A DNA stretch of 64,000 nt from assembly GCA_030427505.1 (NCBI GenBank), contig JAUICH010000001.1, forward strand, positions 682,001 through 746,000, read 5' to 3'. The notes beneath the pieces were generated by a model. That model ran no database searches. It saw only the letters and a program-made list of their open reading frames with translations, and had not been told where the DNA came from. Numbering within the stretch: position 1 is the first letter of the stretch; every line of letters begins with the position of its first letter. Made by a program: the position numbers and the translations under genes. Below are positions 1-64,000 of this stretch, piece after piece. This stretch comes from Verrucomicrobiia bacterium. GTDB lineage: Bacteria; Verrucomicrobiota; Verrucomicrobiia; Verrucomicrobiales; DEV007.

Positions 1-2
1 CC

Positions 3-437
3 GTGGCCACGCCGCATGTGTTACAGGCGGGGCTCGCGGACTTCCTGGAGCGCGGTTACTATGAACGGCACCTGCGCCGGGTCCGGCAGGCCTTCCAAAC
101 TCAGATGAGCCGCATGGCCGAAGGCATTCGCGCGGCCTTTCCGGAAGGCACCGCCGTGAACCAGCCGGCTGGGGCGTTCTTCCTCTGGGTGCAGTTGCCA
201 GATGGGGTGGAGGCCTTCGACCTCGGCCACCGCGCCCTGGAGGCGGGCATCAGTATTTGTCCCGGCCCGGTGTTCTGTCCCCAGGGCCGTTTCCGGAACT
301 ACATCCGGATCAACTGTGGCATGCCCTGGTCCCCAGCGGTGGAGAGGGCGCTGACCATTCTGGGTCATCTGGCGAAGGAGCTCAGCCGCCAGCCGAGAAC
401 AGGGAAAGGGAAAGGCGGCAGCCGCGCGGTTGGGTGA
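3..437 (+). CDS. MocR-type PLP-dependent aminotransferase/regulator, C-terminal fragment
   Basis: This is the 3' end of a gene that begins before the window; the reading frame is open to the left edge, so the apparent start is not real. The 144 visible residues match the small domain of fold-type I aminotransferases. The stretch with NQPAGAFFLWVQLP, followed by GISICPGPVF and the ending RNYIRINCGMPWSPAVERAL, is typical of GntR/MocR-family proteins (YdcR/PdxR-like), in which a winged helix is fused to an aminotransferase-like domain. Plain aminotransferases of the 2-aminoadipate (LysN) type share this tail, so regulator versus enzyme cannot be decided without the missing N-terminus. The last ~15 residues are basic and low-complexity. 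Confidence 0.75.
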   Translation: MATPHVLQAGLADFLERGYYERHLRRVRQAFQTQMSRMAEGIRAAFPEGTAVNQPAGAFFLWVQLPDGVEAFDLGHRALEAGISICPGPVFCPQGRFRNYIRINCGMPWSPAVERALTILGHLAKELSRQPRTGKGKGGSRAVG

Positions 438-565
438 GCGTCAAACGCGCCGGGTCACGCGATCCCGGTGCCCGGCGGACTTTTCTTTTCCGGGCGGACA
501 TGAAATAGAAGGGGAAAGAACCGGCGGAGATTTCCCCTTCCTTCATACCGCCAGCCCGAATCCCC

Positions 566-2053
566 ATGAAAAGTCCTCAATCCTTTTTCCTCGCCCTGTT
601 AGGAGCGATGCTTGTCTCGGTAACCGGAGCCGCCTCCGCGGAGGAAGCCGCCGCCCAACCGCTCTTCGACCTGGCGGCCATTCGCGACACCTCGAACCTG
701 GAAACCACCGTCCTGCGCGACTGGGCGCCCTATCCCGGAGAACCCGGCGTGCGGCAGAAGTTCGTGGAGATCACGGTCTGCGAATGGTGGCCGGGCCAGA
801 AAGTGCGCCTGCCTGTCACCCTCAGCGCACCCGCCGAAGGCGGCCCCTGCAAGAATGTGCTCGTTGCGAACCAGGGCCTTTCCACCAAGGCGCCGGCGCG
901 GCTTTCCCCAGCGGAACTGATGCTGGTGAAAGAACACGGCGTGGGCGTGGCCCTGATCGGCATGAGCACTATCGACGCCATGGAACCCGTGGGCCAGCTC
1001 CACAATGGCATGCGCGAGTGGCTGCTGAAGACGAAGGACGTGCGCTACACCCCGGCGTGGATTTGGGGCATGAGCCAGATGCGGGCCCTAACGGCGGCGG
1101 CAGCGGAGCCGGACGCGTTCCAGCCGGAGAAAGTGCTCGCCACCGGTGGCTCGAAGCGTGGCGTGGCCACCGCCGTGGCTGGTATTCAAGATAGCCGCTT
1201 CACCGCCATCATGCCCGTGGTGGCCCCACCGTTGGGAAACCCCGGCGGACCCGTGGTGCGTGGCACGGAACCGGACTGGCAGGTTCAAGCAGACAAACAA
1301 TTCTTCGCCGATCTCGCTGCCGGGAAGCTCGGGCTCGAGCCAGCCAAGACCAAGCAGGCTCTGGAAGAACGCGACGGGCGCCGCGCGAATCAGCGCATCA
1401 CCCTGGAACAGGCGCAAAAGGCCGGCTGGACGGAGCAGGAAATCGCGGACCTCACGCCCCGGTCCTGGGACATGTGCCGGACCACGTCTTATCTCCAAGA
1501 GTTACGCAAACGGGGCCTGGAGATTTTCTACAACGTGGGCACCAACGACAGCGTCTCGCCCGAATTGCTGGAACTCGGAAAACGCTTCCCGGACTTCCCC
1601 ATCTGCATCATCCCTGGCGGACAACACGGCGGCCCGGCCACGGCGGGCTTCACCCGGCGCGTGCCGCTCACGGATGAAGTGAAGAACAATTTCGTCAGCT
1701 TTGCCCTGCATCATTTCTTCGATGCGCGGGACTTCATCGCGGCGCCCAACATCAAAAGCACCTGGAACGCGGACTCCCGTGTCCTGGAGGTGACCGTCAC
1801 TTTCCCAGACGGTACCGAACCGGAGGCCAACGCCCTCTGGTGGAGCCTGGACCGCCACCGGTCCTTCACCCTGCCGTTTGAGTATGACAGTTGGCAGTCC
1901 ACACCCATGAAGAAGACCGGCCCCGCCCAATACCAGGCCCAGGCCACGCTGGATCGCGTGCCGGAGCGGCTGGATTTCCTGACGCTTCACACCCAAACGC
2001 AGAACGGACTGCCGCTCAGCGTTTCCAGCCCCTATCAGCGGATTAATCCCTAG
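566..2053 (+). CDS. secreted alpha/beta hydrolase, PhoPQ-activated pathogenicity-related (PqaA)-like
   Basis: A 495-residue protein with a signal peptide (hydrophobic 8-20, cleavage near ASA-EE at 25). It has the alpha/beta-hydrolase layout: nucleophile elbow GGSKRG with Ser196, an acidic residue at Asp328 in GTNDSVSP, and His354 in GGQHGGP. The SKRG elbow is characteristic of the PqaA family, whose substrates are poorly known; exported members in PVC bacteria are thought to be esterases or peptidases. A beta-rich C-terminal part (about 390-490) follows the catalytic domain. The stop codon TAG (2051-2053) lies exactly at the first bases of the inverted-repeat element at 2051-2266, so the extreme C-terminus may have been altered by that insertion. 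Substrate unknown. Confidence 0.8.
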   Translation: MKSPQSFFLALLGAMLVSVTGAASAEEAAAQPLFDLAAIRDTSNLETTVLRDWAPYPGEPGVRQKFVEITVCEWWPGQKVRLPVTLSAPAEGGPCKNVLVANQGLSTKAPARLSPAELMLVKEHGVGVALIGMSTIDAMEPVGQLHNGMREWLLKTKDVRYTPAWIWGMSQMRALTAAAAEPDAFQPEKVLATGGSKRGVATAVAGIQDSRFTAIMPVVAPPLGNPGGPVVRGTEPDWQVQADKQFFADLAAGKLGLEPAKTKQALEERDGRRANQRITLEQAQKAGWTEQEIADLTPRSWDMCRTTSYLQELRKRGLEIFYNVGTNDSVSPELLELGKRFPDFPICIIPGGQHGGPATAGFTRRVPLTDEVKNNFVSFALHHFFDARDFIAAPNIKSTWNADSRVLEVTVTFPDGTEPEANALWWSLDRHRSFTLPFEYDSWQSTPMKKTGPAQYQAQATLDRVPERLDFLTLHTQTQNGLPLSVSSPYQRINP

Positions 2054-2266
2054 TGTGGTGATTGCGAAATATCTGGGCGAAATCAACTAAGGTTTGGAGC
2101 CGCAAATTTGCTCGCTTCGCTCGGACATTTTCATGATCACGGTCTTCTTTTCCAATGTCCGCGTTGCTCGATCAGTCGTTGAGCTTGCTCAACTCCCTCC
2201 TTGCGCCTTGAATTTGAAAAAGAATCCTCGCGAATTTCGTCCACCTATTTCGTAATCACCTCACTA
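2051..2266. repeat. MITE-like element with 33-bp terminal inverted repeats
   Basis: Bases 2051-2083 and 2234-2266 are inverted copies of each other, 28 of 33 positions matching; both contain GGTGATT, CGAAATA and a terminal CGAAAT. The 216-bp unit has no coding capacity and contains smaller dyads, for example GAGC-TT-GCTC. It supplies the stop codon of the upstream hydrolase gene and ends 6 bp before the ATG of the next gene. This is the architecture of a small non-autonomous mobile element or a REP-like intergenic repeat. No flanking target duplication is obvious. Confidence 0.6.
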
Positions 2267-2272
2267 ACTTCC

Positions 2273-2995
2273 ATGAATCTCTCGAAATCTTACCTCTTAG
2301 GAGCCTGGGTCTTTGCTGGCCTGCTGTGCGTTTCCGCCCTTCAAGCCGGGGAATCGGTCTTGATTGATGAAACTTTCTCCGGCGAAGCACTCCCTCAAAA
2401 CTGGGAGCCCGGCGGCCGGAAGAATTCCTTTTCCATCGCCGACGGCGCGCTTCGCGGCGTGGCTGCGCCGGACGACCACCATGGCCCCTCCATCGGTGTT
2501 CCAATTACGGCTCACGATCTGACGCTGGAGTTTGACCTCAAGTTCGCCAAGCCCGGCTACTTCCTCTGTTTGATTGATGGCGATAGCCAGTTCAGCGGGC
2601 AGGCCCACCTGTTGCGCTTTTCAGCCGGTCCTACCCAAATTGGACTGGCACAAGATCGTGGGGACCCAGCCTCCAAGCTGGCTCAGAAAAAAGAGCGGGA
2701 CGCCAACGGAGGCAAAGCCATCCCGCCCACGCCGGAGCAACTGGCCGACCCGGCCTTTTACCGGGTGGAACGCCTGGCCAACCTTCCGGCCACGCCGGCG
2801 GATGGCACCTGGCACCACGTAAAAATCGAGCTGCGGGGCAATGCCGTGACCGCCAGCTTCGACGATCTTGAACCTCTCAGCGCCACCGGAACCGTGCTGG
2901 ATGTGGCGAAGTCCCGCTTCGTCATCCTCGTCGGGATGGAGGGCGACCTCTTGGTAGACAATGTGACGCTAACCAGCGTCAGTAGCTCTCATTGA
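2273..2995 (+). CDS. secreted protein with concanavalin-like (DUF1080-type) fold
   Basis: A 240-residue exported protein. I start it at ATG 2273 because that gives a clean signal peptide (MNLSKSYLLGAWVFAG..., cleavage after LQA). The 24 in-frame codons upstream lie inside the inverted-repeat element and are not credible. The pattern of LIDETFSG near the start, TLEFDLKF, GTWHHVKIELRG and LLVDNVTL at the end is that of laminin-G/concanavalin-like sheets found in 3-keto-disaccharide hydrolase (DUF1080) proteins. A role in binding or cleaving sugars outside the cytoplasm is an inference. It overlaps the convergent lipoprotein gene by 7 bp at its 3' end. Confidence 0.7.
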   Translation: MNLSKSYLLGAWVFAGLLCVSALQAGESVLIDETFSGEALPQNWEPGGRKNSFSIADGALRGVAAPDDHHGPSIGVPITAHDLTLEFDLKFAKPGYFLCLIDGDSQFSGQAHLLRFSAGPTQIGLAQDRGDPASKLAQKKERDANGGKAIPPTPEQLADPAFYRVERLANLPATPADGTWHHVKIELRGNAVTASFDDLEPLSATGTVLDVAKSRFVILVGMEGDLLVDNVTLTSVSSSH

Positions 2996-3435
2996 GCAAA
3001 CGCGCCCTGTTCTCCTGCTATCTCAATGAGTTGCTCAGCTACCTTGCTGGACGGAACGAATCCGTGTGGGTAAGAGTTTTTGTAAAAGGCTTTACCCTTA
3101 ACTTTCCCGGTTTTGGCATCCAGAAATGTGACGTTTAGCTTCCTTAGATACATGACGACATCCCACATCCAGGTGTCTTGGTATTTGACGATCAGTTTTG
3201 TGGAATTTTGGCTGCCAACCTCGGGATCAACGACTGTAAATCCGTGACTGCGCAGACCAGCCTGAAGCCCGGTTTTGCATCCTTCGTCTCCAGAAAAATC
3301 TTCGTCATCGATGACTCCGACGGTCGTGGGAGAAATTGGTTTTGGAAAGTCTGCCTGATAAGTTGGGCCGCAGCTCGCCACTACAAAAAGGGTGAGCAAA
3401 GGAAGGAGTCTCCAGATCATGCCCGGTGTTCGCAT
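2989..3435 (-). CDS. small lipoprotein of unknown function
   Basis: A 148-residue protein with a lipoprotein signal: a hydrophobic stretch LLPLLTLFVVASC with Cys at 22 as the lipidated residue. The mature part contains TVGVIDDEDFSGDEGC, KLIVKYQDTWMWDVVMYL and FLDAKTGKVKGKAFY. This resembles small lipoproteins whose short alpha/beta domain ends in a 'sum of gene/trait' strand pattern, but I do not recognise a named family. ATG 3435 is used; ATG 3420 (six codons in) is equally plausible. It lies 60 bp downstream of the phosphodiesterase gene on the same strand and may be cotranscribed. Confidence 0.6.
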   Translation of the reverse strand: MRTPGMIWRLLPLLTLFVVASCGPTYQADFPKPISPTTVGVIDDEDFSGDEGCKTGLQAGLRSHGFTVVDPEVGSQNSTKLIVKYQDTWMWDVVMYLRKLNVTFLDAKTGKVKGKAFYKNSYPHGFVPSSKVAEQLIEIAGEQGAFAQ

Positions 3436-3495
3436 AACGTAAAAAGAGATGCAACGAAAAACGGTCGGCTATTAGCCGGTTTGTTAGTATCGCTG

Positions 3496-4902
3496 CTACT
3501 CTCCAGTCAGGATCTCCTCTAGCACCCGTCCTTCCGCCGAAGGCATCTCCAGACCCAGGAGCGCCGCCATGGTGGGGGCCACATCCAGGTTGCTGACCTT
3601 TTCCAACACCACGCCCTTTTTGACTCCGGCCCCTGAGATTACGCAGGTGGCGCCCATGAGGGGGTGAGTGTGCAGGTAGCCGTGGGAGCCCTTCGGCCCG
3701 TCGGTCTCGGAAATGACCTCCTTACCGTCGTCTGATCCAGAAAACGAATAGCCGTCCGCGGCGCTGAGCATGAGGTCGGGCTCGCGCGGGTCGTCGGTGG
3801 GATCGCGGTGGCCCATGGCGGCGAAATCTTTGCGTTCGATCACGGCCTCCACGCCTTCCACCGTCTTGAACTTCTCCGCCAGCTTCTGGGCGATCTCGTC
3901 GCGATTGGCTTCGTCCAGGATGTAAACAAACGCGCCGCCTCCCTGGCCAAGGACATAAGCCTGCTGTTCCAGCTTCAGTCCCTGGCCGCTCCGCAGGCCC
4001 ATCTCGCGGAGCACGTTGTTCGCCGCGATCTGCTTGGTATAGGTGATGAACCCGTGGTCCGCGCAGATAAAAAAGGTCGTGCGGTCCCGCATGCCGGCGG
4101 CTTCCACGGCTTCCACCACCTGGCGGATGCGCTGGTCGCTGTCGTTGCAGGCCCAGTAGGCCTCGGGCGATTGGCGTCCGGTGGCGTGTTCCATGGCATC
4201 CACCGACACGAGGTGCAGGAGGAGGACGTTCGGCTTGTGAGTCGCGAGGACGTGCGAGGCAATGCTGCCATACATCCAGTCCCGCATGGCCTTGCCCTGG
4301 GTGCCGGCCTTGCACCATTCCATCTGGCGTTCGTAGGGAATGCCTTTGGCCTTCAGCTCCTCCAGCAGCGAGGGCGTGGAGGCGTCTTCCCACGTTTCCT
4401 GATCGAAGACATCCGGCACCTGCCAATCCAGTGTGGGAGCGCGGCGGGACGCCGGCCAGATGACCCCAGCGGTTTTCAGCCCCGCCTCATGCGCCACGTC
4501 GTAGATCGTGGGACTCGTGACAATCTCCACCTTGTCGAAGAGAGGATCGGGAATGAAGGGGACGGTTTTGAGCGTCTCGCGATCGAAGTAGTTGTTCCCG
4601 ATGACGCCGTGTTTTCCAGGTGTGACACCGGTCACCAGAGTGGTGTGGTTTGGCCATGTGACCGTGGGAAACGAGCACTCCATCGTCTTCGCCCGGGCGC
4701 CCTCCGCCGCCAGTTGGCGAATCGTGGGGATCTGCGCCTTCGGATCGTCAAAGTAGTAGTGAGCCAAGCCATCCACGCTGATGAGGATGACGGTGCGGTC
4801 CGTTTTCGGTTCGGCGCTGGACGTCCCAGGGAGGATGAAAGAGGCGAGGCAAGCCAGGGCCAGAAAGAGGATCGGGAGACGGAGTTTGAGTAGGTAAGCC
4901 AT
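3496..4902 (-). CDS. secreted alkaline phosphatase-superfamily nucleotide pyrophosphatase/phosphodiesterase (NPP-like)
   Basis: A 468-residue protein starting at ATG 4902, which opens a signal peptide (MAYLLKLRLPILFLALACLA..., cleavage near SSA-EP). Fifty upstream in-frame codons lack protein-like character and are excluded. Two-metal catalytic residues of the NPP branch are visible: Asp44 in ISVDG, the Thr82 nucleophile in PTVTWPNHTTLVTG, Asp235/His239 in SVDAMEHATG, Asp282/His283 in ADHG, and a late GSHGYLH. Family members hydrolyse phosphodiester or pyrophosphate bonds of nucleotides, or phosphonoacetate and lipid head groups. The export signal places it in the periplasm or outside. Exact substrate unknown. 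Confidence 0.85.
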   Translation of the reverse strand: MAYLLKLRLPILFLALACLASFILPGTSSAEPKTDRTVILISVDGLAHYYFDDPKAQIPTIRQLAAEGARAKTMECSFPTVTWPNHTTLVTGVTPGKHGVIGNNYFDRETLKTVPFIPDPLFDKVEIVTSPTIYDVAHEAGLKTAGVIWPASRRAPTLDWQVPDVFDQETWEDASTPSLLEELKAKGIPYERQMEWCKAGTQGKAMRDWMYGSIASHVLATHKPNVLLLHLVSVDAMEHATGRQSPEAYWACNDSDQRIRQVVEAVEAAGMRDRTTFFICADHGFITYTKQIAANNVLREMGLRSGQGLKLEQQAYVLGQGGGAFVYILDEANRDEIAQKLAEKFKTVEGVEAVIERKDFAAMGHRDPTDDPREPDLMLSAADGYSFSGSDDGKEVISETDGPKGSHGYLHTHPLMGATCVISGAGVKKGVVLEKVSNLDVAPTMAALLGLEMPSAEGRVLEEILTGE

Positions 4903-5052
4903 GGAGGATGAGGGCGTAAGGGGTTGGGGAAATTGTATTTCTATCCACACGCAGGCGCCCGGGCCAGCGGATTCTGTCTTGGACCGCGTCGGGATCGCGC
5001 CGTTGAAAACGGGATGGCGCGAAAGCAAACCACGAAATGCCCAGGGGCTCAC

Positions 5053-6207
5053 TTAGTCCAGCGTCTGCCGGTAGCGTTTCACCCCAATGGTGACGACAAT
5101 CGTGGCGAACAGAGCGATCGGCCAGATCTCCCGGGCCACCTCTGGCAGGCCGTTTCCTTTCAGCAGGATGCCGCGCACGATGCGCAGGAAGTGGGTGAGG
5201 GGAAAGGCTTCTCCCAAAGTTTGGGCCCACACCGGCATGCCGCGAAAGGGGAACATGAAGCCGGACAGCAGCAGGGAGGGCAGAAAGAAAAAGAAGGCCA
5301 TCTGCACGGCCTGGAGCTGATTCGTGGCGATGGTGGAAAAGGTGATGCCCATGGCGAGGTTTGCCACGATGAAGACGAAGGCCGAGGCCAGGAGCAGCAG
5401 GAGACTTCCCTCCATGGGCACGCCGAAAAGAAAGTGCGCCGCCCCCAAAATGAGGCCGACCTGGATATAGCCCACCGCGATGTAGGGAATGATTTTCCCC
5501 ACCAGCACTTCCAGAGGGCGAGTGGGCATGGACAGCAGGTTTTCCATCGTGCCGCGTTCCCGTTCCCGCGTGATGGCCAGGCCGGTGATCATGACCATCG
5601 TCATGGTGAGCACCACGCCCATGAGGCCGGGCACGATGTTGTACTGGGTGATGGCTTCCGGGTTGTAGCGGGCGTGCACGCGGAGTTCCACCGGTCCCTC
5701 TCCGGGGGCCAGCCAGGCGAGGGGACCCTTCAAGTCGTTGTGAAAAGCCTCAGTGGACAGCACCTTCAGCGCGCCGATGGCATTGCTGGTGGCGGCGGGA
5801 TCGGTGGCATCCGCTTCCACCAGCACAGCCGGGCGTTCGCCGCGCAGCAGGTCGCGGCTGAAGTTCTCGGGTATGTGGATGACGAAGAGAACCTCTCCGT
5901 CCGCCAGCATTTCGTGGGCGGCGTCTTCGTTGGGAGCTTCCCGGACGAAGTCGAAGTAACTGCTGTTCCGGATGGCTTCCAGCAGCGTGCGCGCCTGAGG
6001 GCCGTGATCCGCCGCGATGATGGCGGTGGGCAGGTGCTTGGGATCCGAGTTGATGGCATACCCGAACAGGATAAGCTGGATCATCGGAATGCCGACCATG
6101 ATGCCGAAGGTCACCCGGTCCCGCCGCATCTGGACAAACTCCTTTACCACCATGGCCCAGAAGCGGGCCGGCGAAAAGCGGCGGGGAGCGTTTGCGGGAT
6201 GGCTCAT
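5053..6207 (-). CDS. ABC-2 type transporter permease (YbhS/YbhR-like)
   Basis: A 384-residue membrane protein with one N-terminal helix (about 30-50), a ~130-residue extracytoplasmic region, and five further hydrophobic segments from about 190 to the C-terminus. The segment TRERERGTMENLLSMP between helices and LSGFMFPFRGMP near the end are hallmarks of the ABC2_membrane_3 family (YhhJ, YbhR, YbhS). Its start overlaps the ATPase stop by 4 bp (ATGA), indicating translational coupling. E. coli has two permeases (ybhS, ybhR) in the corresponding operon; here there is only one, so a homodimer is likely. Proposed role: export of drugs or other hydrophobic compounds with the adjacent ATPase and HlyD protein. 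Confidence 0.9.
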   Translation of the reverse strand: MSHPANAPRRFSPARFWAMVVKEFVQMRRDRVTFGIMVGIPMIQLILFGYAINSDPKHLPTAIIAADHGPQARTLLEAIRNSSYFDFVREAPNEDAAHEMLADGEVLFVIHIPENFSRDLLRGERPAVLVEADATDPAATSNAIGALKVLSTEAFHNDLKGPLAWLAPGEGPVELRVHARYNPEAITQYNIVPGLMGVVLTMTMVMITGLAITRERERGTMENLLSMPTRPLEVLVGKIIPYIAVGYIQVGLILGAAHFLFGVPMEGSLLLLLASAFVFIVANLAMGITFSTIATNQLQAVQMAFFFFLPSLLLSGFMFPFRGMPVWAQTLGEAFPLTHFLRIVRGILLKGNGLPEVAREIWPIALFATIVVTIGVKRYRQTLD

Positions 6208-7130
6208 TTGGAAAAGTTATCTTTCGAGCGGTCCATCAGGTGAATGAAGACATCCTCCAGCCCGGACTCCGCAGGGCTCCAGTGGTAGGGTTCCTTCCGG
6301 TAGGGTTCGATGGCTTTCTCCAGTTTCTTCGCGTCGCCGCCGCTGACGTGCAGGGAATTGCTGAAAGGCACCGCCTGTTCCACGGCTTCGAGCCCACGCA
6401 GTTCATTCGCCAGATCCACCAGTTCCGGGCCCGTGACGGAGTAGGTGGTGAGATGCGCTTTCTCCACCACCTCCTTCACCGTGCCGTGGACGAGGAGTTT
6501 CCCGTACCCGATGTAGGCCAGGCGATGGCAGCGCTCGGCCTCGTCCATGTAGTGGGTGGCGATTAGCACGGTTAGGCCCCGGGCCGCCAGTTGGTGAATC
6601 TGTTCCCAAAAATCCCGCCGCGCCTTCGGGTCGACACCCGCCGTGGGCTCGTCCAGCAGGAGCAGCTTAGGCTCGTGAATCATGCACGCGGCCAGGGCCA
6701 GCCGCTGCTTCCAGCCTCCAGACAAGGTGCCGGCCAGTTGATTCTTCCGGCCCGCCAGGCCCAAGTCCTCCAGGCTTTCGCGAACGGTCTGGCGGCGGTT
6801 CTCCAGACCGTACATCCGGGCCACGAAATCCAGGTTTTCCAAGATGCTGAGATCTTCGTAGAAACTGAATCGCTGAGTCATGTAGCCGACCTGCCGTTTG
6901 ATCGACTCGCTTTCCGAAATGACATCGTACCCCAGGCAGGTGCCACTGCCCGCGTCCGGATTCAGCAGACCGCACAGCATCCGGATGAAGGTGGTCTTCC
7001 CGCTGCCGTTCGGCCCGAGGAAGCCGCAGATCTCACCCGGGCTGACTTGGAGATCGATGCCATCCACGGCGACGAGGTCGCCAAAGCGCTTCGTCATTCC
7101 TTTGACATCGATGGCCCATTCTTCCGGCAT
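6204..7130 (-). CDS. ABC transporter ATP-binding protein (YbhF-like, single nucleotide-binding domain)
   Basis: A 308-residue ATPase with Walker A GPNGSGKTT (about 39-47), Q-loop in YMTQRFSFYEDL, signature LSGGWKQRLALA, Walker B LLLLDEPTAGVDP and a switch His in LIATHYMDEAERC. It is half the length of E. coli YbhF, which is a tandem of two such domains. It sits between the HlyD-like gene (24 bp upstream) and the permease (4-bp overlap) and would energise the same exporter. Confidence 0.93.
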   Translation of the reverse strand: MPEEWAIDVKGMTKRFGDLVAVDGIDLQVSPGEICGFLGPNGSGKTTFIRMLCGLLNPDAGSGTCLGYDVISESESIKRQVGYMTQRFSFYEDLSILENLDFVARMYGLENRRQTVRESLEDLGLAGRKNQLAGTLSGGWKQRLALAACMIHEPKLLLLDEPTAGVDPKARRDFWEQIHQLAARGLTVLIATHYMDEAERCHRLAYIGYGKLLVHGTVKEVVEKAHLTTYSVTGPELVDLANELRGLEAVEQAVPFSNSLHVSGGDAKKLEKAIEPYRKEPYHWSPAESGLEDVFIHLMDRSKDNFSK

Positions 7131-7153
7131 GGCGAGGTAACTAAGAAACGAAC

Positions 7154-8155
7154 TTATTCGGATGGAGTCTTCGCGGAGGACAGCTCCACATCCACCGGTT
7201 GGCCGGGATGGAGCCGGGCCGCCGTCTCGGGATCGAACACGGCTTCGATCATGAAGACGAGCTTACGCCGGCTTTCGCGGCTGTAGATGACCGGCGGGGT
7301 ATACTCCGCTTTCGGGGAGATGAAGCTGATCGTGCCGGTGAAAGCATCGGGCAGACCGTCGACATGAACGCTGACGGTGTCTCCGCGCGCGAGGGTTCCC
7401 ACCAGAGGTTCCGGAACAAAAGCGCGGACCTTGATATTGGGGGGTGGGAGCAATGAAACCACCGGCCGCCCCGCCGGCACCCATTCGCCGGAACGGTAGA
7501 GAGTGTCGAATACCAGCCCGGCGGCGGGTGCGTCCTGTTGTTTTTGAGAAAGATTCCACTCCGCCTGGGCCAGGGCTGCCTCCAGAGCTTTCACCTGGGC
7601 GCGGGCCGCCGCCACCTGGTCTTCACGCTGGCCGAGCTGGGCGGTCTTCAGTTCCTCTTCCAACTGAGCGACCCGCTGTTCGTCCTGATGAAAGAGCGAA
7701 CGGGCCCGGTCCACGTCCTGGCGGGAGGTCGCGCCCCGGGCGTCCATGAGAAGCCGCTGCTGGCGGTCCAGTTCGCTCTTGGAGAATTCTTCGGCGGCTT
7801 CGGCTTGCTTCAGTTGGGCCTCCAGGGCGGCGATCTCCGTGGGCCGTTTTCCTTTCTGGGCGTCCTCCAGCTTGGCCCGGGCTTCGGCCAGGCGGCGCTC
7901 GGCTTCGTCACGGGCGGCCTTTTCTGGCGTGTCATCCAGACTGAAAAGCGGTGCGTCCGCCTCCACCATGTCTCCGCGCGAAACCTCCAGGGACGTCACG
8001 GTGCCAGGCAGTGCGGAGGAGACGTAGACGAATTCGCCTTCCACATAGCCCTGAATGAACTCCGGCTCCCGCTTTCCGCAAGAGGGCCAGAGCAGGGCGG
8101 CAAATCCCAGGCAGAGAAATGGGACCGTTTGCCGGAAAGACCGGATCGTTTTCAT
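7154..8155 (-). CDS. HlyD-family periplasmic adaptor lipoprotein (YbhG-like)
   Basis: A 333-residue membrane-fusion protein. The N-terminus has a lipobox-like sequence (ALLWPSC, Cys26), then a biotinyl-lipoyl-like half (GTVTSLEVSRGDMVEADAPLF), a long alpha-helical hairpin rich in Ala/Glu/Arg from about 75 to 225, and the second lipoyl half and beta-barrel (VRAFVPEPLVGTLARGDTVSVHVDG). It should bridge the inner-membrane ABC exporter encoded downstream and an outer-membrane channel; no TolC homologue lies in this window. Its start overlaps the TetR stop by 4 bp, so regulator and adaptor are translationally coupled. Confidence 0.9.
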   Translation of the reverse strand: MKTIRSFRQTVPFLCLGFAALLWPSCGKREPEFIQGYVEGEFVYVSSALPGTVTSLEVSRGDMVEADAPLFSLDDTPEKAARDEAERRLAEARAKLEDAQKGKRPTEIAALEAQLKQAEAAEEFSKSELDRQQRLLMDARGATSRQDVDRARSLFHQDEQRVAQLEEELKTAQLGQREDQVAAARAQVKALEAALAQAEWNLSQKQQDAPAAGLVFDTLYRSGEWVPAGRPVVSLLPPPNIKVRAFVPEPLVGTLARGDTVSVHVDGLPDAFTGTISFISPKAEYTPPVIYSRESRRKLVFMIEAVFDPETAARLHPGQPVDVELSSAKTPSE

Positions 8156-8772
8156 CGTTGAGTTTTCCCTTCTTCAGTGACGACTCCCTCCAAAATGACT
8201 GAGAGCACGGTTTCAAACCCAGAGCGTGGCGTGAGCCCAAACTGGTCTAGCTTCTCGGGGTTAACGATCGCTTCGACCGTGCCGAGGAGGATTTCCACGA
8301 TGAGGTCCACCGCCAGATCTTTGCGGATGAGGCCTGTTTTTCGTCCATGATTGAGGACTTTTCCAAAGTGCTCCTGGATCAATTTCCGGCGCCGGGTTTC
8401 CACGAGTTGGAAGAGCTCTGGCTTTTCCCGCCGGACATCCCGGACAAAGGGTGGCCGGATCTCTTCGGCGTGACACTGCACGCAGGAGAGCAGATCGCGC
8501 AAAGCGGCCGGAAAATCCCGGGATTTGTCTGAAGTGATCCGGTCGAGGTCGCTTTCGATCTCTCCGAACTTCTGGTTCATCACGGTCTCCAGGAGCACCC
8601 CCTTGCTGGGGAAATGGGCGTAGAGCGTCTTTTTGCTCATGCCAAGTTCCGCCGCCAGTTCGTCCATCGTCACGCTGCGAAAGCCATGAGCCAGAAAGTG
8701 CTTCCGCGCCCCCGTCAGAATGCGCTGTTTGACGGAAGCAGCATCGCGGAGAGGTGGCGCGGAAGCGGGCAT
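8152..8772 (-). CDS. TetR/AcrR-family transcriptional regulator
   Basis: A 206-residue regulator. The N-terminal helix-turn-helix reads ILTGARKHFLAHGFRSVTMDELAAELGMSKKTLYAHFPSK in blocks (residues ~18-57), with the canonical YAHF motif. The C-terminal helical domain should bind the inducer. It is the first gene of a four-gene operon with HlyD, ATPase and permease genes, matching E. coli CecR-YbhG-YbhF-YbhS. Autoregulation through the inverted repeat at 8799-8830 is likely. Confidence 0.92.
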   Translation of the reverse strand: MPASAPPLRDAASVKQRILTGARKHFLAHGFRSVTMDELAAELGMSKKTLYAHFPSKGVLLETVMNQKFGEIESDLDRITSDKSRDFPAALRDLLSCVQCHAEEIRPPFVRDVRREKPELFQLVETRRRKLIQEHFGKVLNHGRKTGLIRKDLAVDLIVEILLGTVEAIVNPEKLDQFGLTPRSGFETVLSVILEGVVTEEGKTQR

Positions 8773-8798
8773 GATCGTTTTACCGAAAAGAAGGAGGT

Positions 8799-8830
8799 AA
8801 GGAAACTAAAGAAACGATATGAGTTTCCTT
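8799..8830. promoter_or_regulatory. candidate TetR operator
   Basis: A perfect 9-bp inverted repeat, AAGGAAACT (8799-8807) and AGTTTCCTT (8822-8830), with a 14-bp spacer. It lies 27-58 bp upstream of the TetR start codon, where a self-regulating TetR protein would bind and block transcription of the exporter operon. Binding is inferred. Confidence 0.55.
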
Positions 8831-8920
8831 GGTTCGCGCAAGTGACGTTTGGGGTTTCGGGTGATTCGAAACTGAAACGCCGGGCAGATGGCGCCGGAAA
8901 GACTTTTCCGGGAAGGACGC

Positions 8921-9304
8921 CTACAGCTCCATCCCGAAACGCTTCAGGATAGACGCCGTCAGGGCATAGAGCGCCATGGTCACCACGCAACAAATGGCCA
9001 ACGTCAGCCAGAAATGGACTCCCTTGCGCAACAGCCAGGGGAGGATGAGAAACATCGGCAGGCTGGGCAGCACAAACCAAAACACGCCCGTGGAGTGGGT
9101 CGCCAGCTTTTCCGTCCGCTCGGCGGTGGACTCAGCGCCGTAGTAGATCCAGAAAAACGTAATGATCGAGACCAGCGGCAGGGAAGCGATCAGGCTGCCC
9201 AATACGGGTTTCGCGTAGCGGATCACCACTTCGTTCACCAGCACGATCAGGGTGGCGGAGACTCCCACTTTGACGGCGATTTTGACGATTTCGGCAGTGG
9301 TCAT
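8921..9304 (-). CDS. DUF3147-family integral membrane protein
   Basis: A 127-residue, almost entirely hydrophobic protein with about four membrane segments (IVKIAVKVGVSATLIVLV, VLGSLIASLPLVSIITFFWI, VFWFVLPSLPMFLILPWLL, FWLTLAICCVVTMALYAL). I use ATG 9304; the 15 codons upstream look untranslated. The sequence with VGVSATLIVLVNEVVIR and LASLPLVSIITF-like segments matches DUF3147, whose function is unknown. Confidence 0.7.
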   Translation of the reverse strand: MTTAEIVKIAVKVGVSATLIVLVNEVVIRYAKPVLGSLIASLPLVSIITFFWIYYGAESTAERTEKLATHSTGVFWFVLPSLPMFLILPWLLRKGVHFWLTLAICCVVTMALYALTASILKRFGMEL

Positions 9305-9420
9305 GGTTCCGAACGCTGTAGCATATCGTGCCGCAAGATTCAGCCTCAAAACGAATCAGGCGCCCCCGTTTCTGGGAGCGCCTGACCGGAAAATTCAGGT
9401 AAGAGCGGTAGTCTTGAACC

Positions 9421-10116
9421 TCAGTTCCGGTTCATGAACAGCCGCAGCACATACCAGAACAGCAGCGCCACACTGGCGAAGAGGCTCAGAGAGGCGGCCA
9501 CATGCTGGTCCGTACGGTAGTGGTGCAGGATGTTGGAGGTATCGTAAAGGATCGCACCCGAGGCGAAGAGAATCATGGCTCCCGCGAAGAGCGTTCCCAG
9601 CGAAAAGCCGAAGAGGAGACTGACCACGATGACCCCCATGGCGACGAAGGAGGCGATGACCAGGATCGAGCGCATGAAGGAAAAGTCCTTCTTCGTAAAG
9701 AAGACCACCGCAGTCAGGCCCGCGAAGAGGAAGCCCGTGACCAGGCCCGCATTCTGAATGATGCTGCCGCCATTTTCCATCTGGGTGGCAATGAACAGGA
9801 TGGGCAAAAAGATGATCGCTTCCGCGACGATAAAGAAGCCCAGGCCCAGGTACTGCATGCCGCGAGAGGTGTCGGACATGGCCCAGCGGTTGGCGATCCA
9901 GGACACGACCATGAAGGCGCCCAGGACGATCAGCCAGCTCTGGCTCATCTTGACGGCCAGATTCATGGCCCAATCCTGACTGAGAAGATAGGCCTCCAAG
10001 CCTACGAAGGCGGCGATGGCGAAAGCCAGGTGAGTGTAGGTGCGGCGAATGAACGCGGCGCGTTCCGAGGCCTCCGCATCCGCGACGGTGTAGGGGTTGG
10101 CGTATCCTTGTTGCAT
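9421..10116 (-). CDS. Bax inhibitor-1/YccA family membrane protein
   Basis: A 231-residue protein with seven predicted membrane helices starting at ATG 10116 (MQQGYANPY). Family features are the segment RRTYTHLAFAIAAFVGLEAYLL near the N-terminus, the central AGLTAVVFFTKKDFSFMRSIL, and the C-terminal ILYDTSNILHHY followed by a final helix ending in FMNRN. The conserved Asp in ILYDTSNIL is typical of TMBIM calcium-leak proteins such as BsYetJ. It stands alone. Ion leak or stress-protection function is inferred from the family. Confidence 0.9.
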   Translation of the reverse strand: MQQGYANPYTVADAEASERAAFIRRTYTHLAFAIAAFVGLEAYLLSQDWAMNLAVKMSQSWLIVLGAFMVVSWIANRWAMSDTSRGMQYLGLGFFIVAEAIIFLPILFIATQMENGGSIIQNAGLVTGFLFAGLTAVVFFTKKDFSFMRSILVIASFVAMGVIVVSLLFGFSLGTLFAGAMILFASGAILYDTSNILHHYRTDQHVAASLSLFASVALLFWYVLRLFMNRN

Positions 10117-10176
10117 GGAGTGATGTTTGGTTGTGGTGAGTATCCGCGTCAAATTAGCCCGGGAATTCCGTGCAAA

Positions 10177-10773
10177 TCAAGCAGAACCGGCCGTTCGCTG
10201 ACGGACCGCTTCGAAAAGGCAGACGGCCGTGGCCGTGGAAACATTCAGGCATTCCACATGGCCCATCATGGGAATGCGGATGAGTTCGTCGCAGTTTTCA
10301 CCTGTCAGGCGCCGCATGCCTTCGCCCTCCGCGCCCATCACCAGGGCCAGAGGACCGGAGAGGTCGCAGGCGTAGAGATCCTGATCCGCCTCGTCCGCGG
10401 TACCGACAATGCGGACCCCCTTGTCCCGGATGGTCTGCATGGCCCGGGCCAGGTTGGTCACCGCCACCACGGGAACGTGTTCCGCGGCTCCGCAGGCAAT
10501 GCGGCTCACGGTTTCCGTCACGGAGCAGGCGTGATGCTTTGGCGTCACCACCGCCATGGCTCCGGAAGCGTCCGCCGTGCGGAGACAGGCGCCCAAGTTG
10601 TGGGGATCTTGTACCCCATCCAGGATCAGGAGCAGGGGTTCCCTGGCGGTTTCCAGCCGCTCGTAGAGTTCGCTTTCGCTCAGGCGCGCCACGCGCCCAT
10701 CCGGAGCCGTGTGCCGGTTGCGGCGCGCTTGGGACTGTCCGGGACGTTGGGGGCGAGAGGAAAAACGTTTCAT
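10177..10773 (-). CDS. TrmH-family rRNA 2'-O-methyltransferase, short RlmB-like
   Basis: A 198-residue SpoU/TrmH-class enzyme. The knotted methyltransferase motifs are all present: [19 protein letters not shown] (motif 1, with catalytic Asn and Arg), [13 protein letters not shown] (motif 2) and [20 protein letters not shown] (motif 3). This matches RlmB, which methylates the ribose of G2251 in 23S rRNA. Usual RlmB proteins are about 245 residues with an N-terminal L30e-like substrate-binding domain; here it is replaced by ~40 basic residues ([15 protein letters not shown]). Short Xanthomonas-type homologues exist, so the target nucleoside is not certain. Confidence 0.85.
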
Positions 10774-10975
10774 TCGTGCCAGGCGACGACCATTTTACTA
10801 TGACACTTTCCCACGAATTCCCAAGCGGTCGCACACTCGAAATGGGGTGGATGGTTCCGGCGGGAGTCTGTGAATTCCGCGCCTTTCTAAAATTCTCCTT
10901 AACTTTTCTCAGGAATGAGCGAGCTTATCCCAGCCGACTCCCCGATGCGGAGGCGGTAATAATCAACCATACTGC

Positions 10976-11269
10976 ATGCCCAAGAAGAATAAAGACGCCG
11001 TAGAACTCGAAGGTACTATTCATACCGTCCTGCCCGGGACCATGTTCCGGGTCCAACTGGAGAACGGTCACATCGTTCTGGCCCATATCTCTGGGCGCAT
11101 GCGCAAGCGTTTCATCCGGCTCGTCGCGGGAGACCGCGTGAAGCTGGAAATGTCTCCCTACGACACGGATAAGGCCCGGATCGTTTTCCGTCTGGACAGC
11201 CGCCGGCCGGGAGGTCCCGGGGGTGGTCCGCGCCGTGGCGGTGGTGGCCACCGTGGCGGACGCCGCTAA
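10976..11269 (+). CDS. infA: translation initiation factor IF-1 with Arg/Gly-rich C-terminal tail
   Basis: Residues 1-75 are a complete IF-1 S1/OB-fold domain: [39 protein letters not shown] and [12 protein letters not shown]. This factor occupies the ribosomal A site during initiation. IF-1 is normally about 72 residues; this one carries an extra ~22 residues made almost only of Gly, Arg, Pro and His, with GGG and RGG-like units. Comparable tails are seen on RNA-binding proteins and could add nucleic-acid affinity. The gene stands alone, away from the ribosomal-protein cluster. Confidence 0.92.
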
Positions 11270-11308
11270 GGAAAGACCAGCACTGCGAGAGCTTCGCGGT
11301 CCCTACCT

Positions 11309-11950
11309 CTATTTTTTCCGGCGAAAGATCGCTACGTGACGGTCCACGGACTTGCCCGGTGTGGGTAAGTCGCGTGAATCGGGATTCCGCGCCGTTCTTA
11401 CCAGTTCGCCGCCCAGACGCTGGATGACTTCCAGCGCCTGTTGGTGTTCCTGGTCGAAATAGGAAGTGATGATCAGATTGCCCTCCGGGTTTAGACGGGA
11501 CAGGGCATGATCGAAGATTTCTTCCCAGGTACGCTGACCGTTCCACAGGTTCTGGTGCCGGAGAAACACGGCGTCAAAGGACTCGCCGAGCGCTTTGTGT
11601 TTTTCCAGTTGGGAGGCATCGCCGGCCAGGAATTCGAACTCCTTGCGAACCCGCTGCTGGCCGTCGCGGCGGGAACGGAAGCGCGCCTTCGCATCAGCGA
11701 TCTCCCGCTCGCGCACGTCCATGCCCACCAGCTTGACGAGTTTTTCGTGATCCGGCTGGTGCTTCAGCCCGGCGAAAAAATCGGTCAGTGCCTCGGCTTC
11801 CCGGCATTCGCCGCAGGCCAGGTTCAGGATGCGCAATTCCTCTTTTCCCAGGGCCGCGCCGGTCGCGTCTCCAGCAGCCACGCGTTCCAGCATGGCTTTC
11901 AGGCGGCGCAAATCTTCAGCGTGCTCCAGTTGTTCCTTTTCGCGAGACAT
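11309..11950 (-). CDS. class I SAM-dependent methyltransferase
   Basis: A 213-residue protein with a Rossmann methyltransferase core: motif I ILNLACGECREAEAL at about 40-55, motif II-like VGMDVREREIADAKARF, motif III AGDASQL, and a motif IV/V block SFDAVFLRHQNLWNG followed by NPEGNLIITSYFD. The substrate cannot be told; the arrangement resembles small-molecule or chemotaxis CheR-like methyltransferases. It has a charged N-terminus and no export signal. Its stop lies 39 bp from the convergent infA stop. Confidence 0.75.
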   Translation of the reverse strand: MSREKEQLEHAEDLRRLKAMLERVAAGDATGAALGKEELRILNLACGECREAEALTDFFAGLKHQPDHEKLVKLVGMDVREREIADAKARFRSRRDGQQRVRKEFEFLAGDASQLEKHKALGESFDAVFLRHQNLWNGQRTWEEIFDHALSRLNPEGNLIITSYFDQEHQQALEVIQRLGGELVRTARNPDSRDLPTPGKSVDRHVAIFRRKK

Positions 11951-12093
11951 GGTTTTCCGGACAGGCGTGTCATCCCCGCCTTGACCTTACCCTCCGGAGG
12001 AAGACGGGGGACGAAACGGGGCTAGAAAGGTGCCCGAAAACGGGCCGAAGTCAAAGTTGGCGATGGCTGGAAGCCCGCGAGGGCGGGGCTCTC

Positions 12094-13482
12094 TCAGCCC
12101 AGCGTCCACGGGGCGCGCATCTTGGGCGTAATCAGAGAATTGGCTTCGTCGTCTCCGACAAACTGTTCTTTCTCCTGGTTCCATTTCAGTGGCCGGCCCA
12201 GTTTCATGGCAATGTTGTTCAGGTGGCACATCACGGCGGAACTGTGGCCCGCCTGGACCGGCGCCATGGGCGTCTTTCGGGACTTCACGCAGTCGATAAA
12301 GTTCTTGTGGTGACCGTTGTGCGGCAGCGGCTTTCCGTCTGGGTATTTTTCCGGCGAACGGCCGAGCTTGATCTCGAACTTCGCGGGGTCCAACTCCAAG
12401 AGGCTGGGCGTTTCGGTTTCCAGCTTGCAACCATGAACCCGTACCGTGATGGCCGCTTCCGAGCCGACAAAGGTCACGCCCCGGTCCGGTTCCTTGCTGG
12501 TGCCAGTCAGTTTCAGTCCATTCGGGAACGTGTTCGTGAATTCATATTCCATGAAGGCGTCATACAGGCCGGTGGAAGGCGCTTGGGTTCCCGTGGCTTC
12601 GATTTCGGTGGGAGCGATCCCATCCAGCTCCGCGCCCAGCATTCCCAGGTCGATCACGTGCGCGCCACGGTCCGTCATTTCGCCGCCTCCGTACGCCAGG
12701 ATAAACCGCCACCAGAAGTGGCAGCGCTCGGTGTAGTAGGGCACCTCCGGGGTATGACCCAGCCAGAAGTCGTAGTCGAAGCCCTTCGGCACCGTCTGTT
12801 CCTTCGGCATGGTGGTGCTGTTTTTCACCTTCAGGTGGTGGTCTTGGCCCGTGGGCAGGGCCACGCGTAGTTCCTTCAGCTCACCCAAGTAACCATTGCG
12901 CGCCAGCTCCGCGGCAAAGCGCGCGTTGGCGTTGGAGCGTTCGTGGCTGCCCGTTTGGAGCCGGACGCCGTTCCGTTCCACGGCATCCACCAAGGCGCGG
13001 CCTTCGCCGATGGAATTGGTCAGCGGTTTCTCGCAGTAAATGTCTTTCTTGGCGTTGGCGGCCGCGATGGAGACCAGGGCGTGCCAGTGGTCGGGTGTGG
13101 AGACCGTCACGGCGTCCAGGTCGTCCCGCTGCAGGACTTCCCGGAAGTCGGAGTAAACCTGGCAGTCGTCATTTCCATACTGCCGGTAGGTCATGCCGAA
13201 AGCTTCGCGTTGCTGGGTGACGTCCAGATCGCAAAGGGCGATCACCTGGCAGTCGCCAAAGGACATGAAATTGCGCAGGTTGGTCCGTCCCCGGCCCCCG
13301 GTTCCAATGATGGCCATGGTGACCCGTTCGCTGGGCGCGGTGGCGCCGTCCTTTCCCAGGGCCGAGCCGGGGATGACGGTGGGAAAGCCGATGGCTCCCG
13401 CCGCGCGCAGGAACTGACGGCGAGACGGGCTGGTGGCGGGAGAAACGGGCTTCGGGGATGCGTTTGAGTCGGAAGCTTTCAT
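12094..13482 (-). CDS. Tat-exported Gfo/Idh/MocA family oxidoreductase
   Basis: A 462-residue NAD(P)-dependent dehydrogenase-like protein with a twin-arginine signal (SRRQFLRAAGAIG, about 20-32), so it folds with cofactor in the cytoplasm and is exported. The Rossmann part shows MAIIGTGGRGRTNL and the family motif YCEKPLT. The C-terminal alpha/beta domain contains the AYGGGEMTDRGAHVIDLGMLG block typical of PVC-group Gfo/Idh proteins. These act on sugars or sugar derivatives; some secreted members are glycosidases using NAD redox chemistry. Substrate unknown. Confidence 0.9.
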   Translation of the reverse strand: MKASDSNASPKPVSPATSPSRRQFLRAAGAIGFPTVIPGSALGKDGATAPSERVTMAIIGTGGRGRTNLRNFMSFGDCQVIALCDLDVTQQREAFGMTYRQYGNDDCQVYSDFREVLQRDDLDAVTVSTPDHWHALVSIAAANAKKDIYCEKPLTNSIGEGRALVDAVERNGVRLQTGSHERSNANARFAAELARNGYLGELKELRVALPTGQDHHLKVKNSTTMPKEQTVPKGFDYDFWLGHTPEVPYYTERCHFWWRFILAYGGGEMTDRGAHVIDLGMLGAELDGIAPTEIEATGTQAPSTGLYDAFMEYEFTNTFPNGLKLTGTSKEPDRGVTFVGSEAAITVRVHGCKLETETPSLLELDPAKFEIKLGRSPEKYPDGKPLPHNGHHKNFIDCVKSRKTPMAPVQAGHSSAVMCHLNNIAMKLGRPLKWNQEKEQFVGDDEANSLITPKMRAPWTLG

Positions 13483-13631
13483 GGGGGTGATGTTCTTGAG
13501 AAAATGGGGTTGGGCGAAACCGTAAACAGAGACGCTACGAAAGGCACGCCATCGTTTGGAGTACGCATATGCGCCCCGGTGGGGGAAGAATGACTTTGCA
13601 TTCCCCGGCGCTTCCGCGAAGACTGGGGCCT

Positions 13632-14558
13632 ATGCGTCAAACCCTGTTTCTAATGCTCGTGATGGGCAGTCTCTTTGCGGTGGGTTGCGGCTCGGCTCCC
13701 GAGGAGGATGCGTCCGCTGCCTCTTCTCCAGATGCTGTGAAAGAACCCGAGGCAGCCGTTTCCATCCCGGAAGAACCACCCACTCCCCAAGTGTATTCGG
13801 AAGTCGGCATGCACAAGGCCATCCGCGAGGCCAACAGCGGCTATACGGGAAACGGTCAGTTCGCCATCGAAGGCGGGCAAGTCTATGCTCTTTCGTTAGC
13901 GGACTGCAACATTAGCGACATCACGCCGCTGCGTGGCCTGCCCTTGATGGAAGTGGACCTGAGCGGGAACCCCCTGGAAAACTTGGGACCCCTCCGGGGC
14001 ATGACTGAACTGCGCAAGCTCTATCTGGAGCGGACCAACGTGGAAGACCTGACCCCGTTGATTGGGATGTCCAGCCTGGAGACGCTCTACCTGAACAAGA
14101 CCAACGTGGAAGACATTTCCCCGCTGAAGGGCCTGCCGATCAAGAACCTCTACGCCGTGGACTGCCGTGTGTCCGACTTGAAACCCCTGGTGGGCATGCC
14201 CCTGGAGGGCCTGTGGTTGACGGGATCGCCGGTTCAAGATATTTCTCCTCTCGCGGGCAGTCAGTTGGTCACGCTGACCCTGCAAAACACCCAGGTTAGC
14301 GATTTGAGCCCGCTGGCTCAAACCAGCCTGCAGCGCCTGCACATCGGTGAAACCCCGGTGACCGACTTGACTCCGCTCGTCCAACTGCCGCTCACTCGCC
14401 TGGTTTTTTCGCCGAGCCGGATTGAGAAAGGGCTCGAACACGTTCGCCGGATGCCGACGCTACGCGAACTGGGCGTGGCCTTTGATGACGAACGTCAGGA
14501 ACTGATGCCGCCGGCGCAGTTCTGGCAGGCCTACGACGCGGGCGAACTGGTGGAATAG
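13632..14558 (+). CDS. leucine-rich-repeat lipoprotein
   Basis: A 308-residue lipoprotein starting at ATG 13632; the lipobox is LFAVGC with Cys at about 17. After a Ser/Ala/Glu-rich linker and a short helix (VGMHKAIREANSGY), at least eight ~21-residue leucine-rich repeats run from about residue 80 to 280, with consensus 'V-x-D-L-x-P-L-x-x-L-x-L-x-x-L-x-L'. Examples: VEDLTPLIGM, VEDISPLKGL, VSDLKPLVGM, VQDISPLAGS, VSDLSPLAQT, VTDLTPLVQL. This is the SDS22/internalin-like class, which makes a curved binding surface. Ligand unknown; likely anchored in the outer membrane facing the periplasm or outside. Confidence 0.85.
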   Translation: MRQTLFLMLVMGSLFAVGCGSAPEEDASAASSPDAVKEPEAAVSIPEEPPTPQVYSEVGMHKAIREANSGYTGNGQFAIEGGQVYALSLADCNISDITPLRGLPLMEVDLSGNPLENLGPLRGMTELRKLYLERTNVEDLTPLIGMSSLETLYLNKTNVEDISPLKGLPIKNLYAVDCRVSDLKPLVGMPLEGLWLTGSPVQDISPLAGSQLVTLTLQNTQVSDLSPLAQTSLQRLHIGETPVTDLTPLVQLPLTRLVFSPSRIEKGLEHVRRMPTLRELGVAFDDERQELMPPAQFWQAYDAGELVE

Positions 14559-14570
14559 CGGGGGTGGGAA

Positions 14571-14603
14571 CTGACTTGATCTGAACCAGTCAGACCCTAT
14601 AAT
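14571..14603 (+). promoter_or_regulatory. candidate sigma70 promoter with overlapping dyad
   Basis: TTGATC (14576-14581) and TATAAT (14598-14603) are separated by 16 bp, a good -35/-10 pair 38 bp upstream of the start at 14641. An inverted repeat CTGACT (14571-14576) and AGTCAG (14588-14593) overlaps the -35 box and spacer and could be a regulator site. No experimental support. Confidence 0.5.
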
Positions 14604-14640
14604 TACCATAATTCAAGATGGGTAAGCCCCTCGTTTTCCT

Positions 14641-15126
14641 ATGAAAAGGTTACCGCCCGCCAAGACTTCCCTGCCAGTGGTAGGTCTGGCCTTGCTGGTG
14701 ATCAATGGAATGCTTCTGGCGCCATCGCTCCAGGCCCGCCCGCGGCTCACTCTTTCCGAGTTGGACCGGAATAAGAGTGGAAAGAGGGAGGAACTCTTTT
14801 CAAAGTGGATGAGCGGTTCCGATCTGGGTGACCATGTGAAGAAGTCCGGTGAGACTCCCCTGTACGTGGAAGCGGACCGAAAGGGACAGATGCGGGCCAT
14901 CTCCGTCGCCGAACCGGCGGCGGGCTACTACTACTATTTCCGGATGTCGGAGGACGGGTTGATGCGCTACCACGAGCGATTTTCCAAGGAAGGCTACCGC
15001 ATTCTGACGCTTTCAGAAGATCGGGACGATCTCTACTCCGCCGTGTGGGTGGAAGAAGATAAGTACGAGAAGTTGCTACCGCTGCTGAAGAATCTGGGCA
15101 TTTCTCCAGCGGAGGTGAAAGACTGA
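14641..15126 (+). CDS. secreted protein of unknown function
   Basis: A 161-residue protein with a signal peptide (hydrophobic VVGLALLVINGMLLAPSLQA, cleavage after QA at about 32). The mature part has LSELDRNKSGKREELFSKWM, a tyrosine-rich GYYYYFRM segment and a C-terminal helix KLLPLLKNLGISPAEV. No family recognised. It is 18 bp upstream of the aspartic protease gene and is probably cotranscribed with it. The promoter at 14576-14603 fits this gene. Confidence 0.6.
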   Translation: MKRLPPAKTSLPVVGLALLVINGMLLAPSLQARPRLTLSELDRNKSGKREELFSKWMSGSDLGDHVKKSGETPLYVEADRKGQMRAISVAEPAAGYYYYFRMSEDGLMRYHERFSKEGYRILTLSEDRDDLYSAVWVEEDKYEKLLPLLKNLGISPAEVKD

Positions 15127-15144
15127 CCCGCCGAACTGTTCGTT

Positions 15145-16026
15145 TTGGCGCGCACCCTGCTTGTTCGGGGAGGTGTGCGTTGGATCATCTGGTTTGGAGT
15201 GGGTTTTTTGGCATGGGCGGCGAGCGAAAAGTCTCAGGCCGCTGAGGGAGCGTTCCGGCTGAGACAAGGCTTTCTCTGGATTCAGGTGGAGTCGTCCGAG
15301 AACGGAAAGACCGCGACCTTTCTACTCGATTCCGGGGCCGAACAGAGCATCATCGATCTTCAGACCGCCCGGGAATGGGGCCTGAGTTTCCGGAAAGAGG
15401 TTCCCGTGCTGGGGGTGGGAGGAGTTTGTCAGGCGTTCGAGACGGACACCGTGGGCCTGAAATTCGCGGAGACACATTTTGACCGGCCACTGTTGGCTAT
15501 GGACCTGAAGCCCATCAGCCGCCGGACCGGAAAGCGGATCGAAGGGCTCCTGGGAGCGGACTTCTTCGAAGGCCGGGCGATCCAGCTGGACTACGCCTCC
15601 GGCGCGGTACGGATTCTGTCCGGAGAGTTTCATCCTTCCGGGCCCGCGGAGGTGCTTGCCATTCGAAAGAACTTTGGCGCCTACTGCGTTCCCGTCTCCG
15701 TGGACGGCGTCTCCCTTCCCATGGTCCGGATCGATACCGGATGTGATGGGGCGCTCCACTGGAGCCACGCCAGCTCTGTTCGTGCTGGCGAATTGGCGGG
15801 AACGAAAGGGGCCTCCATCGGTCTCTCAAGGGGAACCGGACAAACGAAGCGGCGGGGGATCGCCCTGGGCCGTTGGGAACTGCCGCCTCTGCCCACGGTC
15901 CGTCATGCGACTCCGATTTTTCCAGGGGAAAGCGGTCTTCTGGGAAATGACGTCCTTCGCCGTTTCCGGGTGACGCTGGACCTCCGGGAGACCAGGCGCG
16001 TCTTGATCCTGGAAGACAATTCCTAG
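15145..16026 (+). CDS. exported aspartic protease with two retropepsin-like domains
   Basis: Two catalytic-type motifs occur in one chain: LLDSGAEQSIID at about 58-69 and RIDTGCDGALHW at about 194-205. Each opens a retropepsin-like beta domain, so the polypeptide looks like a covalent pseudo-dimer, as in pepsins, rather than a retroviral homodimer. A hydrophobic N-terminal segment (WIIWFGVGFLAWAAS) acts as signal peptide or anchor. The start is uncertain: TTG 15145 gives 293 residues; GTG 15175 is an alternative with a GGGGAGG just before it but too close. The segment GLLGADFFEGRAIQLDY is the usual 'flap to second half' landmark. Substrate unknown. Confidence 0.75.
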   Translation: MARTLLVRGGVRWIIWFGVGFLAWAASEKSQAAEGAFRLRQGFLWIQVESSENGKTATFLLDSGAEQSIIDLQTAREWGLSFRKEVPVLGVGGVCQAFETDTVGLKFAETHFDRPLLAMDLKPISRRTGKRIEGLLGADFFEGRAIQLDYASGAVRILSGEFHPSGPAEVLAIRKNFGAYCVPVSVDGVSLPMVRIDTGCDGALHWSHASSVRAGELAGTKGASIGLSRGTGQTKRRGIALGRWELPPLPTVRHATPIFPGESGLLGNDVLRRFRVTLDLRETRRVLILEDNS

Positions 16027-16218
16027 CCGTTCTTGCTGGGCCGGAAGCCGGACAGAAGGCCCCGCACCTCTCTTCCCGGCTTTCCACAAGTGGCTGATAA
16101 CGAACAGGCCGCTTTCTCCCTCAGACCGAACCTTGGCAGGCGAGAAGCGGTTTTCGCCCCTCACGATCAAAGTTTTTTGTAGAGTCTTTGACTCGGACTC
16201 CGTCTAGGATGGTTGTGA

Positions 16219-16262
16219 CGCGTGGATGAAATTCCCTTTAAGAGCAGGGGACTATCCACGCG
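16219..16262 (+). promoter_or_regulatory. leader hairpin upstream of small secreted protein
   Basis: Inverted repeat CGCGTGGAT (16219-16227) and ATCCACGCG (16254-16262) encloses a smaller CCCT/AGGG pair. It ends 37 bp before the ATG at 16300, in what should be the 5' leader. It could stabilise the mRNA or control translation; no known riboswitch class is recognised. Confidence 0.4.
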
Positions 16263-16299
16263 GCAAAACCCAAAATAAAAAACAACCCAGACTCAGAGT

Positions 16300-16593
16300 A
16301 TGAAAAAAATGTTGTATTTGACCGCCTTTGCGGCGCTGGCCCTCGGTAGCATTTCAGCCGCTGACGCCGCGCCGAGAAACCGGACCGGCTACACCCACTT
16401 CCGTAGCCAGATGGAACGGCAGGCTGAAAACCGCCAACAGTCCGCGGCTCAGCAGAACCAGAACGTGGCCCAGGCCGGGCAGAGCGGAGAGCGTGCCGTG
16501 ACGGTGGGCCTCTTCTCCGGCGCCGGAGACAAGGGCCATGCGAACGATCACCTGCATTTCTTCAACAACTCGCAAGGCCGCCGCGCCAACTAA
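16300..16593 (+). CDS. small secreted Gln/Asn-rich protein
   Basis: A 97-residue protein with a clear signal peptide (MKKMLYLTAFAALALGSISA-ADA, cleavage near 23). The mature part is ~74 residues, rich in Gln, Asn, Arg and His (RQAENRQQSAAQQNQNVAQAGQ) and ending in GHANDHLHFFNNSQGRRAN; it is probably disordered. It has its own leader hairpin and a strong downstream terminator, so it is likely a separately and highly expressed transcript. No family recognised. Confidence 0.65.
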   Translation: MKKMLYLTAFAALALGSISAADAAPRNRTGYTHFRSQMERQAENRQQSAAQQNQNVAQAGQSGERAVTVGLFSGAGDKGHANDHLHFFNNSQGRRAN

Positions 16594-16634
16594 GGTGCTT
16601 GCTTCCCCGGTAACACCGGGACAGCACTTTCTCT

Positions 16635-16692
16635 CCCAAAATCACGGACATGCCGGTACGCCTCAGGGTGTCCCGGCATGTTTGGTTTTGGG
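16635..16692. terminator. bidirectional intrinsic terminator
   Basis: Nested inverted repeats: ACATGCCGG (16648-16656) with CCGGCATGT (16673-16681), enclosed by CCCAAAA (16635-16641) and TTTTGGG (16686-16692). On the plus strand the stem is followed by TTGGTTTT, suiting the small secreted protein gene that ends at 16593. Confidence 0.7.
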
Positions 16693-16854
16693 GGGAGGGG
16701 TATTTTTGGCCTTCTGATTTCAATAGAACAAAGTGAGATATCGGAGATGTTGGCTGGCCCGGATCCCCCAAAGTCTCGTCTGCTCCGAAAAAGATCCTGG
16801 CGTCCATTTTCCTTGAGGGGTTAGGTTGGGAGGACAGTCCTCGAAAGAATACGC

Positions 16855-17355
16855 GTGAGAAACCTGCTTGATGCTAATCAGAAAAAGCAAGCTGGTCGCG
16901 GTCCCATCCCGTCCAGGCGATTGGCTTTCTTCGGGTGCCTCATCTTCCTTGTGGTCGCCTCTGTCGCCGTGGGTTTCGCCATCGGATCCGTGACTACCGC
17001 CCTCTATCTTTCGTCCAACTTCCATCAGAACCGGTCTTCCACGAGGCAGGGTGAAATGAAGGAAATCGCCTGCAAGTGGGGGTGCTTGGCTCCATTCCCC
17101 GATGAAACCCGTAACTTCACGATCCGAACGGAAGGCAGCCCGTTTACCCGCACTTTTGTCGGTTCTTTCGAAGCTAACCCTTCCGTGATAGGAGCCTGGA
17201 TAGATGCCTCGCCGGGTATTCAGGAAGGAGTCGAAGAACAAACCGCCGATGGTTCAGTCCGTTGGTCTCTCAAAATGGGTGGCGGCGCATCTTTTGGAGA
17301 CGTTCAGGTATCTCCGGATAGAACCCGCATTGACTTCAGTATTTCGTGGAGTTGA
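16855..17355 (+). CDS. membrane-anchored protein of unknown function
   Basis: A 166-residue protein beginning with GTG. A basic N-terminus precedes one membrane helix (FFGCLIFLVVASVAVGFAIGSV, about 25-47), then a ~115-residue extracytoplasmic domain with GCLAPFPDETRNFTIRTEG, GAWIDASPGI and a beta-rich end. No family recognised. Base composition is lower in GC than most of the window. Coding status rests on the long open frame and the well-formed helix. Confidence 0.5.
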   Translation: MRNLLDANQKKQAGRGPIPSRRLAFFGCLIFLVVASVAVGFAIGSVTTALYLSSNFHQNRSSTRQGEMKEIACKWGCLAPFPDETRNFTIRTEGSPFTRTFVGSFEANPSVIGAWIDASPGIQEGVEEQTADGSVRWSLKMGGGASFGDVQVSPDRTRIDFSISWS

Positions 17356-18034
17356 GATCAAAATTGGTCGGCCCTGAGGACGGATCTTCGTCCCTCTAGC
17401 TTTCTAGGCGCACTGGGTAGACTCGCTAGAGCATTTTAGACTGAGTCGTAGCTGTGCGTGCCAAGGCGTGTTCCCAATACGGTTCACTCAGCGGCACTGC
17501 GAAGCAAAGGTGGAACGCGATCTCCGAGCGTGTTCTCGGAAGCAGAATCAGCAGACCTTTCAAACTTTGTTTGGACCTCGATTCCGCGGCCAGGGGGCTG
17601 TCCGGATCATTCGCGTATTGCACGAATCCTCCTCCGCCACAAACCGTTGGCCCGGTTCAGCGAGTTGCTCGCCCGGAGGTCGAGGCCCCCATCCACACCT
17701 GATTCTCCAAGCGAACCTGTAGGTAGCTGGGATCTCCGCCACGTTTGGAGGCCATGGCAGATACATTTCTCGGCCACACTTTTTCCCAAACCGCTTTAGT
17801 AAGCCGCTCGCCCTCCGCACCAGGTAGCCGATTGCGCCGAGTTCCAGAGACTCATCCAACGGCCGTCTTTGCGGCGAAATCAGACCACCTGTTCCCACGG
17901 CGGAGCGTCTTTCCAATAGCAGCAAAGCACTTCCTCGGAATCGGCCAAGCCGGGCGCGGTGTGGGCTCTTAAACCTGCCTGTCAATCAACAGATGCTTTT
18001 CCTTCCGATGTCTGGCGCCCGTTCCATCGGTCCA
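17356..18034. other. gene-poor stretch, no convincing gene
   Basis: Several overlapping short frames exist on both strands, but none has a ribosome-binding site, protein-like composition or recognisable motif. A weak hairpin (GGACG...CGTCC, 17381-17396) follows the gene ending at 17355. The stretch could be decayed coding sequence; I see nothing definite. Confidence 0.4.
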
Positions 18035-18071
18035 CAAAAAAAAACCGGGTGAGCGTTTCCGCCCACCCGGT
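18035..18071 (-). terminator. intrinsic terminator of groEL
   Basis: Read on the minus strand, ACCGGGTG (18064-18071) pairs with CACCCGGT (18044-18051), extended by GCG/CGC around a four-base loop and followed by a run of nine or more T. This is a textbook rho-independent terminator 70 bp after the groEL stop. Confidence 0.9.
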
Positions 18072-18140
18072 CTTCTTTAATTAGCTTTGCAGACTTCCGG
18101 AGTCAGCAAATCCGGTAATCTACCGGACTGGCTTAGCTCC

Positions 18141-19781
<1,641 letters not shown>

Positions 19782-19857
19782 TTACTGGTTCTTGTTTTGT
19801 TAGAGTTTTTTCGGACTAGACGTCATACCCACCGGAACCGGCGGGCGATGAACCGGT

Positions 19858-20148
19858 TTAGCCTTCAATCACGCCGAGGATGTCGCCTTCACTGATGATC
19901 AGGCACTCTTCGCCGTCGATTTTCACTTCCGTTCCGCCGTACTTGGAGATCAGGACCTTGTCCCCCTCTTTCACGGAGAACTCGATGATTTCACCTTCGT
20001 CGTTCTTACCGTTACCAAGAGCCAGCACGGTGGCTTCTTGCGGTTTTTCCTTGGCGGTATCGGGAAGGAAAATTCCCCCTTCCGACTTCTGCTCGGCCGG
20101 TTCGATGCGCTTCACCAGCACACGCTGGCCAAGAGGTTTGATTTTCAT
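19858..20148 (-). CDS. groES: 10-kDa co-chaperonin GroES
   Basis: A 96-residue GroES with the N-terminal [19 protein letters not shown], the mobile loop region [24 protein letters not shown] and C-terminal [18 protein letters not shown]. It caps the GroEL ring. It precedes groEL and follows dnaK on the same strand. Confidence 0.98.
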
Positions 20149-20183
20149 AGCAATGTATGGATGGTCAGGTTGGGTTGTTTTGG

Positions 20184-20210
20184 TTAGTTTGGTTCTGTCT
20201 TAGTTTGGTT
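20184..20210 (-). repeat. 11-bp direct repeats in the groES leader
   Basis: AACCAAACTAA (minus strand) occurs twice, at 20200-20210 and 20184-20194, one and a half helical turns apart and 36-62 bp upstream of the groES ATG. It may be a regulator site or unstructured 5' leader. No canonical CIRCE (TTAGCACTC-N9-GAGTGCTAA) is present. Confidence 0.35.
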
Positions 20211-20300
20211 GTTTCCGCGCCCCGTTTTCCCTGACTGTGGGCGCCTTTGCTGGCGGACCGTGGGCCGAGGGGGGAGGGGGACTCCCGCGGAAACTTTTCT

Positions 20301-20328
20301 GGCCCGGATCGTGGTGGCGTTCCGGGCC
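20301..20328 (-). terminator. hairpin downstream of dnaK
   Basis: GGCCCGGA (20301-20308) and TCCGGGCC (20321-20328) form an 8-bp stem with a 12-base loop, 27 bp after the dnaK stop. There is only a weak A/T run after it on the minus strand, so termination may be partial, allowing read-through to groES. Confidence 0.4.
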
Positions 20329-20354
20329 GGAAATCTGGTTTTGGTCGCGGTGGG

Positions 20355-22301
20355 TTATCGCTTCTCTTCGTCCACCACCTCAAAGTCGGCATCCACCACT
20401 TTGCCTTTGGCCGGTTTCGGCTCCGCGGACTCTTCGTCATCGCCGCCGCTTTCCTGGCCGGGCATGGGGCCGCCCTCGGGAGCCGCGCCTCCGGACGCGG
20501 CCTGCGCCGCTGCCGCCAGATCACCCAGCTTGCCCTGCAGGGCATCGGTGGCTTTCTTGATCCGGTCCGCGTCGTCGGTTTTGAGGGCTTCCTCCAGTTC
20601 AGTGACGGAGTCGGAAATGGGTTTCTTCTGCTCTTCCGGCAGTTTGTCGCCCAGTTCTTCGAGCTGCTTCTTCACCTGGTAGACCAGGTTGTCACCCACG
20701 TTGCGCGCTTCGGCGGCTTCGAATTTCTTCTTGTCCGCGTCGGCATACTGCTCGGCTTCTTTCTTGGCGCGTTCGATCTCTTCGTCGTTCAGGCCGCTGG
20801 AGCCTTCGATGGAGATTTTTTGCTCCTTGCCGGTGCCCTTGTCCTTGGCGGACACATGCAGAATACCGTTCGCGTCGATGTCGAAGGTCACCTCAATCTG
20901 GGGCATGCCGCGTGGCGCGGGCTGAATACCGTCCAGGCGGAAATTACCCAACACCTTGTTGTCGGACACCATCTTCCGTTCGCCCTGGCAGATCACGATG
21001 TCCACGGAGGGCTGGTTGTCCGCCGCCGTGGAGAATGTCTGAGACTTCTTCGCGGGGATGGTGGTGTTCCGCTCGATCATCGGGGTGGCGATGCCGCCCA
21101 TGGTCTCGATGGCGAGGGAGAGGGGCGTCACGTCCAGCAGGAGAACGTCTTTCACGTCGCCCTGGAGAACGCCGCCCTGAATCGCGGCGCCAACGGCCAC
21201 CACTTCGTCCGGGTTCACGCCTTTGTGAGGCTCCTTGCCGGCCAGCTTGCGGGCCGTCTCGATGACCTTCGGCATGCGGGTCATTCCACCAACGAGCACC
21301 AGCTCGTCGATCTCACCCGGGCTCAGTTCGGCTTCCTTCAAGCAGGCCTGTACGGGGCCGACCGTCCGCTCGAAGAGGGAATCCGTCATTTGCTCCAGTT
21401 GAGAGCGGCTGAGGCTCTTCTGGATGTGCTTCGGTCCGCTCTGGTCTGCCGTGATGAAAGGCAGGTTGATCTCGTAGCTCTGGGAAGATGAAAGGGCGAT
21501 CTTCGCCTTCTCCGCTTCTTCCTTAATGCGCTGCAGAGCGTCCGGCTGACCATTCAGGTCGATACCGGTGTCCTTCTTGAATTCGGACACCACCCATTTG
21601 ATGATCGTATTGTCCCAGTCGTCGCCACCGAGGTGGGTGTCGCCGTCCGTGGCCAACACTTCAAAGACGCCTTCACCAATCTCCAGCACGGAAATGTCGA
21701 ACGTGCCGCCGCCCAAGTCATAAACCGCGATCTTCTCGTCGCTCTTCCGGTCCAGCCCGTAAGCCAGGGACGCCGCGGTGGGTTCGTTGATGATGCGTTT
21801 CACCACCAAGCCGGCAATTTCACCCGCGGCCTTTGTGGCGTTCCGCTGGGAGTCGTTGAAATAAGCCGGCACGGTAATGACCGCTTCCGTGATCTTTTCA
21901 CCCAGCTTCGCTTCGGCGTCTGCTTTCAGCTTGCTCAGCACCATGGCCGAAATTTCCTGGGGGCTGTAAGTCTTCGTTTCGCCACCCACTTCCACCTGGA
22001 TGTGCGCGTCTCCGTTGGACGCTTCCACGATCTTGTAGGGTGTGTGTTTGTCTTCCTCAGACAGTTCGGAAAACTTCCGCCCGATCAGGCGTTTGGCGGA
22101 AAACACCGTGTTTCGTGAGTTGGTGATGGCTTGCCGCTTGGCTGCCTGGCCCACGAGACGTTCGCCATCTTTTGAAAAGGCCACCACGGATGGCGTGGTG
22201 CGCGCTCCTTCAGAATTTTCCAGAACCTCCGGTTCACCTCCCACCATGACTGCCATGCAGGAGTTGGTGGTTCCCAAGTCGATACCTAAAATTTTGCCCA
22301 T
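20355..22301 (-). CDS. dnaK: Hsp70 chaperone DnaK
   Basis: A 648-residue Hsp70. The nucleotide-binding domain starts [13 protein letters not shown] and includes [31 protein letters not shown] and the phosphate loop LGGGTFDIS. The linker and substrate-binding domain begin at [14 protein letters not shown]; the C-terminal lid ends in a Gly-rich stretch and [14 protein letters not shown]. It is the first gene of a dnaK-groES-groEL run. No grpE or dnaJ neighbours are in the window. The upstream dyad at 22430-22456 may be its control site. Confidence 0.99.
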
Positions 22302-22429
22302 TGTATGAAAATCTCCTCTCTACGTCGTTCTTAAATCCGCTGCGTATGAATCAGACGAGGCGGGTTTAGATCCAATCCTCGACGTCTTTTGAGAAGCGCA
22401 CGTCTCGTACCAAAGGGTATTGTGTATTC

Positions 22430-22456
22430 TTAACTCGCTTAAGATAAGAGAGTTAA
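22430..22456. promoter_or_regulatory. dyad in the dnaK promoter region
   Basis: TTAACTC (22430-22436) and GAGTTAA (22450-22456) form a perfect 7-bp inverted repeat with a 13-bp spacer, ~130 bp upstream of the dnaK start. On the minus strand it overlaps a possible TTGGAA/TATCTT promoter with a short 15-bp spacer. The shape recalls CIRCE but sequence and spacing differ, so the regulator is unknown. Apart from this and the terminator at 22655-22687, I see nothing in the 455-bp gap between dnaK and the next gene. Confidence 0.4.
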
Positions 22457-22654
22457 TAGAATTCCAAGAATATCGGAGAGCTGTGAGACTCCACGATTCG
22501 AGACATTTTGTCGCGATTTGTCCGGTTTGACCGCGTCAGGGTGTCGCGGTGTGACACATTGCCAACCCTACAAAGGGCAGGATAGGGAAACCCCATGGGC
22601 ACCAAGGTGGGGAGCTGACCCCCGCGGTTCGAGTATCGCCCTGGTGGAAAAAGA

Positions 22655-22687
22655 AAAAGGCCGGAACGAAACTCGTTCCGGCCTTTT
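22655..22687. terminator. bidirectional intrinsic terminator
   Basis: A perfect 15-bp stem (AAAAGGCCGGAACGA, 22655-22669, and its complement 22673-22687) with a 3-base loop AAC and T runs on both strands. It terminates the outer-membrane protein gene whose stop is ~70 bp away. Confidence 0.9.
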
Positions 22688-22757
22688 GTAAAAGCTAGCT
22701 TGATTACTAATCAGTAACTTTCGCTCTTTCGTGTGCGGGACTCAGCCCGCAGCTTTC

Positions 22758-23300
22758 TTAGAACGGGATACGGATTCCGGCGCGAGCCACGGCGTAGTCA
22801 GCCACGTCGCCACCCAGGATGTTCCAGGTGCCGTCGACGAACAGACCCATGCAGTTCGGGAAGCGAATGTCCAGACCGCCACCGAAGCGGAAAAGACCTT
22901 CCGTTTCACTGTTGGTGTGAACGCCACCGCCGACCAAGGCATAAGGAGCGATGCAGATTTCGGTGATGGGGTAGCGCAGCACGAAGTCAGCCGTGTAGTT
23001 CTGCACTTGGCTGCCGGAGTTGCTGTAACCGGAAGCGCTGATTTCGATACCGGCCATGTCGGTGAAGAAGTAACCCAGGCTGGCGCCGCCGCCGAGAGCG
23101 TCGTCGAAGTCACCACCGTCCGGGAAAATGCCGGCGGCGAAGAGACTCAGTTGAGCGCCCGGAGCAAAGCAATCACAACCGGTTTCCACCGGAGGAGCAA
23201 TGACGGGACCTTTGTCGATGACGACTTTTCCATAATCGCCTGCGTTGGCGATACCTACGGACGCTGCGATTACTGCGAGTGTAAGAAGGGCTTTCTTCAT
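22758..23300 (-). CDS. small outer-membrane beta-barrel protein
   Basis: A 180-residue protein with a signal peptide (MKKALLTLAVIAASVGIANA, cleavage at 20). The mature part has alternating hydrophobic strands typical of an 8-stranded OmpW/OmpX-like barrel: SLFAAGIFPDG, GASLGYFFTDMAGIEISASGY, YTADFVLRYPI, APYALVGGGVHTN, FRFGGGLDIRF and a C-terminal strand ending in aromatic Phe (ARAGIRIPF). A single CDCFAPGAQLS segment near the start is unusual. Role unknown; probably structural or a porin-like protein. Confidence 0.8.
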   Translation of the reverse strand: MKKALLTLAVIAASVGIANAGDYGKVVIDKGPVIAPPVETGCDCFAPGAQLSLFAAGIFPDGGDFDDALGGGASLGYFFTDMAGIEISASGYSNSGSQVQNYTADFVLRYPITEICIAPYALVGGGVHTNSETEGLFRFGGGLDIRFPNCMGLFVDGTWNILGGDVADYAVARAGIRIPF

Positions 23301-23707
23301 AAGTTGCTGATTTGAAATGCTGTTTCGCCGGAACGATAGTCGATTCGAAAAAAGAATCCAACGAAAATTTATAGGGAAATCGCCTAGTAACAGTGAGAAA
23401 TTTCTGCGGTTTGTGAATCAATTTGAGCGTTAGGCCACAACACCTTTCCAGAGAGGTGTTCCGGACCGGCGAAAACTCCCAAACAAGCCCTGCCTCCGTG
23501 TGGATTTGAAGAGCCTTCACCCGTGTGGAAACATGCGACCGCACGGCTCATTTTGCGGTCGCGTTACAAAAGGGGACTTTGCCCTTGCGAAGCGCTCAGC
23601 CTAGATTAGTTATTGAACCCTTCCGCTGGTGCCGGAGCGACCGCCATCGTCCCCCAGCGCGCTTTCCTTTAAATATTGTAGAGGAAAGCCCCGAAACTCC
23701 AATTTAA
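23301..23707. other. intergenic region before tRNA-Ser
   Basis: No gene is convincing here. The right end holds a perfect 8-bp dyad GCTTTCCT (23661-23668) and AGGAAAGC (23682-23689) with an AT-rich centre, 18 bp before the tRNA; it may be part of the tRNA promoter or a control site. The left end should contain the minus-strand promoter of the outer-membrane protein gene. Confidence 0.4.
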
Positions 23708-23797
23708 GGACAGGTGCCAGAGCGGTCGAATGGGCACGCCTGGAAAGCGTGTGTGCCCGAAAGGGTACCGAGGGTTCGAATCCCTCCCTGTCCGCCA
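23708..23797 (+). tRNA. tRNA-Ser (anticodon GGA)
   Basis: A complete class II tRNA of 90 nt including encoded CCA. Acceptor stem GGACAGG (23708-23714) pairs with CCTGTCC (23787-23793), followed by discriminator G and CCA. The anticodon stem CACGC/GCGTG encloses loop CTGGAAA, anticodon GGA at 23742-23744. A long variable arm (GTGCCCGAAAGGGTACC) precedes the T arm GAGGG-TTCGAAT-CCCTC. It reads UCC and UCU codons. Confidence 0.97.
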
Positions 23798-24138
23798 TCA
23801 ATCAGGGGCCTTGGATTCGGACTTCAGTTTGAGCTGGGGCGTGCGAAGTGAAGAGTTACGACTCGGCATCTGACCAAACGGCGAATTCGTGTCCGCTCGG
23901 CTCGGTGAAGTGAAAACGTCTTCCGCCGGGAAATTGCCGATTTCGTCGCCCTCCCGTTGATGCTGGATGAAGTGGCTTCCAAAGAAGAGGAGAACGAGGA
24001 CGAGGGAGAAGATTGAGGGGCATTCCTTCATCCTGAATGGCCAAGACATCTCTTCCCCTGATGGCGTTGTCGCGGCGCTTTTCCTGATTGTCAAAAACCG
24101 TCCGGTGGTCTCTGGTCATGGTGTTTGCCAAATACCCC
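23798..24138. other. intergenic region, nothing recognised
   Basis: About 340 bp between tRNA-Ser and the DUF1080 gene. Short frames exist on both strands but none looks coding. There is no integrase or repeated tRNA 3' end, so this is not an obvious island attachment site. Confidence 0.4.
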
Positions 24139-27100
24139 ATGAAAGTCACCTCACTTTTTTTCCTATTCCCCCTGTGTCTTCTCCTCGTCTCCCCGGCCAT
24201 TGCGGCGGATGGAGAAGAAGGGTTTGAGTCCATTTTTAACGGCAAGGACCTTACCGGCTGGGACGGCAACCCGGAACTCTGGTCCGTGGAGGACGGCTGC
24301 ATCACCGGACGGACCAAGGGCCCAGATCATCTCGAATACAATCAGTTCCTCATCTGGCGCGGTGGCGAGGTGAAGAATTTTGAGCTGAAGGCCAAGATCC
24401 GTCAGTCCGGGAATAACTCAGGCATTCAATACCGCAGTAAGGAACTGCCCGAGGTCGGGAAGTGGTCCGTCGGCGGATATCAGTGCGACGTTCACCCCAC
24501 GCCGGCAAACAACGCCATGGTCTATCACGAGCGGGGCCGCGGCATCGTCGTCCAGAACGGCCAGAGTGTGGTGGTGGACCCGGACGCAAACAAGTGGCTG
24601 GTGGCTGAGCGCGATCCGGTGACGGTCGATGTCGCGGAGTGGCACGAATACACCATCATTGCCAAAGGCAACCACATTACCCATCTGCTGGATGGCCAGG
24701 TCACTATCGAACTCGCCGACTACGACGAAGCCGGCCGACTGCTGGAAGGTATTCTCGCCTTCCAGGTGCACCGCGGTCCGGCCATGGAAGTCCAGATCAA
24801 AGACGTCATGCTGAAGCGTCTCCCCGATGGAGGGGTTACGCCTTTCTCCAAGGCGGATATCCCGCCGGACGCACAGAAGATCGAAAAGCCGAAACCCAAG
24901 GCCAAACCGAAAGCGAAGCCAAACGCCGCGGCTAAGCCCCAAGGGCAACCGAAAGCCCCCGCCATGGCCAAGGCAGAAGCCAAGGCCCCGGCAAAGCCGG
25001 ATGACAAAGCCAAGCGGCCAAAGCGTCAGACCGAAGTGGGCCCCGCCATCGGCGAGAACAAGGCCACGCCCGTGGAACGCATCAAGGTGCCCGAGGGCTT
25101 CCAGGTAGAGCTTCTTTACTCCGTGCCCGGCGGTGAGCAGGGCTCCTGGGTCGCGCTTTGTTATGACGACAAAGGCCGCATCTACGCCAGCGACCAGTAT
25201 GGCGATCTCTATCGCTTCAATCCGCCCGCGGCCGGAAAGCCGCTTCAGACAGCGGAAGTAGAAAAAGTGCCCGTCAACGTTCGCGCCATCAACGGCATGG
25301 TCTTCGCCTTTGGTGCTCTCTATGCCGGCGTAAATGACTACGAGAAACAAATTCAAAGTGGGCTCTATCGCATTTCCGATAGCGACGGGAACGACCAACT
25401 CGACAAAGTCGAACTGCTCCGCGCGTTCGAGTCCAAGAGCGACCACGGCGTGCATGCCGTGCTGCCCACGCCGGATGGAAACGCATTCTACCTCGTTACC
25501 GGGAACAATGCCATTATCTCAGACGGGCCTTACGAAGGCACTTCAGCAGAGTCGCCCGTGGCGAAGGTTTGGGGGGACGACCACCTCCTGCCCCGCATGC
25601 CGGATGGCCGCGGTCACAACCGCTCCGTGCTCGCCCCCGGCGGCATCGTTTACCGCGTCAGCCCGGATGGGAAAGACTTCAAGATATTCGCCTCCGGCTT
25701 CCGCAACATCTACGGCGCGTCACTGAACAAAGACGGCGAACTCTTCACCTACGACGCGGACATGGAGTACGACTTCAATACTCCCTGGTACCGGCCCACC
25801 CGCGTCTGCCATGTGGTCAGCGGCGGGGAATACGGCTGGAGGAATGGCGCTGGTAAGTACCCAGAGTTCTATCCCGACAACCTGCCTCCGGCCCTGAACA
25901 TCGGTCCCGGTTCGCCCACTGGCACCCGCTTTGGCTACGGCGCGAAGTTCCCCGCCAAATACCAGGAGGCCTACTACGTCCTGGACTGGAGCTGGGGCAA
26001 GGTCTACGCGGTGCACCTGAAGGAAGACGGCGCCAGCTACACCGCGACGAAAGAGGATTTCATTACCGGCGCTCCGCTCCCCGTCACGGACCTCATCTTC
26101 CACCCGGAAGACGGCGCGATGTATTTCGCCATTGGCGGCCGGCGGGTTCAGTCAGGCCTCTATCGCGTCACCTATACGGGTAGTGAAGACACCACTCCCA
26201 TCGATCTCACGCCCGCCAGCACCCCAGAGCGGGACCTGCGCCATCAGTTGGAAGCATTCCATGGCAAGCAGGATCCGAAAGCCGTTGAGACCGCCTGGCC
26301 CTATCTGGATCACAAAGACCGCTTCATCCGCTGGGCCGCCCGCGTCGCCCTGGAACATCAGCCCGCCGCGGAGTGGGCGGACAAGGCCCTCGCGGAACCG
26401 AATCCCGCCCGCCGCCTGCCGGCGTTGCTCGCCCTCGCGCGCGTTACCGGTGTCTGCCCGAGCCATCGCCCGGAAACCTTTACCGTGGATACCGCCATGC
26501 GGGATCGTCTCTTCGCCTCCCTCCTGGAACTGGACTGGAGCAGCCTGACGGAGACAGATCAGCTCGCCTACGTCCGCCTGGTGGAAATCGTCCTGCACCG
26601 CTTTGGCGATCCGGACGAGGCGACCTTCCAGTCCCTCATCGCCACGCTCGACCCTGCCTTTCCCGCGTCCTCCTTTGAGCTGAACTGGCTGCTTTGCGAG
26701 ACACTTTCTTACCTCCAGGCTCCTAACACAGCCGCCAAAGGTATGGCGCTCATCGCGTCCGCCGAAAGCCAGGAACCGCAAATGGAGTACGCCCGCAGCC
26801 TGCGGATGTTGAAGGCGGGTTGGACTCCCGAACTGCGGAAGCAACAGCTCGAGTGGTTCCTCAAAGCCGCCAACTATCGCGGTGGAGCGAGCTTTGCGAA
26901 GTTTATCGAGTTCATCCGGAACGACAGTCTCGCCACCTTTACCGAAGCGGAAAAAGAGGAGCAGGCCGCGCTCATCGCGAAAGAGCCGGAAACCAAGTCC
27001 GCCTTCGAAAACCTGGGCGAGATCTTCGCTGGCCGTACCCCCACCATGTGGACCCTGGAAGAACTGAGCCAGGCCGCCGAAACCGGTCTCACCGGGCGAG

Positions 27101-27543
27101 ACTTCGAAAACGGCCGGAAGATGTTCGCCGCGGCCGCCTGTTTCGCCTGCCACCGCTTTGGCAACGCCGGCGGCATGACCGGCCCCGACCTCACCGGCTC
27201 AGGCGGCCGCTATAGCCCGCATGATTTTCTGGATCAGATCATCAACCCCAGCAAAGTCATCAACGAACAGTTCGCTCCCATCGTGGTGAAAAAGACCAAT
27301 GGCGACACCGTTTCCGGCGTGGTTGTCAATCTCAGCGGAGACAACGTTACCCTCAATACTGACCTCACCGACCCCAACCAGCGCGAAAACGTGGACCGCA
27401 AAGAGGTCGAAAGCATCGAAGTCTCCGAAATCTCTCCCATGCCGCCCATGCTGCTCAGCATGCTGAAAAAAGAGGAAGTTCTGGACCTGGTCGCCTACGT
27501 GCTGAGCGGAGGCGACAAGGGGAACGGGATGTTCGCGAAGTGA
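24139..27543 (+). CDS. secreted DUF1080 / beta-propeller / PVC-type cytochrome c fusion protein
   Basis: A 1134-residue exported protein, started at ATG 24139 for its signal peptide (MKVTSLFFLFPLCLLLVSPAIA). Domains in order: DUF1080 3-keto-disaccharide hydrolase-like domain (~25-235; FNGKDLTGWDG, NSGIQYRSKELP); a Lys/Pro/Ala-rich linker (~248-305); a PQQ/sugar-dehydrogenase-type propeller region (~310-690; VPEGFQVELLYSVPGGEQGSW in part, FASGFRNIYG); helical HEAT-like repeats (~700-950); and a haem-binding domain (~990-1134) with one CFACH motif, Cys1001, Cys1004, His1005, followed by GPDLTGSGGRY. The tail matches the PVC-specific haem-binding family. Inferred role: periplasmic oxidation/cleavage of a sugar with electron transfer. 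Confidence 0.88.
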   Translation: MKVTSLFFLFPLCLLLVSPAIAADGEEGFESIFNGKDLTGWDGNPELWSVEDGCITGRTKGPDHLEYNQFLIWRGGEVKNFELKAKIRQSGNNSGIQYRSKELPEVGKWSVGGYQCDVHPTPANNAMVYHERGRGIVVQNGQSVVVDPDANKWLVAERDPVTVDVAEWHEYTIIAKGNHITHLLDGQVTIELADYDEAGRLLEGILAFQVHRGPAMEVQIKDVMLKRLPDGGVTPFSKADIPPDAQKIEKPKPKAKPKAKPNAAAKPQGQPKAPAMAKAEAKAPAKPDDKAKRPKRQTEVGPAIGENKATPVERIKVPEGFQVELLYSVPGGEQGSWVALCYDDKGRIYASDQYGDLYRFNPPAAGKPLQTAEVEKVPVNVRAINGMVFAFGALYAGVNDYEKQIQSGLYRISDSDGNDQLDKVELLRAFESKSDHGVHAVLPTPDGNAFYLVTGNNAIISDGPYEGTSAESPVAKVWGDDHLLPRMPDGRGHNRSVLAPGGIVYRVSPDGKDFKIFASGFRNIYGASLNKDGELFTYDADMEYDFNTPWYRPTRVCHVVSGGEYGWRNGAGKYPEFYPDNLPPALNIGPGSPTGTRFGYGAKFPAKYQEAYYVLDWSWGKVYAVHLKEDGASYTATKEDFITGAPLPVTDLIFHPEDGAMYFAIGGRRVQSGLYRVTYTGSEDTTPIDLTPASTPERDLRHQLEAFHGKQDPKAVETAWPYLDHKDRFIRWAARVALEHQPAAEWADKALAEPNPARRLPALLALARVTGVCPSHRPETFTVDTAMRDRLFASLLELDWSSLTETDQLAYVRLVEIVLHRFGDPDEATFQSLIATLDPAFPASSFELNWLLCETLSYLQAPNTAAKGMALIASAESQEPQMEYARSLRMLKAGWTPELRKQQLEWFLKAANYRGGASFAKFIEFIRNDSLATFTEAEKEEQAALIAKEPETKSAFENLGEIFAGRTPTMWTLEELSQAAETGLTGRDFENGRKMFAAAACFACHRFGNAGGMTGPDLTGSGGRYSPHDFLDQIINPSKVINEQFAPIVVKKTNGDTVSGVVVNLSGDNVTLNTDLTDPNQRENVDRKEVESIEVSEISPMPPMLLSMLKKEEVLDLVAYVLSGGDKGNGMFAK

Positions 27544-27576
27544 TCCTGGGTGGCCTTGGTATCTGGCGCTTTGAGG

Positions 27577-29118
27577 CTAAGAAAGTATTAGCGAAGCCAA
27601 TATCTCCCGCTTTAGCTTTCCCGGTTGGGCAAGATAACCAAGGTCGAAACTATCTATTTTCTTCGTAGCGGAAACCTTAGCCCATTCATCGGCAAGCCAT
27701 TTGAGTTCGTCGGCTTCTATTAGTGCAATGGGAACTTGGTTTTCTACTTGGTACTTGATAGCCAGCGCCTCGGAATCGTTCGTAAATTGCGGCGCTATGA
27801 CCAGAAACGCGGCGATTGGTTTTTCCGAGGCTTTGATATATCTATCAAACTGCCGGATATGGGCTTGCAGGGAGCAAACTTGCTCCTTCGATTTATTGTC
27901 CCAAAGTATCAGCCGGTCTCCGTAAGATAAGGCGCCATCAGCCCGTTCGGAACCCACATTCGGAAGCGGTTTGTGTCCGAGCCGTTTCTCGAAAAGAAAG
28001 GAGGTCGCCTCTTCGAAGCGGCGTTCGCATTCAAGATCCTTTTCGATCATGAATTGAGCTCTCAAGAAGGCCAGGTCGCGGTGAGCTAGTTGCGAATAAA
28101 AATTGTAGTAGAGTTCCCTTTCGTCCTCTTGATTGGGGCTTTTCTGAAGCAATTGGTCGTAGCACTCGATAATTCGTTCGATCAATTCGGCCTTGGTTCC
28201 ACTTACTTTTAGATTTCGTTCAGCGCACCAATCTCTCAGTTTTTCCAGGGGTAGGCCATCGTTTGGCGCAAAGCCGCCAAGGATTTGAGAAGGGTTAAGA
28301 GATTGTATGCAAATTTCCTGGAGTTCTTGCAACGTAGGCCGCCCGTCTATGATCAGTTCCGCTTTCTCAATCAGTGCGGTCAGATAGTCTTTGGATCGTA
28401 CGAAACGATGTGTCAGCAACTCTTGGTATCCGTGCCTTCTTATTTCGATGTCGGAGGCTTTTCGAATGGCTTTTGCCACCTCATCCGGAATGATGTCAAA
28501 GTCTTCATCTTTGTCATCCCGTATGGCAAAGAGGAGGCCTTTGGATTGCAACGTGCGTCTGACGGATTCTATCTCGCCTCTGGTGTGCAGAGAATTGCGT
28601 GGTTTGGGAAAGAAGCCAAGTTTAGCTTCAATAATGCGGTATTCCGACTCGGAGACCTTCAGCCGGCGCCGAACCTTTTCGATAATCATCGCTTCATCGG
28701 TGGAGACGTTCCCGTTTTCCCAGGCGGCTTCCAGTACGAATGAGAAAAGTGTGATGTTCTTAATCTTTTGACCGCGTTTGTTCGCCAGGTCATCGTTCGA
28801 ACGATCAATGATTTCTTGCTCCCATTCGATCAACCGGTCTTCGGTTTCACGTTGGGAACACACGAAGTCGTCCTGGTTTAAAAGAATCTCGGTTAGGATG
28901 GCCGGGCCGATGGTTCGAACGTCCTGATCATCGTTAAAGATGACTGACTGCAAGGCGGCCGATACGTTCTCCAGATTCGAGTACTGTGGTCCGGTCTTTG
29001 TTAATGCTTCACGAACCTCATCCTCGTTTAACCCACGATGATCGATGACATATGCACTGGCGATCCGGCGTAGTTCGATGACTTTGCGGATTTCCCCAAC
29101 TGTTATTCTTAGATTCAT
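27577..29118 (-). CDS. putative nuclease: TerB-like helical region, SAP domain, FokI-like PD-(D/E)XK domain
   Basis: A 513-residue cytosolic protein. Residues ~115-170 (NITLFSFVLEAAWENGNVSTDEAMIIEKV) resemble TerB-like helical domains. Residues ~287-322 (PLEKLRDWCAERNLKVSGTKAELIERI) are a SAP DNA-binding motif. The C-terminus (~365-480) matches FokI-type nuclease order: a helix with Glu370/371, ERADGALSYGDRLILWDNKSK giving Asp394 and Asp407-x-Lys409, then IRQFDRYIKAS and LVIAPQF. All three metal/catalytic positions are kept. Two sampled 60-base lines contain 59 G/C of 120, below the neighbours, suggesting acquisition. No methyltransferase is adjacent. Function (defence, repair or other) is unproven; domain calls are by eye. 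Confidence 0.65.
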   Translation of the reverse strand: MNLRITVGEIRKVIELRRIASAYVIDHRGLNEDEVREALTKTGPQYSNLENVSAALQSVIFNDDQDVRTIGPAILTEILLNQDDFVCSQRETEDRLIEWEQEIIDRSNDDLANKRGQKIKNITLFSFVLEAAWENGNVSTDEAMIIEKVRRRLKVSESEYRIIEAKLGFFPKPRNSLHTRGEIESVRRTLQSKGLLFAIRDDKDEDFDIIPDEVAKAIRKASDIEIRRHGYQELLTHRFVRSKDYLTALIEKAELIIDGRPTLQELQEICIQSLNPSQILGGFAPNDGLPLEKLRDWCAERNLKVSGTKAELIERIIECYDQLLQKSPNQEDERELYYNFYSQLAHRDLAFLRAQFMIEKDLECERRFEEATSFLFEKRLGHKPLPNVGSERADGALSYGDRLILWDNKSKEQVCSLQAHIRQFDRYIKASEKPIAAFLVIAPQFTNDSEALAIKYQVENQVPIALIEADELKWLADEWAKVSATKKIDSFDLGYLAQPGKLKREILASLILS

Positions 29119-29271
29119 AGGTCTTAATGGGTGGAAAGTTCTTACGAAGATTGGACAGACGATTCAAGGAAATCATCGGGAATCTCGTCGAACATCATTT
29201 GAATCTGATCAATAGAGGGCCCGCATTACAGGCTTTGTAGCGGATAATTCGCTGTGTTAGGGTGGCTGGCG

Positions 29272-29556
29272 ATGACGTTCAAGGCCAAGGTTCAGAAAGT
29301 AGCGGGGGCGCTGGGAATCGTGATTCCCCAAGAAGTGCTTGAAGCTCTCAAGATAGGAGAGGGTGCGATCTTGAACTTGAAGATCGCTCCCCCGGAGGAA
29401 CCTCGAATCGCCATGTCAGATTCAACCGAGAAGACGCCTCTGAAGATAGCGGAAGAGGGCATGCGGCGATATGGGAATGCGCTTAAAGAGCTGGCGAAGT
29501 CAGATGAATTGGGTTTAGGGCCTCTTAGTGTGGAAGATAGGGGGGACGATTGTTGA
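29272..29556 (+). CDS. AbrB/SpoVT-type antitoxin-like protein, orphan
   Basis: A 94-residue protein from ATG 29272. The N-terminus AKVQKVAGALGIVIPQEVLEALKIGEGAILNLK is the swapped-hairpin AbrB fold found in MazE/VapB-type antitoxins and AbrB regulators. The C-terminal half (EKTPLKIAEEGMRRYGNALKELAKSDE) is a helical tail like those that bind toxins. No toxin gene follows; the next 226 bp are non-coding. It is divergent from the putative nuclease gene (153-bp gap), so it could regulate it, or be left over from a lost toxin-antitoxin pair. Confidence 0.75.
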   Translation: MTFKAKVQKVAGALGIVIPQEVLEALKIGEGAILNLKIAPPEEPRIAMSDSTEKTPLKIAEEGMRRYGNALKELAKSDELGLGPLSVEDRGDDC

Positions 29557-29680
29557 TTGAGGAGACAATCTGAAGAGAGCCTGAATCTCTTTTTTGTCCG
29601 CGATCTGTTGAGTCGAAATGGGGAAAACGTCGATTTAGGATCCAGATGTTTGCCATTTCTGATGGAGTCTCTCCCCAGAA

Positions 29681-29735
29681 CGCAAATCGCCCGCCGGATG
29701 GAACGAGGGGGCTCGTTCGCTCGGCGGGCGTTGCG
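29681..29735. repeat. long nested palindrome (hairpin)
   Basis: CGCAA (29681-29685), CGCCCGCCG (29688-29696) and GAACGAG (29701-29707) pair respectively with TTGCG (29731-29735), CGGCGGGCG (29722-29730) and CTCGTTC (29712-29718). The stem is about 21 bp with a 4-base loop. It lies between the AbrB-like gene and the tautomerase stop. Without a T run directly after it on either strand, it may be a REP-like repeat as easily as a terminator. Confidence 0.65.
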
Positions 29736-29782
29736 GAGGGGGTAGTTGACTGTCTTTGTTTTTTCCCGTTAGAGAACTGGCG

Positions 29783-30055
29783 TCACGCCATGGCGGCGGC
29801 GGGTTCCATCTCGGCTTCGGCTTCGGCCATGGTGGAGGTGGCGGCATCCCGCATTTGATGCACGTCTTTGGCTGCGAGGGGCATGCCGCCGATGGCCCAG
29901 TCGTTTTCCTTGAACTCGTTGATCCGGACCCAGGTGACGGGCCGCAGGGCTTCGCCTTCGATCTCGACCATGGCGTCGGTGATTTTTTTGACGATCTCCT
30001 GCTTCATTTCCGTGGTGAACACGTTTTCGATGACGTCGATAGTGATAAGTGGCAT
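29783..30055 (-). CDS. 4-oxalocrotonate tautomerase-family protein, copy 2
   Basis: A 90-residue tautomerase. After Met removal the N-terminal Pro (MPLITIDVIENVFTTE) is the catalytic base. Arg39-region VTWVRINEF and NDWAIGG complete the core of this family, whose members isomerise unsaturated keto/enol acids and assemble as hexamers. Length exceeds the usual ~62 residues because of an Ala/Glu/Met-rich tail (EAEAEMEPAAAMA). It differs from the copy at 30108-30380 at only three positions, all in the tail, so the duplication is recent. Second gene of the pair, 52 bp downstream of copy 1. Confidence 0.85.
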   Translation of the reverse strand: MPLITIDVIENVFTTEMKQEIVKKITDAMVEIEGEALRPVTWVRINEFKENDWAIGGMPLAAKDVHQMRDAATSTMAEAEAEMEPAAAMA

Positions 30056-30107
30056 GGTGGTATCTCCTCTGATTTGGTGTTAGTGGTTTGTTTTCAGTGG
30101 GTTGGGG

Positions 30108-30380
30108 CTATGCCATGGCGGCGGCGGGTTCCATCTCGGCTTCGGTTTCGGCCATGGCGGAGGGGGCTGCGTCCCGCATCTGGTGGACGTCCTTGGCCGC
30201 GAGGGGCATGCCGCCGATGGCCCAGTCGTTTTCCTTGAACTCGTTGATCCGGACCCAGGTGACGGGCCGCAGGGCTTCGCCTTCGATCTCGACCATGGCG
30301 TCGGTGATCTTCTTGACGATCTCCTGCTTCATTTCCGTGGTGAACACGTTTTCGATGACGTCGATAGTGATAAGTGGCAT
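30108..30380 (-). CDS. 4-oxalocrotonate tautomerase-family protein, copy 1
   Basis: A 90-residue copy of the neighbouring tautomerase with catalytic N-terminal Pro and identical residues 1-71; the tail reads AAPSAMAETEAEMEPAAAMA. It is transcribed away from the HxlR-SCP2 regulator. The dyad at 30508-30528 lies in the shared intergenic region, which suggests that the regulator controls the pair. Substrate unknown; HxlR regulators often respond to quinones or aldehydes, so detoxification of a reactive carbonyl is a guess. Confidence 0.85.
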   Translation of the reverse strand: MPLITIDVIENVFTTEMKQEIVKKITDAMVEIEGEALRPVTWVRINEFKENDWAIGGMPLAAKDVHQMRDAAPSAMAETEAEMEPAAAMA

Positions 30381-30485
30381 GATGTATCTCCTTGTTTTGG
30401 TTTTCTTAGTTTGGTTTCATCCGAGCGTGGAAACATTGGGTTTCCCTTCGGATGAGGAGACCCTATCCGGACCGTTGAATTCCCT

Positions 30486-30528
30486 CCACTACACAGAAGC
30501 TAGCAATCCACTACAGATTCTGTAGTGG
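30486..30528. promoter_or_regulatory. candidate HxlR operator
   Basis: A perfect 9-bp inverted repeat CCACTACAG (30508-30516) and CTGTAGTGG (30520-30528) with a 3-bp centre, plus a third half-site CCACTACA at 30486-30493. It sits 15 bp before the HxlR start, inside the divergent promoter region. ACTAC-N-GTAGT-type palindromes are usual for HxlR/MarR winged-helix proteins. Confidence 0.65.
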
Positions 30529-30542
30529 CTTCCGGAGCGTCA

Positions 30543-31235
30543 ATGAGCACGAAATACGGCCAATTCTGTCCGGTGGCTAAGGCCATGGAGATCCTGGGAG
30601 AACGGTGGACGCTTCTCATCGTTCGTGAGCTATTGTTAGGGAACACCCGCTTCAGTGACTTGCAGCGCGCCCTTTCACAGATTTCACCCAGCCTGTTGAC
30701 CAAACGCCTGAACGAACTGGTGGACCACGAACTGGTCATCAAGCGGCGGCTGACCGAGCAGCGCCGTACTGAGTATCACCTGACAGCGTCAGGCAAGGAA
30801 CTCATGCCCATCGTGGTAAGCATGGGTGAATGGGGCATGCGCTGGGCACGCGGCCGGATGGATGACGATGAGCTGGACGTGGAACTGCTGATGTTTGATC
30901 TACAGCGTCGTCTCGATGACTCCGCCTTGCCGGGAGGGCGTAACGTTCTGCATTTCGCCTTCAATGGCCTGAAGAATTTCGCCAACTGGTGGATCGTCGT
31001 GGACTGCGGCGAGAAAAAACTCTGCATCGACAGCCCCAAGGGCGAAGTGGACCTGACACTGGTCACCGACGTGCGCACCCTGACAGAGATCTGGGCGGGC
31101 GACACCAATGTGTCTGACGCAAAGCGGGATGGACGGCTCCTGCTCAAAGGTTCTTCCATATTACAGCGCTCCATTTCTTCCTGGCTCCGCGGCAGTATTT
31201 TTTCTGGCATTCGGCCAGCCGAGCCGGCGACTTGA
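30543..31235 (+). CDS. HxlR-family transcriptional regulator with SCP2-like domain
   Basis: A 230-residue protein from ATG 30543; an upstream GTG would place the palindrome inside the gene. The N-terminal HxlR winged helix is clear: CPVAKAMEILGERWTLLIVREL with Cys9 (a typical redox-sensing Cys), RFSDLQRALSQISPSLLTKRLNEL and RRTEYHLTASGKEL. From about 125, a sterol-carrier-like domain (NVLHFAFNGLKNFANWWIVVD, SPKGEVDLTLVTDVRTLTEIWAGD) could bind a hydrophobic ligand as inducer. Divergent from two tautomerases. Confidence 0.9.
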   Translation: MSTKYGQFCPVAKAMEILGERWTLLIVRELLLGNTRFSDLQRALSQISPSLLTKRLNELVDHELVIKRRLTEQRRTEYHLTASGKELMPIVVSMGEWGMRWARGRMDDDELDVELLMFDLQRRLDDSALPGGRNVLHFAFNGLKNFANWWIVVDCGEKKLCIDSPKGEVDLTLVTDVRTLTEIWAGDTNVSDAKRDGRLLLKGSSILQRSISSWLRGSIFSGIRPAEPAT

Positions 31236-31391
31236 GACAGAAGCCGCAAGGCGCGCGAGGAACAGCCTTTTCCCGATATAGGTTTTCGCAATGCCCCTAT
31301 GCGGGCCATTTACACTGGTCGGCGCCGCGAGCAAGGTTGCGCGCCCGCTGGCTTCGTCTGTTCACCCCCTAACAAAATCCCCCTTAGTTTG

Positions 31392-34300
31392 ATGAAATGT
31401 TCTCTCGTGATCACCCGGACGATTTGGGCCAGTCTTTCGCTGTTGTTTCTGCTCTCTAGTCGCCCGGTAAAGGCGGAGGAATACCTGGTAAAAGAAGGCC
31501 AGCCGCGGGCGGAGATCGTTATCTCGAAGGAGCCTGAGCGTTCGGTCCGTCTCGCCGCAGCGGACCTTCAGACTTACCTGGAAAAAATCACTGGTGCCCG
31601 GCTGCCGATTGTTCGTGAACCCGGTTCGGCTTCGATGAAAGTATACGTGGGCCGCAGCGCTGCCACCGATGCTTTAAACATTTCAGCCGAAGCGCTGGAC
31701 GCTGGGGCCTACCGCATCGTTTCCGGTAGGAACTGGCTCGTTCTTATCGGACAGGACACTGACTTCGAACCCATCGAGCCCTGGGGGCGGGGGAACAATG
31801 ACCGCGTCAGCGGAAAGCTTCAGGCCGAGTGGGACGCCATCACCGGAGATTTTTGGGGTGTACCCAATGCGGGAATGTATAAGAACCAGCTTCGCCTGCC
31901 GGGAGGTCTGGGTCTCCCGGCGGATGAATCCGCCGCGGCGGAGGCGAAAAAGGAAACCTTCACCATCTGGGGTTTTGACGAGCGCGGCTCCTTCAATGCG
32001 GTCTGCGGTTTCCTCCGGCATCTCGGCGTTCGCTGGTACCTGCCTGGAGAGATAGGGGAGGTCGTCCCAAAACGGGACTCCATTCCGCTTCCCAGCATTG
32101 ACGAAATCGTTCATCCCGATTTTCCCGTGCGGCGCTTCAACTTCCGTTTCAGCACCTCGGGACCGGAAACCGCTTTCTGGGCCATGCACCTGGGAGTGCG
32201 CGACCCCTTCGGCCTCCAGGTGGCTCACGGGATGGATACCATGACGCACCGTGACGAGATTTTCGATCTCCATCCCGAGTGGTTTGCGCTCTACGGCGGC
32301 AAGCGCCAGACCCAGAAAGGAGAACGGCTGAACCAACTCTGCTATTCCAATGAGGAACTCTTTGAGGCCACAGTGCGTAATGCGCGCATTCAGTTGGATC
32401 ACTATCACTTCGACACCGTTTCCATTATGCCGCCGGACGGCTACACCTCCATCTGTCAGTGTCCGCTGTGTAAAGGAAAAGACACCCCGGAACGCGACTA
32501 CCGGGGCCGCCTTTCCGATCACGTATGGGACTTCGTGAACCGCGTGGCGAAAGAAGTGGGCAAGACCCACCCGGACCAGAAAGTGCTGTGCTGCGCCTAC
32601 GGTTCCTATACCTTGCCGCCGCTTAAGATCGATCGCCTGGAGCCGAATGTTCAGGTCTGCATCGTCGGCGGCCGGCGCCCCAAGAGCCCGCCGGAAGAAC
32701 GCGAGGCCATCCGCCAACTTCGCGAAGACTGGCTGGCCAAGACCCAGAACCCCATCCTGATTTTTGAAAACTACCCGTTCACGGATCGCGGGTGGTATCT
32801 GCCGGCCTTCCAACCCCACGTCATCGGCGAAGGGATCAATGCCACCAAAGGAGTCTCTCAGGGCGAAGACATCTGGCTCAGCGCGGGCCGCGATTTCGCG
32901 ACGGATGGCATTGGGTTCAATCACTTCATGGTCTACTTCACCGCCCGGAATTACTGGGGCGGGAAGGATCAAGACCCGGACGCCCTGTTCCGTGAGTACT
33001 GCGAAACCTTCTACGGTCCGGGTGGCGAGCCCATGCGGGCCTTCTTCGAATATTGTGAAGCGAATTGGCACCTCATGGAAAAGGATGTCGAAAAACTCCA
33101 GCACACCTTCGAGCTTTTCGACGCCGCGAAAACTGCCGTGGACCCCGGTTCGGTCTATGCCAGACGCCTCGCCCTTATCGATGACTTCCTGACCGCGTTG
33201 CGAAACAAGGGCGAACAGCTCAGCCAGCAGCGGGGTCCGGTACCCGCTTTCCGCTTGGCGAAAAACGCCAGCGGGATCGTCATCGACGGCAAACTCGACG
33301 ACGAGTTTTGGCGGACCTGTCCCAGCCACGCCAACGGACGTTTGCGCGAACTCCAGACTGGCCGTTTACCCGTTTATTCCACCACCTTCCAGGGCGCCTG
33401 GGGCGAGCGGGGCGATCTCTACTTCGCCATTCGTTGTCAGGATCAACCGGGCGAACTCCTCCATATCGGAACCCGAGAGAACCAGGATCTCGCCCTCTGG
33501 ATGGGAGACGCCATCGAAGTGCTGCTGGAAACCGACTCTCATTCCTACTACCAGATCGCGGTGAATCCCGCAGGCGCCGTCACCTGCCTGGACCGGGGCG
33601 CCTCAAAGGCCGCCTGGATGAACTGGGACGCCCAGGCCGAAGTCGCCACTCACATGGCGGATGGCGAATGGATTGTCGAAATGCGCATCCCGGTGGTGGA
33701 GGACGAGAACGACCCGTTGCACCAAGTCGCTGGCCGTCAGCCCAGCACCAGCCTGCCCTGGTTTTTCAACCTCTGTCGCCAACGCCTGCGCGACAACGGC
33801 GCGGAACACTCTGCTTTCTCTCCCACCGGCACGGCGAACTTCCATGAGGTCAGCAAGTTTGCCCATCTCTACGAAGGTCAGTCCTTCAAGTTCGACCACG
33901 CGGAGCCCGAACCCGGTGACTTCCTCAACGCACTCCGCGCCACGGAAGACCTGAAGCCGGCCGAATCCATCGAGGCACTGGTGGCTTTGTCAGGATCTCC
34001 CGGCCTGACCGGCCTTCAGAAAAGCGAAGTTCTCTCCCGCGCCGCGAGACTCGCGAGAAGTCAGAAAGACTTAGACCGCGCGGAACAACTTGCCGCCGCC
34101 ATCCCCCTGGAGCCCGTGGCGAAGACCGTGCGGATGCAGAATCTCTCCGCCCAGCGCGACTTCCAGGAAGTGGTGGACGAGTTTCAGAATGAAGACATCG
34201 CCAGCACCTGGCCGTTCTGGATTCAGGGCGAAGCCCTCACCGCCCGGGGCCGCGCGTTCTCCGCCACCGGGGCAGGGGAAAAGGCGGAAGCCGATCTCCT

Positions 34301-34724
34301 CCGGGCCGCCCCCCTGACACCCGATCTACGGGAATGGCAAGGCGTCTGGCGGTCGACTGGGAACAACCGGGAGACCGTTCTCAAAGATACCGCCGCGGCC
34401 CTCGCGGCTTACCAAACCGTGGCAGACAGCACCCAGGGCACCGGCAGTTCGGAATACTACTACTGCGTCCAGGGCGCCGCCCGGGTTCTTCGCGAAGCGG
34501 GGCAGTTCGCCGAGGCCCTGGCCATGCTTCACCGGGTAGATGCTGGAAAACTCCGCGGTACCTGGCGCGGCTCCTTCCTCCTCGCCCAGGCTGAAACTCA
34601 AGCCGCCGCCGGCCGCCGGGAGCAGGCCCTGGAAATCTATCGAGGCATTGCCAGTGATGACCAGGTGCTGGAAAGAGACCAGCAAACGGCCCGGGAAGCT
34701 CTGGCGTCTTTGGAAAGGCGTTAG
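31392..34724 (+). CDS. large secreted DUF4838 protein with CBM9-like and TPR-like regions
   Basis: A 1110-residue protein. ATG 31392 gives a signal peptide (MKCSLVITRTIWASLSLLFLL..., cleavage near VKA-EE); 31 upstream codons are excluded. An N-terminal alpha-glucuronidase-like domain (AAADLQTYLEKITGARLPI) leads into the DUF4838 catalytic-like region (~240-590), with GVRWYLPGEIGEVVP, LNQLCYSN, MPPDGYTSICQCPLCKG and AYGSYTLPP. About residue 620 begins a CBM9-like sugar-binding domain (VIDGKLDDEFW, LYFAIRCQD). The last ~250 residues look like helical repeats (TPR-like). Inferred role: hydrolysis of an acidic polysaccharide; catalytic residues not assigned. Confidence 0.8.
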   Translation: MKCSLVITRTIWASLSLLFLLSSRPVKAEEYLVKEGQPRAEIVISKEPERSVRLAAADLQTYLEKITGARLPIVREPGSASMKVYVGRSAATDALNISAEALDAGAYRIVSGRNWLVLIGQDTDFEPIEPWGRGNNDRVSGKLQAEWDAITGDFWGVPNAGMYKNQLRLPGGLGLPADESAAAEAKKETFTIWGFDERGSFNAVCGFLRHLGVRWYLPGEIGEVVPKRDSIPLPSIDEIVHPDFPVRRFNFRFSTSGPETAFWAMHLGVRDPFGLQVAHGMDTMTHRDEIFDLHPEWFALYGGKRQTQKGERLNQLCYSNEELFEATVRNARIQLDHYHFDTVSIMPPDGYTSICQCPLCKGKDTPERDYRGRLSDHVWDFVNRVAKEVGKTHPDQKVLCCAYGSYTLPPLKIDRLEPNVQVCIVGGRRPKSPPEEREAIRQLREDWLAKTQNPILIFENYPFTDRGWYLPAFQPHVIGEGINATKGVSQGEDIWLSAGRDFATDGIGFNHFMVYFTARNYWGGKDQDPDALFREYCETFYGPGGEPMRAFFEYCEANWHLMEKDVEKLQHTFELFDAAKTAVDPGSVYARRLALIDDFLTALRNKGEQLSQQRGPVPAFRLAKNASGIVIDGKLDDEFWRTCPSHANGRLRELQTGRLPVYSTTFQGAWGERGDLYFAIRCQDQPGELLHIGTRENQDLALWMGDAIEVLLETDSHSYYQIAVNPAGAVTCLDRGASKAAWMNWDAQAEVATHMADGEWIVEMRIPVVEDENDPLHQVAGRQPSTSLPWFFNLCRQRLRDNGAEHSAFSPTGTANFHEVSKFAHLYEGQSFKFDHAEPEPGDFLNALRATEDLKPAESIEALVALSGSPGLTGLQKSEVLSRAARLARSQKDLDRAEQLAAAIPLEPVAKTVRMQNLSAQRDFQEVVDEFQNEDIASTWPFWIQGEALTARGRAFSATGAGEKAEADLLRAAPLTPDLREWQGVWRSTGNNRETVLKDTAAALAAYQTVADSTQGTGSSEYYYCVQGAARVLREAGQFAEALAMLHRVDAGKLRGTWRGSFLLAQAETQAAAGRREQALEIYRGIASDDQVLERDQQTAREALASLERR

Positions 34725-35614
34725 TCGCCCGCCCGGTACACCGGGGGACCCATGCGGCTGAAGGGATAGTAGATTTTGGTTACTTTACCGTAGATGCTGC
34801 TCTCGGGAACGTTGCCCCACATACGGCTGTCGGCGCTGTTCTCTGAATTGTCTCCCAGGACGAAGTATTGACCGGGACCGACCAAAAAGGCGTTGCCGTC
34901 GCGTGCGATACCCCCCAAAGAGGGGGAGAGCGAAACATGATGGATGGGAGGGATGCCGTCGGATTCAGTCAGTTTTTTTCCGTCGGCAAACACGGAGCCG
35001 TCGTGAATCTCAATGCGTTCGCCCGGGAGCCCGACAATGCGTTTAACGTAATAAATCTCTTCAGTGGAGTGACGACGAGAGTCAAGTCGACTAAGGCCCG
35101 AAAAATCCACCGTGCCAAAAGCGATGATATCGCCGCGTTCCGGCTTGCTGAACAGATAGCTGAGCCGGTTGACAACAATCTGATCGGGTGTCCGCTCGTT
35201 CCCGGGACCCATCAGTGTGGGCTCCGTGCCGCCGGCCGGTATTTTGAAAGGACGCGCCACCAAGCGAGCAGGAATCGGCAAAAGCACAGTTACAGCCAGG
35301 AGAAGAAAGAATAATAGCCAGAGCTTTCCGGTCATCCGGCCGGGGCGAAAGCTGTCGTACCACATCCAGACCACGAGGCCAAAGAGTCCCAGTAAAATGA
35401 AGTAGCCTAATGCTATGGGAACAAATGCCGAAGCCAGGCATACCGCATAAAGGACGCCGGCAAGCTGCAACCCCACAAGCCAGGCAATACCTCGTCCCCA
35501 TTTGCCAGCTCTAAACAATCCAAAGCCGGGAACCAGCAGACTGAAAATGACGCCGGGCCAACGCTTGGTTTGAGTCTTCTCTTTGGATGGGGCTTCTTCT
35601 CGGTTCTTTTCCAT
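34721..35614 (-). CDS. signal peptidase I homologue lacking the catalytic serine
   Basis: A 297-residue S26-family protein. An N-terminal TM2-like part (~20-110; VIFSLLVPGFGLFRAGKWGRGIAW and three helices) precedes the peptidase fold. The nucleophile motif, normally PSGSMEPTL, reads PAGGTEPTL: Gly129 replaces Ser and Thr130 replaces Met (codons GGC ACG at 35225-35230). The general-base Lys191 in YYVKRIVGLPGE and box E GDNSENSADSRMWG are intact. So it may be inactive, use Thr130, or serve another role; a normal LepB may exist elsewhere. It ends with a 4-bp convergent overlap with the DUF4838 gene. Confidence 0.85.
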   Translation of the reverse strand: MEKNREEAPSKEKTQTKRWPGVIFSLLVPGFGLFRAGKWGRGIAWLVGLQLAGVLYAVCLASAFVPIALGYFILLGLFGLVVWMWYDSFRPGRMTGKLWLLFFLLLAVTVLLPIPARLVARPFKIPAGGTEPTLMGPGNERTPDQIVVNRLSYLFSKPERGDIIAFGTVDFSGLSRLDSRRHSTEEIYYVKRIVGLPGERIEIHDGSVFADGKKLTESDGIPPIHHVSLSPSLGGIARDGNAFLVGPGQYFVLGDNSENSADSRMWGNVPESSIYGKVTKIYYPFSRMGPPVYRAGD

Positions 35615-35806
35615 TCGTTAACCATTCATTGAATGGAACGATAGATGCCGGATATCCGGCCAAAATGAAAGTTTGAAGGTTAGAAAAATACCAAGATTGG
35701 AAGTGCTTGTTTCCGCCTCATCAAAAGCCTTGGGGATTGTTACTGGATCTGTTCGTCAAGCTCGGGAAAAACGGCGAACTTCAAACCCAAGCTGGCATTT
35801 GGCTTG

Positions 35807-37297
35807 TTAAGCCAGGCGTTCCCAAAACGACTCCGCCGCAACGCGGTGCGCTCTCCGCTTCTCCGCGCCCATTTTATCCAGATTCCGCGCCATCATGGAA
35901 AGCCGGTGCTGGGACAGAAAGAAGTCCCGGTAGTCATCGATGAAAGACCAGAACAGCCCGTCCCAGGTGGCGCACCAGTCGCCGGAGGGATAGTCGCTCA
36001 TCTTGCGCACGTAGTTGGAGCCAGAGAGGTAGGGCTTCGTGGTGAAAAGGCCGCCGTCGGCGAACTGGCTCATGCCAAAGACATTTGGCACCATCACCCA
36101 GTCGTAGGCGTCCACGAACAGCTCCATGAACCAGTCGTAGACCCGGCGCGGATGAAAGCGGCAGAGCAGCATGAAGTTACCCAATATCATGAGCCGCTCG
36201 ATGTGGTGGCACCACCCGTGGTCCAGCGCGCGCCGGATGGCATCGTCCACCGGCGGAATGCCGGTGCTGCCATCGTAGAATGCCTTTGGAATGGGCTTGT
36301 CGTCAAAACCCCAGTGGTTCCCGTTCCGGGTCTCGAGGCCGTGGCGTTCGTACATGGCGCGCATGAACTCCCGCCAGCCGATAATCTGCCTGACAAACCC
36401 CTCCAGAGAAGCCAGCGGCACGTCATTCTCCGCCGCGAAAGCCAGGGCCCGATCCAATACTCCCTGCGGGGTTAGCAGGCCGAGGTTCAACATAGGCGTC
36501 AGCACACTGTGAAACAGCACCCGTTCCCGCCGGCTGATAGCGTCCTCATACGGCCCGAACTGGGCGAATCTTTGCTCCAGAAAATCTTCGAACCAGCGGT
36601 CGGCCGACTCATGAGACACGGGATAGCGAAAGGCCGCCGCGTCTCCGTGGTAGCCGGGGAAATGCCGTTTGGTGTAATCGATGGCTTCCCGCACGTAGGC
36701 GGTCTGTTGCGCCGCCGGATCGGGAGGCACCCGCAGGCCCTGCTTCGGCATCGGCTTGCGGTTCTCGTCATCAAAGCTCCACCGCCCGCCCACCGGTTTC
36801 CGGTTCTGGTCGACCAGTACGCCTAAGCGTAGACGTTGAGCTTCATAGAACGCCGCCATGAAAGGACGCTTCCGCTTTGCAAAATGCGCGTCCATCCAGT
36901 CTCCAGGTGTCAGAAACATCGGGGTGTCGTGTGCCACCGCTTTCACGCGATGGCTTTCAAAGAACGTTCGCAGGCGTTTTTCCAGGATGAAGTCCACCGG
37001 CTGGCAGTAGTGAAACTCGTCAAACCCCTCCCGTTGCAGAGCGCGCAGGTGTGTCGCCGCCGTCTTGTCTTTCTGAAAGTCCCGGTAGATCACCCGGTAG
37101 CCGCGCCGCTCCAGTTTCGCCGCATACGTTTTCATGGAGGCGCGGTGCAGCACCATCTTTTGCTGCTGAAACTTCAGCGGGTGATGGGGGTCGCCAAAGA
37201 TCAGCGAGTCTTCGATCAACGCCACCGCGCGATCCCGCGCCATCGCCGGGTGAGGATCGAACAACTGAAACGGAAAGACCAGCGTGACGGCGTTCAT
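35807..37297 (-). CDS. FeS-BCP-type cryptochrome/photolyase lacking most Fe-S cluster ligands
   Basis: A 496-residue member of the photolyase branch that includes Agrobacterium PhrB (6-4 photolyase). Family blocks are present: GWREFMRAMYE, HGWCHHIERLMILGNF and FGMSQFADGG with the FAD pocket, and SNYVRKMSDY. PhrB binds a [4Fe-4S] cluster through four Cys; here only Cys363 and Cys442 remain at matching places. The DYCxxC part of the loop is replaced by DYPSGDWC with a ~12-residue deletion. It lies 36 bp downstream of the SDR gene on the same strand, likely one operon. Light-driven DNA repair is the presumed role. Confidence 0.85.
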   Translation of the reverse strand: MNAVTLVFPFQLFDPHPAMARDRAVALIEDSLIFGDPHHPLKFQQQKMVLHRASMKTYAAKLERRGYRVIYRDFQKDKTAATHLRALQREGFDEFHYCQPVDFILEKRLRTFFESHRVKAVAHDTPMFLTPGDWMDAHFAKRKRPFMAAFYEAQRLRLGVLVDQNRKPVGGRWSFDDENRKPMPKQGLRVPPDPAAQQTAYVREAIDYTKRHFPGYHGDAAAFRYPVSHESADRWFEDFLEQRFAQFGPYEDAISRRERVLFHSVLTPMLNLGLLTPQGVLDRALAFAAENDVPLASLEGFVRQIIGWREFMRAMYERHGLETRNGNHWGFDDKPIPKAFYDGSTGIPPVDDAIRRALDHGWCHHIERLMILGNFMLLCRFHPRRVYDWFMELFVDAYDWVMVPNVFGMSQFADGGLFTTKPYLSGSNYVRKMSDYPSGDWCATWDGLFWSFIDDYRDFFLSQHRLSMMARNLDKMGAEKRRAHRVAAESFWERLA

Positions 37298-37333
37298 CGG
37301 CGACTGGGAATGGAGAGTAAAGAAAGCAGGCCC

Positions 37334-38050
37334 TCAGAACAGTCTCAGCGACGACAGACCGCCATCCATCTTGATCACCTGTCCCGTCATGAAGCGAGAC
37401 GCGTCACTCAGGAGAAAGTCCACCAGGCGGGCAAAGTCAGCCGGGTCACCGAGGGTCTTGGCGGGGTGCCGGTTTTTCGCGGCCTCCACTTTCTCGTTAG
37501 ATCCTAACAAACCGCTAGCCAGTGGGGTGTTTGTCAGAGAAGGCGCGATGACATTCACCCGGATGCGCGGCGCCAGCTCCGCGGCGAGAGACCGGCCCAG
37601 CCCTTCCACCGCTCCCTTGGCGGCGGCAATGCTGGCGTGAAAGGGCATGCCCGTCCGCACCGCCACAGTACTGAAGAGCACGATTGAGGCGGCTTCCGCT
37701 TTCTTCAAGGCCGGCAAGGCCGCGCGGATCAGGCGAACCGCGCCCAGCGCATTCACCTCGTAGTCTCTCAGAAAGTCAGCATCGGACAGACGGTGAAAAG
37801 GCTTCAACGTGATCGTTCCGGGGAAGTACACCAAGCCATCCAACGTCTCTGGAAGATCCAGCGAAACCTCTTCGCTCAAGGCGTCATACGCCTGAACCGA
37901 CACGTTTGCCAGGCCGGCCTGAGTTTCGCCCCCACGTACCGCGCACGTTACGTGGTTCCCATTTCCAGACAGTAGTTTCACGGTCTCCAGACCCATTCCA
38001 CTGTTGCCTCCAGCAATTAAGAAGTGTCTAAGAGTTGTCGAGATAGTCAC
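37334..38050 (-). CDS. SDR-family protein associated with photolyase, catalytic Tyr replaced
   Basis: A 238-residue Rossmann-fold short-chain dehydrogenase with nucleotide-binding LIAGGNSGMG, catalytic-type Ser127 in FSTVAV, C-terminal INVIAPSLTNTPLA-like block (read RVNVIAPSLTNTPLA) and ITGQV-like end (FMTGQVIKMDGG). The usual Tyr-x-x-x-Lys reads Ile141-Ala-Ala-Ala-Lys145, so the proton donor Tyr is missing. I recall close relatives encoded next to photolyases. Upstream gene of the pair with the photolyase-like gene. Confidence 0.85.
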   Translation of the reverse strand: MTISTTLRHFLIAGGNSGMGLETVKLLSGNGNHVTCAVRGGETQAGLANVSVQAYDALSEEVSLDLPETLDGLVYFPGTITLKPFHRLSDADFLRDYEVNALGAVRLIRAALPALKKAEAASIVLFSTVAVRTGMPFHASIAAAKGAVEGLGRSLAAELAPRIRVNVIAPSLTNTPLASGLLGSNEKVEAAKNRHPAKTLGDPADFARLVDFLLSDASRFMTGQVIKMDGGLSSLRLF

Positions 38051-38131
38051 GGGGTGAGATACGGAGAAACTAAGTGGTTCGGTTGCCCGATAAATTAGAC
38101 AAAAAACATACAGAGGGAAACCGGGAAGTCA

Positions 38132-39064
38132 TTGCCTCGCCGATTTTTCCTGACAGTTTTCGAAAATTCAGGCTGTAATCCGGGTGATTTGAAAACCCTC
38201 TTCACTCGTCGCAGATGGATCGGCGCGGCCGTGGCCCTGGTCGCGGGATTCGCCGGTTTCGAACTGGGCCGTCACCAGCCCGCTCCCTCGTCCCTCCCTT
38301 CCGGCGCCGCTCATTCACCCGGCGCCATGGAGGCGGGTGAAAAACCGCTCATCGGCATCGCCAGCCTTTCCAGCGAAACCTACATCCGGGCGATCCGGGA
38401 GGCGGGTGGCGTGCCCGTCGTGCTTCCCAACACGGATGGCGATACCGGCGGCCTGGAGGAGTATCTCACCCGGCTCGATGGTCTCCTCCTGCCCGGAGGC
38501 GCGGACATTCCTCCTTCCGAATATGGCGAGGAGCCGCACCCCACCTACCGCCCGCTGGATAACGACCGCTTCCAGTTCGAGAAAGCTCTCGCCCATGCTT
38601 GGATCGAGCAAACGGACAAACCCATGCTCGGCATTTGCCTGGGCAGCCAGTGGATCAATGTCGCCAGTGGCGGTTCCCTCGTGCAGGACATTCCTTCAGA
38701 GTTCGGCATCAATCACAAGGACATCACCCACCAAGTCACCGTGGAGCCCGGCTCGCGGCTCAGCCGCATCTTTGGCCAGACGGAGTTCGAGGTGAACTCG
38801 CTCCACCATCAGGCCGTGCGCGAGGTGGGGAAACGTCTGCGCATCGCCGCCCGGTGCCCGGACGGAATTGTCGAGGCGACAGAGTCCACGGACCCGGACC
38901 GCTTTCTCATTGGCGTGCAGTGGCACCCGGAGAAGCTCCTGCCGGGAAATCAGCTTCAGGCCAAGCTTCTCAAAGCTTTCGTCGAGGCTGCCGCCGAAAC
39001 TCGCGCCGGGCGGTCATTGGCGGGAGGAGAGTCCGTGAAGGCCGAGACTCGCTCTGGGCCTTAG
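38132..39064 (+). CDS. class I glutamine amidotransferase, gamma-glutamyl-GABA hydrolase (PuuD)-like
   Basis: The catalytic triad region is intact: Cys in MLGICLGSQ and His-x-Glu in VQWHPE, with oxyanion-loop segment [20 protein letters not shown]. This matches the PuuD/peptidase C26 branch, which hydrolyses gamma-glutamyl bonds in polyamine breakdown. Unusually, a basic N-terminus is followed by a hydrophobic helix ([18 protein letters not shown]), so the enzyme is probably membrane-anchored or exported. Start uncertain: TTG 38132 gives 310 residues, TTG 38189 gives 291. Substrate not proven. Confidence 0.8.
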
Positions 39065-39097
39065 AAAAAGCGTTCGAACCCCGTTTCTTCGGCGACG

Positions 39098-39382
39098 CTA
39101 CCCCCTTCGTCGCCCCGCCCGGCTGATCACCCCAAACACCAGCGCCAACAGCGCGGAGCCGATGACCGACCAAATGATGGGGAAAGACTCTCCCTGAACT
39201 TCCAGTGGAATGAACTGAGGCAGGCCCAACTGGCCAGCCAGCCACATACCGGCAAACGCGCCGGCGAAGCCGAGGACGATAGAGATCAGGCAGCCACCGG
39301 AAGAGTAGCCCGCGATCGCCTGGCCCAAAGCCCCGCAGATCGCCGCGACGATGAGAAGCAAGACAAGTCCGCCAATGGTCAT
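39098..39382 (-). CDS. GlsB/YeaQ/YmgE-family membrane protein
   Basis: A 94-residue protein from ATG 39382 with three hydrophobic helices. The glycine-rich AICGALGQAIAGYSSGGCLISIVLGFAGAFAGMWLA (read as consecutive blocks) and the C-terminal FPIIWSVIGSALLALVFGVI are the 'transglycosylase-associated' signature. Function unknown; homologues respond to acid or osmotic stress in enteric bacteria. The longer upstream frame does not look coding. Confidence 0.8.
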   Translation of the reverse strand: MTIGGLVLLLIVAAICGALGQAIAGYSSGGCLISIVLGFAGAFAGMWLAGQLGLPQFIPLEVQGESFPIIWSVIGSALLALVFGVISRAGRRRG

Positions 39383-39704
39383 GAAAAGGAAGGGGAAAAA
39401 GGTGGAGCGAGACAGAAGGCACCGCGCCTCGCCCTTGGATACGCTTTGGCGGAAGTGAAAGGGTGCCGGACAGGCCCCGAATATCTCATTGGAGGCTCCG
39501 CCTATCGGGTTTATTACCGAAGCCCCATCCGTATCCATCTCCAGATGCCAAATGCGGCAACCATGATGCCCGCCCGGATGTATCCGGAACCCAGCGCACA
39601 GCCACGCTCTATTCTCATGGTCAATCCGCTCCCCACGAAACAAGGGAGAGCGGGCCAAAGTTTCAACCCAAATATCCTAAGCCGTCCCTTTGCGCCGGCC
39701 TTTT

Positions 39705-41015
39705 TCACCCGCCATTGTGATTGAAAAACTCCCGCGTGCCCTGTGCCGTCAGCGCTTCGCCAATGCGCTTCAGGGCCAGGGTGTAGGCGCCGGTGCGCAT
39801 ATCGACATCGTGTTCCTGGGACAGGTTGTAGACCGACTGAAAGGCGTCGTGCATGCGCTTCTCCAGTTTTTCGTAAACCTCCTCTTCGCTCCAGTAGAAG
39901 CCGGCTCGGTTCTGCACCCATTCAAAGTAGCTCACCGTCACCCCACCCGCGTTCGCCAGGATGTCCGGAATAATGTAGACGCCTTTTTGGGTCAAGAGCT
40001 TGTCGGCCTCGTTCGTCATGGGGCCATTGGCTACTTCCACGATGGTTGCGGCGCGAATCTTGTCCGCGTTTTCCATGGTAATGACATCCCCCAGCGCGGC
40101 GGGAATCAGGATGTCCACTTCCAGTTCCAGTAGCTCTTCGTTGCTGATCTGATCCGCATCGACCTTCTCGCACAGCGCTCCGTCGCAGTACACCGCCTGG
40201 AGCTGCCGGGAGTCGTTCTTCACTTTGATCAGGCTGGGAATGTGGAAGCCTTCCTTCCGGTAGATGCCGCCCTGGGAATCGCTCACCGCCACGATGTTGT
40301 AGCCGTCCGCGTCCAGCAGTTCGGCCACGTGTTGCCCGGCATTCCCGAAGCCCTGGATCGCCACGCGCACTTCTTGGGGGTTCCAGCCCCGGTGCAGTTC
40401 GTGTTCTTTGATGCAGTGGTAAGCTCCGCGGCCCGTCGCCGCGTTCCGGCCCAGGCTGCCGCCCAGGGGGATGGGTTTGCCCGTGATCACGGCGGGCGTG
40501 CGCGCCCCCTTCAGCTTGGAGTATTCGTCCATCATCCAGCCCATGATCATGGGCGTGGTGTAGACATCCGGCGCCGGCACGTCCTTGTCCGGACCGATGA
40601 AGTCCGCGATCCGGCCGATGAAGCCGCGGCTCAGCCGCTCCAGTTCCATGCGGGACAGCTCCTTCGGGTTCACCGTCACCCCGCCCTTGGCGCCCCCGTA
40701 GGGCAGGTTCATCACCGCACACTTGCAGGTCATCCAGAAGGCCAGGGCTTTCACTTCGCTCAGGTCCACCTCGGGGTGGAAGCGGATGCCGCCTTTGCCC
40801 GGCCCGCGGGTCACGTCGTGCTGCACCCGGTAGCCAGTGAAAACCTTCGTCTCGCCGCTGTCCATCCGTACCGGAATGGACACCTGGATCACGGCATTCG
40901 GGTGTTTCAAGCGCTCCAGCGCCTCGGGGTGCAGCCCGGCATACTCCATGGCGTCATCCAGGTGCTTCAGGGCTTCTTCAAAAACGTCTCTCGTGACTTG
41001 AGGAGGTTTACTCAT
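39705..41015 (-). CDS. gdhA: Glu/Leu/Phe/Val dehydrogenase (glutamate dehydrogenase)
   Basis: A 436-residue enzyme from ATG 41015. The catalytic part includes GPGKGGIRFHPEVDLSEV, MTCKCAVMNLPYGGAKGG with the active-site Lys residues, and GPDKDVPAPDVYT; the NAD(P) domain carries VAIQGFGNAGQHVAELL. This is the ~420-residue hexameric class that oxidatively deaminates glutamate to 2-oxoglutarate. Single gene, no adjacent pathway partners. Confidence 0.93.
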   Translation of the reverse strand: MSKPPQVTRDVFEEALKHLDDAMEYAGLHPEALERLKHPNAVIQVSIPVRMDSGETKVFTGYRVQHDVTRGPGKGGIRFHPEVDLSEVKALAFWMTCKCAVMNLPYGGAKGGVTVNPKELSRMELERLSRGFIGRIADFIGPDKDVPAPDVYTTPMIMGWMMDEYSKLKGARTPAVITGKPIPLGGSLGRNAATGRGAYHCIKEHELHRGWNPQEVRVAIQGFGNAGQHVAELLDADGYNIVAVSDSQGGIYRKEGFHIPSLIKVKNDSRQLQAVYCDGALCEKVDADQISNEELLELEVDILIPAALGDVITMENADKIRAATIVEVANGPMTNEADKLLTQKGVYIIPDILANAGGVTVSYFEWVQNRAGFYWSEEEVYEKLEKRMHDAFQSVYNLSQEHDVDMRTGAYTLALKRIGEALTAQGTREFFNHNGG

Positions 41016-41184
41016 GGGTGCTTTTTGGGAGGAGAAGGTTGATGGTCTAGTAAATTGCCGCATGTGTGCCGCTACCGCCTTTTCTCAGAACCAGGGTCGG
41101 GCGGCCATGGCCAGACCCTAACTCGTTTCAGAGTGAGCGGAGCTTTACAAGCTGCGCGATGTGAAATTGTAAGAACTATTACGA

Positions 41185-41739
41185 ATGCCCCGCGATCTGC
41201 TACACTTAACATCGCTTCGGCCCTGTCCCTTTCTGCCGGAAGCCAGAGAGGCCCTTTCCGCCGCCAGCATGCGGCGTTTCGGCACGGACCGGGGGCCGGA
41301 TTTCTACCGGGCGGCTCTGGAATGCGCCCAGTCCCTCTGGCTCCAGGGGCTTCCGGCGCAGGCCCTGCTTTTGATCAATCGGGCGATGGGCGCCGCCTTC
41401 GATGGCAGCGAACCCGCGCTGATGGACTGGCCCGTGCCCTACGCCGCCGCCGCCTGGATCATGCGCCACCGGGAAGAAGAACAGTTCATCGGAAATCCCC
41501 GCCGCCACTATCAGCACCTCGCCACCCGCATGGTAGAGCCGCGCAAGGAACTCCGTACCTGGCGCGCCTGGGCCTGCTGGTACCTGGCCCGTGAAATTTT
41601 TCCAGACTACCCGGCCGACGAAAAGCAGATCGCCGAGGAAGGCATCCGCGAACCCGATCTGTCTGAGATTCAGGCGGGACTGGCCACCCTGGGGATTCCG
41701 GGCGAGACGGAGGAATTCAAGAAAAGCCTGGCCTTGTAG
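41185..41739 (+). CDS. conserved-looking protein of unknown function
   Basis: A 184-residue soluble protein rich in Trp, Arg and Ala. It contains ALECAQSLWLQGLPAQALLLIN (a TPR-like helical pair), MDWPVPYAAAAWIM, GNPRRHYQHLATRM and RTWRAWACWYLAREI. No family is recognised. The next gene begins 57 bp later on the same strand, so the two may be cotranscribed. Confidence 0.6.
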   Translation: MPRDLLHLTSLRPCPFLPEAREALSAASMRRFGTDRGPDFYRAALECAQSLWLQGLPAQALLLINRAMGAAFDGSEPALMDWPVPYAAAAWIMRHREEEQFIGNPRRHYQHLATRMVEPRKELRTWRAWACWYLAREIFPDYPADEKQIAEEGIREPDLSEIQAGLATLGIPGETEEFKKSLAL

Positions 41740-41796
41740 CTGGCGAATGGAGCATTAAATTCAGACAGCGCGGAAGAAGTGCCAGGAGACCTATTT

Positions 41797-42120
41797 ATGA
41801 TTGAAGACGAGCTAGAGCGAGATTTCGAGGATGTGGTGGAAGGCGTGGAGGAAGGATTTCTGGACGCGACCGAAATGGGCCGGCTGGCTTCAGTCCACTG
41901 CCAGATTTTGAACTGTCTGGAAGCTGGCGAGACCACCGACGCCAAGCGGCTGCTCACGGAAGAAATCGCTTCCTTCTACCACCAGCAATTCGACGAAGGC
42001 AAAGCCTCCAAGCCCGTTCAGACCTTCCTCGCTGGAGTGAAAAGCAAGATCGAAGTGCTGGCGGAAAAGGTGCCGGATTTGGCCGAAAAGCTGAAAGACG
42101 GCTCGCCTACTCAATCGTGA
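41797..42120 (+). CDS. small acidic helical protein of unknown function
   Basis: A 107-residue protein. ATG 41797 follows an AGGAG (41782-41786) at usable spacing and is chosen over GTG 41779. The sequence is acidic and helical (DELERDFEDVVEGVEEGFLD, EVLAEKVPDLAEKLKD) with no membrane segment. No family recognised. Its end overlaps the convergent ppk2 gene by 14 bp. Confidence 0.55.
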   Translation: MIEDELERDFEDVVEGVEEGFLDATEMGRLASVHCQILNCLEAGETTDAKRLLTEEIASFYHQQFDEGKASKPVQTFLAGVKSKIEVLAEKVPDLAEKLKDGSPTQS

Positions 42121-42916
42121 TCTTGCCAGGGTCGAAATCGACCTTCGGAAACTTCAGGTTCATGGACTTCATGGCGTCCACCATGATCTGAGCGACCGCC
42201 AGGTTCCGGTACCACTTCCGGTCCGCCGGGATGACGAACCACGGCGCGTAATCGGTGCTGGTCCGGTGAAGCATGTCTTCGTAGGCCTTCGTGAAGGCCG
42301 GCCAGAGGGCACGGTCTTTCAGGTCGTTGGGATTGAACTTCCAGTTCTTGTCCGGATTGTCCAGCCGGGCCTGAAGCCGTTCCTTTTGTTCGGCGGGAGA
42401 AATGTGGAGAAAAAACTTCACCACCAGCGTCCCCTCGTCGGCCAGCATTTTTTCGAAGGCGACGATGTGCTCGTACCGCTTTGCCCATACGTCCTCCGGT
42501 GCAATTTTTCGCACCCGCACGGCAATGATGTCTTCGTAATGGCTGCGGTTAAACACCACGACTTCCCCCTTGCGCGGCACTTGGGCATGGACGCGCCACA
42601 GATAGTCGCGGGACAGCTCCAGCTCCGTCGGCGCCTTGAACGCCGCCACGCGGATGCCCATGGCGTCCATATCGCAGAACACGCCTTTAATGGTGCCGTC
42701 CTTTCCCCCGGTGTCCATGGCCTGGAGAATCACCAGCACCTTGCGCTGCCCCTGAGCATAAAGGACTTCCTGGAGGTTACCCAGTTCCCCGGTGAGTTTC
42801 TTGAGCGCTTTCTTCCCGTGTTTCTTGCTGTCTTCAAAGAGACAGTCGTCGCGGGTATCGATATCGCCCAGGCACACCGTGGCGCCGGGCATGATGCGGT
42901 AGGGGTGGGAGATCAT
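42107..42916 (-). CDS. polyphosphate kinase 2 family (PPK2) nucleotide phosphotransferase
   Basis: A 269-residue enzyme from ATG 42916. It has the PPK2 P-loop VILQAMDTGGKDGTIK, the Walker B/lid block VVVFNRSHYEDIIAVRVRK and the conserved end IPADRKWYRNLAVAQIM. PPK2 enzymes move phosphate between polyphosphate and nucleotides; one-domain forms of this length phosphorylate AMP or ADP/GDP. The class cannot be fixed by eye. Single gene. Confidence 0.92.
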   Translation of the reverse strand: MISHPYRIMPGATVCLGDIDTRDDCLFEDSKKHGKKALKKLTGELGNLQEVLYAQGQRKVLVILQAMDTGGKDGTIKGVFCDMDAMGIRVAAFKAPTELELSRDYLWRVHAQVPRKGEVVVFNRSHYEDIIAVRVRKIAPEDVWAKRYEHIVAFEKMLADEGTLVVKFFLHISPAEQKERLQARLDNPDKNWKFNPNDLKDRALWPAFTKAYEDMLHRTSTDYAPWFVIPADRKWYRNLAVAQIMVDAMKSMNLKFPKVDFDPGKITIE

Positions 42917-42996
42917 GCTACTATGAGTGGTCGGAAGGGGATGTTTGCGATCCTCCACCCTAACAAAGTTGCCGCGGGATTCGAAGCCCTATCTCG

Positions 42997-43857
42997 CTAC
43001 TTGGCTTTTGTGCCATTGCGCAGCTTCGGCGCCAGCAGGCTGAGCACATAAGTCGCGGCCGCCGTGATCACGATGACGGGTCCCGTTGGCGTCTGGGTGG
43101 GGAAACTGAAAGCCAGGCCTCCCGCCGTAAAGATCATGGACAGACCCACCGCGATGACCATCACCACACTCAGCCGTTTCGAAAAGTGAGAGGCCGTGGC
43201 CGCGGGCAGCACAATCAGGGCGATGGCCAGGATAATGCCCGTCAACCGGACCAGCAGCACCACGCTCAGGCCGATCAGGCATAGCAGCAGCAGGAAATAG
43301 AACGGCACGTTCACCCCGCGCAGCCGGGCGAATTCTTCATCGAAACACACCGCCAGCAGTTTGTTGTAAAACAACAAGCTCACCACCACCACAATAGTGG
43401 CGAGCACCGCCGTCAGGTAAAGATCCGAGCGGGACGTGTAGAGAATATTCCCAAAGATGTAGCTCTCCAGATTCTTCCCGGGGATGTTTGGCGTGAAGTG
43501 GATGCAGATGAGGCCCACGGCCATGCCCGTGGCCCAGATGGCGCCGATCACCGTGTCCTCCCGTTCCTCTTTCCGCAGGCTGACCAGCCCGATCACCACG
43601 GCGGACACCAGGGCCGCCACCACGGCGCCGCCCAATGGCGAGCACCACTCCCAGCCCACGCGATATCTCAAGAACAGCGCCGCGCCGATGCCGCCCAGGA
43701 TGCTGTGCGCGATGGCCGCCGCGATGTAGCTGATGCGCCGCGCCACCACGTAGCTGCCCACGATGCCGAAGGAAATGCTCGAAATCAGCCCCGCGATCAA
43801 CGCGTTGCGGATGAAGTCGACATTGGGATCCGCCAGGGCCTGGAAAAACTCATTCAT
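42997..43857 (-). CDS. znuB: zinc/manganese ABC transporter permease (ZnuB-like)
   Basis: A 286-residue ABC-3 family permease with about eight or nine hydrophobic segments; ALIAGLISSISFGIVGSYVVARRISYIAAAIAHSILGGIG (in consecutive blocks) contains the family start, and GALLLVRLTGIILAIALIVLPAATA-like and FTAGGLAFSFPTQTPTGP near the end. It overlaps the ATPase gene by 8 bp and is last in the znuA-znuC-znuB order. Confidence 0.9.
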   Translation of the reverse strand: MNEFFQALADPNVDFIRNALIAGLISSISFGIVGSYVVARRISYIAAAIAHSILGGIGAALFLRYRVGWEWCSPLGGAVVAALVSAVVIGLVSLRKEEREDTVIGAIWATGMAVGLICIHFTPNIPGKNLESYIFGNILYTSRSDLYLTAVLATIVVVVSLLFYNKLLAVCFDEEFARLRGVNVPFYFLLLLCLIGLSVVLLVRLTGIILAIALIVLPAATASHFSKRLSVVMVIAVGLSMIFTAGGLAFSFPTQTPTGPVIVITAAATYVLSLLAPKLRNGTKAK

Positions 43858-44620
43858 GCTTGCAGTGGGAATGGTCTCCCTGGGCGTGGAGGGTCTTGCG
43901 TTCGTGTTCTTTGCGGTGCTCGCCGGAATAGATTTCCGCCAGCGTTTCCCCCGTCAGATCCGCCAGAGCGTGCCGGTGTACCGTGTGGTTTACGCACAGC
44001 ACGGAGTCCGTCAGCCGCCGCACCACATCCAGATCGTGCGAAACCAGGAGAATCGTGACCTTACCGATCAGCTTCTCCAGCGTCTCCAGAAATTGTGCCT
44101 CCACCGTCAGGTCCACGCTGGCGGTCGGTTCGTCCATTAGCAGCAGGTCCGGCTCCGTGGCCAGGGCGCGGGCGATCAATACCCGCTGGCGCTGCCCGCC
44201 GGACAGCGCGGCAAAGGGGCGTCCCGCCGCGTCACTTAGCCCCACTTCTTCCAGTGCGTGCCGCGCCACTTCCTTGCAGGCCGGGCTGTATCGCCCCATC
44301 CGCAGCCGGTTCAGCCGTCCCATCAGCACGATCTCCAGCGCATTGATGGGAAACAGCGGATCGTATTGAATGGCCTGCGGCACATAGCCAATGCGCTGAC
44401 GGCTGCGGCGCGGCGTCTGACCAAACACCTCAATCTTTCCCTTCGTAGGCTGGATCAACCCCAGCAGCAAGCGCAGCAGCGTTGTCTTGCCCCCGCCATT
44501 CGGCCCGATGATGCAGGTGGCATCCTTGTCGTGCACATGAAACGACACATCCTCCAGCACCCGCGTGGGGCCAAAGCGGTGAGAGACGTTCTCGAAATTG
44601 ACGACCGTGCTGTCAGGCAT
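43850..44620 (-). CDS. znuC: zinc/manganese ABC transporter ATP-binding protein (ZnuC-like)
   Basis: A 256-residue ATPase. Walker A GPNGGGKTTLLRL, signature LSGGQRQRVLIARAL, Walker B LLLMDEPTASVD and LLVSHDLDVV. I start at ATG 44620 because GGAG lies eight bases before it; ATG 44638 is the alternative. The C-terminus is rich in His (HRKEHERKTLHAQGDHSHCKHE), as in metal-handling proteins. Middle gene of the operon. Confidence 0.92.
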   Translation of the reverse strand: MPDSTVVNFENVSHRFGPTRVLEDVSFHVHDKDATCIIGPNGGGKTTLLRLLLGLIQPTKGKIEVFGQTPRRSRQRIGYVPQAIQYDPLFPINALEIVLMGRLNRLRMGRYSPACKEVARHALEEVGLSDAAGRPFAALSGGQRQRVLIARALATEPDLLLMDEPTASVDLTVEAQFLETLEKLIGKVTILLVSHDLDVVRRLTDSVLCVNHTVHRHALADLTGETLAEIYSGEHRKEHERKTLHAQGDHSHCKHE

Positions 44621-44647
44621 ACGCGACACTCCGACCATGCCACGAGC

Positions 44648-45598
44648 TCAGGCGGGAGGCAAAGCCTCCTTCAACTGGGATGCAATTGCACGCAAATTGG
44701 TAATGATATCCACCTCCAGGGGATCGATCGGCACGACCGCCCCGCCGATGGCTTCCGCGATCTTTTTCGCGCTGGTCTGGTCGAACTGCGGCTGCACGAA
44801 AATGAACTTTACCCCTTCGCGTTTGGCGCTTTCGATGATCTCCATGAGCCGCTTCGGCTCCGGCCCACGCCGGGCGATTTCGATGGCTTCCTGCTTCATG
44901 CCGTAGGTGTCGGCAAAGTAGGCAAACGCGCCGTGAAACACGTAGAAGGTGCGGCCCTTCAGGGGGAGGAGTGTTTCCGTCAATTCCAGATGCAGGGCGT
45001 CCAACTCCGCCTCCAACTCCGCCAGATTGGCCCGGAATTCGCCGGCGTGATCGGGATCGATTTCACAGAGGGTAGCGGTAATCAGACCCGCCTGTTCTTT
45101 CAACAAGGGAGGCGACAGCCAGACGTGGGTGTCCGAATGCGCATCGCCGTGATGGTGATCGTGATCGCCGTGGCCGTGGTCATCATGATTGTGTTCCTCA
45201 TGGGAATGGCCTCCGGAGGGAGAAGGCTCCCCGCTGAGACTTACCACCCGAACTTTTAGGTGATCTTCCTCCAGCTTTTCCAGCAGGAGGGTTTCGAAAT
45301 TCATGCCCGTCGTGAAGTAGGCGCGGGCCCGGCTGAGTTCCATCACTTGCCGGGGCGTGGGGGAAAAGGAATGCGGATCCGATCCCGGTTCCGCGATGGT
45401 TTCGACTGTAAAGTATGGACCCGCGATCTTTTCCACCAGCGAAAGGTGAGGGGGCACCGAGACCATCAGGCGGGGTGGACCCGATTCGGCCTCTTCGTGG
45501 GAGGCCCCGCCACAGCCACTGAACCAGAGGGCCAGAGAAGCTAGCGCCACGGCGGAGGCGCTTCGGCAAAGACGGGTATTCAGAGCAGTCGCAGTCAT
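44648..45598 (-). CDS. znuA: zinc ABC transporter substrate-binding lipoprotein (ZnuA-like)
   Basis: A 316-residue periplasmic lipoprotein; lipobox LWFSGC with Cys29. The TroA-like fold is shown by VSVPPHLSLVEKIAGPYF, GSDPHSFSPTPRQ with a ligand His, FYVFHGAFAYFADTYG and the final PIDPLEVD. Between the domains is a His/Asp/Glu-rich loop (HSHEEHNHDDHGHGDHDHHH), typical of Zn-specific ZnuA. First gene of znuACB; the palindrome 45614-45636 lies 16 bp upstream. Confidence 0.95.
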   Translation of the reverse strand: MTATALNTRLCRSASAVALASLALWFSGCGGASHEEAESGPPRLMVSVPPHLSLVEKIAGPYFTVETIAEPGSDPHSFSPTPRQVMELSRARAYFTTGMNFETLLLEKLEEDHLKVRVVSLSGEPSPSGGHSHEEHNHDDHGHGDHDHHHGDAHSDTHVWLSPPLLKEQAGLITATLCEIDPDHAGEFRANLAELEAELDALHLELTETLLPLKGRTFYVFHGAFAYFADTYGMKQEAIEIARRGPEPKRLMEIIESAKREGVKFIFVQPQFDQTSAKKIAEAIGGAVVPIDPLEVDIITNLRAIASQLKEALPPA

Positions 45599-45613
45599 GG
45601 AAAAGGGAGGGGC

Positions 45614-45636
45614 TTAATACAAGTAAATTGCGTTAA
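45614..45636. promoter_or_regulatory. Zur-like 23-bp palindrome
   Basis: TTAA-N2-CAA-N5-TTG-N2-TTAA, a symmetric 23-bp site, starts 16 bp upstream of znuA. Length, AT-richness and position match Zur (Fur-family zinc repressor) boxes; the sequence itself is not the gammaproteobacterial consensus. Repression under zinc sufficiency is inferred. Confidence 0.55.
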
Positions 45637-45701
45637 AATAGCTGGACGCAAGCAGAATTTCGTTTTCGAATCTCCCTCCACCGGGGCGAGGTTCCTGAAT
45701 C

Positions 45702-45729
45702 TTGACCGATTTTCTCCCCTGTTTATCGT
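45702..45729 (+). promoter_or_regulatory. candidate sigma70 promoter for FKBP gene
   Basis: TTGACC (45702-45707), 16-bp spacer, TATCGT (45724-45729), 54 bp before the start at 45783. The -35 is close to consensus, the -10 weaker. Confidence 0.4.
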
Positions 45730-45782
45730 GCGGGACCGGATCGTAAGAACCCGCTGACGAAGATTCACCCATCCCTATTACC

Positions 45783-46508
45783 ATGCGCTTCCACACTCTT
45801 TTCAGATCGTTCGGATCGTTTTTCACCGCCGTTTTCTTTTGTTCGCTTTCATGCGCGCCCCCCTCGCTGAACGCTCAGGATGAGGCAAAGAAAGCCGGAG
45901 AAGGGGACTTGAAGTCTCAGCTCAGCTACGCCTATGGCGTCACCATTGCCCGGCAGCTTACCGAACGGGGGATCGAGATCGATCTGGACGAATTCCGGCG
46001 TGGCTACGAAGCCGTGGCGAAGGGCGAAGAGATTCCGCTTTCCGACGCGGAAATCCAGGGGCTCTTTCGCCGCAATCAACGCCTGCTGGCGGAAGAGAGC
46101 GCCACGGGCGAGGGCCTCGAAAATGTGAAGGCTGGAAACGCGCTTTGGGCGGAGAACCTGAAAAAGGCAGGGTTAGAGACCACCCCCAGCGGTCTGCAAT
46201 ATGAGATTTTGAAAGACGGAGACGGCGCTCAACCGGAGTCCACGGACGAGGTGACCGTGCACTACACCGGAAAATTGACCGATGGAACGGTGTTCGACAG
46301 TTCCGTGGAACGGGGCGAGCCAGCTTCTTTTCCGCTGGACCGCGTTATCGCCGGCTGGACCGAGGGCTTGCAACTCATGAAAGAGGGGGCCAAATACCGC
46401 TTCTACATTCCCTACGACCTGGCATACGGGGAGGAAGGTCGGCCCGGTTCCATCCCGCCATATTCCACGTTGGTCTTTGACGTGGAGCTTCTCAGCGTGA
46501 ACAAGTAG
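45783..46508 (+). CDS. exported FKBP-type peptidyl-prolyl isomerase (Mip/FkpA-like)
   Basis: A 241-residue protein with a signal peptide (FRSFGSFFTAVFFCSLSCA). The N-terminal helical dimerisation domain (LSYAYGVTIARQLTERGIEIDLDEFRRGYEAV in blocks, ~45-120) is followed by the FKBP domain (~130-240): TVHYTGKLTDGTVFDSS, VIAGWTEGLQLMKEGAKYRFYIP, LAYGEEGRPGSIPPYSTLVFDVEL. It assists folding of exported proteins in the periplasm. Divergent from znuA. Confidence 0.93.
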   Translation: MRFHTLFRSFGSFFTAVFFCSLSCAPPSLNAQDEAKKAGEGDLKSQLSYAYGVTIARQLTERGIEIDLDEFRRGYEAVAKGEEIPLSDAEIQGLFRRNQRLLAEESATGEGLENVKAGNALWAENLKKAGLETTPSGLQYEILKDGDGAQPESTDEVTVHYTGKLTDGTVFDSSVERGEPASFPLDRVIAGWTEGLQLMKEGAKYRFYIPYDLAYGEEGRPGSIPPYSTLVFDVELLSVNK

Positions 46509-46726
46509 CGGCCAAAGAGACCACCGTCCCGGCGCGGAGAGAAAATCCCCCGGTGAAGAGATTGGCACCGCGGGGAAATTGTGATTAGGCACGAGCTATG
46601 CTGTTCTGTCGCTTTCCGGGTCCCTGGATGGATTCCGGCTGAAATTTTATTGATCAACCATAGTTTTCAGATGCCTGGGCCGGGAAACCGAACCCGTGGT
46701 CTTTGTTTTCAACCCATATCAGAGTC

Positions 46727-49213
46727 ATGCTTGTAGAAGATCAGTCCCCAGAGGCGGGTTCGTCCGTTGCCTTCCAGCTCGATTGTTCGCCGGAAGGGTT
46801 CAAGAAATCGATTATCAACCACCTGCGCTACTCCCTGGCGCACGATCCCGAGACCGCCACGCCGATTGACTGGTGGCTGGCCATGTGTCTTTCCGCCCGT
46901 GACCGCATCCTGGAACGCTCCAGCGTAAACCGCGAGCAGCACCGCAACAAGAACGTCCGCCGGGTGTACTACCTCTCCCTGGAGTACCTGATGGGCCGGA
47001 TGCTGGAGAACAACCTGGTGAACCTGGGTATGCTGGACGAAGCCCGGGAAGCCATGCAGTTGCTGGGTCAGGATCTGGACATGATCCTGGAAGAAGAACG
47101 GGACATGGGTCTCGGCAACGGTGGTCTGGGCCGTCTGGCCGCCTGTTTCCTGGATTCCCTCTCCACCCTCAGCTACCCCGCGGTGGGTTACGGCATTCAC
47201 TATGAGTTCGGCCTGTTCCGGCAGGAATTCGTCAATGGCCGCCAGATCGAACAGCCCGATGCCTGGCAGGGCTTCCGCAACCCCTGGCAGATCGTGCGGC
47301 CGGAATATACCGTGCCGGTCAGGCTATACGGCCACGTGGAAATGCGCTTCGACACCACTGGCCATGGCCGTCCGGAATGGGTGGGCACGAAGGTCGTCAA
47401 CGGGGTGCCGTGGGACATCCCGGTGGCTGGCTACGGCTGTAACCTGGTGAACTACCTGCGCCTCTGGGAAAGCCGGGCCACGGAAGAGTTCGACCTCAGC
47501 GCCTTCAACCGGGGCGACTACGTGGACGCCGTGGGCGAAAAGGCGCGCACGGAAACCATTTCCAAGGTCCTCTACCCGAACGACACCACGGAGGGCGGTA
47601 AAGAGCTGCGTCTTGTCCAGCAGTACTTCTTCGTGGCCTGCTCGTTGCGCGACATCATCCGCCGTCACTTCCGGTCCAATGACTCCTGGGACAACTTCGC
47701 GGACAAGGCCGCCATTCAGTTGAACGACACCCACCCCGCCGTGGCGGTGTTGGAGCTGATGCGCATCCTGCTGGATGAAGAGCGGCTGGAGTGGGACACG
47801 GCGTGGAGCATTTGCCAGCGCACCTTTGCCTACACCAACCACACCCTGCTGCCGGAAGCCCTGGAACGCTGGAGCGTGCCGTTGTTCCAGAAAGTGCTGC
47901 CCCGGCACCTGCAGATCGCTTTCGAAATCAACAAGCGCTTCCTGGAAAACGAAGTGGCCCGGAAGTGGCCCGGCGACGACAGCAAGCTGCGCAGCCTTTC
48001 CCTGATCGAGGAAGGCAATCCCAAGATGCTGCGCATGGCCTACCTGGCCGTGGTGGCGAGCCATTCCACCAACGGGGTGGCGGCCTTGCACACCAAGCTC
48101 CTGACTGCTCACCTCTTCAAAGACTTCCACGAGCTGTTTCCGGAGCGTTTCAACAACAAGACCAATGGCGTGACCCCGCGCCGCTGGATCAAAGCCTGCA
48201 ACCAGGAACTGGCGAAGTTGATCGACAGCCGCATCGGCACGGAGTGGCCGAATCACCTCGACCAGTTGCGCCGCCTGGAGGAACACATCGAAGATCCCGC
48301 CTTCCGGACTGAGTTCATGGCGGTGAAACACCGGAACAAGGAGCGCCTGGCCGCCCTCATCCTGCGCCGCTGCGGCGTGGAAGTCAGCCCGGACGCCCTG
48401 TTCGATGTGCAGATCAAGCGCCTGCACGAGTACAAGCGCCAGCACCTGAACCTGCTCTACATCCTCACCCTTTACCGCCGCCTCTTGAACAACCCTGACC
48501 TGGACGTGTGCCCCCGGGTGTTCATCTTTGGCGCCAAGGCGGCGCCTGGCTACTGGCTGGCCAAGCAGATCATCCACGCCATCAATTCCGTGGGCGAAAA
48601 GATCAACAACGATCCCCGCATCAACGGAAAACTGAAGGTCGTGTTTATGCCGAACTACGGTGTGACCAAGGCTGAAAGGATCATTCCGGCGGCGGACGTT
48701 TCGGAGCAGATTTCCACGGCGGGCAAAGAAGCCTCCGGCACGGGGAACATGAAGCTGGGTCTCAATGGCGCCATCACCCTCGGTACCCTGGACGGCGCGA
48801 ACGTCGAAATGCTGGAGGAAGTCGGAGACGAAAACATCTTCATCTTCGGCCTGACGGTGGAAGAAGTGCACGACCTCTGGGAGAAAGGCTACTCCTCCCG
48901 CGACTACTACAACAACAACGAGGAACTGCGGTCCGTGATCGACTGGCTGGCTTCCGACTACTTCTGCCCGGAAAAAGGCGCCTTCGACGGTATCAAGCAC
49001 AGCCTCCTGGACGGGGGAGACCCCTACCTGGTCCTGGCGGACTACGCCGCCTACTGCGAAGCGCAGGGCAAGGTGGACGCCGCCTACCGCGACGTGGACG
49101 GCTGGTCCCGGAAAGCCATCCTGAACACGGCGCGCTTGGGCAAGTTTTCCTCCGACCGGACCATCAAAGAATACGCGGAAGAAATCTGGGACCTCCAGCC
49201 CGAATCCGACTGA
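46727..49213 (+). CDS. glgP: glycogen/starch phosphorylase
   Basis: An 828-residue GT35 enzyme. Landmarks: [76 protein letters not shown], and the PLP-binding block [15 protein letters not shown] with the Schiff-base Lys, followed by [10 protein letters not shown]. It releases glucose-1-phosphate from alpha-glucans in the cytoplasm. ATG 46727 is preferred to TTG 46703. Single gene. Confidence 0.97.
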
Positions 49214-49274
49214 ACGGAAACACCGGATTTCAGTTGCGGCCACCGGCATGGCCCGTCACTCTTGAAGTGCGACC

Positions 49275-50288
49275 ATGACCGGTGAAGAAGGAGGAACAGC
49301 ACCCTTGCATTTGAAAGAGGCACTGACGGTTTTTGCCCAGTGCCTCGAACATCAGCAACGGGCCGGACGGAAAAGCGTCTGGCTGGTGCCGGAGGTCCGG
49401 GAGCAGCTTAAAGAGCTTCCCAATCTGATTCGCCGGGGGGCGGCTGCCGCCGTTCCCGCCCCGGAGGCGGAAACTCCTCCGCAAAAAGAGAGACGGTCTA
49501 CTCCTGCTCCCGAAGGCCGTCCCCGCGCGGCTGTTCGGGAAGAAGTTCCGCCTCCCCAAAGACCGGAACGGGAATCAGCGGCTCCCGCGCCTTGGGACGA
49601 ACCGGGTAGCGCCGGTCTAGGTGCCCGAAAGATCGAGCCCCTTCAGACCCGGGGAGAGACCAACGCGGAAAAGATCGCCAGCCTGGCCGAACAGGCGGAA
49701 CACTGCGCCGCCTGCCGTGGCTTGGGAACCCTGCGGGACATCATGGTCTTTTCCGTGGGCAATCCCCAGGCGGAACTCATGTTCGTGGGCGAAGCGCCGG
49801 GATTCGAAGAAGAAAAACAGCGCGAACCCTTCGTCGGTCCCGCAGGCCAGAAACTGACCCAGATCATCCAGGCCATGGGTCTGAAACGGGAAGACATTTA
49901 CATTTCCAATATCGTAAAATTCCGTCCCAAAATTGACGGCGTAAAATTCCAGGGCCCCAAAAACCGCAAACCGACCCGGGAAGAGATGGACGCGGCGGTG
50001 AAATATGTGATGGCCGAAATCGACGTCATCCGGCCGAAAGTCATCGTCGCTCTCGGCGCCACCGCCGCGGAAGGACTTCTGGACGTGGAAGGTTCGGTGG
50101 GCCAGATGCGGAACCAGTTCTATTCACTGAAGAACATCCCGGTCATGGTTACCTACCACCCCTCCTATCTCTTGAGGCAACAGGGCCTCAGAGGGCGGCG
50201 CATGGTTTGGGAGGACATGCTGATGGTCATGGAGGAACTGGGGCTGCCGATTTCCGAGAAACAACGCGGTTACTTCTCGAAATCATGA
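49275..50288 (+). CDS. uracil-DNA glycosylase superfamily protein, family-4-like with incomplete Fe-S ligands
   Basis: A 337-residue protein. A Pro/Glu/Ala-rich, probably disordered N-terminal ~125 residues precede a family-4-like domain (~130-335): CAAC (Cys144, Cys147), [43 protein letters not shown] and the C-terminal VTYHPSYLL. Family 4 holds [4Fe-4S] with four Cys; here the third (KCRP) is Phe216 and the fourth, in the following helix, is absent. Only one other Cys (23) exists. Active-site Glu/Gly loop and HPS are present. It may lack a cluster or use other ligands. Confidence 0.8.
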
Positions 50289-50342
50289 ATAGTTGGGTGC
50301 TTTGTTACGTAGTATCCTTATAAAGCCCCGTTTCCCATTCAG

Positions 50343-51140
50343 ATGCCTGACGAACTAGACGAACCCATCAACGCGGACCCGCCCGGTCCGGGAGAAAAAA
50401 AACGGGGATTTCCATGGGGGTGCTTTGCGGTGGTGGCCATCGTAGCCGTTTTCGTGGCTGGCAGCGTGGCGGTATCGTGGATGCTGCTTCACAAGATATC
50501 CGGAATATTGCCGGGCTTCCGTGAGGAACAGATCACAGAGACCTTTCTTTCCTCCGTCCTTGAGGTCACCGGCACGCAGGGAGGAACTTTGGAAGTTTCC
50601 ACCGCCACCAGCACCGAACGCTTCGAACGGCACAAGGAAAACCTCATCTGGAACTTCATTCCCTGGGAACCCACCATTTCCGAAATCGTGGTGCCCGCCA
50701 CCTACCGTTACCACATCGATCTAAACGGAAAGTGGGACATTTCGGTGGATGAAGAGCGCATCATTGTCGTGGCGCCGAAGATCGAGCCCAGCCTGCCGGT
50801 GGCCTTTGATACCGCTGGCATGAAGAAGAAGACCCTCAGCAGTTGGCAGAGCCTGGACAAGCAGGGGAACCTGGAAGAACTGGAAAAAGCCATTACCAGC
50901 CGGCTGAACCTGCGCGCCGCGTCTCCGGAAAACATCAAGCAAGTCCGGGAAGAAAGCCGCCGCTCCGTGGCGATGTTCGTGAAGAACTGGCTGCTCAGCG
51001 CCGAACACTGGCAGGAAGGCCGCTACACGGAAATTACGGTCATCTTCGAGGACGAATTGAAAGATCAAGAGAAGGCGGACTCCCTGAAAGGCGGGGAACC
51101 GACCATCCGGATGATCACGGCCAGCCAGCCGAAGGGCTGA
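50343..51140 (+). CDS. DUF4230-like membrane-anchored protein
   Basis: A 265-residue protein with a Pro/Glu N-terminus, one membrane helix (WGCFAVVAIVAVFVAGSVAVSWMLL, ~25-49) and an extracytoplasmic or cytoplasmic domain containing VPATYRYHIDLNGKWDISVDEERIIVVAPKIEPSLPVAFDT (in blocks), the hallmark of DUF4230. A charged C-terminal helix pair follows (KQVREESRRSVAMFVKNWLL). Function unknown. Confidence 0.75.
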   Translation: MPDELDEPINADPPGPGEKKRGFPWGCFAVVAIVAVFVAGSVAVSWMLLHKISGILPGFREEQITETFLSSVLEVTGTQGGTLEVSTATSTERFERHKENLIWNFIPWEPTISEIVVPATYRYHIDLNGKWDISVDEERIIVVAPKIEPSLPVAFDTAGMKKKTLSSWQSLDKQGNLEELEKAITSRLNLRAASPENIKQVREESRRSVAMFVKNWLLSAEHWQEGRYTEITVIFEDELKDQEKADSLKGGEPTIRMITASQPKG

Positions 51141-51168
51141 CCGGACTTCGGTGGTAACCGTCCACGGC

Positions 51169-52011
51169 TCAGTCCAAGAGTCCCAAGGCCTTTAAACAAG
51201 CGCGGGCCAGGGGCTCGCGTTGTTTCACATCCGCGTCCGACAGCGTTTTGATATTGAGGGCGAAAGGGTAGGAGAGGCCGTCCCGCTCCACCCAGCCCAC
51301 CCACCAGCCGATGTGCGGCTCCTCGGAACCGGTCCAACCGCTTTTGGCATAGAGCCGGTAGTCAGGCGTGGCGTTTTGCAGGATCAGTTCCCTGGTCTGC
51401 GCCACCGCTTTTGCTTTGACCGGAAGCTCCCCGGCGGTCAGCCGCCGGAGAAATTCCACCTGCTCCAACGCGGAAATGGCGAGGGGTTCGCGCAGCCAGA
51501 AGCGATGCTCGATGGAGTCGCCGATGTCTTCGTTCCCGTAGTCAAAAGCCCGAACCATTTCCCTCATCCGTTTCAGCCCGGTGCGCCGGGCCAGTTCGTG
51601 GAAGATAGGCACGTTGGAAATCTTCATCGCGTCGCGCAGGTTCATGTCGTGCTCCCAGATATCGAGAAACTCGTCTTTGCCGCCGTAGGGGAGCACTTCA
51701 TCCAGATCCGCCACCGACCCGTAGTGCAAGCCGATCAAAGCGTTGGCGATCTTGAAAGTGGAAGCCGGCGGAAAACGGACCCCGGCCCGCTCCGGGTTGT
51801 GAACGAGGATCTGCATCTTCCGGCTGTCGAGGACGGCGAAAGTTCCTTCCAGTCCAGCGTCGCCGAACACTTTCGTCAGCCGGGAATCTTCCAAGAGGGC
51901 AGGGCCGGAATTTTCCTCGCCGGAACTTTGCGGCGCCAATCTGGCGAAGCAAAACAGGAGGAAGGATAGAACGAGGAGGCGGATACGGTTTGCGGTCATG
52001 GACGCAGGCAT
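51169..52011 (-). CDS. class D (OXA-type) beta-lactamase
   Basis: A 280-residue exported enzyme with a signal peptide (IRLLVLSFLLFCFARLA). All class D marks are present: Ser84-Thr-Phe-Lys87 (PPASTFKIANAL), Ser132 in SNVP, FDYGNEDIG with Tyr-Gly-Asn, and KSG at 223-225 (YAKSGWTGSE). Lys87 would be the carboxylated base. ATG 51999 is an alternative start. No resistance cluster or mobile element flanks it, so it looks chromosomal and intrinsic. Confidence 0.9.
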   Translation of the reverse strand: MPASMTANRIRLLVLSFLLFCFARLAPQSSGEENSGPALLEDSRLTKVFGDAGLEGTFAVLDSRKMQILVHNPERAGVRFPPASTFKIANALIGLHYGSVADLDEVLPYGGKDEFLDIWEHDMNLRDAMKISNVPIFHELARRTGLKRMREMVRAFDYGNEDIGDSIEHRFWLREPLAISALEQVEFLRRLTAGELPVKAKAVAQTRELILQNATPDYRLYAKSGWTGSEEPHIGWWVGWVERDGLSYPFALNIKTLSDADVKQREPLARACLKALGLLD

Positions 52012-52192
52012 ACGGAGTCTGGGGTGGGGAACTTTCGGCCGGTTCGCGGGCTGAGCTTGTCGCCACGCCCAATCGATTGTCCTTGGTAGAATTCTACCCT
52101 GTATCCTGCGTTCGCGATCTATCCAAAGACAGACACCCGGATGGGGGCCTTTTAGGGCGCGTGTTAGGGCTTCCGGAGTGGAAGGTGTGATG

Positions 52193-52948
52193 CTACTTCA
52201 GATCCAGCACCACCGGGCAATGATCCGAACCCATCACGTCACTCAGGATGCTGGCGGACTTCAGGTTCTTGGAGAGGGAACCGGAGACGCAGAAATAGTC
52301 GATGCGCCATCCGATGTTCTTGGCGCGCGCCCCGGCGCGGTAGCTCCACCAGGAGTAGTGATCCGGTTCCTCCGGGTGGAAGTGCCGGAAGGAGTCGATA
52401 AATCCTGCCGCCACGATGTTGTCGAAACCCGCCCTTTCCTCGTCCGTGAATCCCGCGTTGCGCCGGTTCTGCTTGGGCCGCGCGATGTCGATTTCCTGGT
52501 GCGCCACGTTTAGGTCGCCGCAGAAGATGACGGGCTTGGTTTTCTCCAGCTTCTTCACATAGGCCAGGAAGTCCTTGTCCCACTCCATGCGGTAGTCCAG
52601 GCGGCGGAGTTCGTTTTGTGAGTTGGGCGTGTACACGTTGACGAGATAAAAGTCGTCATACTCCAGGGTCAGGACCCGTCCTTCCTTGTCGTGCTTGGGT
52701 TTGCCGATGCCGAAACTCACGGCCCGGGGTTCTTCCCGGGTAAAGACGACGGTTCCCGAGTAGCCCTTTTTCTCCGCGCTGTTCCAGTAGTGGTGAAAAT
52801 CTTCAAAAAAAGGAGCAGAAACCTGATCGGGCGACGCTTTGGTTTCCTGAAGACAAAGAATATCGGGGTTCGCGCCGGTGACAAAGTCGCCAAGCCCCTT
52901 ACCAAGGGCGGCGCGAATTCCGTTAACGTTCCAAGAGACGAGTTTCAT
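52193..52948 (-). CDS. xth: exodeoxyribonuclease III
   Basis: A 251-residue AP endonuclease/3'-exonuclease from ATG 52948 ([13 protein letters not shown]). Metal and catalytic motifs: [23 protein letters not shown]-like block ([20 protein letters not shown]), [24 protein letters not shown] and [12 protein letters not shown]. It acts in base-excision repair. Divergent from the GldA-like gene with a 197-bp gap. Confidence 0.95.
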
Positions 52949-53145
52949 GAGAAAAGTAGTCGTATGTGGGGGTATGGTAGGGGCTTCTCGCGGCAAAAAT
53001 TTTTCCTTGAAAGGAAAGTCGCGTGTGGCAGCTATTGTTCCCCCGTTGAGGTTGAGGCGTCAGCCGGATTTCGCAAGGAATTTGGCGGCTATCCAAGGTT
53101 TGTGAACCCCTAATTTCAATTGGCTGAGAAAACGCTCCCCGCAGT

Positions 53146-54105
53146 ATGATTGAAGTAAGAAACCTCTCCAAGCATTTCGGACCCAAGGTCGCGGTTAACA
53201 ACGTTTCATTCACGGTTAAGAAAGGAGAAGTCCTGGGTTTCCTGGGACCTAACGGCGCCGGTAAGTCCACCACCATGCGGATGATTACCGGTTTCCTGCC
53301 GGCGACTCAGGGTGACGTGTCCATCGACGGTTCGGACATCGTGGATGACGAACTGGGCGCCAAGGCGAAGATCGGTTACCTGCCGGAGTCCGCGCCGCTT
53401 TACACGGACATGACGGTGGAAACCTTCCTCCGGTTCGCGGCGGAAATGCGGCAAATTCCCACGGCGGAGCTCAAGAATGCCGTGGAAAAGGCGCTCGAGA
53501 CCTGCTTCCTGCAGCCGGTGCGCCACCAGTCCATCGACACCCTGTCCAAGGGCTACCGCCACCGCACCTGCTTGGCCCAGGCCATCATTCACGATCCCGA
53601 AGTCCTCATCCTGGACGAACCGACGGACGGTTTGGATCCCAATCAGAAACACGAGGTCCGTAGCCTGATCAAACGGATGGGGCAGGAAAAAGCCATCATC
53701 TTTTCCACCCACATCCTGGAAGAGGTGGAAGCCTCCTGCACCCGGGCCATCATTATCGACCAGGGGAAAGTGGTGGCGGACGGAACCCCCGAAGAACTGA
53801 AGGCCAAGTCCGAGCGGGCCGGGTCCCTGGTGGTAAAGGCAAAAGGCCTGGCGGCTTCGGGTATCCGGCAGGAGTTGGAAAAACTTTCCGAATCGAGAAA
53901 GGTCGAAACCCTCGAGTCTGGCGATGACTGGGTGCGGGTGCGCATCTTGCCGAACAAGGGCAAGGCGAAGTCCCTGCCGGAAGCCGTCTTCAAACTGGCC
54001 GTGGAAAAGAACCTCGTGCTTGAGGAACTGGCCCAGGAAGAAGGCCGTTTGGACGACGTGTTCCGCCAGATCACGCAATCCGACACCACCTTGGCGGCGG
54101 CTTGA
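53146..54105 (+). CDS. ABC transporter ATP-binding protein, GldA/Nos-like
   Basis: A 319-residue ATPase: Walker A GPNGAGKSTTMRM, Q-loop YLPESAPLYTDM, an atypical signature LSKGYRHRTCLAQAI, Walker B VLILDEPTDGLDP and FSTHILEEVEASC. The C-terminal ~90 residues form the extra domain of the GldA class. First gene of a four-gene operon with a GldF-like permease, a GldG-like protein and a DUF4340 protein. Confidence 0.9.
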   Translation: MIEVRNLSKHFGPKVAVNNVSFTVKKGEVLGFLGPNGAGKSTTMRMITGFLPATQGDVSIDGSDIVDDELGAKAKIGYLPESAPLYTDMTVETFLRFAAEMRQIPTAELKNAVEKALETCFLQPVRHQSIDTLSKGYRHRTCLAQAIIHDPEVLILDEPTDGLDPNQKHEVRSLIKRMGQEKAIIFSTHILEEVEASCTRAIIIDQGKVVADGTPEELKAKSERAGSLVVKAKGLAASGIRQELEKLSESRKVETLESGDDWVRVRILPNKGKAKSLPEAVFKLAVEKNLVLEELAQEEGRLDDVFRQITQSDTTLAAA

Positions 54106-54122
54106 GCGTGGCTCGATTTTTC

Positions 54123-54141
54123 ACCGGCCGCACCGGCCGGT
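54123..54141. other. intra-operon hairpin
   Basis: ACCGGCCG (54123-54130) and CGGCCGGT (54134-54141) form a perfect 8-bp stem around CAC, between the ATPase stop and the permease start. It lacks a T run and could be an attenuator or RNA-stability element that lowers downstream expression. Confidence 0.5.
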
Positions 54142-54180
54142 TCCCTCCCTTTAGAGAAACCTTTAAACCTTCAAACTGAT

Positions 54181-55008
54181 ATGGCGGAAGCAATCTGGAT
54201 GACCATCCTCCACTTCATCCTGCCACTGGTGGTCGTGGCGGGAATTTTCACGGCGCTGATGATGTATGTGGCGCCCAGGGAAGTAAGAACCATTTTCAAA
54301 CGCGAGATCCGAAGCTTTTTCACCTCGCCCATCGCCTACGTGTGCGTGGTGATTTTCCTGCTGATATCCAATGGCATTTCCTTCTGGTTCGGCGGCGTGC
54401 TGGAGCGCGGCGAGGCGGATCTGATGCTCTCTTACTTCCAGTATCTGCCCTGGTACTTCATCATCCTGGCGCCCATTGTCGGTATGCGGCTTTGGTCGGA
54501 AGAGCAGCGGCTCGGCACCATGGAATTGATTCTGACCATGCCCATCGCGCCGTGGCAGGCCATCCTGGGCAAGTACCTGGCGGCCTCGGTAGTGCTCTTC
54601 ACCATGCTGGCGCTGTCCTTCCCCATTGTGCTGACGATGAACTACTTGGGCGATCCCGACAATGGAGTGATTTTGTCAGGGTTTGTCGCGTCTTACCTGG
54701 TGTCGTTGACCTTCCTGGCGATCACCTCCGTTTTTTCCGCCATCACCCGCAGCCAGATTGTGTCCGTGCTGATCTCCGTGGTGCTTTGCCTCTTCTTCTG
54801 GCTGATCGGGCTGGAGCCCGTCATCAGCACCGCTGTGAACCTGGGCGGTTCCATCATTGGCGAACTGACCGAAAGCATCAGCATGCTCAGCCACTTTAAC
54901 GAATTGGCCAAGGGCATCCTCGGCACGCGCGATCTGATTTACTTCTTTACCTTTATCGCCTTCTGCCTCTTTTCGACTTCCGTGGTCCTCAAGCTGAAGA
55001 GGTCCTGA
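54181..55008 (+). CDS. ABC-2 permease, GldF-like
   Basis: A 275-residue membrane protein with seven or so hydrophobic segments. It contains RTIFKREIRSFFTSPIAYVCVVIFLL (in blocks), SYFQYLPWYFIILAPIVGMRLWSEEQRLGTMELILTMPI (in blocks) and FTFIAFCLFSTSVVLKLKRS at the end. 'SEEQRLGTMELILTMP' is the EER-like landmark of ABC2_membrane permeases. 75 bp downstream of the ATPase. Confidence 0.88.
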   Translation: MAEAIWMTILHFILPLVVVAGIFTALMMYVAPREVRTIFKREIRSFFTSPIAYVCVVIFLLISNGISFWFGGVLERGEADLMLSYFQYLPWYFIILAPIVGMRLWSEEQRLGTMELILTMPIAPWQAILGKYLAASVVLFTMLALSFPIVLTMNYLGDPDNGVILSGFVASYLVSLTFLAITSVFSAITRSQIVSVLISVVLCLFFWLIGLEPVISTAVNLGGSIIGELTESISMLSHFNELAKGILGTRDLIYFFTFIAFCLFSTSVVLKLKRS

Positions 55009-55038
55009 AATCTGGAATCTGAGCCAAGGAAACTTCCC

Positions 55039-57126
55039 ATGAGCGAAAAATCCCAGTCATTCAATACGCTTCCCGGTTACGCTTCGAAAGAAGCCGTCCA
55101 TCATACTCATCGTTCGTCTTACCTGCTCGTCAGCATCCTGGTGGTGGCGGCGATCCTGGTGGTCCTGAATTTCATCGCCGGTCGGCTCAATCTGCGAGCC
55201 GACTTGACGGAGAACAATATCTTCACCCTGTCTCAGGGCACCCGGAACATCCTGAAGAGCCTCGATACTCCGGTTACCATTCGCTACTACGTGACTGACG
55301 GCATGGACATGATGGGGCCGGCGGAACGCAGCTACGCCGAGCGGGTCTATGACTTGTTGAAGGAGTACAAAAAGATCGCCGGAGGCATGCTGAAGGTGGA
55401 GAAGCTCAATCCCGAGCCGAACACCGATCTGGAAGACGCCGCCATCGCCCACGGACTACGGAAAGGGCTTTCCATGGACCGGCGCGACGAACTTTACATG
55501 GGCATCCACGTGCAGTGCCTGGACCAGTCCGAAGTCTTGCCCTTCCTGCCCGCGCGGCCGGAAACGATGCTGGAGTATGACCTGTCCCGCGCCATTTCCA
55601 ATGTCCACAGTAGTGAACATGGGAAACCGAAGATCCGCATGATGACCAGCGTGCAGGTGGCGGGTGGTTTTGCCGGTCCCGGGCAACAGGGGCCGGAACC
55701 CTGGATGGCGTTTCTGCAACTCAAGCGTGACTACAATCTGGAGATGATTCCGGTGAGCGGCGACCCGATCGCCGAAGACACCGCCGCGCTCATCGTCCTG
55801 CACCCCTATGACTTGACGGATGAAGCTCAGTTCGCCATCGACCAGTACCTCCTGAAAGGTGGCAAGGTCATGATGTTGCTGGACCCCATGTTCTTCGCGG
55901 CGCGTTTCATGTCGCCACCCCAGAATCCCATGATGCCGCAGCCCTCCATGGGGCCGGAGCCTTCCTCGAATGCGGAGAAATTGCTCGACGCCTGGGGAGT
56001 GAAGTACACCGATAATCAGGTCTTGGCGGACACGACCTATCAGACGCAGATTCAGAACGGCATTCTCTCTCCGACGGTGCTTTCTCTGTCAGCGGATGCC
56101 TTCGATTCCAAGGATCCGGTAACCGCCAACCTTACTTATATGTTTTGTGTGGCGCCGGGCGCTTTCCAATATGATGAGATGCCGGGGATGACGAAGGAGG
56201 TTCTGGTATCCTCCTCCACGCAGAATCAGTTGGTCTCCACTTTCGAGGCGGACCCCACTCAGCAAATGGCGCTGCAGGAGTTGCGGAAAAACTTCAAACC
56301 TTCCGGCGAGAAGAAGGCCCTTGTGATGCGGCTTTCGGGCAAGTTTGCCACGGCTTTCCCCAAAGGAGATCCCGCCAACCAGAAGGACGAAGGCGAAGAT
56401 GAGTCGCTGGAAATCGAACCACAGGCGGGCCTTTCCGCGCCGGGTGACGCGGAAGGTGACGGAGACGGAGAAGAGGAATCCGCCAAAGCCAAGGCTGGAG
56501 ACGAGGAGTTGGCCGCCGAAGCGGACGAAGAAAAAGAGGCCGCGCCCGCCGATGATGGCTCTCTGAAGGAGAGCGAAAAAGAAGGCGTGGTCTTCCTGAT
56601 TTCGGACGTGGACTTCATCTTCAATGAGTTTGCGCTGGAGCGGAACTTTCTGGGTGAATATGTGGCCCGGAACAGCAACCTGAGCTTGCTCTTGAATGCC
56701 GTGGATCAGTTGGCGGGACCGACCGATCTCTTGGAAATCCGCAGCCGGGCGACCAATCAGCGTCTCTTCACGAGGCTGAACGAGATCGAAGCCAAAGGCC
56801 GCGCCCGTTTCCAGGACGAACTGGCTGAAGTGGAGAAGGCCCAGCAAGAGGCCAATGAAAAGCTGACCGAGCTACAGGGTGACAAACCCGAAGGTCAGGA
56901 AATGATCCTCTCCCCCGAGCAGGAAGAAGCCATCAAAGAGTTCCGTCAAAAAGTGAAAGACTTCAGCGACCGTCAGCGGGACATTGAAAAAGCCATGACG
57001 CGCGAGTTCAACGCGTTGCAGTCTCTCATCAAGGTGAGCAACACCTTCATCATGCCCCTCATCGTGATCTTGGTGGGGGTATTCGTGGGAGTCAGCCTGC
57101 ACCGGCGCTCCGCCGCCGGCCGCTGA
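55039..57126 (+). CDS. GldG-family ABC-associated protein
   Basis: A 695-residue inner-membrane protein. One N-terminal helix (~27-48) is followed by the family start RADLTENNIFTLSQGTRNILKSLDTPVTIRYYVT, the central ABC-transporter auxiliary domain (ALIVLHPYDLTDEAQFAIDQYLLKGGKVMML), an acidic low-complexity linker (~455-510; EGDGDGEEESAKAKAGDEE), coiled-coil segments (~610-660) and a C-terminal helix (FIMPLIVILVGVFVGVSL). In Bacteroidota gliding systems GldA/F/G form a transporter; here its cargo is unknown. Confidence 0.88.
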   Translation: MSEKSQSFNTLPGYASKEAVHHTHRSSYLLVSILVVAAILVVLNFIAGRLNLRADLTENNIFTLSQGTRNILKSLDTPVTIRYYVTDGMDMMGPAERSYAERVYDLLKEYKKIAGGMLKVEKLNPEPNTDLEDAAIAHGLRKGLSMDRRDELYMGIHVQCLDQSEVLPFLPARPETMLEYDLSRAISNVHSSEHGKPKIRMMTSVQVAGGFAGPGQQGPEPWMAFLQLKRDYNLEMIPVSGDPIAEDTAALIVLHPYDLTDEAQFAIDQYLLKGGKVMMLLDPMFFAARFMSPPQNPMMPQPSMGPEPSSNAEKLLDAWGVKYTDNQVLADTTYQTQIQNGILSPTVLSLSADAFDSKDPVTANLTYMFCVAPGAFQYDEMPGMTKEVLVSSSTQNQLVSTFEADPTQQMALQELRKNFKPSGEKKALVMRLSGKFATAFPKGDPANQKDEGEDESLEIEPQAGLSAPGDAEGDGDGEEESAKAKAGDEELAAEADEEKEAAPADDGSLKESEKEGVVFLISDVDFIFNEFALERNFLGEYVARNSNLSLLLNAVDQLAGPTDLLEIRSRATNQRLFTRLNEIEAKGRARFQDELAEVEKAQQEANEKLTELQGDKPEGQEMILSPEQEEAIKEFRQKVKDFSDRQRDIEKAMTREFNALQSLIKVSNTFIMPLIVILVGVFVGVSLHRRSAAGR

Positions 57127-57193
57127 ACGGCATCCCTCTTCCCGCAATTCGTAAGACTAGACTAAACCACCATCCCCTAACGACTGAGAAGCT

Positions 57194-58795
57194 ATGGATC
57201 GAAAGCAACTGAATATCCTTTTGATCATTCTGGCCGTGCTGGGCGCGGTCGCGGTAGGCCTGGAATTCATGCAGTCCGGCCATGTCACCACGGTCAAGAG
57301 CACCTCGGCCGGTGAAGAAGTCTTCAAGAACTTTCCCGTGAATGACGTTCGCGCGGTAACGGTGAAAACCGCGGACTCAGAAGTGAATCTGGTTCAGAAA
57401 GACAAAGTGTGGGAAGTCGCGGAAAGAGACGGATTCAAGGCAGACAGCAAGCGAATTGAATCCATGTTGCTGGGTCTGTGGCAGTTGAAGATTCTGGAAG
57501 GCATCCAGGCTGGCCCTTCGCAGTATGGCCGGCTGGATCTGCTGCCCCCGGCGGAAGAGAACGCCGGGAAGAGTGCCACGCTGGTGACCTTCAAAGACGA
57601 AGACGGCAAGATCTTGCGCGAGCTTTTCCTGGGCAAGGTGTACGAACGTCAGGAAAACCGTCCCGATCCCTTTACCGGGGACATGGCCAAGACCTCCGCG
57701 GGCCGTTATCTGAAAACGGGCGACAGTGACGCGGTCTGGCTGGTCAGTGAGACCTTTGACGATCTGAAGACGGATCCCTCCGAGTGGCTCGATGACGCTT
57801 TCTTCAAAGTGGAGAAGGTAAAAACCATCTCCATCGACACTGGTAACAAGGCGGACAACTGGAAGCTGACCCGGAAAGCGGAGGACAAGAATTTTGATCT
57901 GGTGGGCGCCAAACCAGACGAGCGTTTGGACTATAACAAGATCGCCAGCATGAAAAACGCGTTCTCCAGTCCGCGTTTCGAAGACGTGGTGACGGGCGAG
58001 GAAGCCAAGGAGAAGCCGGATAAGACCACCTTCGTGGTCGAGACCTTCGACGGCTTTACTTATACGGTGTCCGTCGGGGAGAAGAACGACCTGAATGAAT
58101 ACCGGTTGGCCTTTGACGTCACCGCGGACTTTCAGGAAGAACGGAAGCCGGGCAAAGACGAGTCCGAGGAGGACAAGAAAAAGGAAGACAAAGCGTTCCA
58201 GAAAAACCTGGAGGCGTTGAAGGCTAAGTTGGAGAAAGAAAAAGCGCTGGCGGACCGGGTCTATGTGGTGCGCAGCTATGTGGTGGATTCCCTGAAAAAG
58301 ACCCGGGCAGAGATTCTGACTGAAGAAGAGGAAGCGCCCGAAGGTCCCGCCGCGGGCATGCCGCTTCCCGGTTCCATTCCCGGCATCGGTAACCTGCCTG
58401 GTGTGACAGATAACGTGGTGCCGCCCAAGAAAGCTGAAGAGAAGAAACCCAAGGCAGCCGCGGATTCCCCGAAACCCGCCGCCGATACTCCCAAGGAGCC
58501 CGCGAAGTCGCCGAAGGCCCCTGAGCCCAAGGCGGACATGCCAAAAGAACCGGCGCCTCCGGCTGGCGAGGAGAAACCCGCGGCGAAGGCTCCGGAGAAA
58601 CCGGCCGCCAAGCCCGAGCCTGCTCCGGCGGATTCCAAGCCGAAACCCACGGCCAAACCGGCACCGAAAAAATCCAAAGAACCCGCCCTTCCGGCAGAGC
58701 CTGCCAAGCCCGCCAAAAAGCCGTCCGGCAACAAACCGGCAAAAGAAGAGGCAACCGGAGACAAGCCCGCGGAAGCGAAGCCCGGCGAAGAGTAA
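57194..58795 (+). CDS. DUF4340 protein with long Lys/Pro/Ala-rich tail
   Basis: A 533-residue protein. An N-terminal helix (QLNILLIILAVLGAVAVGLEF) anchors it; the DUF4340 region (~45-320) contains VRAVTVKTADSEVNLVQKDKVWEVAERDGF and the repeated GRLDLLPPA/SEWLDDAFFKVEKV segments. The last ~130 residues are almost entirely Lys, Pro, Ala and Glu (PKAAADSPKPAADTPKEPA), like a histone-H1 or TonB-type flexible tail. It completes the Gld-type operon, 67 bp after the GldG-like gene. DUF4340 function unknown, usually linked to this ABC system. Confidence 0.85.
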   Translation: MDRKQLNILLIILAVLGAVAVGLEFMQSGHVTTVKSTSAGEEVFKNFPVNDVRAVTVKTADSEVNLVQKDKVWEVAERDGFKADSKRIESMLLGLWQLKILEGIQAGPSQYGRLDLLPPAEENAGKSATLVTFKDEDGKILRELFLGKVYERQENRPDPFTGDMAKTSAGRYLKTGDSDAVWLVSETFDDLKTDPSEWLDDAFFKVEKVKTISIDTGNKADNWKLTRKAEDKNFDLVGAKPDERLDYNKIASMKNAFSSPRFEDVVTGEEAKEKPDKTTFVVETFDGFTYTVSVGEKNDLNEYRLAFDVTADFQEERKPGKDESEEDKKKEDKAFQKNLEALKAKLEKEKALADRVYVVRSYVVDSLKKTRAEILTEEEEAPEGPAAGMPLPGSIPGIGNLPGVTDNVVPPKKAEEKKPKAAADSPKPAADTPKEPAKSPKAPEPKADMPKEPAPPAGEEKPAAKAPEKPAAKPEPAPADSKPKPTAKPAPKKSKEPALPAEPAKPAKKPSGNKPAKEEATGDKPAEAKPGEE

Positions 58796-58830
58796 GGGCT
58801 TTGCCTTCGACCTTCCGCCCCATTCGTCCT

Positions 58831-59048
58831 TAGGCAGTGTGGACAAATTGGAGAGCGGACCGGGAATGAAAAAAGGGAAGGAGAATTCAGCGCCGCAAAG
58901 CGGCGAATACCTGGAAACGCGGCCCATTTTTCGCCTGGCTTTGTTCCCGCTCACTCTATTGGGGGTAGGCCCAATGCCGTTCACGGCGCCTTGCCAGCCC
59001 AAAAATGGTCTCGCGCCGGTCCGTCCCCAATTCGTCCACACTGCCTAG
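58831..59048. repeat. MITE-like element with 21-bp terminal inverted repeats
   Basis: Bases 58831-58851 and 59028-59048 are inverted copies (20 of 21 match), beginning TAGGCAGTGTGGAC. Inner arms are also partly complementary (CCATTTTT with AAAAATGG), so the whole 218 bp can fold into one long imperfect hairpin. A 69-codon frame inside is not credible as a gene. It fills most of the gap between the DUF4340 gene and the GspL-like gene. No related transposase is in the window. Confidence 0.65.
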
Positions 59049-59151
59049 TCCAGGCAGGCCGTGAAAACGGTGTAGTCAAGGAGGCTGGAACTGGAATATT
59101 GTTTTGAGTCGATTCGCGGTCTTCGCGGTTTAATCGCTCACAACAAATCCC

Positions 59152-60378
59152 ATGGGCCGGACAGTCACCATTGCATTGCCACATGCCAACAGCGGTTGGA
59201 ACCTGTGGCGGGACGGACGCTTGATGCGTACCGTGGAAGACTTGCGCGAAGGTGCGTCCGGCATTCCGGGCATCGTGGTGGGAGTTCCGGCCAGCCACTG
59301 CACCACGTTTACCGTGGCCCTGCCGACCAAAGATGCCAGCCTGTATGCCAGCATGGCCTTTGCCCAGGTGGACAAGCGGGGATTGTCCAACCATGGGGAT
59401 CCGGGCAGCACGCCCTTTGCCTATCATGTCGTGGACTCTTCAGCGGGGGAGACGGTTCTCAGTGTGGATGTGCTGGGCCGCGACTTTCCCGAGCGCTTCT
59501 GCCTGCCCCAGGCGGGGGGATACGCCGCCTCCGGAAGGCTCCTTAACCTGCCTGAAAACCGTCTGGCGCTTTGGAAAGAACAGGGCCGGTTGATTGTCGC
59601 CGCGAACCGGCACGGAAAGTTGACACACATGCAGGTGCTGACCTCCGGCGCTCAATTGGATGTGGCCGCGGCCCAGGAGATCAACCTGTGCAGCCTGTCC
59701 CTCCAAGGCGAGGGGCTGATCGACGAAAGTCCCGAGTTGGAAGTCTTTGGTGAATTTACCCCGCAGCAGAAGCAGGCTTTCGAACGGGCTCTGACCCTAC
59801 CAGTCACGTTTCGCGCGGACTTGCCTATTTCCCGCCGTTTGGACGGGGAAGTACTGTCGGAGAGTTCCCTGCCGCTTCCGGTAAGGGATTACCGCCTCCG
59901 GCGGAAGCGGAGCCGGCGCCGGGCGGAGTGGGTTACGGTTCTGATCGCTTTTTATGCCATCGCGGGAAGCAGTCTTTGGTTGTACGGAAAGAAGCAGCAG
60001 GAGAAAATCTCCAGGCTGGAGGCCCAGGTGGAACAAACCATGCCCGTGGTCCGGGAAGTGGAGAAAACCCGCCTGCGTTGGCAGGAACTGGAACCTGCCA
60101 TAGAGGTCACCCGCTATCCTCTGGTCCAGCTCAACGAGATCACCCGCATCATGCCGCCCAGCGGGGTGCAGATCCGGGAGTACCAGACAAAAGGATCTTC
60201 CATCCGGATTCAGGGTCAGGCGCGGGATCCTCAGATCGCGTTTCAGTTCGCGGAAGACCTGAAGTCCAGCCAGGCGTTTCCTGGTTATGAGTGGAACATG
60301 CCCCAGCCGCAGGTAAATCAAAATAACATCGCCTCATTCGATATCCGGGGCGAACTGGCGTATGAGAAGTCTAACTAA
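59152..60378 (+). CDS. GspL/PilN-like protein of a type II secretion or pilus-like module
   Basis: A 408-residue bitopic protein. The N-terminal ~240 residues are cytoplasmic (possibly a degenerate PilM/GspL actin-like domain); a basic patch RLRRKRSRRR precedes a membrane helix at ~260-278 (WVTVLIAFYAIAGSSLWLYG), then a coiled coil and a periplasmic PilN-like domain (LVQLNEITRIMPPSGVQI, SIRIQGQARDPQIAFQFAEDLK). It overlaps the next gene by 17 bp. Similarity is by architecture; no sequence search was possible. Confidence 0.6.
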   Translation: MGRTVTIALPHANSGWNLWRDGRLMRTVEDLREGASGIPGIVVGVPASHCTTFTVALPTKDASLYASMAFAQVDKRGLSNHGDPGSTPFAYHVVDSSAGETVLSVDVLGRDFPERFCLPQAGGYAASGRLLNLPENRLALWKEQGRLIVAANRHGKLTHMQVLTSGAQLDVAAAQEINLCSLSLQGEGLIDESPELEVFGEFTPQQKQAFERALTLPVTFRADLPISRRLDGEVLSESSLPLPVRDYRLRRKRSRRRAEWVTVLIAFYAIAGSSLWLYGKKQQEKISRLEAQVEQTMPVVREVEKTRLRWQELEPAIEVTRYPLVQLNEITRIMPPSGVQIREYQTKGSSIRIQGQARDPQIAFQFAEDLKSSQAFPGYEWNMPQPQVNQNNIASFDIRGELAYEKSN

Positions 60379-60928
60379 CAGCGAAAAGCGGCTCCTCATG
60401 CTCTGCTTTCTCACCATCTTTCTGGTGGTGAATCTCTTCGGCGCCCGGTCGATCTACAAGTCCCTGAGTGGATCGGGCGGCCGCATCAAGGACTTGGAAC
60501 GTCAGGTCATGGAGAACGGGATGATCCTGGAAGAGAAACCGCTCTGGGATCGCCGCCAGGAATGGCTGGACGCGCGGATGAAGCCCATGGAGTCCGCCGG
60601 GAAAGCCCAGGGAGAGCTGGCCCAGGAACTTAGGGATACCCTCTTTGAGCGGAAGCTTCGCGTGGAACGCCAGACCCTGGTGGAACCTGTTACCGGTCCG
60701 TTCTTTGACGAGGTAGCCGTCACCATGCGCATTCGTGGCAATGCCGCGGAACTGAACGACTGGCTGACCGCGCTCCAGTCGCCAGAACGATTTGTTGCCA
60801 TTAAGGCCCTGGAACTCAAACCCGACGACCGGGCCCGGGAGCAAGAACCGCAGGGAGAGTGCGACATTACCGTGGCCCGTTGGTTTTTGCCCAAGAGTGA
60901 AGCGAACCTGGATCTAACGACGCGATGA
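60362..60928 (+). CDS. GspM/PilO-like protein
   Basis: A 188-residue bitopic protein: short cytoplasmic start, membrane helix LLMLCFLTIFLVVNLFG (~11-27), coiled-coil segment (GGRIKDLERQVMENGMILEE) and a small periplasmic domain with VAVTMRIRGNAAELNDWLTALQ, the PilO/GspM ferredoxin-like pattern. Start overlaps the preceding gene by 17 bp and its stop overlaps the next start by 4 bp, so the three are translationally coupled. Confidence 0.65.
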   Translation: MRSLTNSEKRLLMLCFLTIFLVVNLFGARSIYKSLSGSGGRIKDLERQVMENGMILEEKPLWDRRQEWLDARMKPMESAGKAQGELAQELRDTLFERKLRVERQTLVEPVTGPFFDEVAVTMRIRGNAAELNDWLTALQSPERFVAIKALELKPDDRAREQEPQGECDITVARWFLPKSEANLDLTTR

Positions 60929-61701
60929 AAAAGCCGAACGCGGGGGTACCCTTATCGTTTCGCCTCTGGGCGGCCATGGCGGCCGCCCTGGGGATCTTGG
61001 TGGCTGGCGGCGGAATCTCACCGGCCAGGGGAGAGGCGGCCAAACCTTCTCTTGGGGAAGAAGACGATGGGCTGCCCCAGCCGCTGGACCAGCAACAGTT
61101 TGAGCCGCTGCGGAAGCGTTCGCCCTTTTTGCGAACCCTGAACTTGGCGGACACCTATTCTTTCCGCGGCCTGGCCACCATTGACGGGAAACCAGTTGCC
61201 ACCCTCTACAACAAGGAGACCACCAAGACCATCCTGGTGACCAAGGAAGCCCCCAACGACCAGGGCATCCAGATGGTGGAGACCACGGACTCGGACGAAT
61301 TGCAAAAGGTGGCCATCAAGGTCTCCTTTGCCGGCGAGGAAGTGGTTTTGAAATACGAGGAGGCTCAGATCACGCCCCAGCCCCGTTCGCCATCGGGCCG
61401 GGATGGGAATCGGGGCCGAGATGGAGACCGGGGTTCGGACCGGCGCCGCGGCCCGTCCGAGCAGGACCGGGAGCGTTACAACAGCCTGACCCAGGAACAG
61501 AAAGAGAAGTTTCACCAGTACATTCGCCAGACCATGCAGAAGTACCCGGACATCAGCCAGGAAGAGCGGGGAAACATGATCCGCGGCGCCATGACCCGGT
61601 TGCTGGATGGCCGGGACATTACGCTGGATGGGCCCTCCTCTTCTTCGCCGTCCGCCGGCGGGGGAGGCAGCAGCAGCCGGTCTGGGGACGGCCGCCGCTG
61701 A
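60925..61701 (+). CDS. GspC/PilP-like exported protein with charged tail
   Basis: A 258-residue protein with an N-terminal hydrophobic signal or anchor (LWAAMAAALGILVAGG). PLRKRSPFLRTLNLADTYSFRGLATIDGKPVATLYNKETTKTILV (in blocks, ~60-105) matches the GspC/PilP homology-region pattern used to contact a secretin. After ~150 comes an Arg/Gly/Asp-rich stretch (GRDGNRGRDGDRGSDRRRG), a helical part and a Ser/Gly-rich end. Third gene of the module; no secretin or ATPase gene is in the window. Confidence 0.55.
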   Translation: MKKPNAGVPLSFRLWAAMAAALGILVAGGGISPARGEAAKPSLGEEDDGLPQPLDQQQFEPLRKRSPFLRTLNLADTYSFRGLATIDGKPVATLYNKETTKTILVTKEAPNDQGIQMVETTDSDELQKVAIKVSFAGEEVVLKYEEAQITPQPRSPSGRDGNRGRDGDRGSDRRRGPSEQDRERYNSLTQEQKEKFHQYIRQTMQKYPDISQEERGNMIRGAMTRLLDGRDITLDGPSSSSPSAGGGGSSSRSGDGRR

Positions 61702-61755
61702 GCGATCCGCGGTCTTTTACTGGCGTTCCCCGGCGTACCCTTTTATGGGTGACGC

Positions 61756-62886
61756 ATGGAGCAGAAGAAACCCCTTTCCATTGCCATCTTAGGCCACCGG
61801 TTCATGGGCCGGGCCCATTCCAATGGGTGGCGCCAGGTTCCCCAGTTCTTTGACGCGCCCTACCGTCCCGTCCTGAAAGTCGCCTGTGGCCGCGACGAAG
61901 AAGCCCTGAACGAGTTCGCTTCCCGCTGGGGGTGGGAAGAAGTAGAGACGGACTGGCGAAAAGTCGTGGAGCGCGATGACGTGGACGTGGTGGATATTTC
62001 GTTACCCCAGCACCTCCACTACGAAGCCGGTCTGGCGGTCATCAAGGCGGGCAAACATTTGTTCTGTGAGAAGCCTCTCGCCATTACCTCCGAGCAGGCC
62101 ACGGAAATGTTCGAAGCAGCTCAGGCGGCGGGCATCGTCCACTACGTGAACCATAACTATCGACGCTGCCCGGCCGTCATCCTGGCCCGCCAGCTCATAG
62201 ACGAAGGCCGCATTGGGGATCTCTACCACTGGCGCGGCGCTTATCAGCAGAGTTGGCTGGTGGATCCCAACGTGCCCATGAGCTGGAAGCTGCGGAAGGA
62301 TACCGCTTTCGCCGGTCCCCAGTGGGACCTGAACTCTCACAATGTGGACCTGGCCCACTACCTTGTGGGAGACATCACGTCAGTCTCGTGTTTGACATCA
62401 AATTTCATCAAAGAGCGCCCGCTGGCGGATGATCCTTCCAAGAAGGGAACGGTGGAGGTGGAAGACGCGGCGCTGATGATGGTGGAGTTTGAGAATGGCG
62501 CCCTGGGTAGTTTTGAAGCCACCCGGTTTGCCACCGGCCGGCGGAATCATCACACCTTTGAAATCTACGGTAGCCGGGGTGCCCTGGCCTGGGACCTGGA
62601 AGACATGAACCGCCTGCAATTTCTCTCTCTGGACGATCCCGACCATGCCCGCGGCTTCCGCAACATCATCGCCACGGAGCGGGTTCACCGGTATGCCAAG
62701 AACTGGTGGCCACCCGGGCACATCATCGGTTACGAACACACCTTCGTGCACGCCATGGCCGACTTCCTGGAAGCCGTCGCCGGAAACGCCCCCATCAAGC
62801 CGGATTTCGAGGACGGGGTAAGAGTCTTGAAGGTGCTCGAGGCCGGGCTCGCTTCGGCTGAGTCCGGGAAGAAAGTCGTGCTGTAA
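61756..62886 (+). CDS. Gfo/Idh/MocA family oxidoreductase (cytosolic)
   Basis: A 376-residue dehydrogenase. Rossmann start SIAILGHRFMGRAHSNGW, family motif LFCEKPLAIT, and C-terminal domain with KDTAFAGPQWDLNSHNVDLAHYL (in blocks) where Asp/His are the usual catalytic pair. No signal peptide, unlike the Tat-exported homologue at 12094-13482. Sugar or inositol derivative substrate likely; not identifiable. Confidence 0.9.
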   Translation: MEQKKPLSIAILGHRFMGRAHSNGWRQVPQFFDAPYRPVLKVACGRDEEALNEFASRWGWEEVETDWRKVVERDDVDVVDISLPQHLHYEAGLAVIKAGKHLFCEKPLAITSEQATEMFEAAQAAGIVHYVNHNYRRCPAVILARQLIDEGRIGDLYHWRGAYQQSWLVDPNVPMSWKLRKDTAFAGPQWDLNSHNVDLAHYLVGDITSVSCLTSNFIKERPLADDPSKKGTVEVEDAALMMVEFENGALGSFEATRFATGRRNHHTFEIYGSRGALAWDLEDMNRLQFLSLDDPDHARGFRNIIATERVHRYAKNWWPPGHIIGYEHTFVHAMADFLEAVAGNAPIKPDFEDGVRVLKVLEAGLASAESGKKVVL

Positions 62887-62894
62887 AGACGCGG

Positions 62895-62915
62895 GCCGGA
62901 ATGGTTTGGTCCGGC
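62895..62915. terminator. hairpin between convergent genes
   Basis: GCCGGA (62895-62900) and TCCGGC (62910-62915), 6-bp stem with 9-base loop, between the converging oxidoreductase and sulfotransferase genes. No T run, so termination is only possible. Confidence 0.35.
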
Positions 62916-63862
62916 TACAAAGGGGTGATGATGGCCATCAAACTTACGGAGTAGAATATCTGCCGGATCCGGCCTGGGGTCAGAATGCCGGATTCGGTGC
63001 CTCCAAAATTGAGGTCGTCCTTCAGCCGTTCGTAGTAGGCGCATTCTCTTTCCAGCAGCTTGAAGAGGTAGTCCCTCAGATAGCCTGGAATGGACTTCAT
63101 GAAGGCGTCTGGCGGGACTCTCATCCGGAAATGAAAATACTCGTTTCCGCTGCGAACGCCGAGGAACTCGTGGACGGCCCGGAGGAGTTCCGCGGGTTTT
63201 CCGGTAATGTGATCGAAAAGGCCCGCGAAGAGATGGCCGGGTTTCAATAAGCGGCTCCAGGTGTCCAGGACCTGCACGTAGTTGGCTTCGTCCAATTGTT
63301 CCCGCGAATGAAAAAACTGGGTGAACTCCGCTGGGGGAACCTCCGCGACTGACCGGCGGGTGCGGTTCAGGAGGTGCGTCACCGCGTCCGACCAAGCCCG
63401 TTCCACGGGATGGCGCAGCATGACGATGCACTTCACATCGGGGTTCAGTAACGTGATTTCGTCAATGATCTCCTCGGGAAGCGAGGCGTAGGTGGCGGAG
63501 GCTTCTCCCCGGCACTTTGGCCGGTAAAAACTCTGGTGCGTGATGAGAGAGTCGCACTGCTTACTCAGCCACTTCAGGCGGCTGTCTTTCATTCTCCAAA
63601 GGTAGTCGTCCAGGGTCTGGCGTGAGGTGGAGTGGCGGCGCTTTGAGCTGGGGGCGACGGAACTGAAAAAATGGCGGTCGCTCATCCGGGGCAGGAAGAT
63701 CTGCGGGTGCCGTTTCAGGTTCTGGTGAAGCCAAGTCGCCCCCGTACGGTGAGGCCCGGCGAGGAAAAAATCAGGGAAACGCTTCAGGGAAAGCCGGGGA
63801 TTCTCCACCGGAATGTAGCGAATATAGGATCTGGCTTCTTTGGTGAGTCTGCGCGGTTTCAT
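62915..63862 (-). CDS. sulfotransferase family protein
   Basis: A 315-residue cytosolic protein. The PAPS-binding 5' loop is FFLAGPHRTGATWLHQNL (~31-48) and the 3'-phosphate motif is VMLRHPVERAWSD (~147-159), with GEASATYASLPE and DHITGKPAELLRAVHEFLGV typical of the sulfotransfer_1/3 families. It would move sulfate to a hydroxyl of a sugar or lipid. Single gene. Confidence 0.88.
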   Translation of the reverse strand: MKPRRLTKEARSYIRYIPVENPRLSLKRFPDFFLAGPHRTGATWLHQNLKRHPQIFLPRMSDRHFFSSVAPSSKRRHSTSRQTLDDYLWRMKDSRLKWLSKQCDSLITHQSFYRPKCRGEASATYASLPEEIIDEITLLNPDVKCIVMLRHPVERAWSDAVTHLLNRTRRSVAEVPPAEFTQFFHSREQLDEANYVQVLDTWSRLLKPGHLFAGLFDHITGKPAELLRAVHEFLGVRSGNEYFHFRMRVPPDAFMKSIPGYLRDYLFKLLERECAYYERLKDDLNFGGTESGILTPGRIRQIFYSVSLMAIITPL

Positions 63863-64000
63863 TCCACATGCGCTGGTGGGGTTGGTTCAGAGCACCCTAA
63901 TTCTCGTGGGGAGAAAATTTTTGAGTCGCAAGAATACGGAAGAAGCCTCCCGCTGCAATGTTTTGGTACTCATGATCTTCAGTAAATTGGAGGTCCCATG

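Follow-up and report, generated by a model that had tools for sequence, protein, structure and literature searches.

A predicted winged-helix, SAP and FokI-type nuclease from a Verrucomicrobiia genome, a member of an unnamed and widely scattered gene family

The gene and its surroundings

The window analysed here, a stretch of 64,000 nucleotides from the genome of a Verrucomicrobiia bacterium, carries on its minus strand a complete open reading frame of 513 codons that begins with ATG and encodes a protein of 513 amino acids (Table 1). The first-pass annotation, which had been made from the letters of the window, placed an open reading frame in exactly this interval but missed that it lies on the minus strand; the plus strand is interrupted by stop codons throughout. 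Its description of the region as an AT-richer patch agrees with the measured composition: the gene has a GC content of 48.3% as against 59.0% for the window, which ranks it in the lowest 0.2% of window stretches of equal length. A single copy is present in its own genome. Scanning for a promoter and a terminator of the gene yielded signals at chance level or below.

Adjacent to the gene, on the other strand, lies an open reading frame for a small, divergent MazE/AbrB-like protein, whose matches to the MazE_antitoxin and doc_partner families both stay under the cut-offs. Its earlier designation as an orphan AbrB protein holds insofar as no toxin-sized open reading frame occurs between it and the next gene, but it is probably not part of the nuclease system. 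A toxin-antitoxin pairing of the two genes was considered and rejected, as they lie on opposite strands and the arrangement does not recur among the neighbourhoods of homologues. Two tautomerase-family open reading frames of 90 amino acids each (29783-30055 and 30108-30380, minus strand) represent a recent tandem duplication, with copies of 282 nucleotides that are 94% identical and spaced by 325. A tRNA-Ser (GGA) gene at 23708-23797 on the plus strand, between dnaK and the gene for a large c-type protein, is a possible integration site.

Table 1. Features of the nuclease gene and of its flank, in window coordinates
Feature	Position	Strand	Basis
Whole gene, winged-helix/SAP/FokI-type nuclease (P0001)	27577..29118	-	Open reading frame, 92 relatives, AlphaFold
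Winged helix part 1, residues ~49-88	28855..28974	-	VIA-align to MarR/ArsR-type winged helices; boundary from DSSP
Helical insert within winged helix, residues 89-175	28594..28854	-	Discontinuous winged-helix alignment
Winged helix part 2, probable recognition helix and wing, residues 180-224	28447..28581	-	DSSP; winged-helix matches end at ~224
Degenerate first SAP-like unit, residues 228-283	28270..28437	-	Aligned stretch is SAP in relatives
SAP domain, residues 287-322	28153..28260	-	PF02037, E=3e-9 at 291-318
FokI-type PD-D-x-K cleavage domain, residues 330-513	27580..28131	-	Structure comparison (VIA-align, Foldseek)
Active-site stretch F368-E369 ... D394-G395 ... D407-N-K409 ... Q423-F-..-Y427	27838..28017	-	Homologue alignment
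Divergent MazE/AbrB-like small protein, 100-aa open reading frame	29254..29556	+	MazE_antitoxin E=0.0017; doc_partner E=1.7e-8

Domain architecture of the predicted nuclease

An AlphaFold model built from an alignment of 48 homologues is confident along the whole protein (mean pLDDT 92.8, pTM 0.79). The succession of winged helix, SAP and FokI-type cutter is a real, conserved architecture built from known parts. No description of a nuclease combining SAP with FokI or TerB with SAP was found in the literature searched, which lay mostly outside subscription journals. The 513-aa protein matches none of the PADLOC-DB models at E<=1, and the family is absent from the libraries of defence systems (PADLOC) and protein families (NCBIfam) that were searched.

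The first-pass annotation had proposed a C-terminal FokI-type nuclease, and structure comparison was decisive in its favour. The model aligns with FokI over two domains (Z 15.1), with Nt.BspD6I over 180 residues of the segment 329-513 (Z 14.0, rmsd 3.5 Å) and with the small subunit of R.BspD6I (Z 12.3), and Foldseek places FokI at the top rank (E=2.5e-6); a fold search of BFVD gave weak PD-(D/E)XK matches only. By sequence, the PF09254 profile of the FokI cleavage domain reaches 17.7 bits (E=0.0025) and thus remains below its gathering cut-off of 25, so that the protein is a distant relative rather than a curated member of PF09254; the same profile matches 28 of the 48 homologues at E<=1, the best at 5e-6. 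Sequence profile searches of the PDB did not recover FokI, and the link to this enzyme therefore rests on structure, Pfam and profile comparison. Judged by its predicted fold, the protein is almost certainly a FokI-type nuclease, and it is very probably active on DNA.

The type IIS enzyme FokI (PDB 1FOK, 2FOK), the best structural match, has the C-terminal PD-D-x-K cleavage fold in common with the protein, as well as the general plan of a winged-helix-type DNA-binding part followed by the cleavage domain. It differs in that the window protein, at about 16% identity, possesses one or more SAP units and a helical insert and has no adjacent methylase, whereas the three-module recognition unit of FokI is not recognisable in it by sequence. 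In Nt.BspD6I and AlwI-like enzymes, which are components of methylase-bearing restriction systems, the cleavage domain is again the common element and the recognition part is a different one. Comparison with the profile of AlwI-like FokI-domain proteins gave E=4e-5 with the catalytic motifs in register, and the window protein shares the motifs FExAT, PD, DNK and YI with the AlwI-like proteins fetched via PF09254 (L090-L094). The latter are about 520 amino acids long, start with 'MLNYWWVTRPKR' and are encoded by 5 of 241 genomes from the phylum.

The residues named for the active-site stretch in Table 1 are identical in all 48 homologues except for N408, which is kept in 46. Complete identity extends to R347, D361, E369, T372, D394, G395, D407, K409, E412, Q423 and Y427, and E369, D394, K409 and Y427 are retained even in a nine-member set that includes haloarchaeal sequences at 22% identity. 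The assignment of D394, D407 and K409 as catalytic residues was thus correct, and E369, Q423 and Y427 are invariant along with them; the two outcomes named beforehand as fatal to the proposal, a model lacking a PD-(D/E)XK fold and unconserved catalytic residues, did not arise. A remote relative of 619 amino acids (L007; 1402-3258, minus strand) has E-C-K in place of D-N-K, with E at the position of D407, together with an additional central stretch and a weak Mrr_cat match; within this architecture it forms a divergent branch.

The N-terminal half contains a MarR-like winged helix that had been overlooked in the first-pass annotation and whose two parts are separated by a helical insert. Many winged-helix structures match the model at Z 7-8.5, with an rmsd of about 2-3 Å over 75-85 residues in a split alignment that spans residues 50-224; RosR-S4 gives Z 8.5 (rmsd 2.0 Å, 85 residues), and as these values come close to the range of a common fold, no subfamily is claimed. 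The second part is made up of the elements H180-192, E197-200, E206-209 and H212-221. The insert is kept in 48 of 48 homologues, and A132, E142 and P171 are invariant within it.

Inside this insert lies the block that had been described as TerB-like. A weak signature does exist ('ENGNVSTDE..I', at about 123-166), but the likeness to the TerB family (PF05099) is confined to this short helix signature: 42 columns align weakly to 19 TerB domains in hhalign (E=1e-4, prob 58), and PF05099 matches 2 of the 48 homologues, weakly, with E=0.012 at best. Modelled in isolation, the block folds poorly (pLDDT 64.5), and a fold search with this model was without a match.

The SAP motif noted earlier scores 36.7 bits against PF02037, above the curated cut-off of 23.9. 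The segment preceding it has no Pfam match in the window copy, and the corresponding stretch is a SAP domain in divergent relatives (E=4.8e-8 in L087, the best, and 1.4e-6 and 9.7e-6 in others), so that the ancestor probably had two SAP units in tandem, of which the first has decayed in the window protein. The proposal that SAP serves as the DNA-reading part had passed over the tandem units of relatives; the domain is present, but the winged helix is more likely to be the DNA-reading module than SAP alone. Winged helices can bind DNA without reading a modification, as in FokI, and Pfam detected no modification-reader family (SRA, PUA, EVE) in the window protein or its homologues.

Distribution and neighbourhoods of the family

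The gene family to which the protein belongs has no name and is dispersed over many bacteria and archaea. A search of genome contigs with a single protein as query returned no relatives, while an alignment as query returned 92, and 80 loci were fetched; extending the alignment by haloarchaeal sequences left no stretch conserved enough for searching. The relatives, at least 92 in metagenome-assembled genomes and isolates, come from many bacterial phyla and some archaea, with the qualification that many are metagenome-assembled and single contigs may be mis-binned. Loci derive from Verrucomicrobiota and allied phyla, Bacillota, Mycoplasmatota, Chloroflexota, Armatimonadota, Planctomycetota, Bacteroidota, Acidobacteriota, Pseudomonadota and archaeal bins, and the copy of the planctomycete Limnoglobus roseus (L088) lies in a complete genome.

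Presence is patchy. Within the phylum, 9 of 388 genomes carry the gene, and among the genomes listed from the same order it occurs in its own genome only. In the tree, the phyla are intermixed, with more than one change for each of Bacillota, Verrucomicrobiota, Bacteroidota and Lentisphaerota, a pattern that is compatible with transfer but no proof of it. Pairs of copies that are 80-90% identical have a neighbour in common within three genes in 6 of 72 cases, and since close copies so rarely keep common neighbours, the gene appears to travel alone. Comparison with empty sites was uninformative, the flank matching no genome of the same family beyond about 34 bases. Atypical GC content, patchy presence and lost synteny together support the earlier view of a mobile accessory gene, one that appears to move between genomes individually.

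Distant homologues are found on the Natrinema plasmid pNVE500, near an integrase, an N-6 methylase and a helicase, and in Halorubrum virus Humcor1. A contig of IMG/VR (IMGVR_UViG_2554235473_000004, L135) bears a copy that is 100% identical to the Humcor1 homologue over its full length, and the gene thus recurs in haloarchaeal virus sequences. One further relative among viral contigs has 34% identity (L136); searches of viral contigs with A2 or a Clostridia member as query gave no match.

No partner family recurs across the 80 loci: the commonest cluster, ABC ATPases, occurs at nine of them and at no fixed position. As had been stated before, no methyltransferase is recognised among the open reading frames around the window gene, and a motif search within 8 kb of the 80 loci detected a single cytosine methylase, so the description as something other than a standard restriction-modification pair stands. 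The adjacent cognate methyltransferase of type II systems is missing, and the gene has the arrangement of type IV systems, that is, a stand-alone nuclease without methylase.

A survey of homologous neighbourhoods, suggested in the first-pass annotation as a check on its proposal of a defence gene, gave a divided answer. Several relatives lie in clear defence islands: one adjoins GajA (E=4e-235), followed by a GajB-like helicase, i.e., Gabija (L014); another lies 18 bp upstream of AriA-AriB (PARIS), beyond which follow genes that look TIR-like and SIR2-like on inspection by eye (L024); a third is situated between AbiEi/AbiEii and HEC-05 (L087). Further copies are found beside PDC-S39 (L019) and near a C5 methylase (L021). 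However, most copies lie outside defence islands, many of them adjoining housekeeping genes, and no defence gene adjoins the window copy. Near neighbours gave 167 matches to PADLOC models and far neighbours 42, a suggestive indication of a defence neighbourhood in which the near count is inflated by overlapping AAA models and both sets are drawn from the same regions. The copy next to PARIS (L024, 2917-4473) is one of two in Candidatus Izimaplasma ZiA1 and is split into two frames, through either decay or sequencing error.

Possible modes of action

Designed nucleases take a FokI-type domain as their standard cutter; in nature, such domains have been described chiefly in type II systems protected by a methylase. 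When a cutter of this type is joined to a winged helix and SAP in a widespread natural family without methylase, the question arises of how host DNA is avoided, and the family could reveal both a new way of discriminating self from foreign DNA and a new natural targeting module. Since no copy is accompanied by a conserved protective methylase, the nuclease cannot freely cut ordinary host DNA and must be selective in another way. The reading favoured here, to which a probability of roughly 55% is given, is that of a mobile DNA endonuclease that acts as a single protein without a methyltransferase and responds to some feature of invading DNA, most likely in restriction-type defence; a defence role of the family, taken by itself, appears slightly more probable still.

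Under the favoured reading, double-stranded DNA would be gripped by the winged helix, insert included, together with the SAP unit, while the C-terminal domain, with one PD-D-x-K active site, would need a partner copy for cleavage of both strands, as does FokI, whose cleavage domain contains a single active site and cuts as a dimer (PMC4081073). Ordinary host DNA would be spared and foreign DNA attacked, the trigger being either a base modification, to which winged-helix restriction enzymes of type IV respond, or else DNA that is unusual in its structure or state of replication. Stand-alone winged-helix endonucleases lack a neighbouring methylase in 87% of cases and are 6mA-dependent (PMC11037411). 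One enzyme of this kind, HHPV4I, is encoded by an archaeal virus and has been proposed to exclude competitors (PMC10101028). These precedents make a DNA modification the leading single candidate for the trigger, albeit at less than even odds, the alternative being the structure of the DNA or its state of replication. The window family resembles the 6mA-dependent type IV fusions in being a stand-alone single gene with a winged helix and usually no methylase neighbour (PMC11037411), and HHPV4I in having a copy in a haloarchaeal virus (PMC10101028). It differs in its nuclease, which in the winged-helix fusions is HNH, GIY-YIG, PLD or another PD-(D/E)XK domain, and in its SAP, which is not reported for them. 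The fuller picture is tentative: an analogue of type IIS enzymes without a methylase, in a cross-domain family that includes an archaeal virus, may use a winged helix with a sensor insert, together with SAP, to read a mark or structure of foreign DNA and to drive the FokI-type cutter. We infer DNA cleavage, dimerisation, the defence role and the trigger alike.

Among the alternatives, a nuclease of DNA repair or recombination, in which winged helix and SAP would recruit the FokI-type cutter to damaged or branched sites of the host chromosome, is unlikely, though it fares best. SAP domains are frequent in DNA repair and chromatin proteins, many copies adjoin housekeeping genes, and the winged-helix region also matches folds of TFIIH subunits at Z of about 9, a value that is, however, near the common-fold range. 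A core repair gene would not be expected to show the patchy presence, the loss of synteny at high identity or the atypical GC content described above, nor to have copies in defence islands and in a virus.

A suicide effector or superinfection-exclusion nuclease, whose insert would act as the sensor and which would destroy DNA once infection is sensed, is improbable: the conservation of the insert with its invariant residues and the proximity of some copies to abortive-infection systems (PARIS, Gabija, AbiE) fit such a role, but the insert revealed no sensor domain of a known kind, its isolated model being poor and giving no fold match. Least probable, by a small step, is a sequence-specific type IIS-like restriction enzyme with its protective methylase encoded elsewhere in each genome, for although the nuclease has the fold of FokI, a type IIS enzyme, and of the BspD6I nickase, and at least two proteins of the N6/N4 methylase family are encoded at other places in the window genome, the methylase of a type II system normally adjoins its nuclease (PMC11037411), and the 80 loci yielded the one methylase mentioned above.

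Follow-up and report, generated by a model that had tools for sequence, protein, structure and literature searches.

A probable (6-4) photolyase on the PhrB scaffold without the cysteines of the [4Fe-4S] cluster

Introduction

Can a photolyase of the PhrB type work without its [4Fe-4S] cluster, and if so, was the cluster lost or never present? We address this question at a locus within a 64,000-nucleotide stretch of bacterial DNA (the window), where a PhrB-like gene appeared to lack part of the cluster site. The role of the cluster was still called unclear or elusive in 2025; it lies about 18 Å from FAD, and electron transfer is given as negligible (PMC12082625). A structural role has been proposed because Cys mutants of PhrB were not expressed or were insoluble, and for the same reason the cluster could not be removed from PhrB (PMC4619345). 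Homologs without the cysteines were already on record: they made up 7% of 464 PhrB homologs in 2015 (PMC4619345), and they include cyanobacterial Phr2 (PMC9426592) and subgroup M, a set of cluster-free prokaryotic (6-4) photolyases comprising 20 of 110 sequences, among them PromaPL of Prochlorococcus marinus (PMC9178010).

Methods

Homologs were collected by family searches in four phylum samples: the window's own phylum (288 genomes, 49 with a match), the phylum of the Chitinophagaceae MAG L058 (198 genomes, 65 with a match), that of Acanthopleuribacter, L057 (149 genomes, 9 with a match), and that of the Pirellula MAG L062 (149 genomes, 24 with a match). We added 15 named loci, five viral contigs, seven plasmid loci and two PDB sequences; for cyanobacteria, Pseudomonadota and haloarchaea, sampling was confined to plasmid records, viral contigs and the two PDB sequences. 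Six duplicate loci (L001, L066, L152, L114, L080 and L168) were left out before counting, as were second-photolyase loci scoring below 150 bits in their best match to the A1 profile. Of 173 aligned rows, 172 were counted; L170 was dropped as truncated, with no residues at the ligand columns.

Ligand positions were taken from the Caulobacter enzyme 9hnk (C349, C437, C440 and C453), where the cysteine pattern identified them; PMC12082625 names C440 as a cluster ligand. Three trees were built: a 117-row tree (of the 172; 50 cluster-free) by a quick method on an alignment stripped of the ligand and loop columns, a rooted 67-row tree combining 59 of the 172 rows with 8 of 16 class-I/III-type photolyase outgroup rows, and a loop-length tree of 58 rows and nine new planctomycete rows.

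Results

An intact gene for a PhrB-like protein

The gene under study is an intact open reading frame from ATG to stop.

35807..37297, minus strand: predicted cluster-free PF04244-type (6-4) photolyase, 496 aa (open reading frame, Pfam, PDB relatives, AlphaFold2 model)

PF04244 (DPRP) matches residues 6-225 with 173.3 bits (E 8.9e-51, cut-off 22.1) and PF03441 matches weakly (35.6 bits, cut-off 27), so that the protein combines PF04244 with a photolyase FAD domain, as PhrB-like prokaryotic (6-4) photolyases do. A search against NCBIfam gave weak matches alone, all far under cut-off. Nine PDB sequences matched, namely (6-4) photolyases of the FeS-BCP type and, far more weakly, 4u63, another DNA photolyase. 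The AlphaFold2 model has a pLDDT of 93.6. Its ten best VIA-align rows all belong to the PhrB-like group (Z 42.0-45.2, with 45.2 to 8ijy and 44.7 to 4dja), and the first photolyase outside the group scores 28.2. The original prediction of a PhrB-type scaffold is thus borne out by the PF04244 match and by the model's best PDB matches, all of them FeS-BCPs.

The host genome (6.4 Mb, 96.5% complete) has this single PF04244 gene. The closest named relatives (L050-L055) are six Verrucomicrobiales/Verrucomicrobiaceae MAGs with 59-67% identity, and the 67% identity to L050 extends across all 496 residues.

Loss of all four ligands and shortening of the loop

The cluster-loop region of the window protein, KMSDYPSGDWCATWDGLFW, differs from the FeS-BCP stretch at the same place. 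At the four ligand positions of 9hnk the alignment places P349, a gap, a second gap and A443; none of the four ligands is left, and the protein lacks the four conserved [4Fe-4S] cysteines that define an FeS-BCP.

36251..36253, minus strand: Pro349 at the first-ligand position, PhrB Cys350 (alignment to 9hnk)
35960..35995, minus strand: shortened cluster loop, residues 435-446, DYPSGDWCATWD, at the place of three of the four ligand Cys (alignment, loop 13 vs 23)
36209..36211, minus strand: Cys363, not a ligand homolog; Ala, Ser, Thr, Gly, Asn or Met in cluster-bearing rows (alignments)
35972..35974, minus strand: Cys442, adjacent to the last ligand column; cluster-bearing rows have no Cys at its position (alignments)

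From Tyr to Leu the loop counts 13 residues, against 23 in each of the 20 cluster-bearing rows selected for the alignment of 58 plus nine planctomycete rows, so that exactly 10 are missing. The loop shortening proposed at the outset is confirmed, at 10 residues rather than about a dozen. The accompanying proposal that Cys363 and Cys442 are kept ligands, with two of four lost, did not hold: none of 114 cluster-bearing rows has Cys at either column, which rules both out as retained ligands, and the number lost is four.

The 172 rows divide into 114 with all four cysteines, 58 with none and 0 with one to three. The loss recurs in 57 further rows and so is not explained by chance or a sequencing error. 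The loop is 13 residues long in 55/58 cluster-free rows; the first-ligand position holds Pro in 56/58 of them and Cys in all 114 cluster-bearing rows. By sample, cluster-free rows number 16/49 in the window's own phylum, 22/64 in the L058 phylum, 1/8 in the L057 phylum and 2/22 in the L062 phylum; owing to the removal of duplicates, a few genomes appear through other loci. An additional search in planctomycetes matched 86/392 genomes, some matches being partial or to other photolyases; the 30 matches examined (19 with all four cysteines, 11 with none) repeat five counted genomes and were kept out of the 172.

Thirteen cluster-bearing rows (L155, L164, L165, L169 and L171-L179), mainly planctomycete, have an 18-residue loop instead of 23, and those on the tree group together on a long branch.

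In the cluster-free rows the vicinity of the former site carries its own conserved residues, Trp441 (57/58), Trp445 (56/58) and Asp446 (56/58), and residues 441-446 lie within helix 440-455 of the AlphaFold2 model.

35963..35977, minus strand: Trp441...Trp445, two aromatic residues characteristic of the cluster-free clade (conservation; predicted helix 440-455)

Conservation and model suggest that the start of this aromatic helix fills the space left by the cluster. The roof subdomain, stapled by the cluster in PhrB, would here be closed by the 10-residue-shorter loop, the Trp441/Trp445 helix and Pro349.

Conservation of the (6-4) repair residues

His365, Leu369, Met409, Tyr423, Tyr429, Asp176 and Asp252 are identical in 58/58 cluster-free rows. 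They correspond, in this order, to His366, Leu370, Met410, Tyr424, Tyr430, Asp179 and Asp254 of PhrB, the last two of which we take to hold Mg2+. The set expected of a PhrB-like (6-4) enzyme (His366, Tyr424, Tyr430 and the Mg2+ aspartates) is thus present in the window protein and in all 58 rows.

36203..36205, minus strand: His365, the catalytic His366 of PhrB (His in 58/58 and 114/114 rows)
36029..36031, minus strand: Tyr423, the lesion-binding Tyr424 of PhrB (invariant, 172/172 rows)

The roles of His366 and Tyr424 are described in PMC4619345, where H366N and Y424F abolish repair, Y430F leaves 30% and Y460F repairs normally; Phe449 of the window protein stands at the Tyr460 position. What PMC12082625 says of D178/D253 in the Caulobacter protein supports the Mg2+ role. 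All lesion-binding and catalytic residues that were checked are conserved, and the idea of altered DNA binding raised in the original prediction finds no support.

CPD enzymes have Asn in place of the catalytic His (PMC4619345). A motif search found this Asn in 13/16 outgroup rows (two had no motif match, and L078 matched elsewhere). The host also has a class-I/III-type photolyase, L065, with Asn at this place, so that CPD repair is probably covered; a PF00875 photolyase likewise occurs in 13/13 genomes examined, which cover 13 of the 15 loci L050-L064. Given the kept (6-4) residues and the Asn-type second enzyme, the window protein is most likely a (6-4) photolyase beside a CPD photolyase.

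By analogy with PhrB and the Caulobacter work, FADH- in the photolyase pocket would be excited directly or via an antenna and would donate an electron to a (6-4) lesion held by Tyr423 and Tyr429, with His365 as the putative proton donor and Asp176 and Asp252 presumably holding Mg2+.

Changes around the flavin and in the antenna pocket

Compared with PhrB, the electron chain has Tyr341 for Trp342 and Phe390 for Tyr391, with Trp389 kept. Beside the flavin, Met is found in 58/58 cluster-free and 5/114 cluster-bearing rows.

36092..36094, minus strand: Met402, next to FAD N5 (Glu403 in PhrB, Met399 in SePhrB; alignment)

Different electron properties, also suggested earlier for this protein, are possible in view of Tyr341, Phe390 and Met402 in place of Trp342, Tyr391 and Glu403. 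A Met-flavin N5 adduct has been discussed for SePhrB (PMC9178010), and the title of PDB entry 8ijy speaks of covalently linked FAD; a literature search on covalently linked FAD found no paper.

37262..37276, minus strand: residues 8-12, FPFQL in place of LGDQL, antenna pocket wall (alignment)
37145..37147, minus strand: His51, where PhrB has Ile51 in the apolar floor of the antenna pocket (His in 53/58 cluster-free rows)

Gly9, Asp10 and Ile51 of PhrB are among the antenna contacts, and the subgroup M pattern is described as complex (PMC9178010). At residue 9 we find Pro in 56/58 cluster-free rows and Gly in 74/112 cluster-bearing ones; at residue 10, His in 48/58 (Phe in the window protein) and Asp in 110/112; at residue 51, where most cluster-bearing rows are apolar, His in 53/58. 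A DMRL-binding antenna, as in subgroups A and G, was defined by PhrB Leu8, Gly9, Asp10, Glu33, Lys47 and Met55 with an apolar floor (Ile51). The window protein keeps E29, K47 and M55 and has F8-P9-F10 and His51 elsewhere, and so departs from this type. An 8-HDF antenna is unlikely in this host, because no CofH scored above the curated cut-off in its genome (best 33.6 bits vs 374.1).

A single cluster-free clade

In the 117-row tree the ligand state changes once, the 50 cluster-free rows forming one side of a single branch. When rooted, 22 cluster-free rows form one clade (100/100) nested in 37 cluster-bearing rows; in the 67-row rooted set the cluster-bearing rows fall on one side of a branch in 0/200 bootstrap trees, and forcing them into one clade costs 8.9 log units (p-AU 0.032). 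The nearest cluster-bearing branch, L031/L032/L034, belongs to the window's own phylum (support 95/70, not starred) and shares with 58/58 cluster-free rows the Met at FAD N5. Mapping ligand presence onto the phylogeny, the check proposed with the original prediction, therefore supports its derived cluster-free lineage: one state change, and a clade nested in cluster-bearing rows. Because of this nesting and the AU result, one derived loss is favoured as the better reading of the sequences; the alternative is rejected only modestly, in a tree with a long outgroup branch.

Three planctomycete cluster-free photolyases, L161, L221 and L202, have longer loops (23, 18 and 14 residues) without ligand Cys. 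L161 looked basal in the first rooted tree, and gradual erosion of the loop was considered and rejected: all three group with 13-residue loops, and the first branch of that group, L216, has 13 residues. Re-lengthening is therefore as likely as a remnant, and we claim no series.

One type per genome, and the gene neighbourhood

Exactly one PF04244 match occurs per genome in 147/147 matching genomes of the four phylum samples. Both types together were found in 0 genomes, where independence would predict 1.83 in the window's own phylum (P 0.13, not significant) and 4.88 in the L058 phylum (P 0.003), figures that ignore shared ancestry. This one-type-per-genome pattern is as for interchangeable enzymes.

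37334..38050, minus strand: SDR-family oxidoreductase upstream of the photolyase, 36 nt before its start; may be transcribed with it (neighbourhood)

In L055 a 58%-identical SDR homolog directly precedes the photolyase. Among 17 loci searched, such a homolog was near the photolyase only in L055 and, weakly, L058; the link is therefore not general.

Other neighbourhoods differ. In Bacteroidota, L061 (6001-10760; L060 has the same arrangement) carries, after the cluster-free photolyase, a flavin reductase, a DUF2805 gene, a 363-aa protein with the photolyase FAD domain alone, which we take to be short-photolyase-like, and a DUF2867 epimerase-like protein; this gene run is likely a photorepair operon. 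L185 has a flavin reductase directly upstream of its photolyase. At L059 (4483-8930) three photolyase genes follow one another on the same strand, with one PF00875/PF03441 gene on either side of the cluster-free PF04244 gene. On an 83-kb putative viral contig (L184, IMGVR_UViG_3300016474_001053, 2992-4413) a cluster-free PF04244 photolyase precedes a NUDIX protein, with a DHFR/thymidylate-synthase fusion nearby on the other strand. A phage origin of the photolyase was considered and dismissed, with no match among 50,697 phage records; five viral contigs matched, of which L184 is cluster-free.

Discussion

We identified in the window a protein that is, with a probability of roughly 85%, a functional cluster-free (6-4) photolyase on the PhrB scaffold whose clade ancestor lost the [4Fe-4S] cluster, as judged from alignments and the predicted model. 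A decaying or misassembled gene has practically no probability: the frame is open at full length, identity to L050 runs through the whole protein, and the 13-residue loop is common to 55/58 cluster-free rows. It is also very improbable that other Cys or His residues still hold a cluster or metal. With four Cys in all (98, 363, 379 and 442) and 21 His, the window protein might offer such a site, but Cys442 alone is common to it and its six closest named relatives, and the best Cys columns of the clade reach only 45/58, 31/58 and 29/58. Moreover, 31/58 cluster-free proteins have fewer than four Cys, and L059 has one in its whole length, so that a four-Cys cluster is impossible there.

A different function, CPD repair or cryptochrome-like light sensing in place of (6-4) repair, appears unlikely. 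CPD repair has been proposed for picocyanobacterial Phr2 on the ground that the cluster is missing (PMC9426592), and the antenna pocket and electron chain do differ from PhrB. Nevertheless, His365 and Tyr423 are invariant and their PhrB counterparts essential for (6-4) repair (PMC4619345), the Asn typical of CPD enzymes is found in the host's other photolyase, and cluster-free PromaPL is classed as a prokaryotic 6-4 photolyase (PMC9178010). As to descent, the cluster-free state might be ancestral, with FeS-BCPs having gained the cluster and the window protein being a relic. The very long outgroup branch (3.41 each side of the root) can pull the rooting, and the cost of a single cluster-bearing clade, 8.9 log units at p-AU 0.032, is small. 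However, no bootstrap tree of 200 separated the cluster-bearing rows, the Met402 universal in the clade occurs in only five of them, three being the nearest branch (L031, L032 and L034), and a cluster is reported at the equivalent place in primase PriL (PMC4619345). We regard an ancestral cluster-free state as rather improbable.

Beyond the loss of the cluster in the clade ancestor, cluster loss, the aromatic-helix plug, the FPHQL and His51 pocket and the universal Met402 may together mark the clade as a separately rewired photorepair enzyme, a tentative and doubtful reading. If it were true, these enzymes would have a different antenna or none, and their flavin would be kept active through Met. 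A natural cluster-free clade with intact catalytic residues, about a third of the homologs (58/172), makes the role of the cluster testable on stable proteins and favours a structural over an electronic role.

In the main-text passages of the cited papers that we consulted, we found no tested rooted placement, no wider sample showing the all-or-none pattern, no antenna-pocket signature for the clade and no one-type-per-genome exclusivity. A literature search combining cluster-free or FeS-BCP photolyases with Verrucomicrobia also found none.

By its sequence, the window protein belongs to an already published cluster-free lineage, subgroup M, whose definition (a PhrB-group homolog without the four cysteines; PMC9178010) it matches; the assignment is set by this definition. 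The likeness lies in the same scaffold, the missing cluster cysteines, a frequent Met near FAD N5 and the want of an intact Trp/Tyr chain of the RsCryB type. In contrast, the host of the window is most likely a member of Verrucomicrobiales, and the cluster-free rows here largely share one antenna signature where the published pattern is called complex. PromaPL itself stems, reportedly, from work by Ma et al. (2019, FEBS J). With Agrobacterium fabrum PhrB (4dja) the protein shares the fold (Z 44.7, rmsd 1.9 over 485 residues), the catalytic His, the counterparts of Tyr424 and Tyr430, and the Mg2+ Asp pair, whereas it differs from this FeS-BCP in lacking the ligands, in a loop 10 residues shorter, in an altered antenna pocket and electron chain, and in having only 30% identity. 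Synechococcus elongatus SePhrB (8ijy) gives the highest Z, 45.2, tied with the next rows, and likewise has Met at FAD N5; unlike the window protein, it has the four Cys, and it has 8-HDF, an antenna that is unlikely for the window protein.
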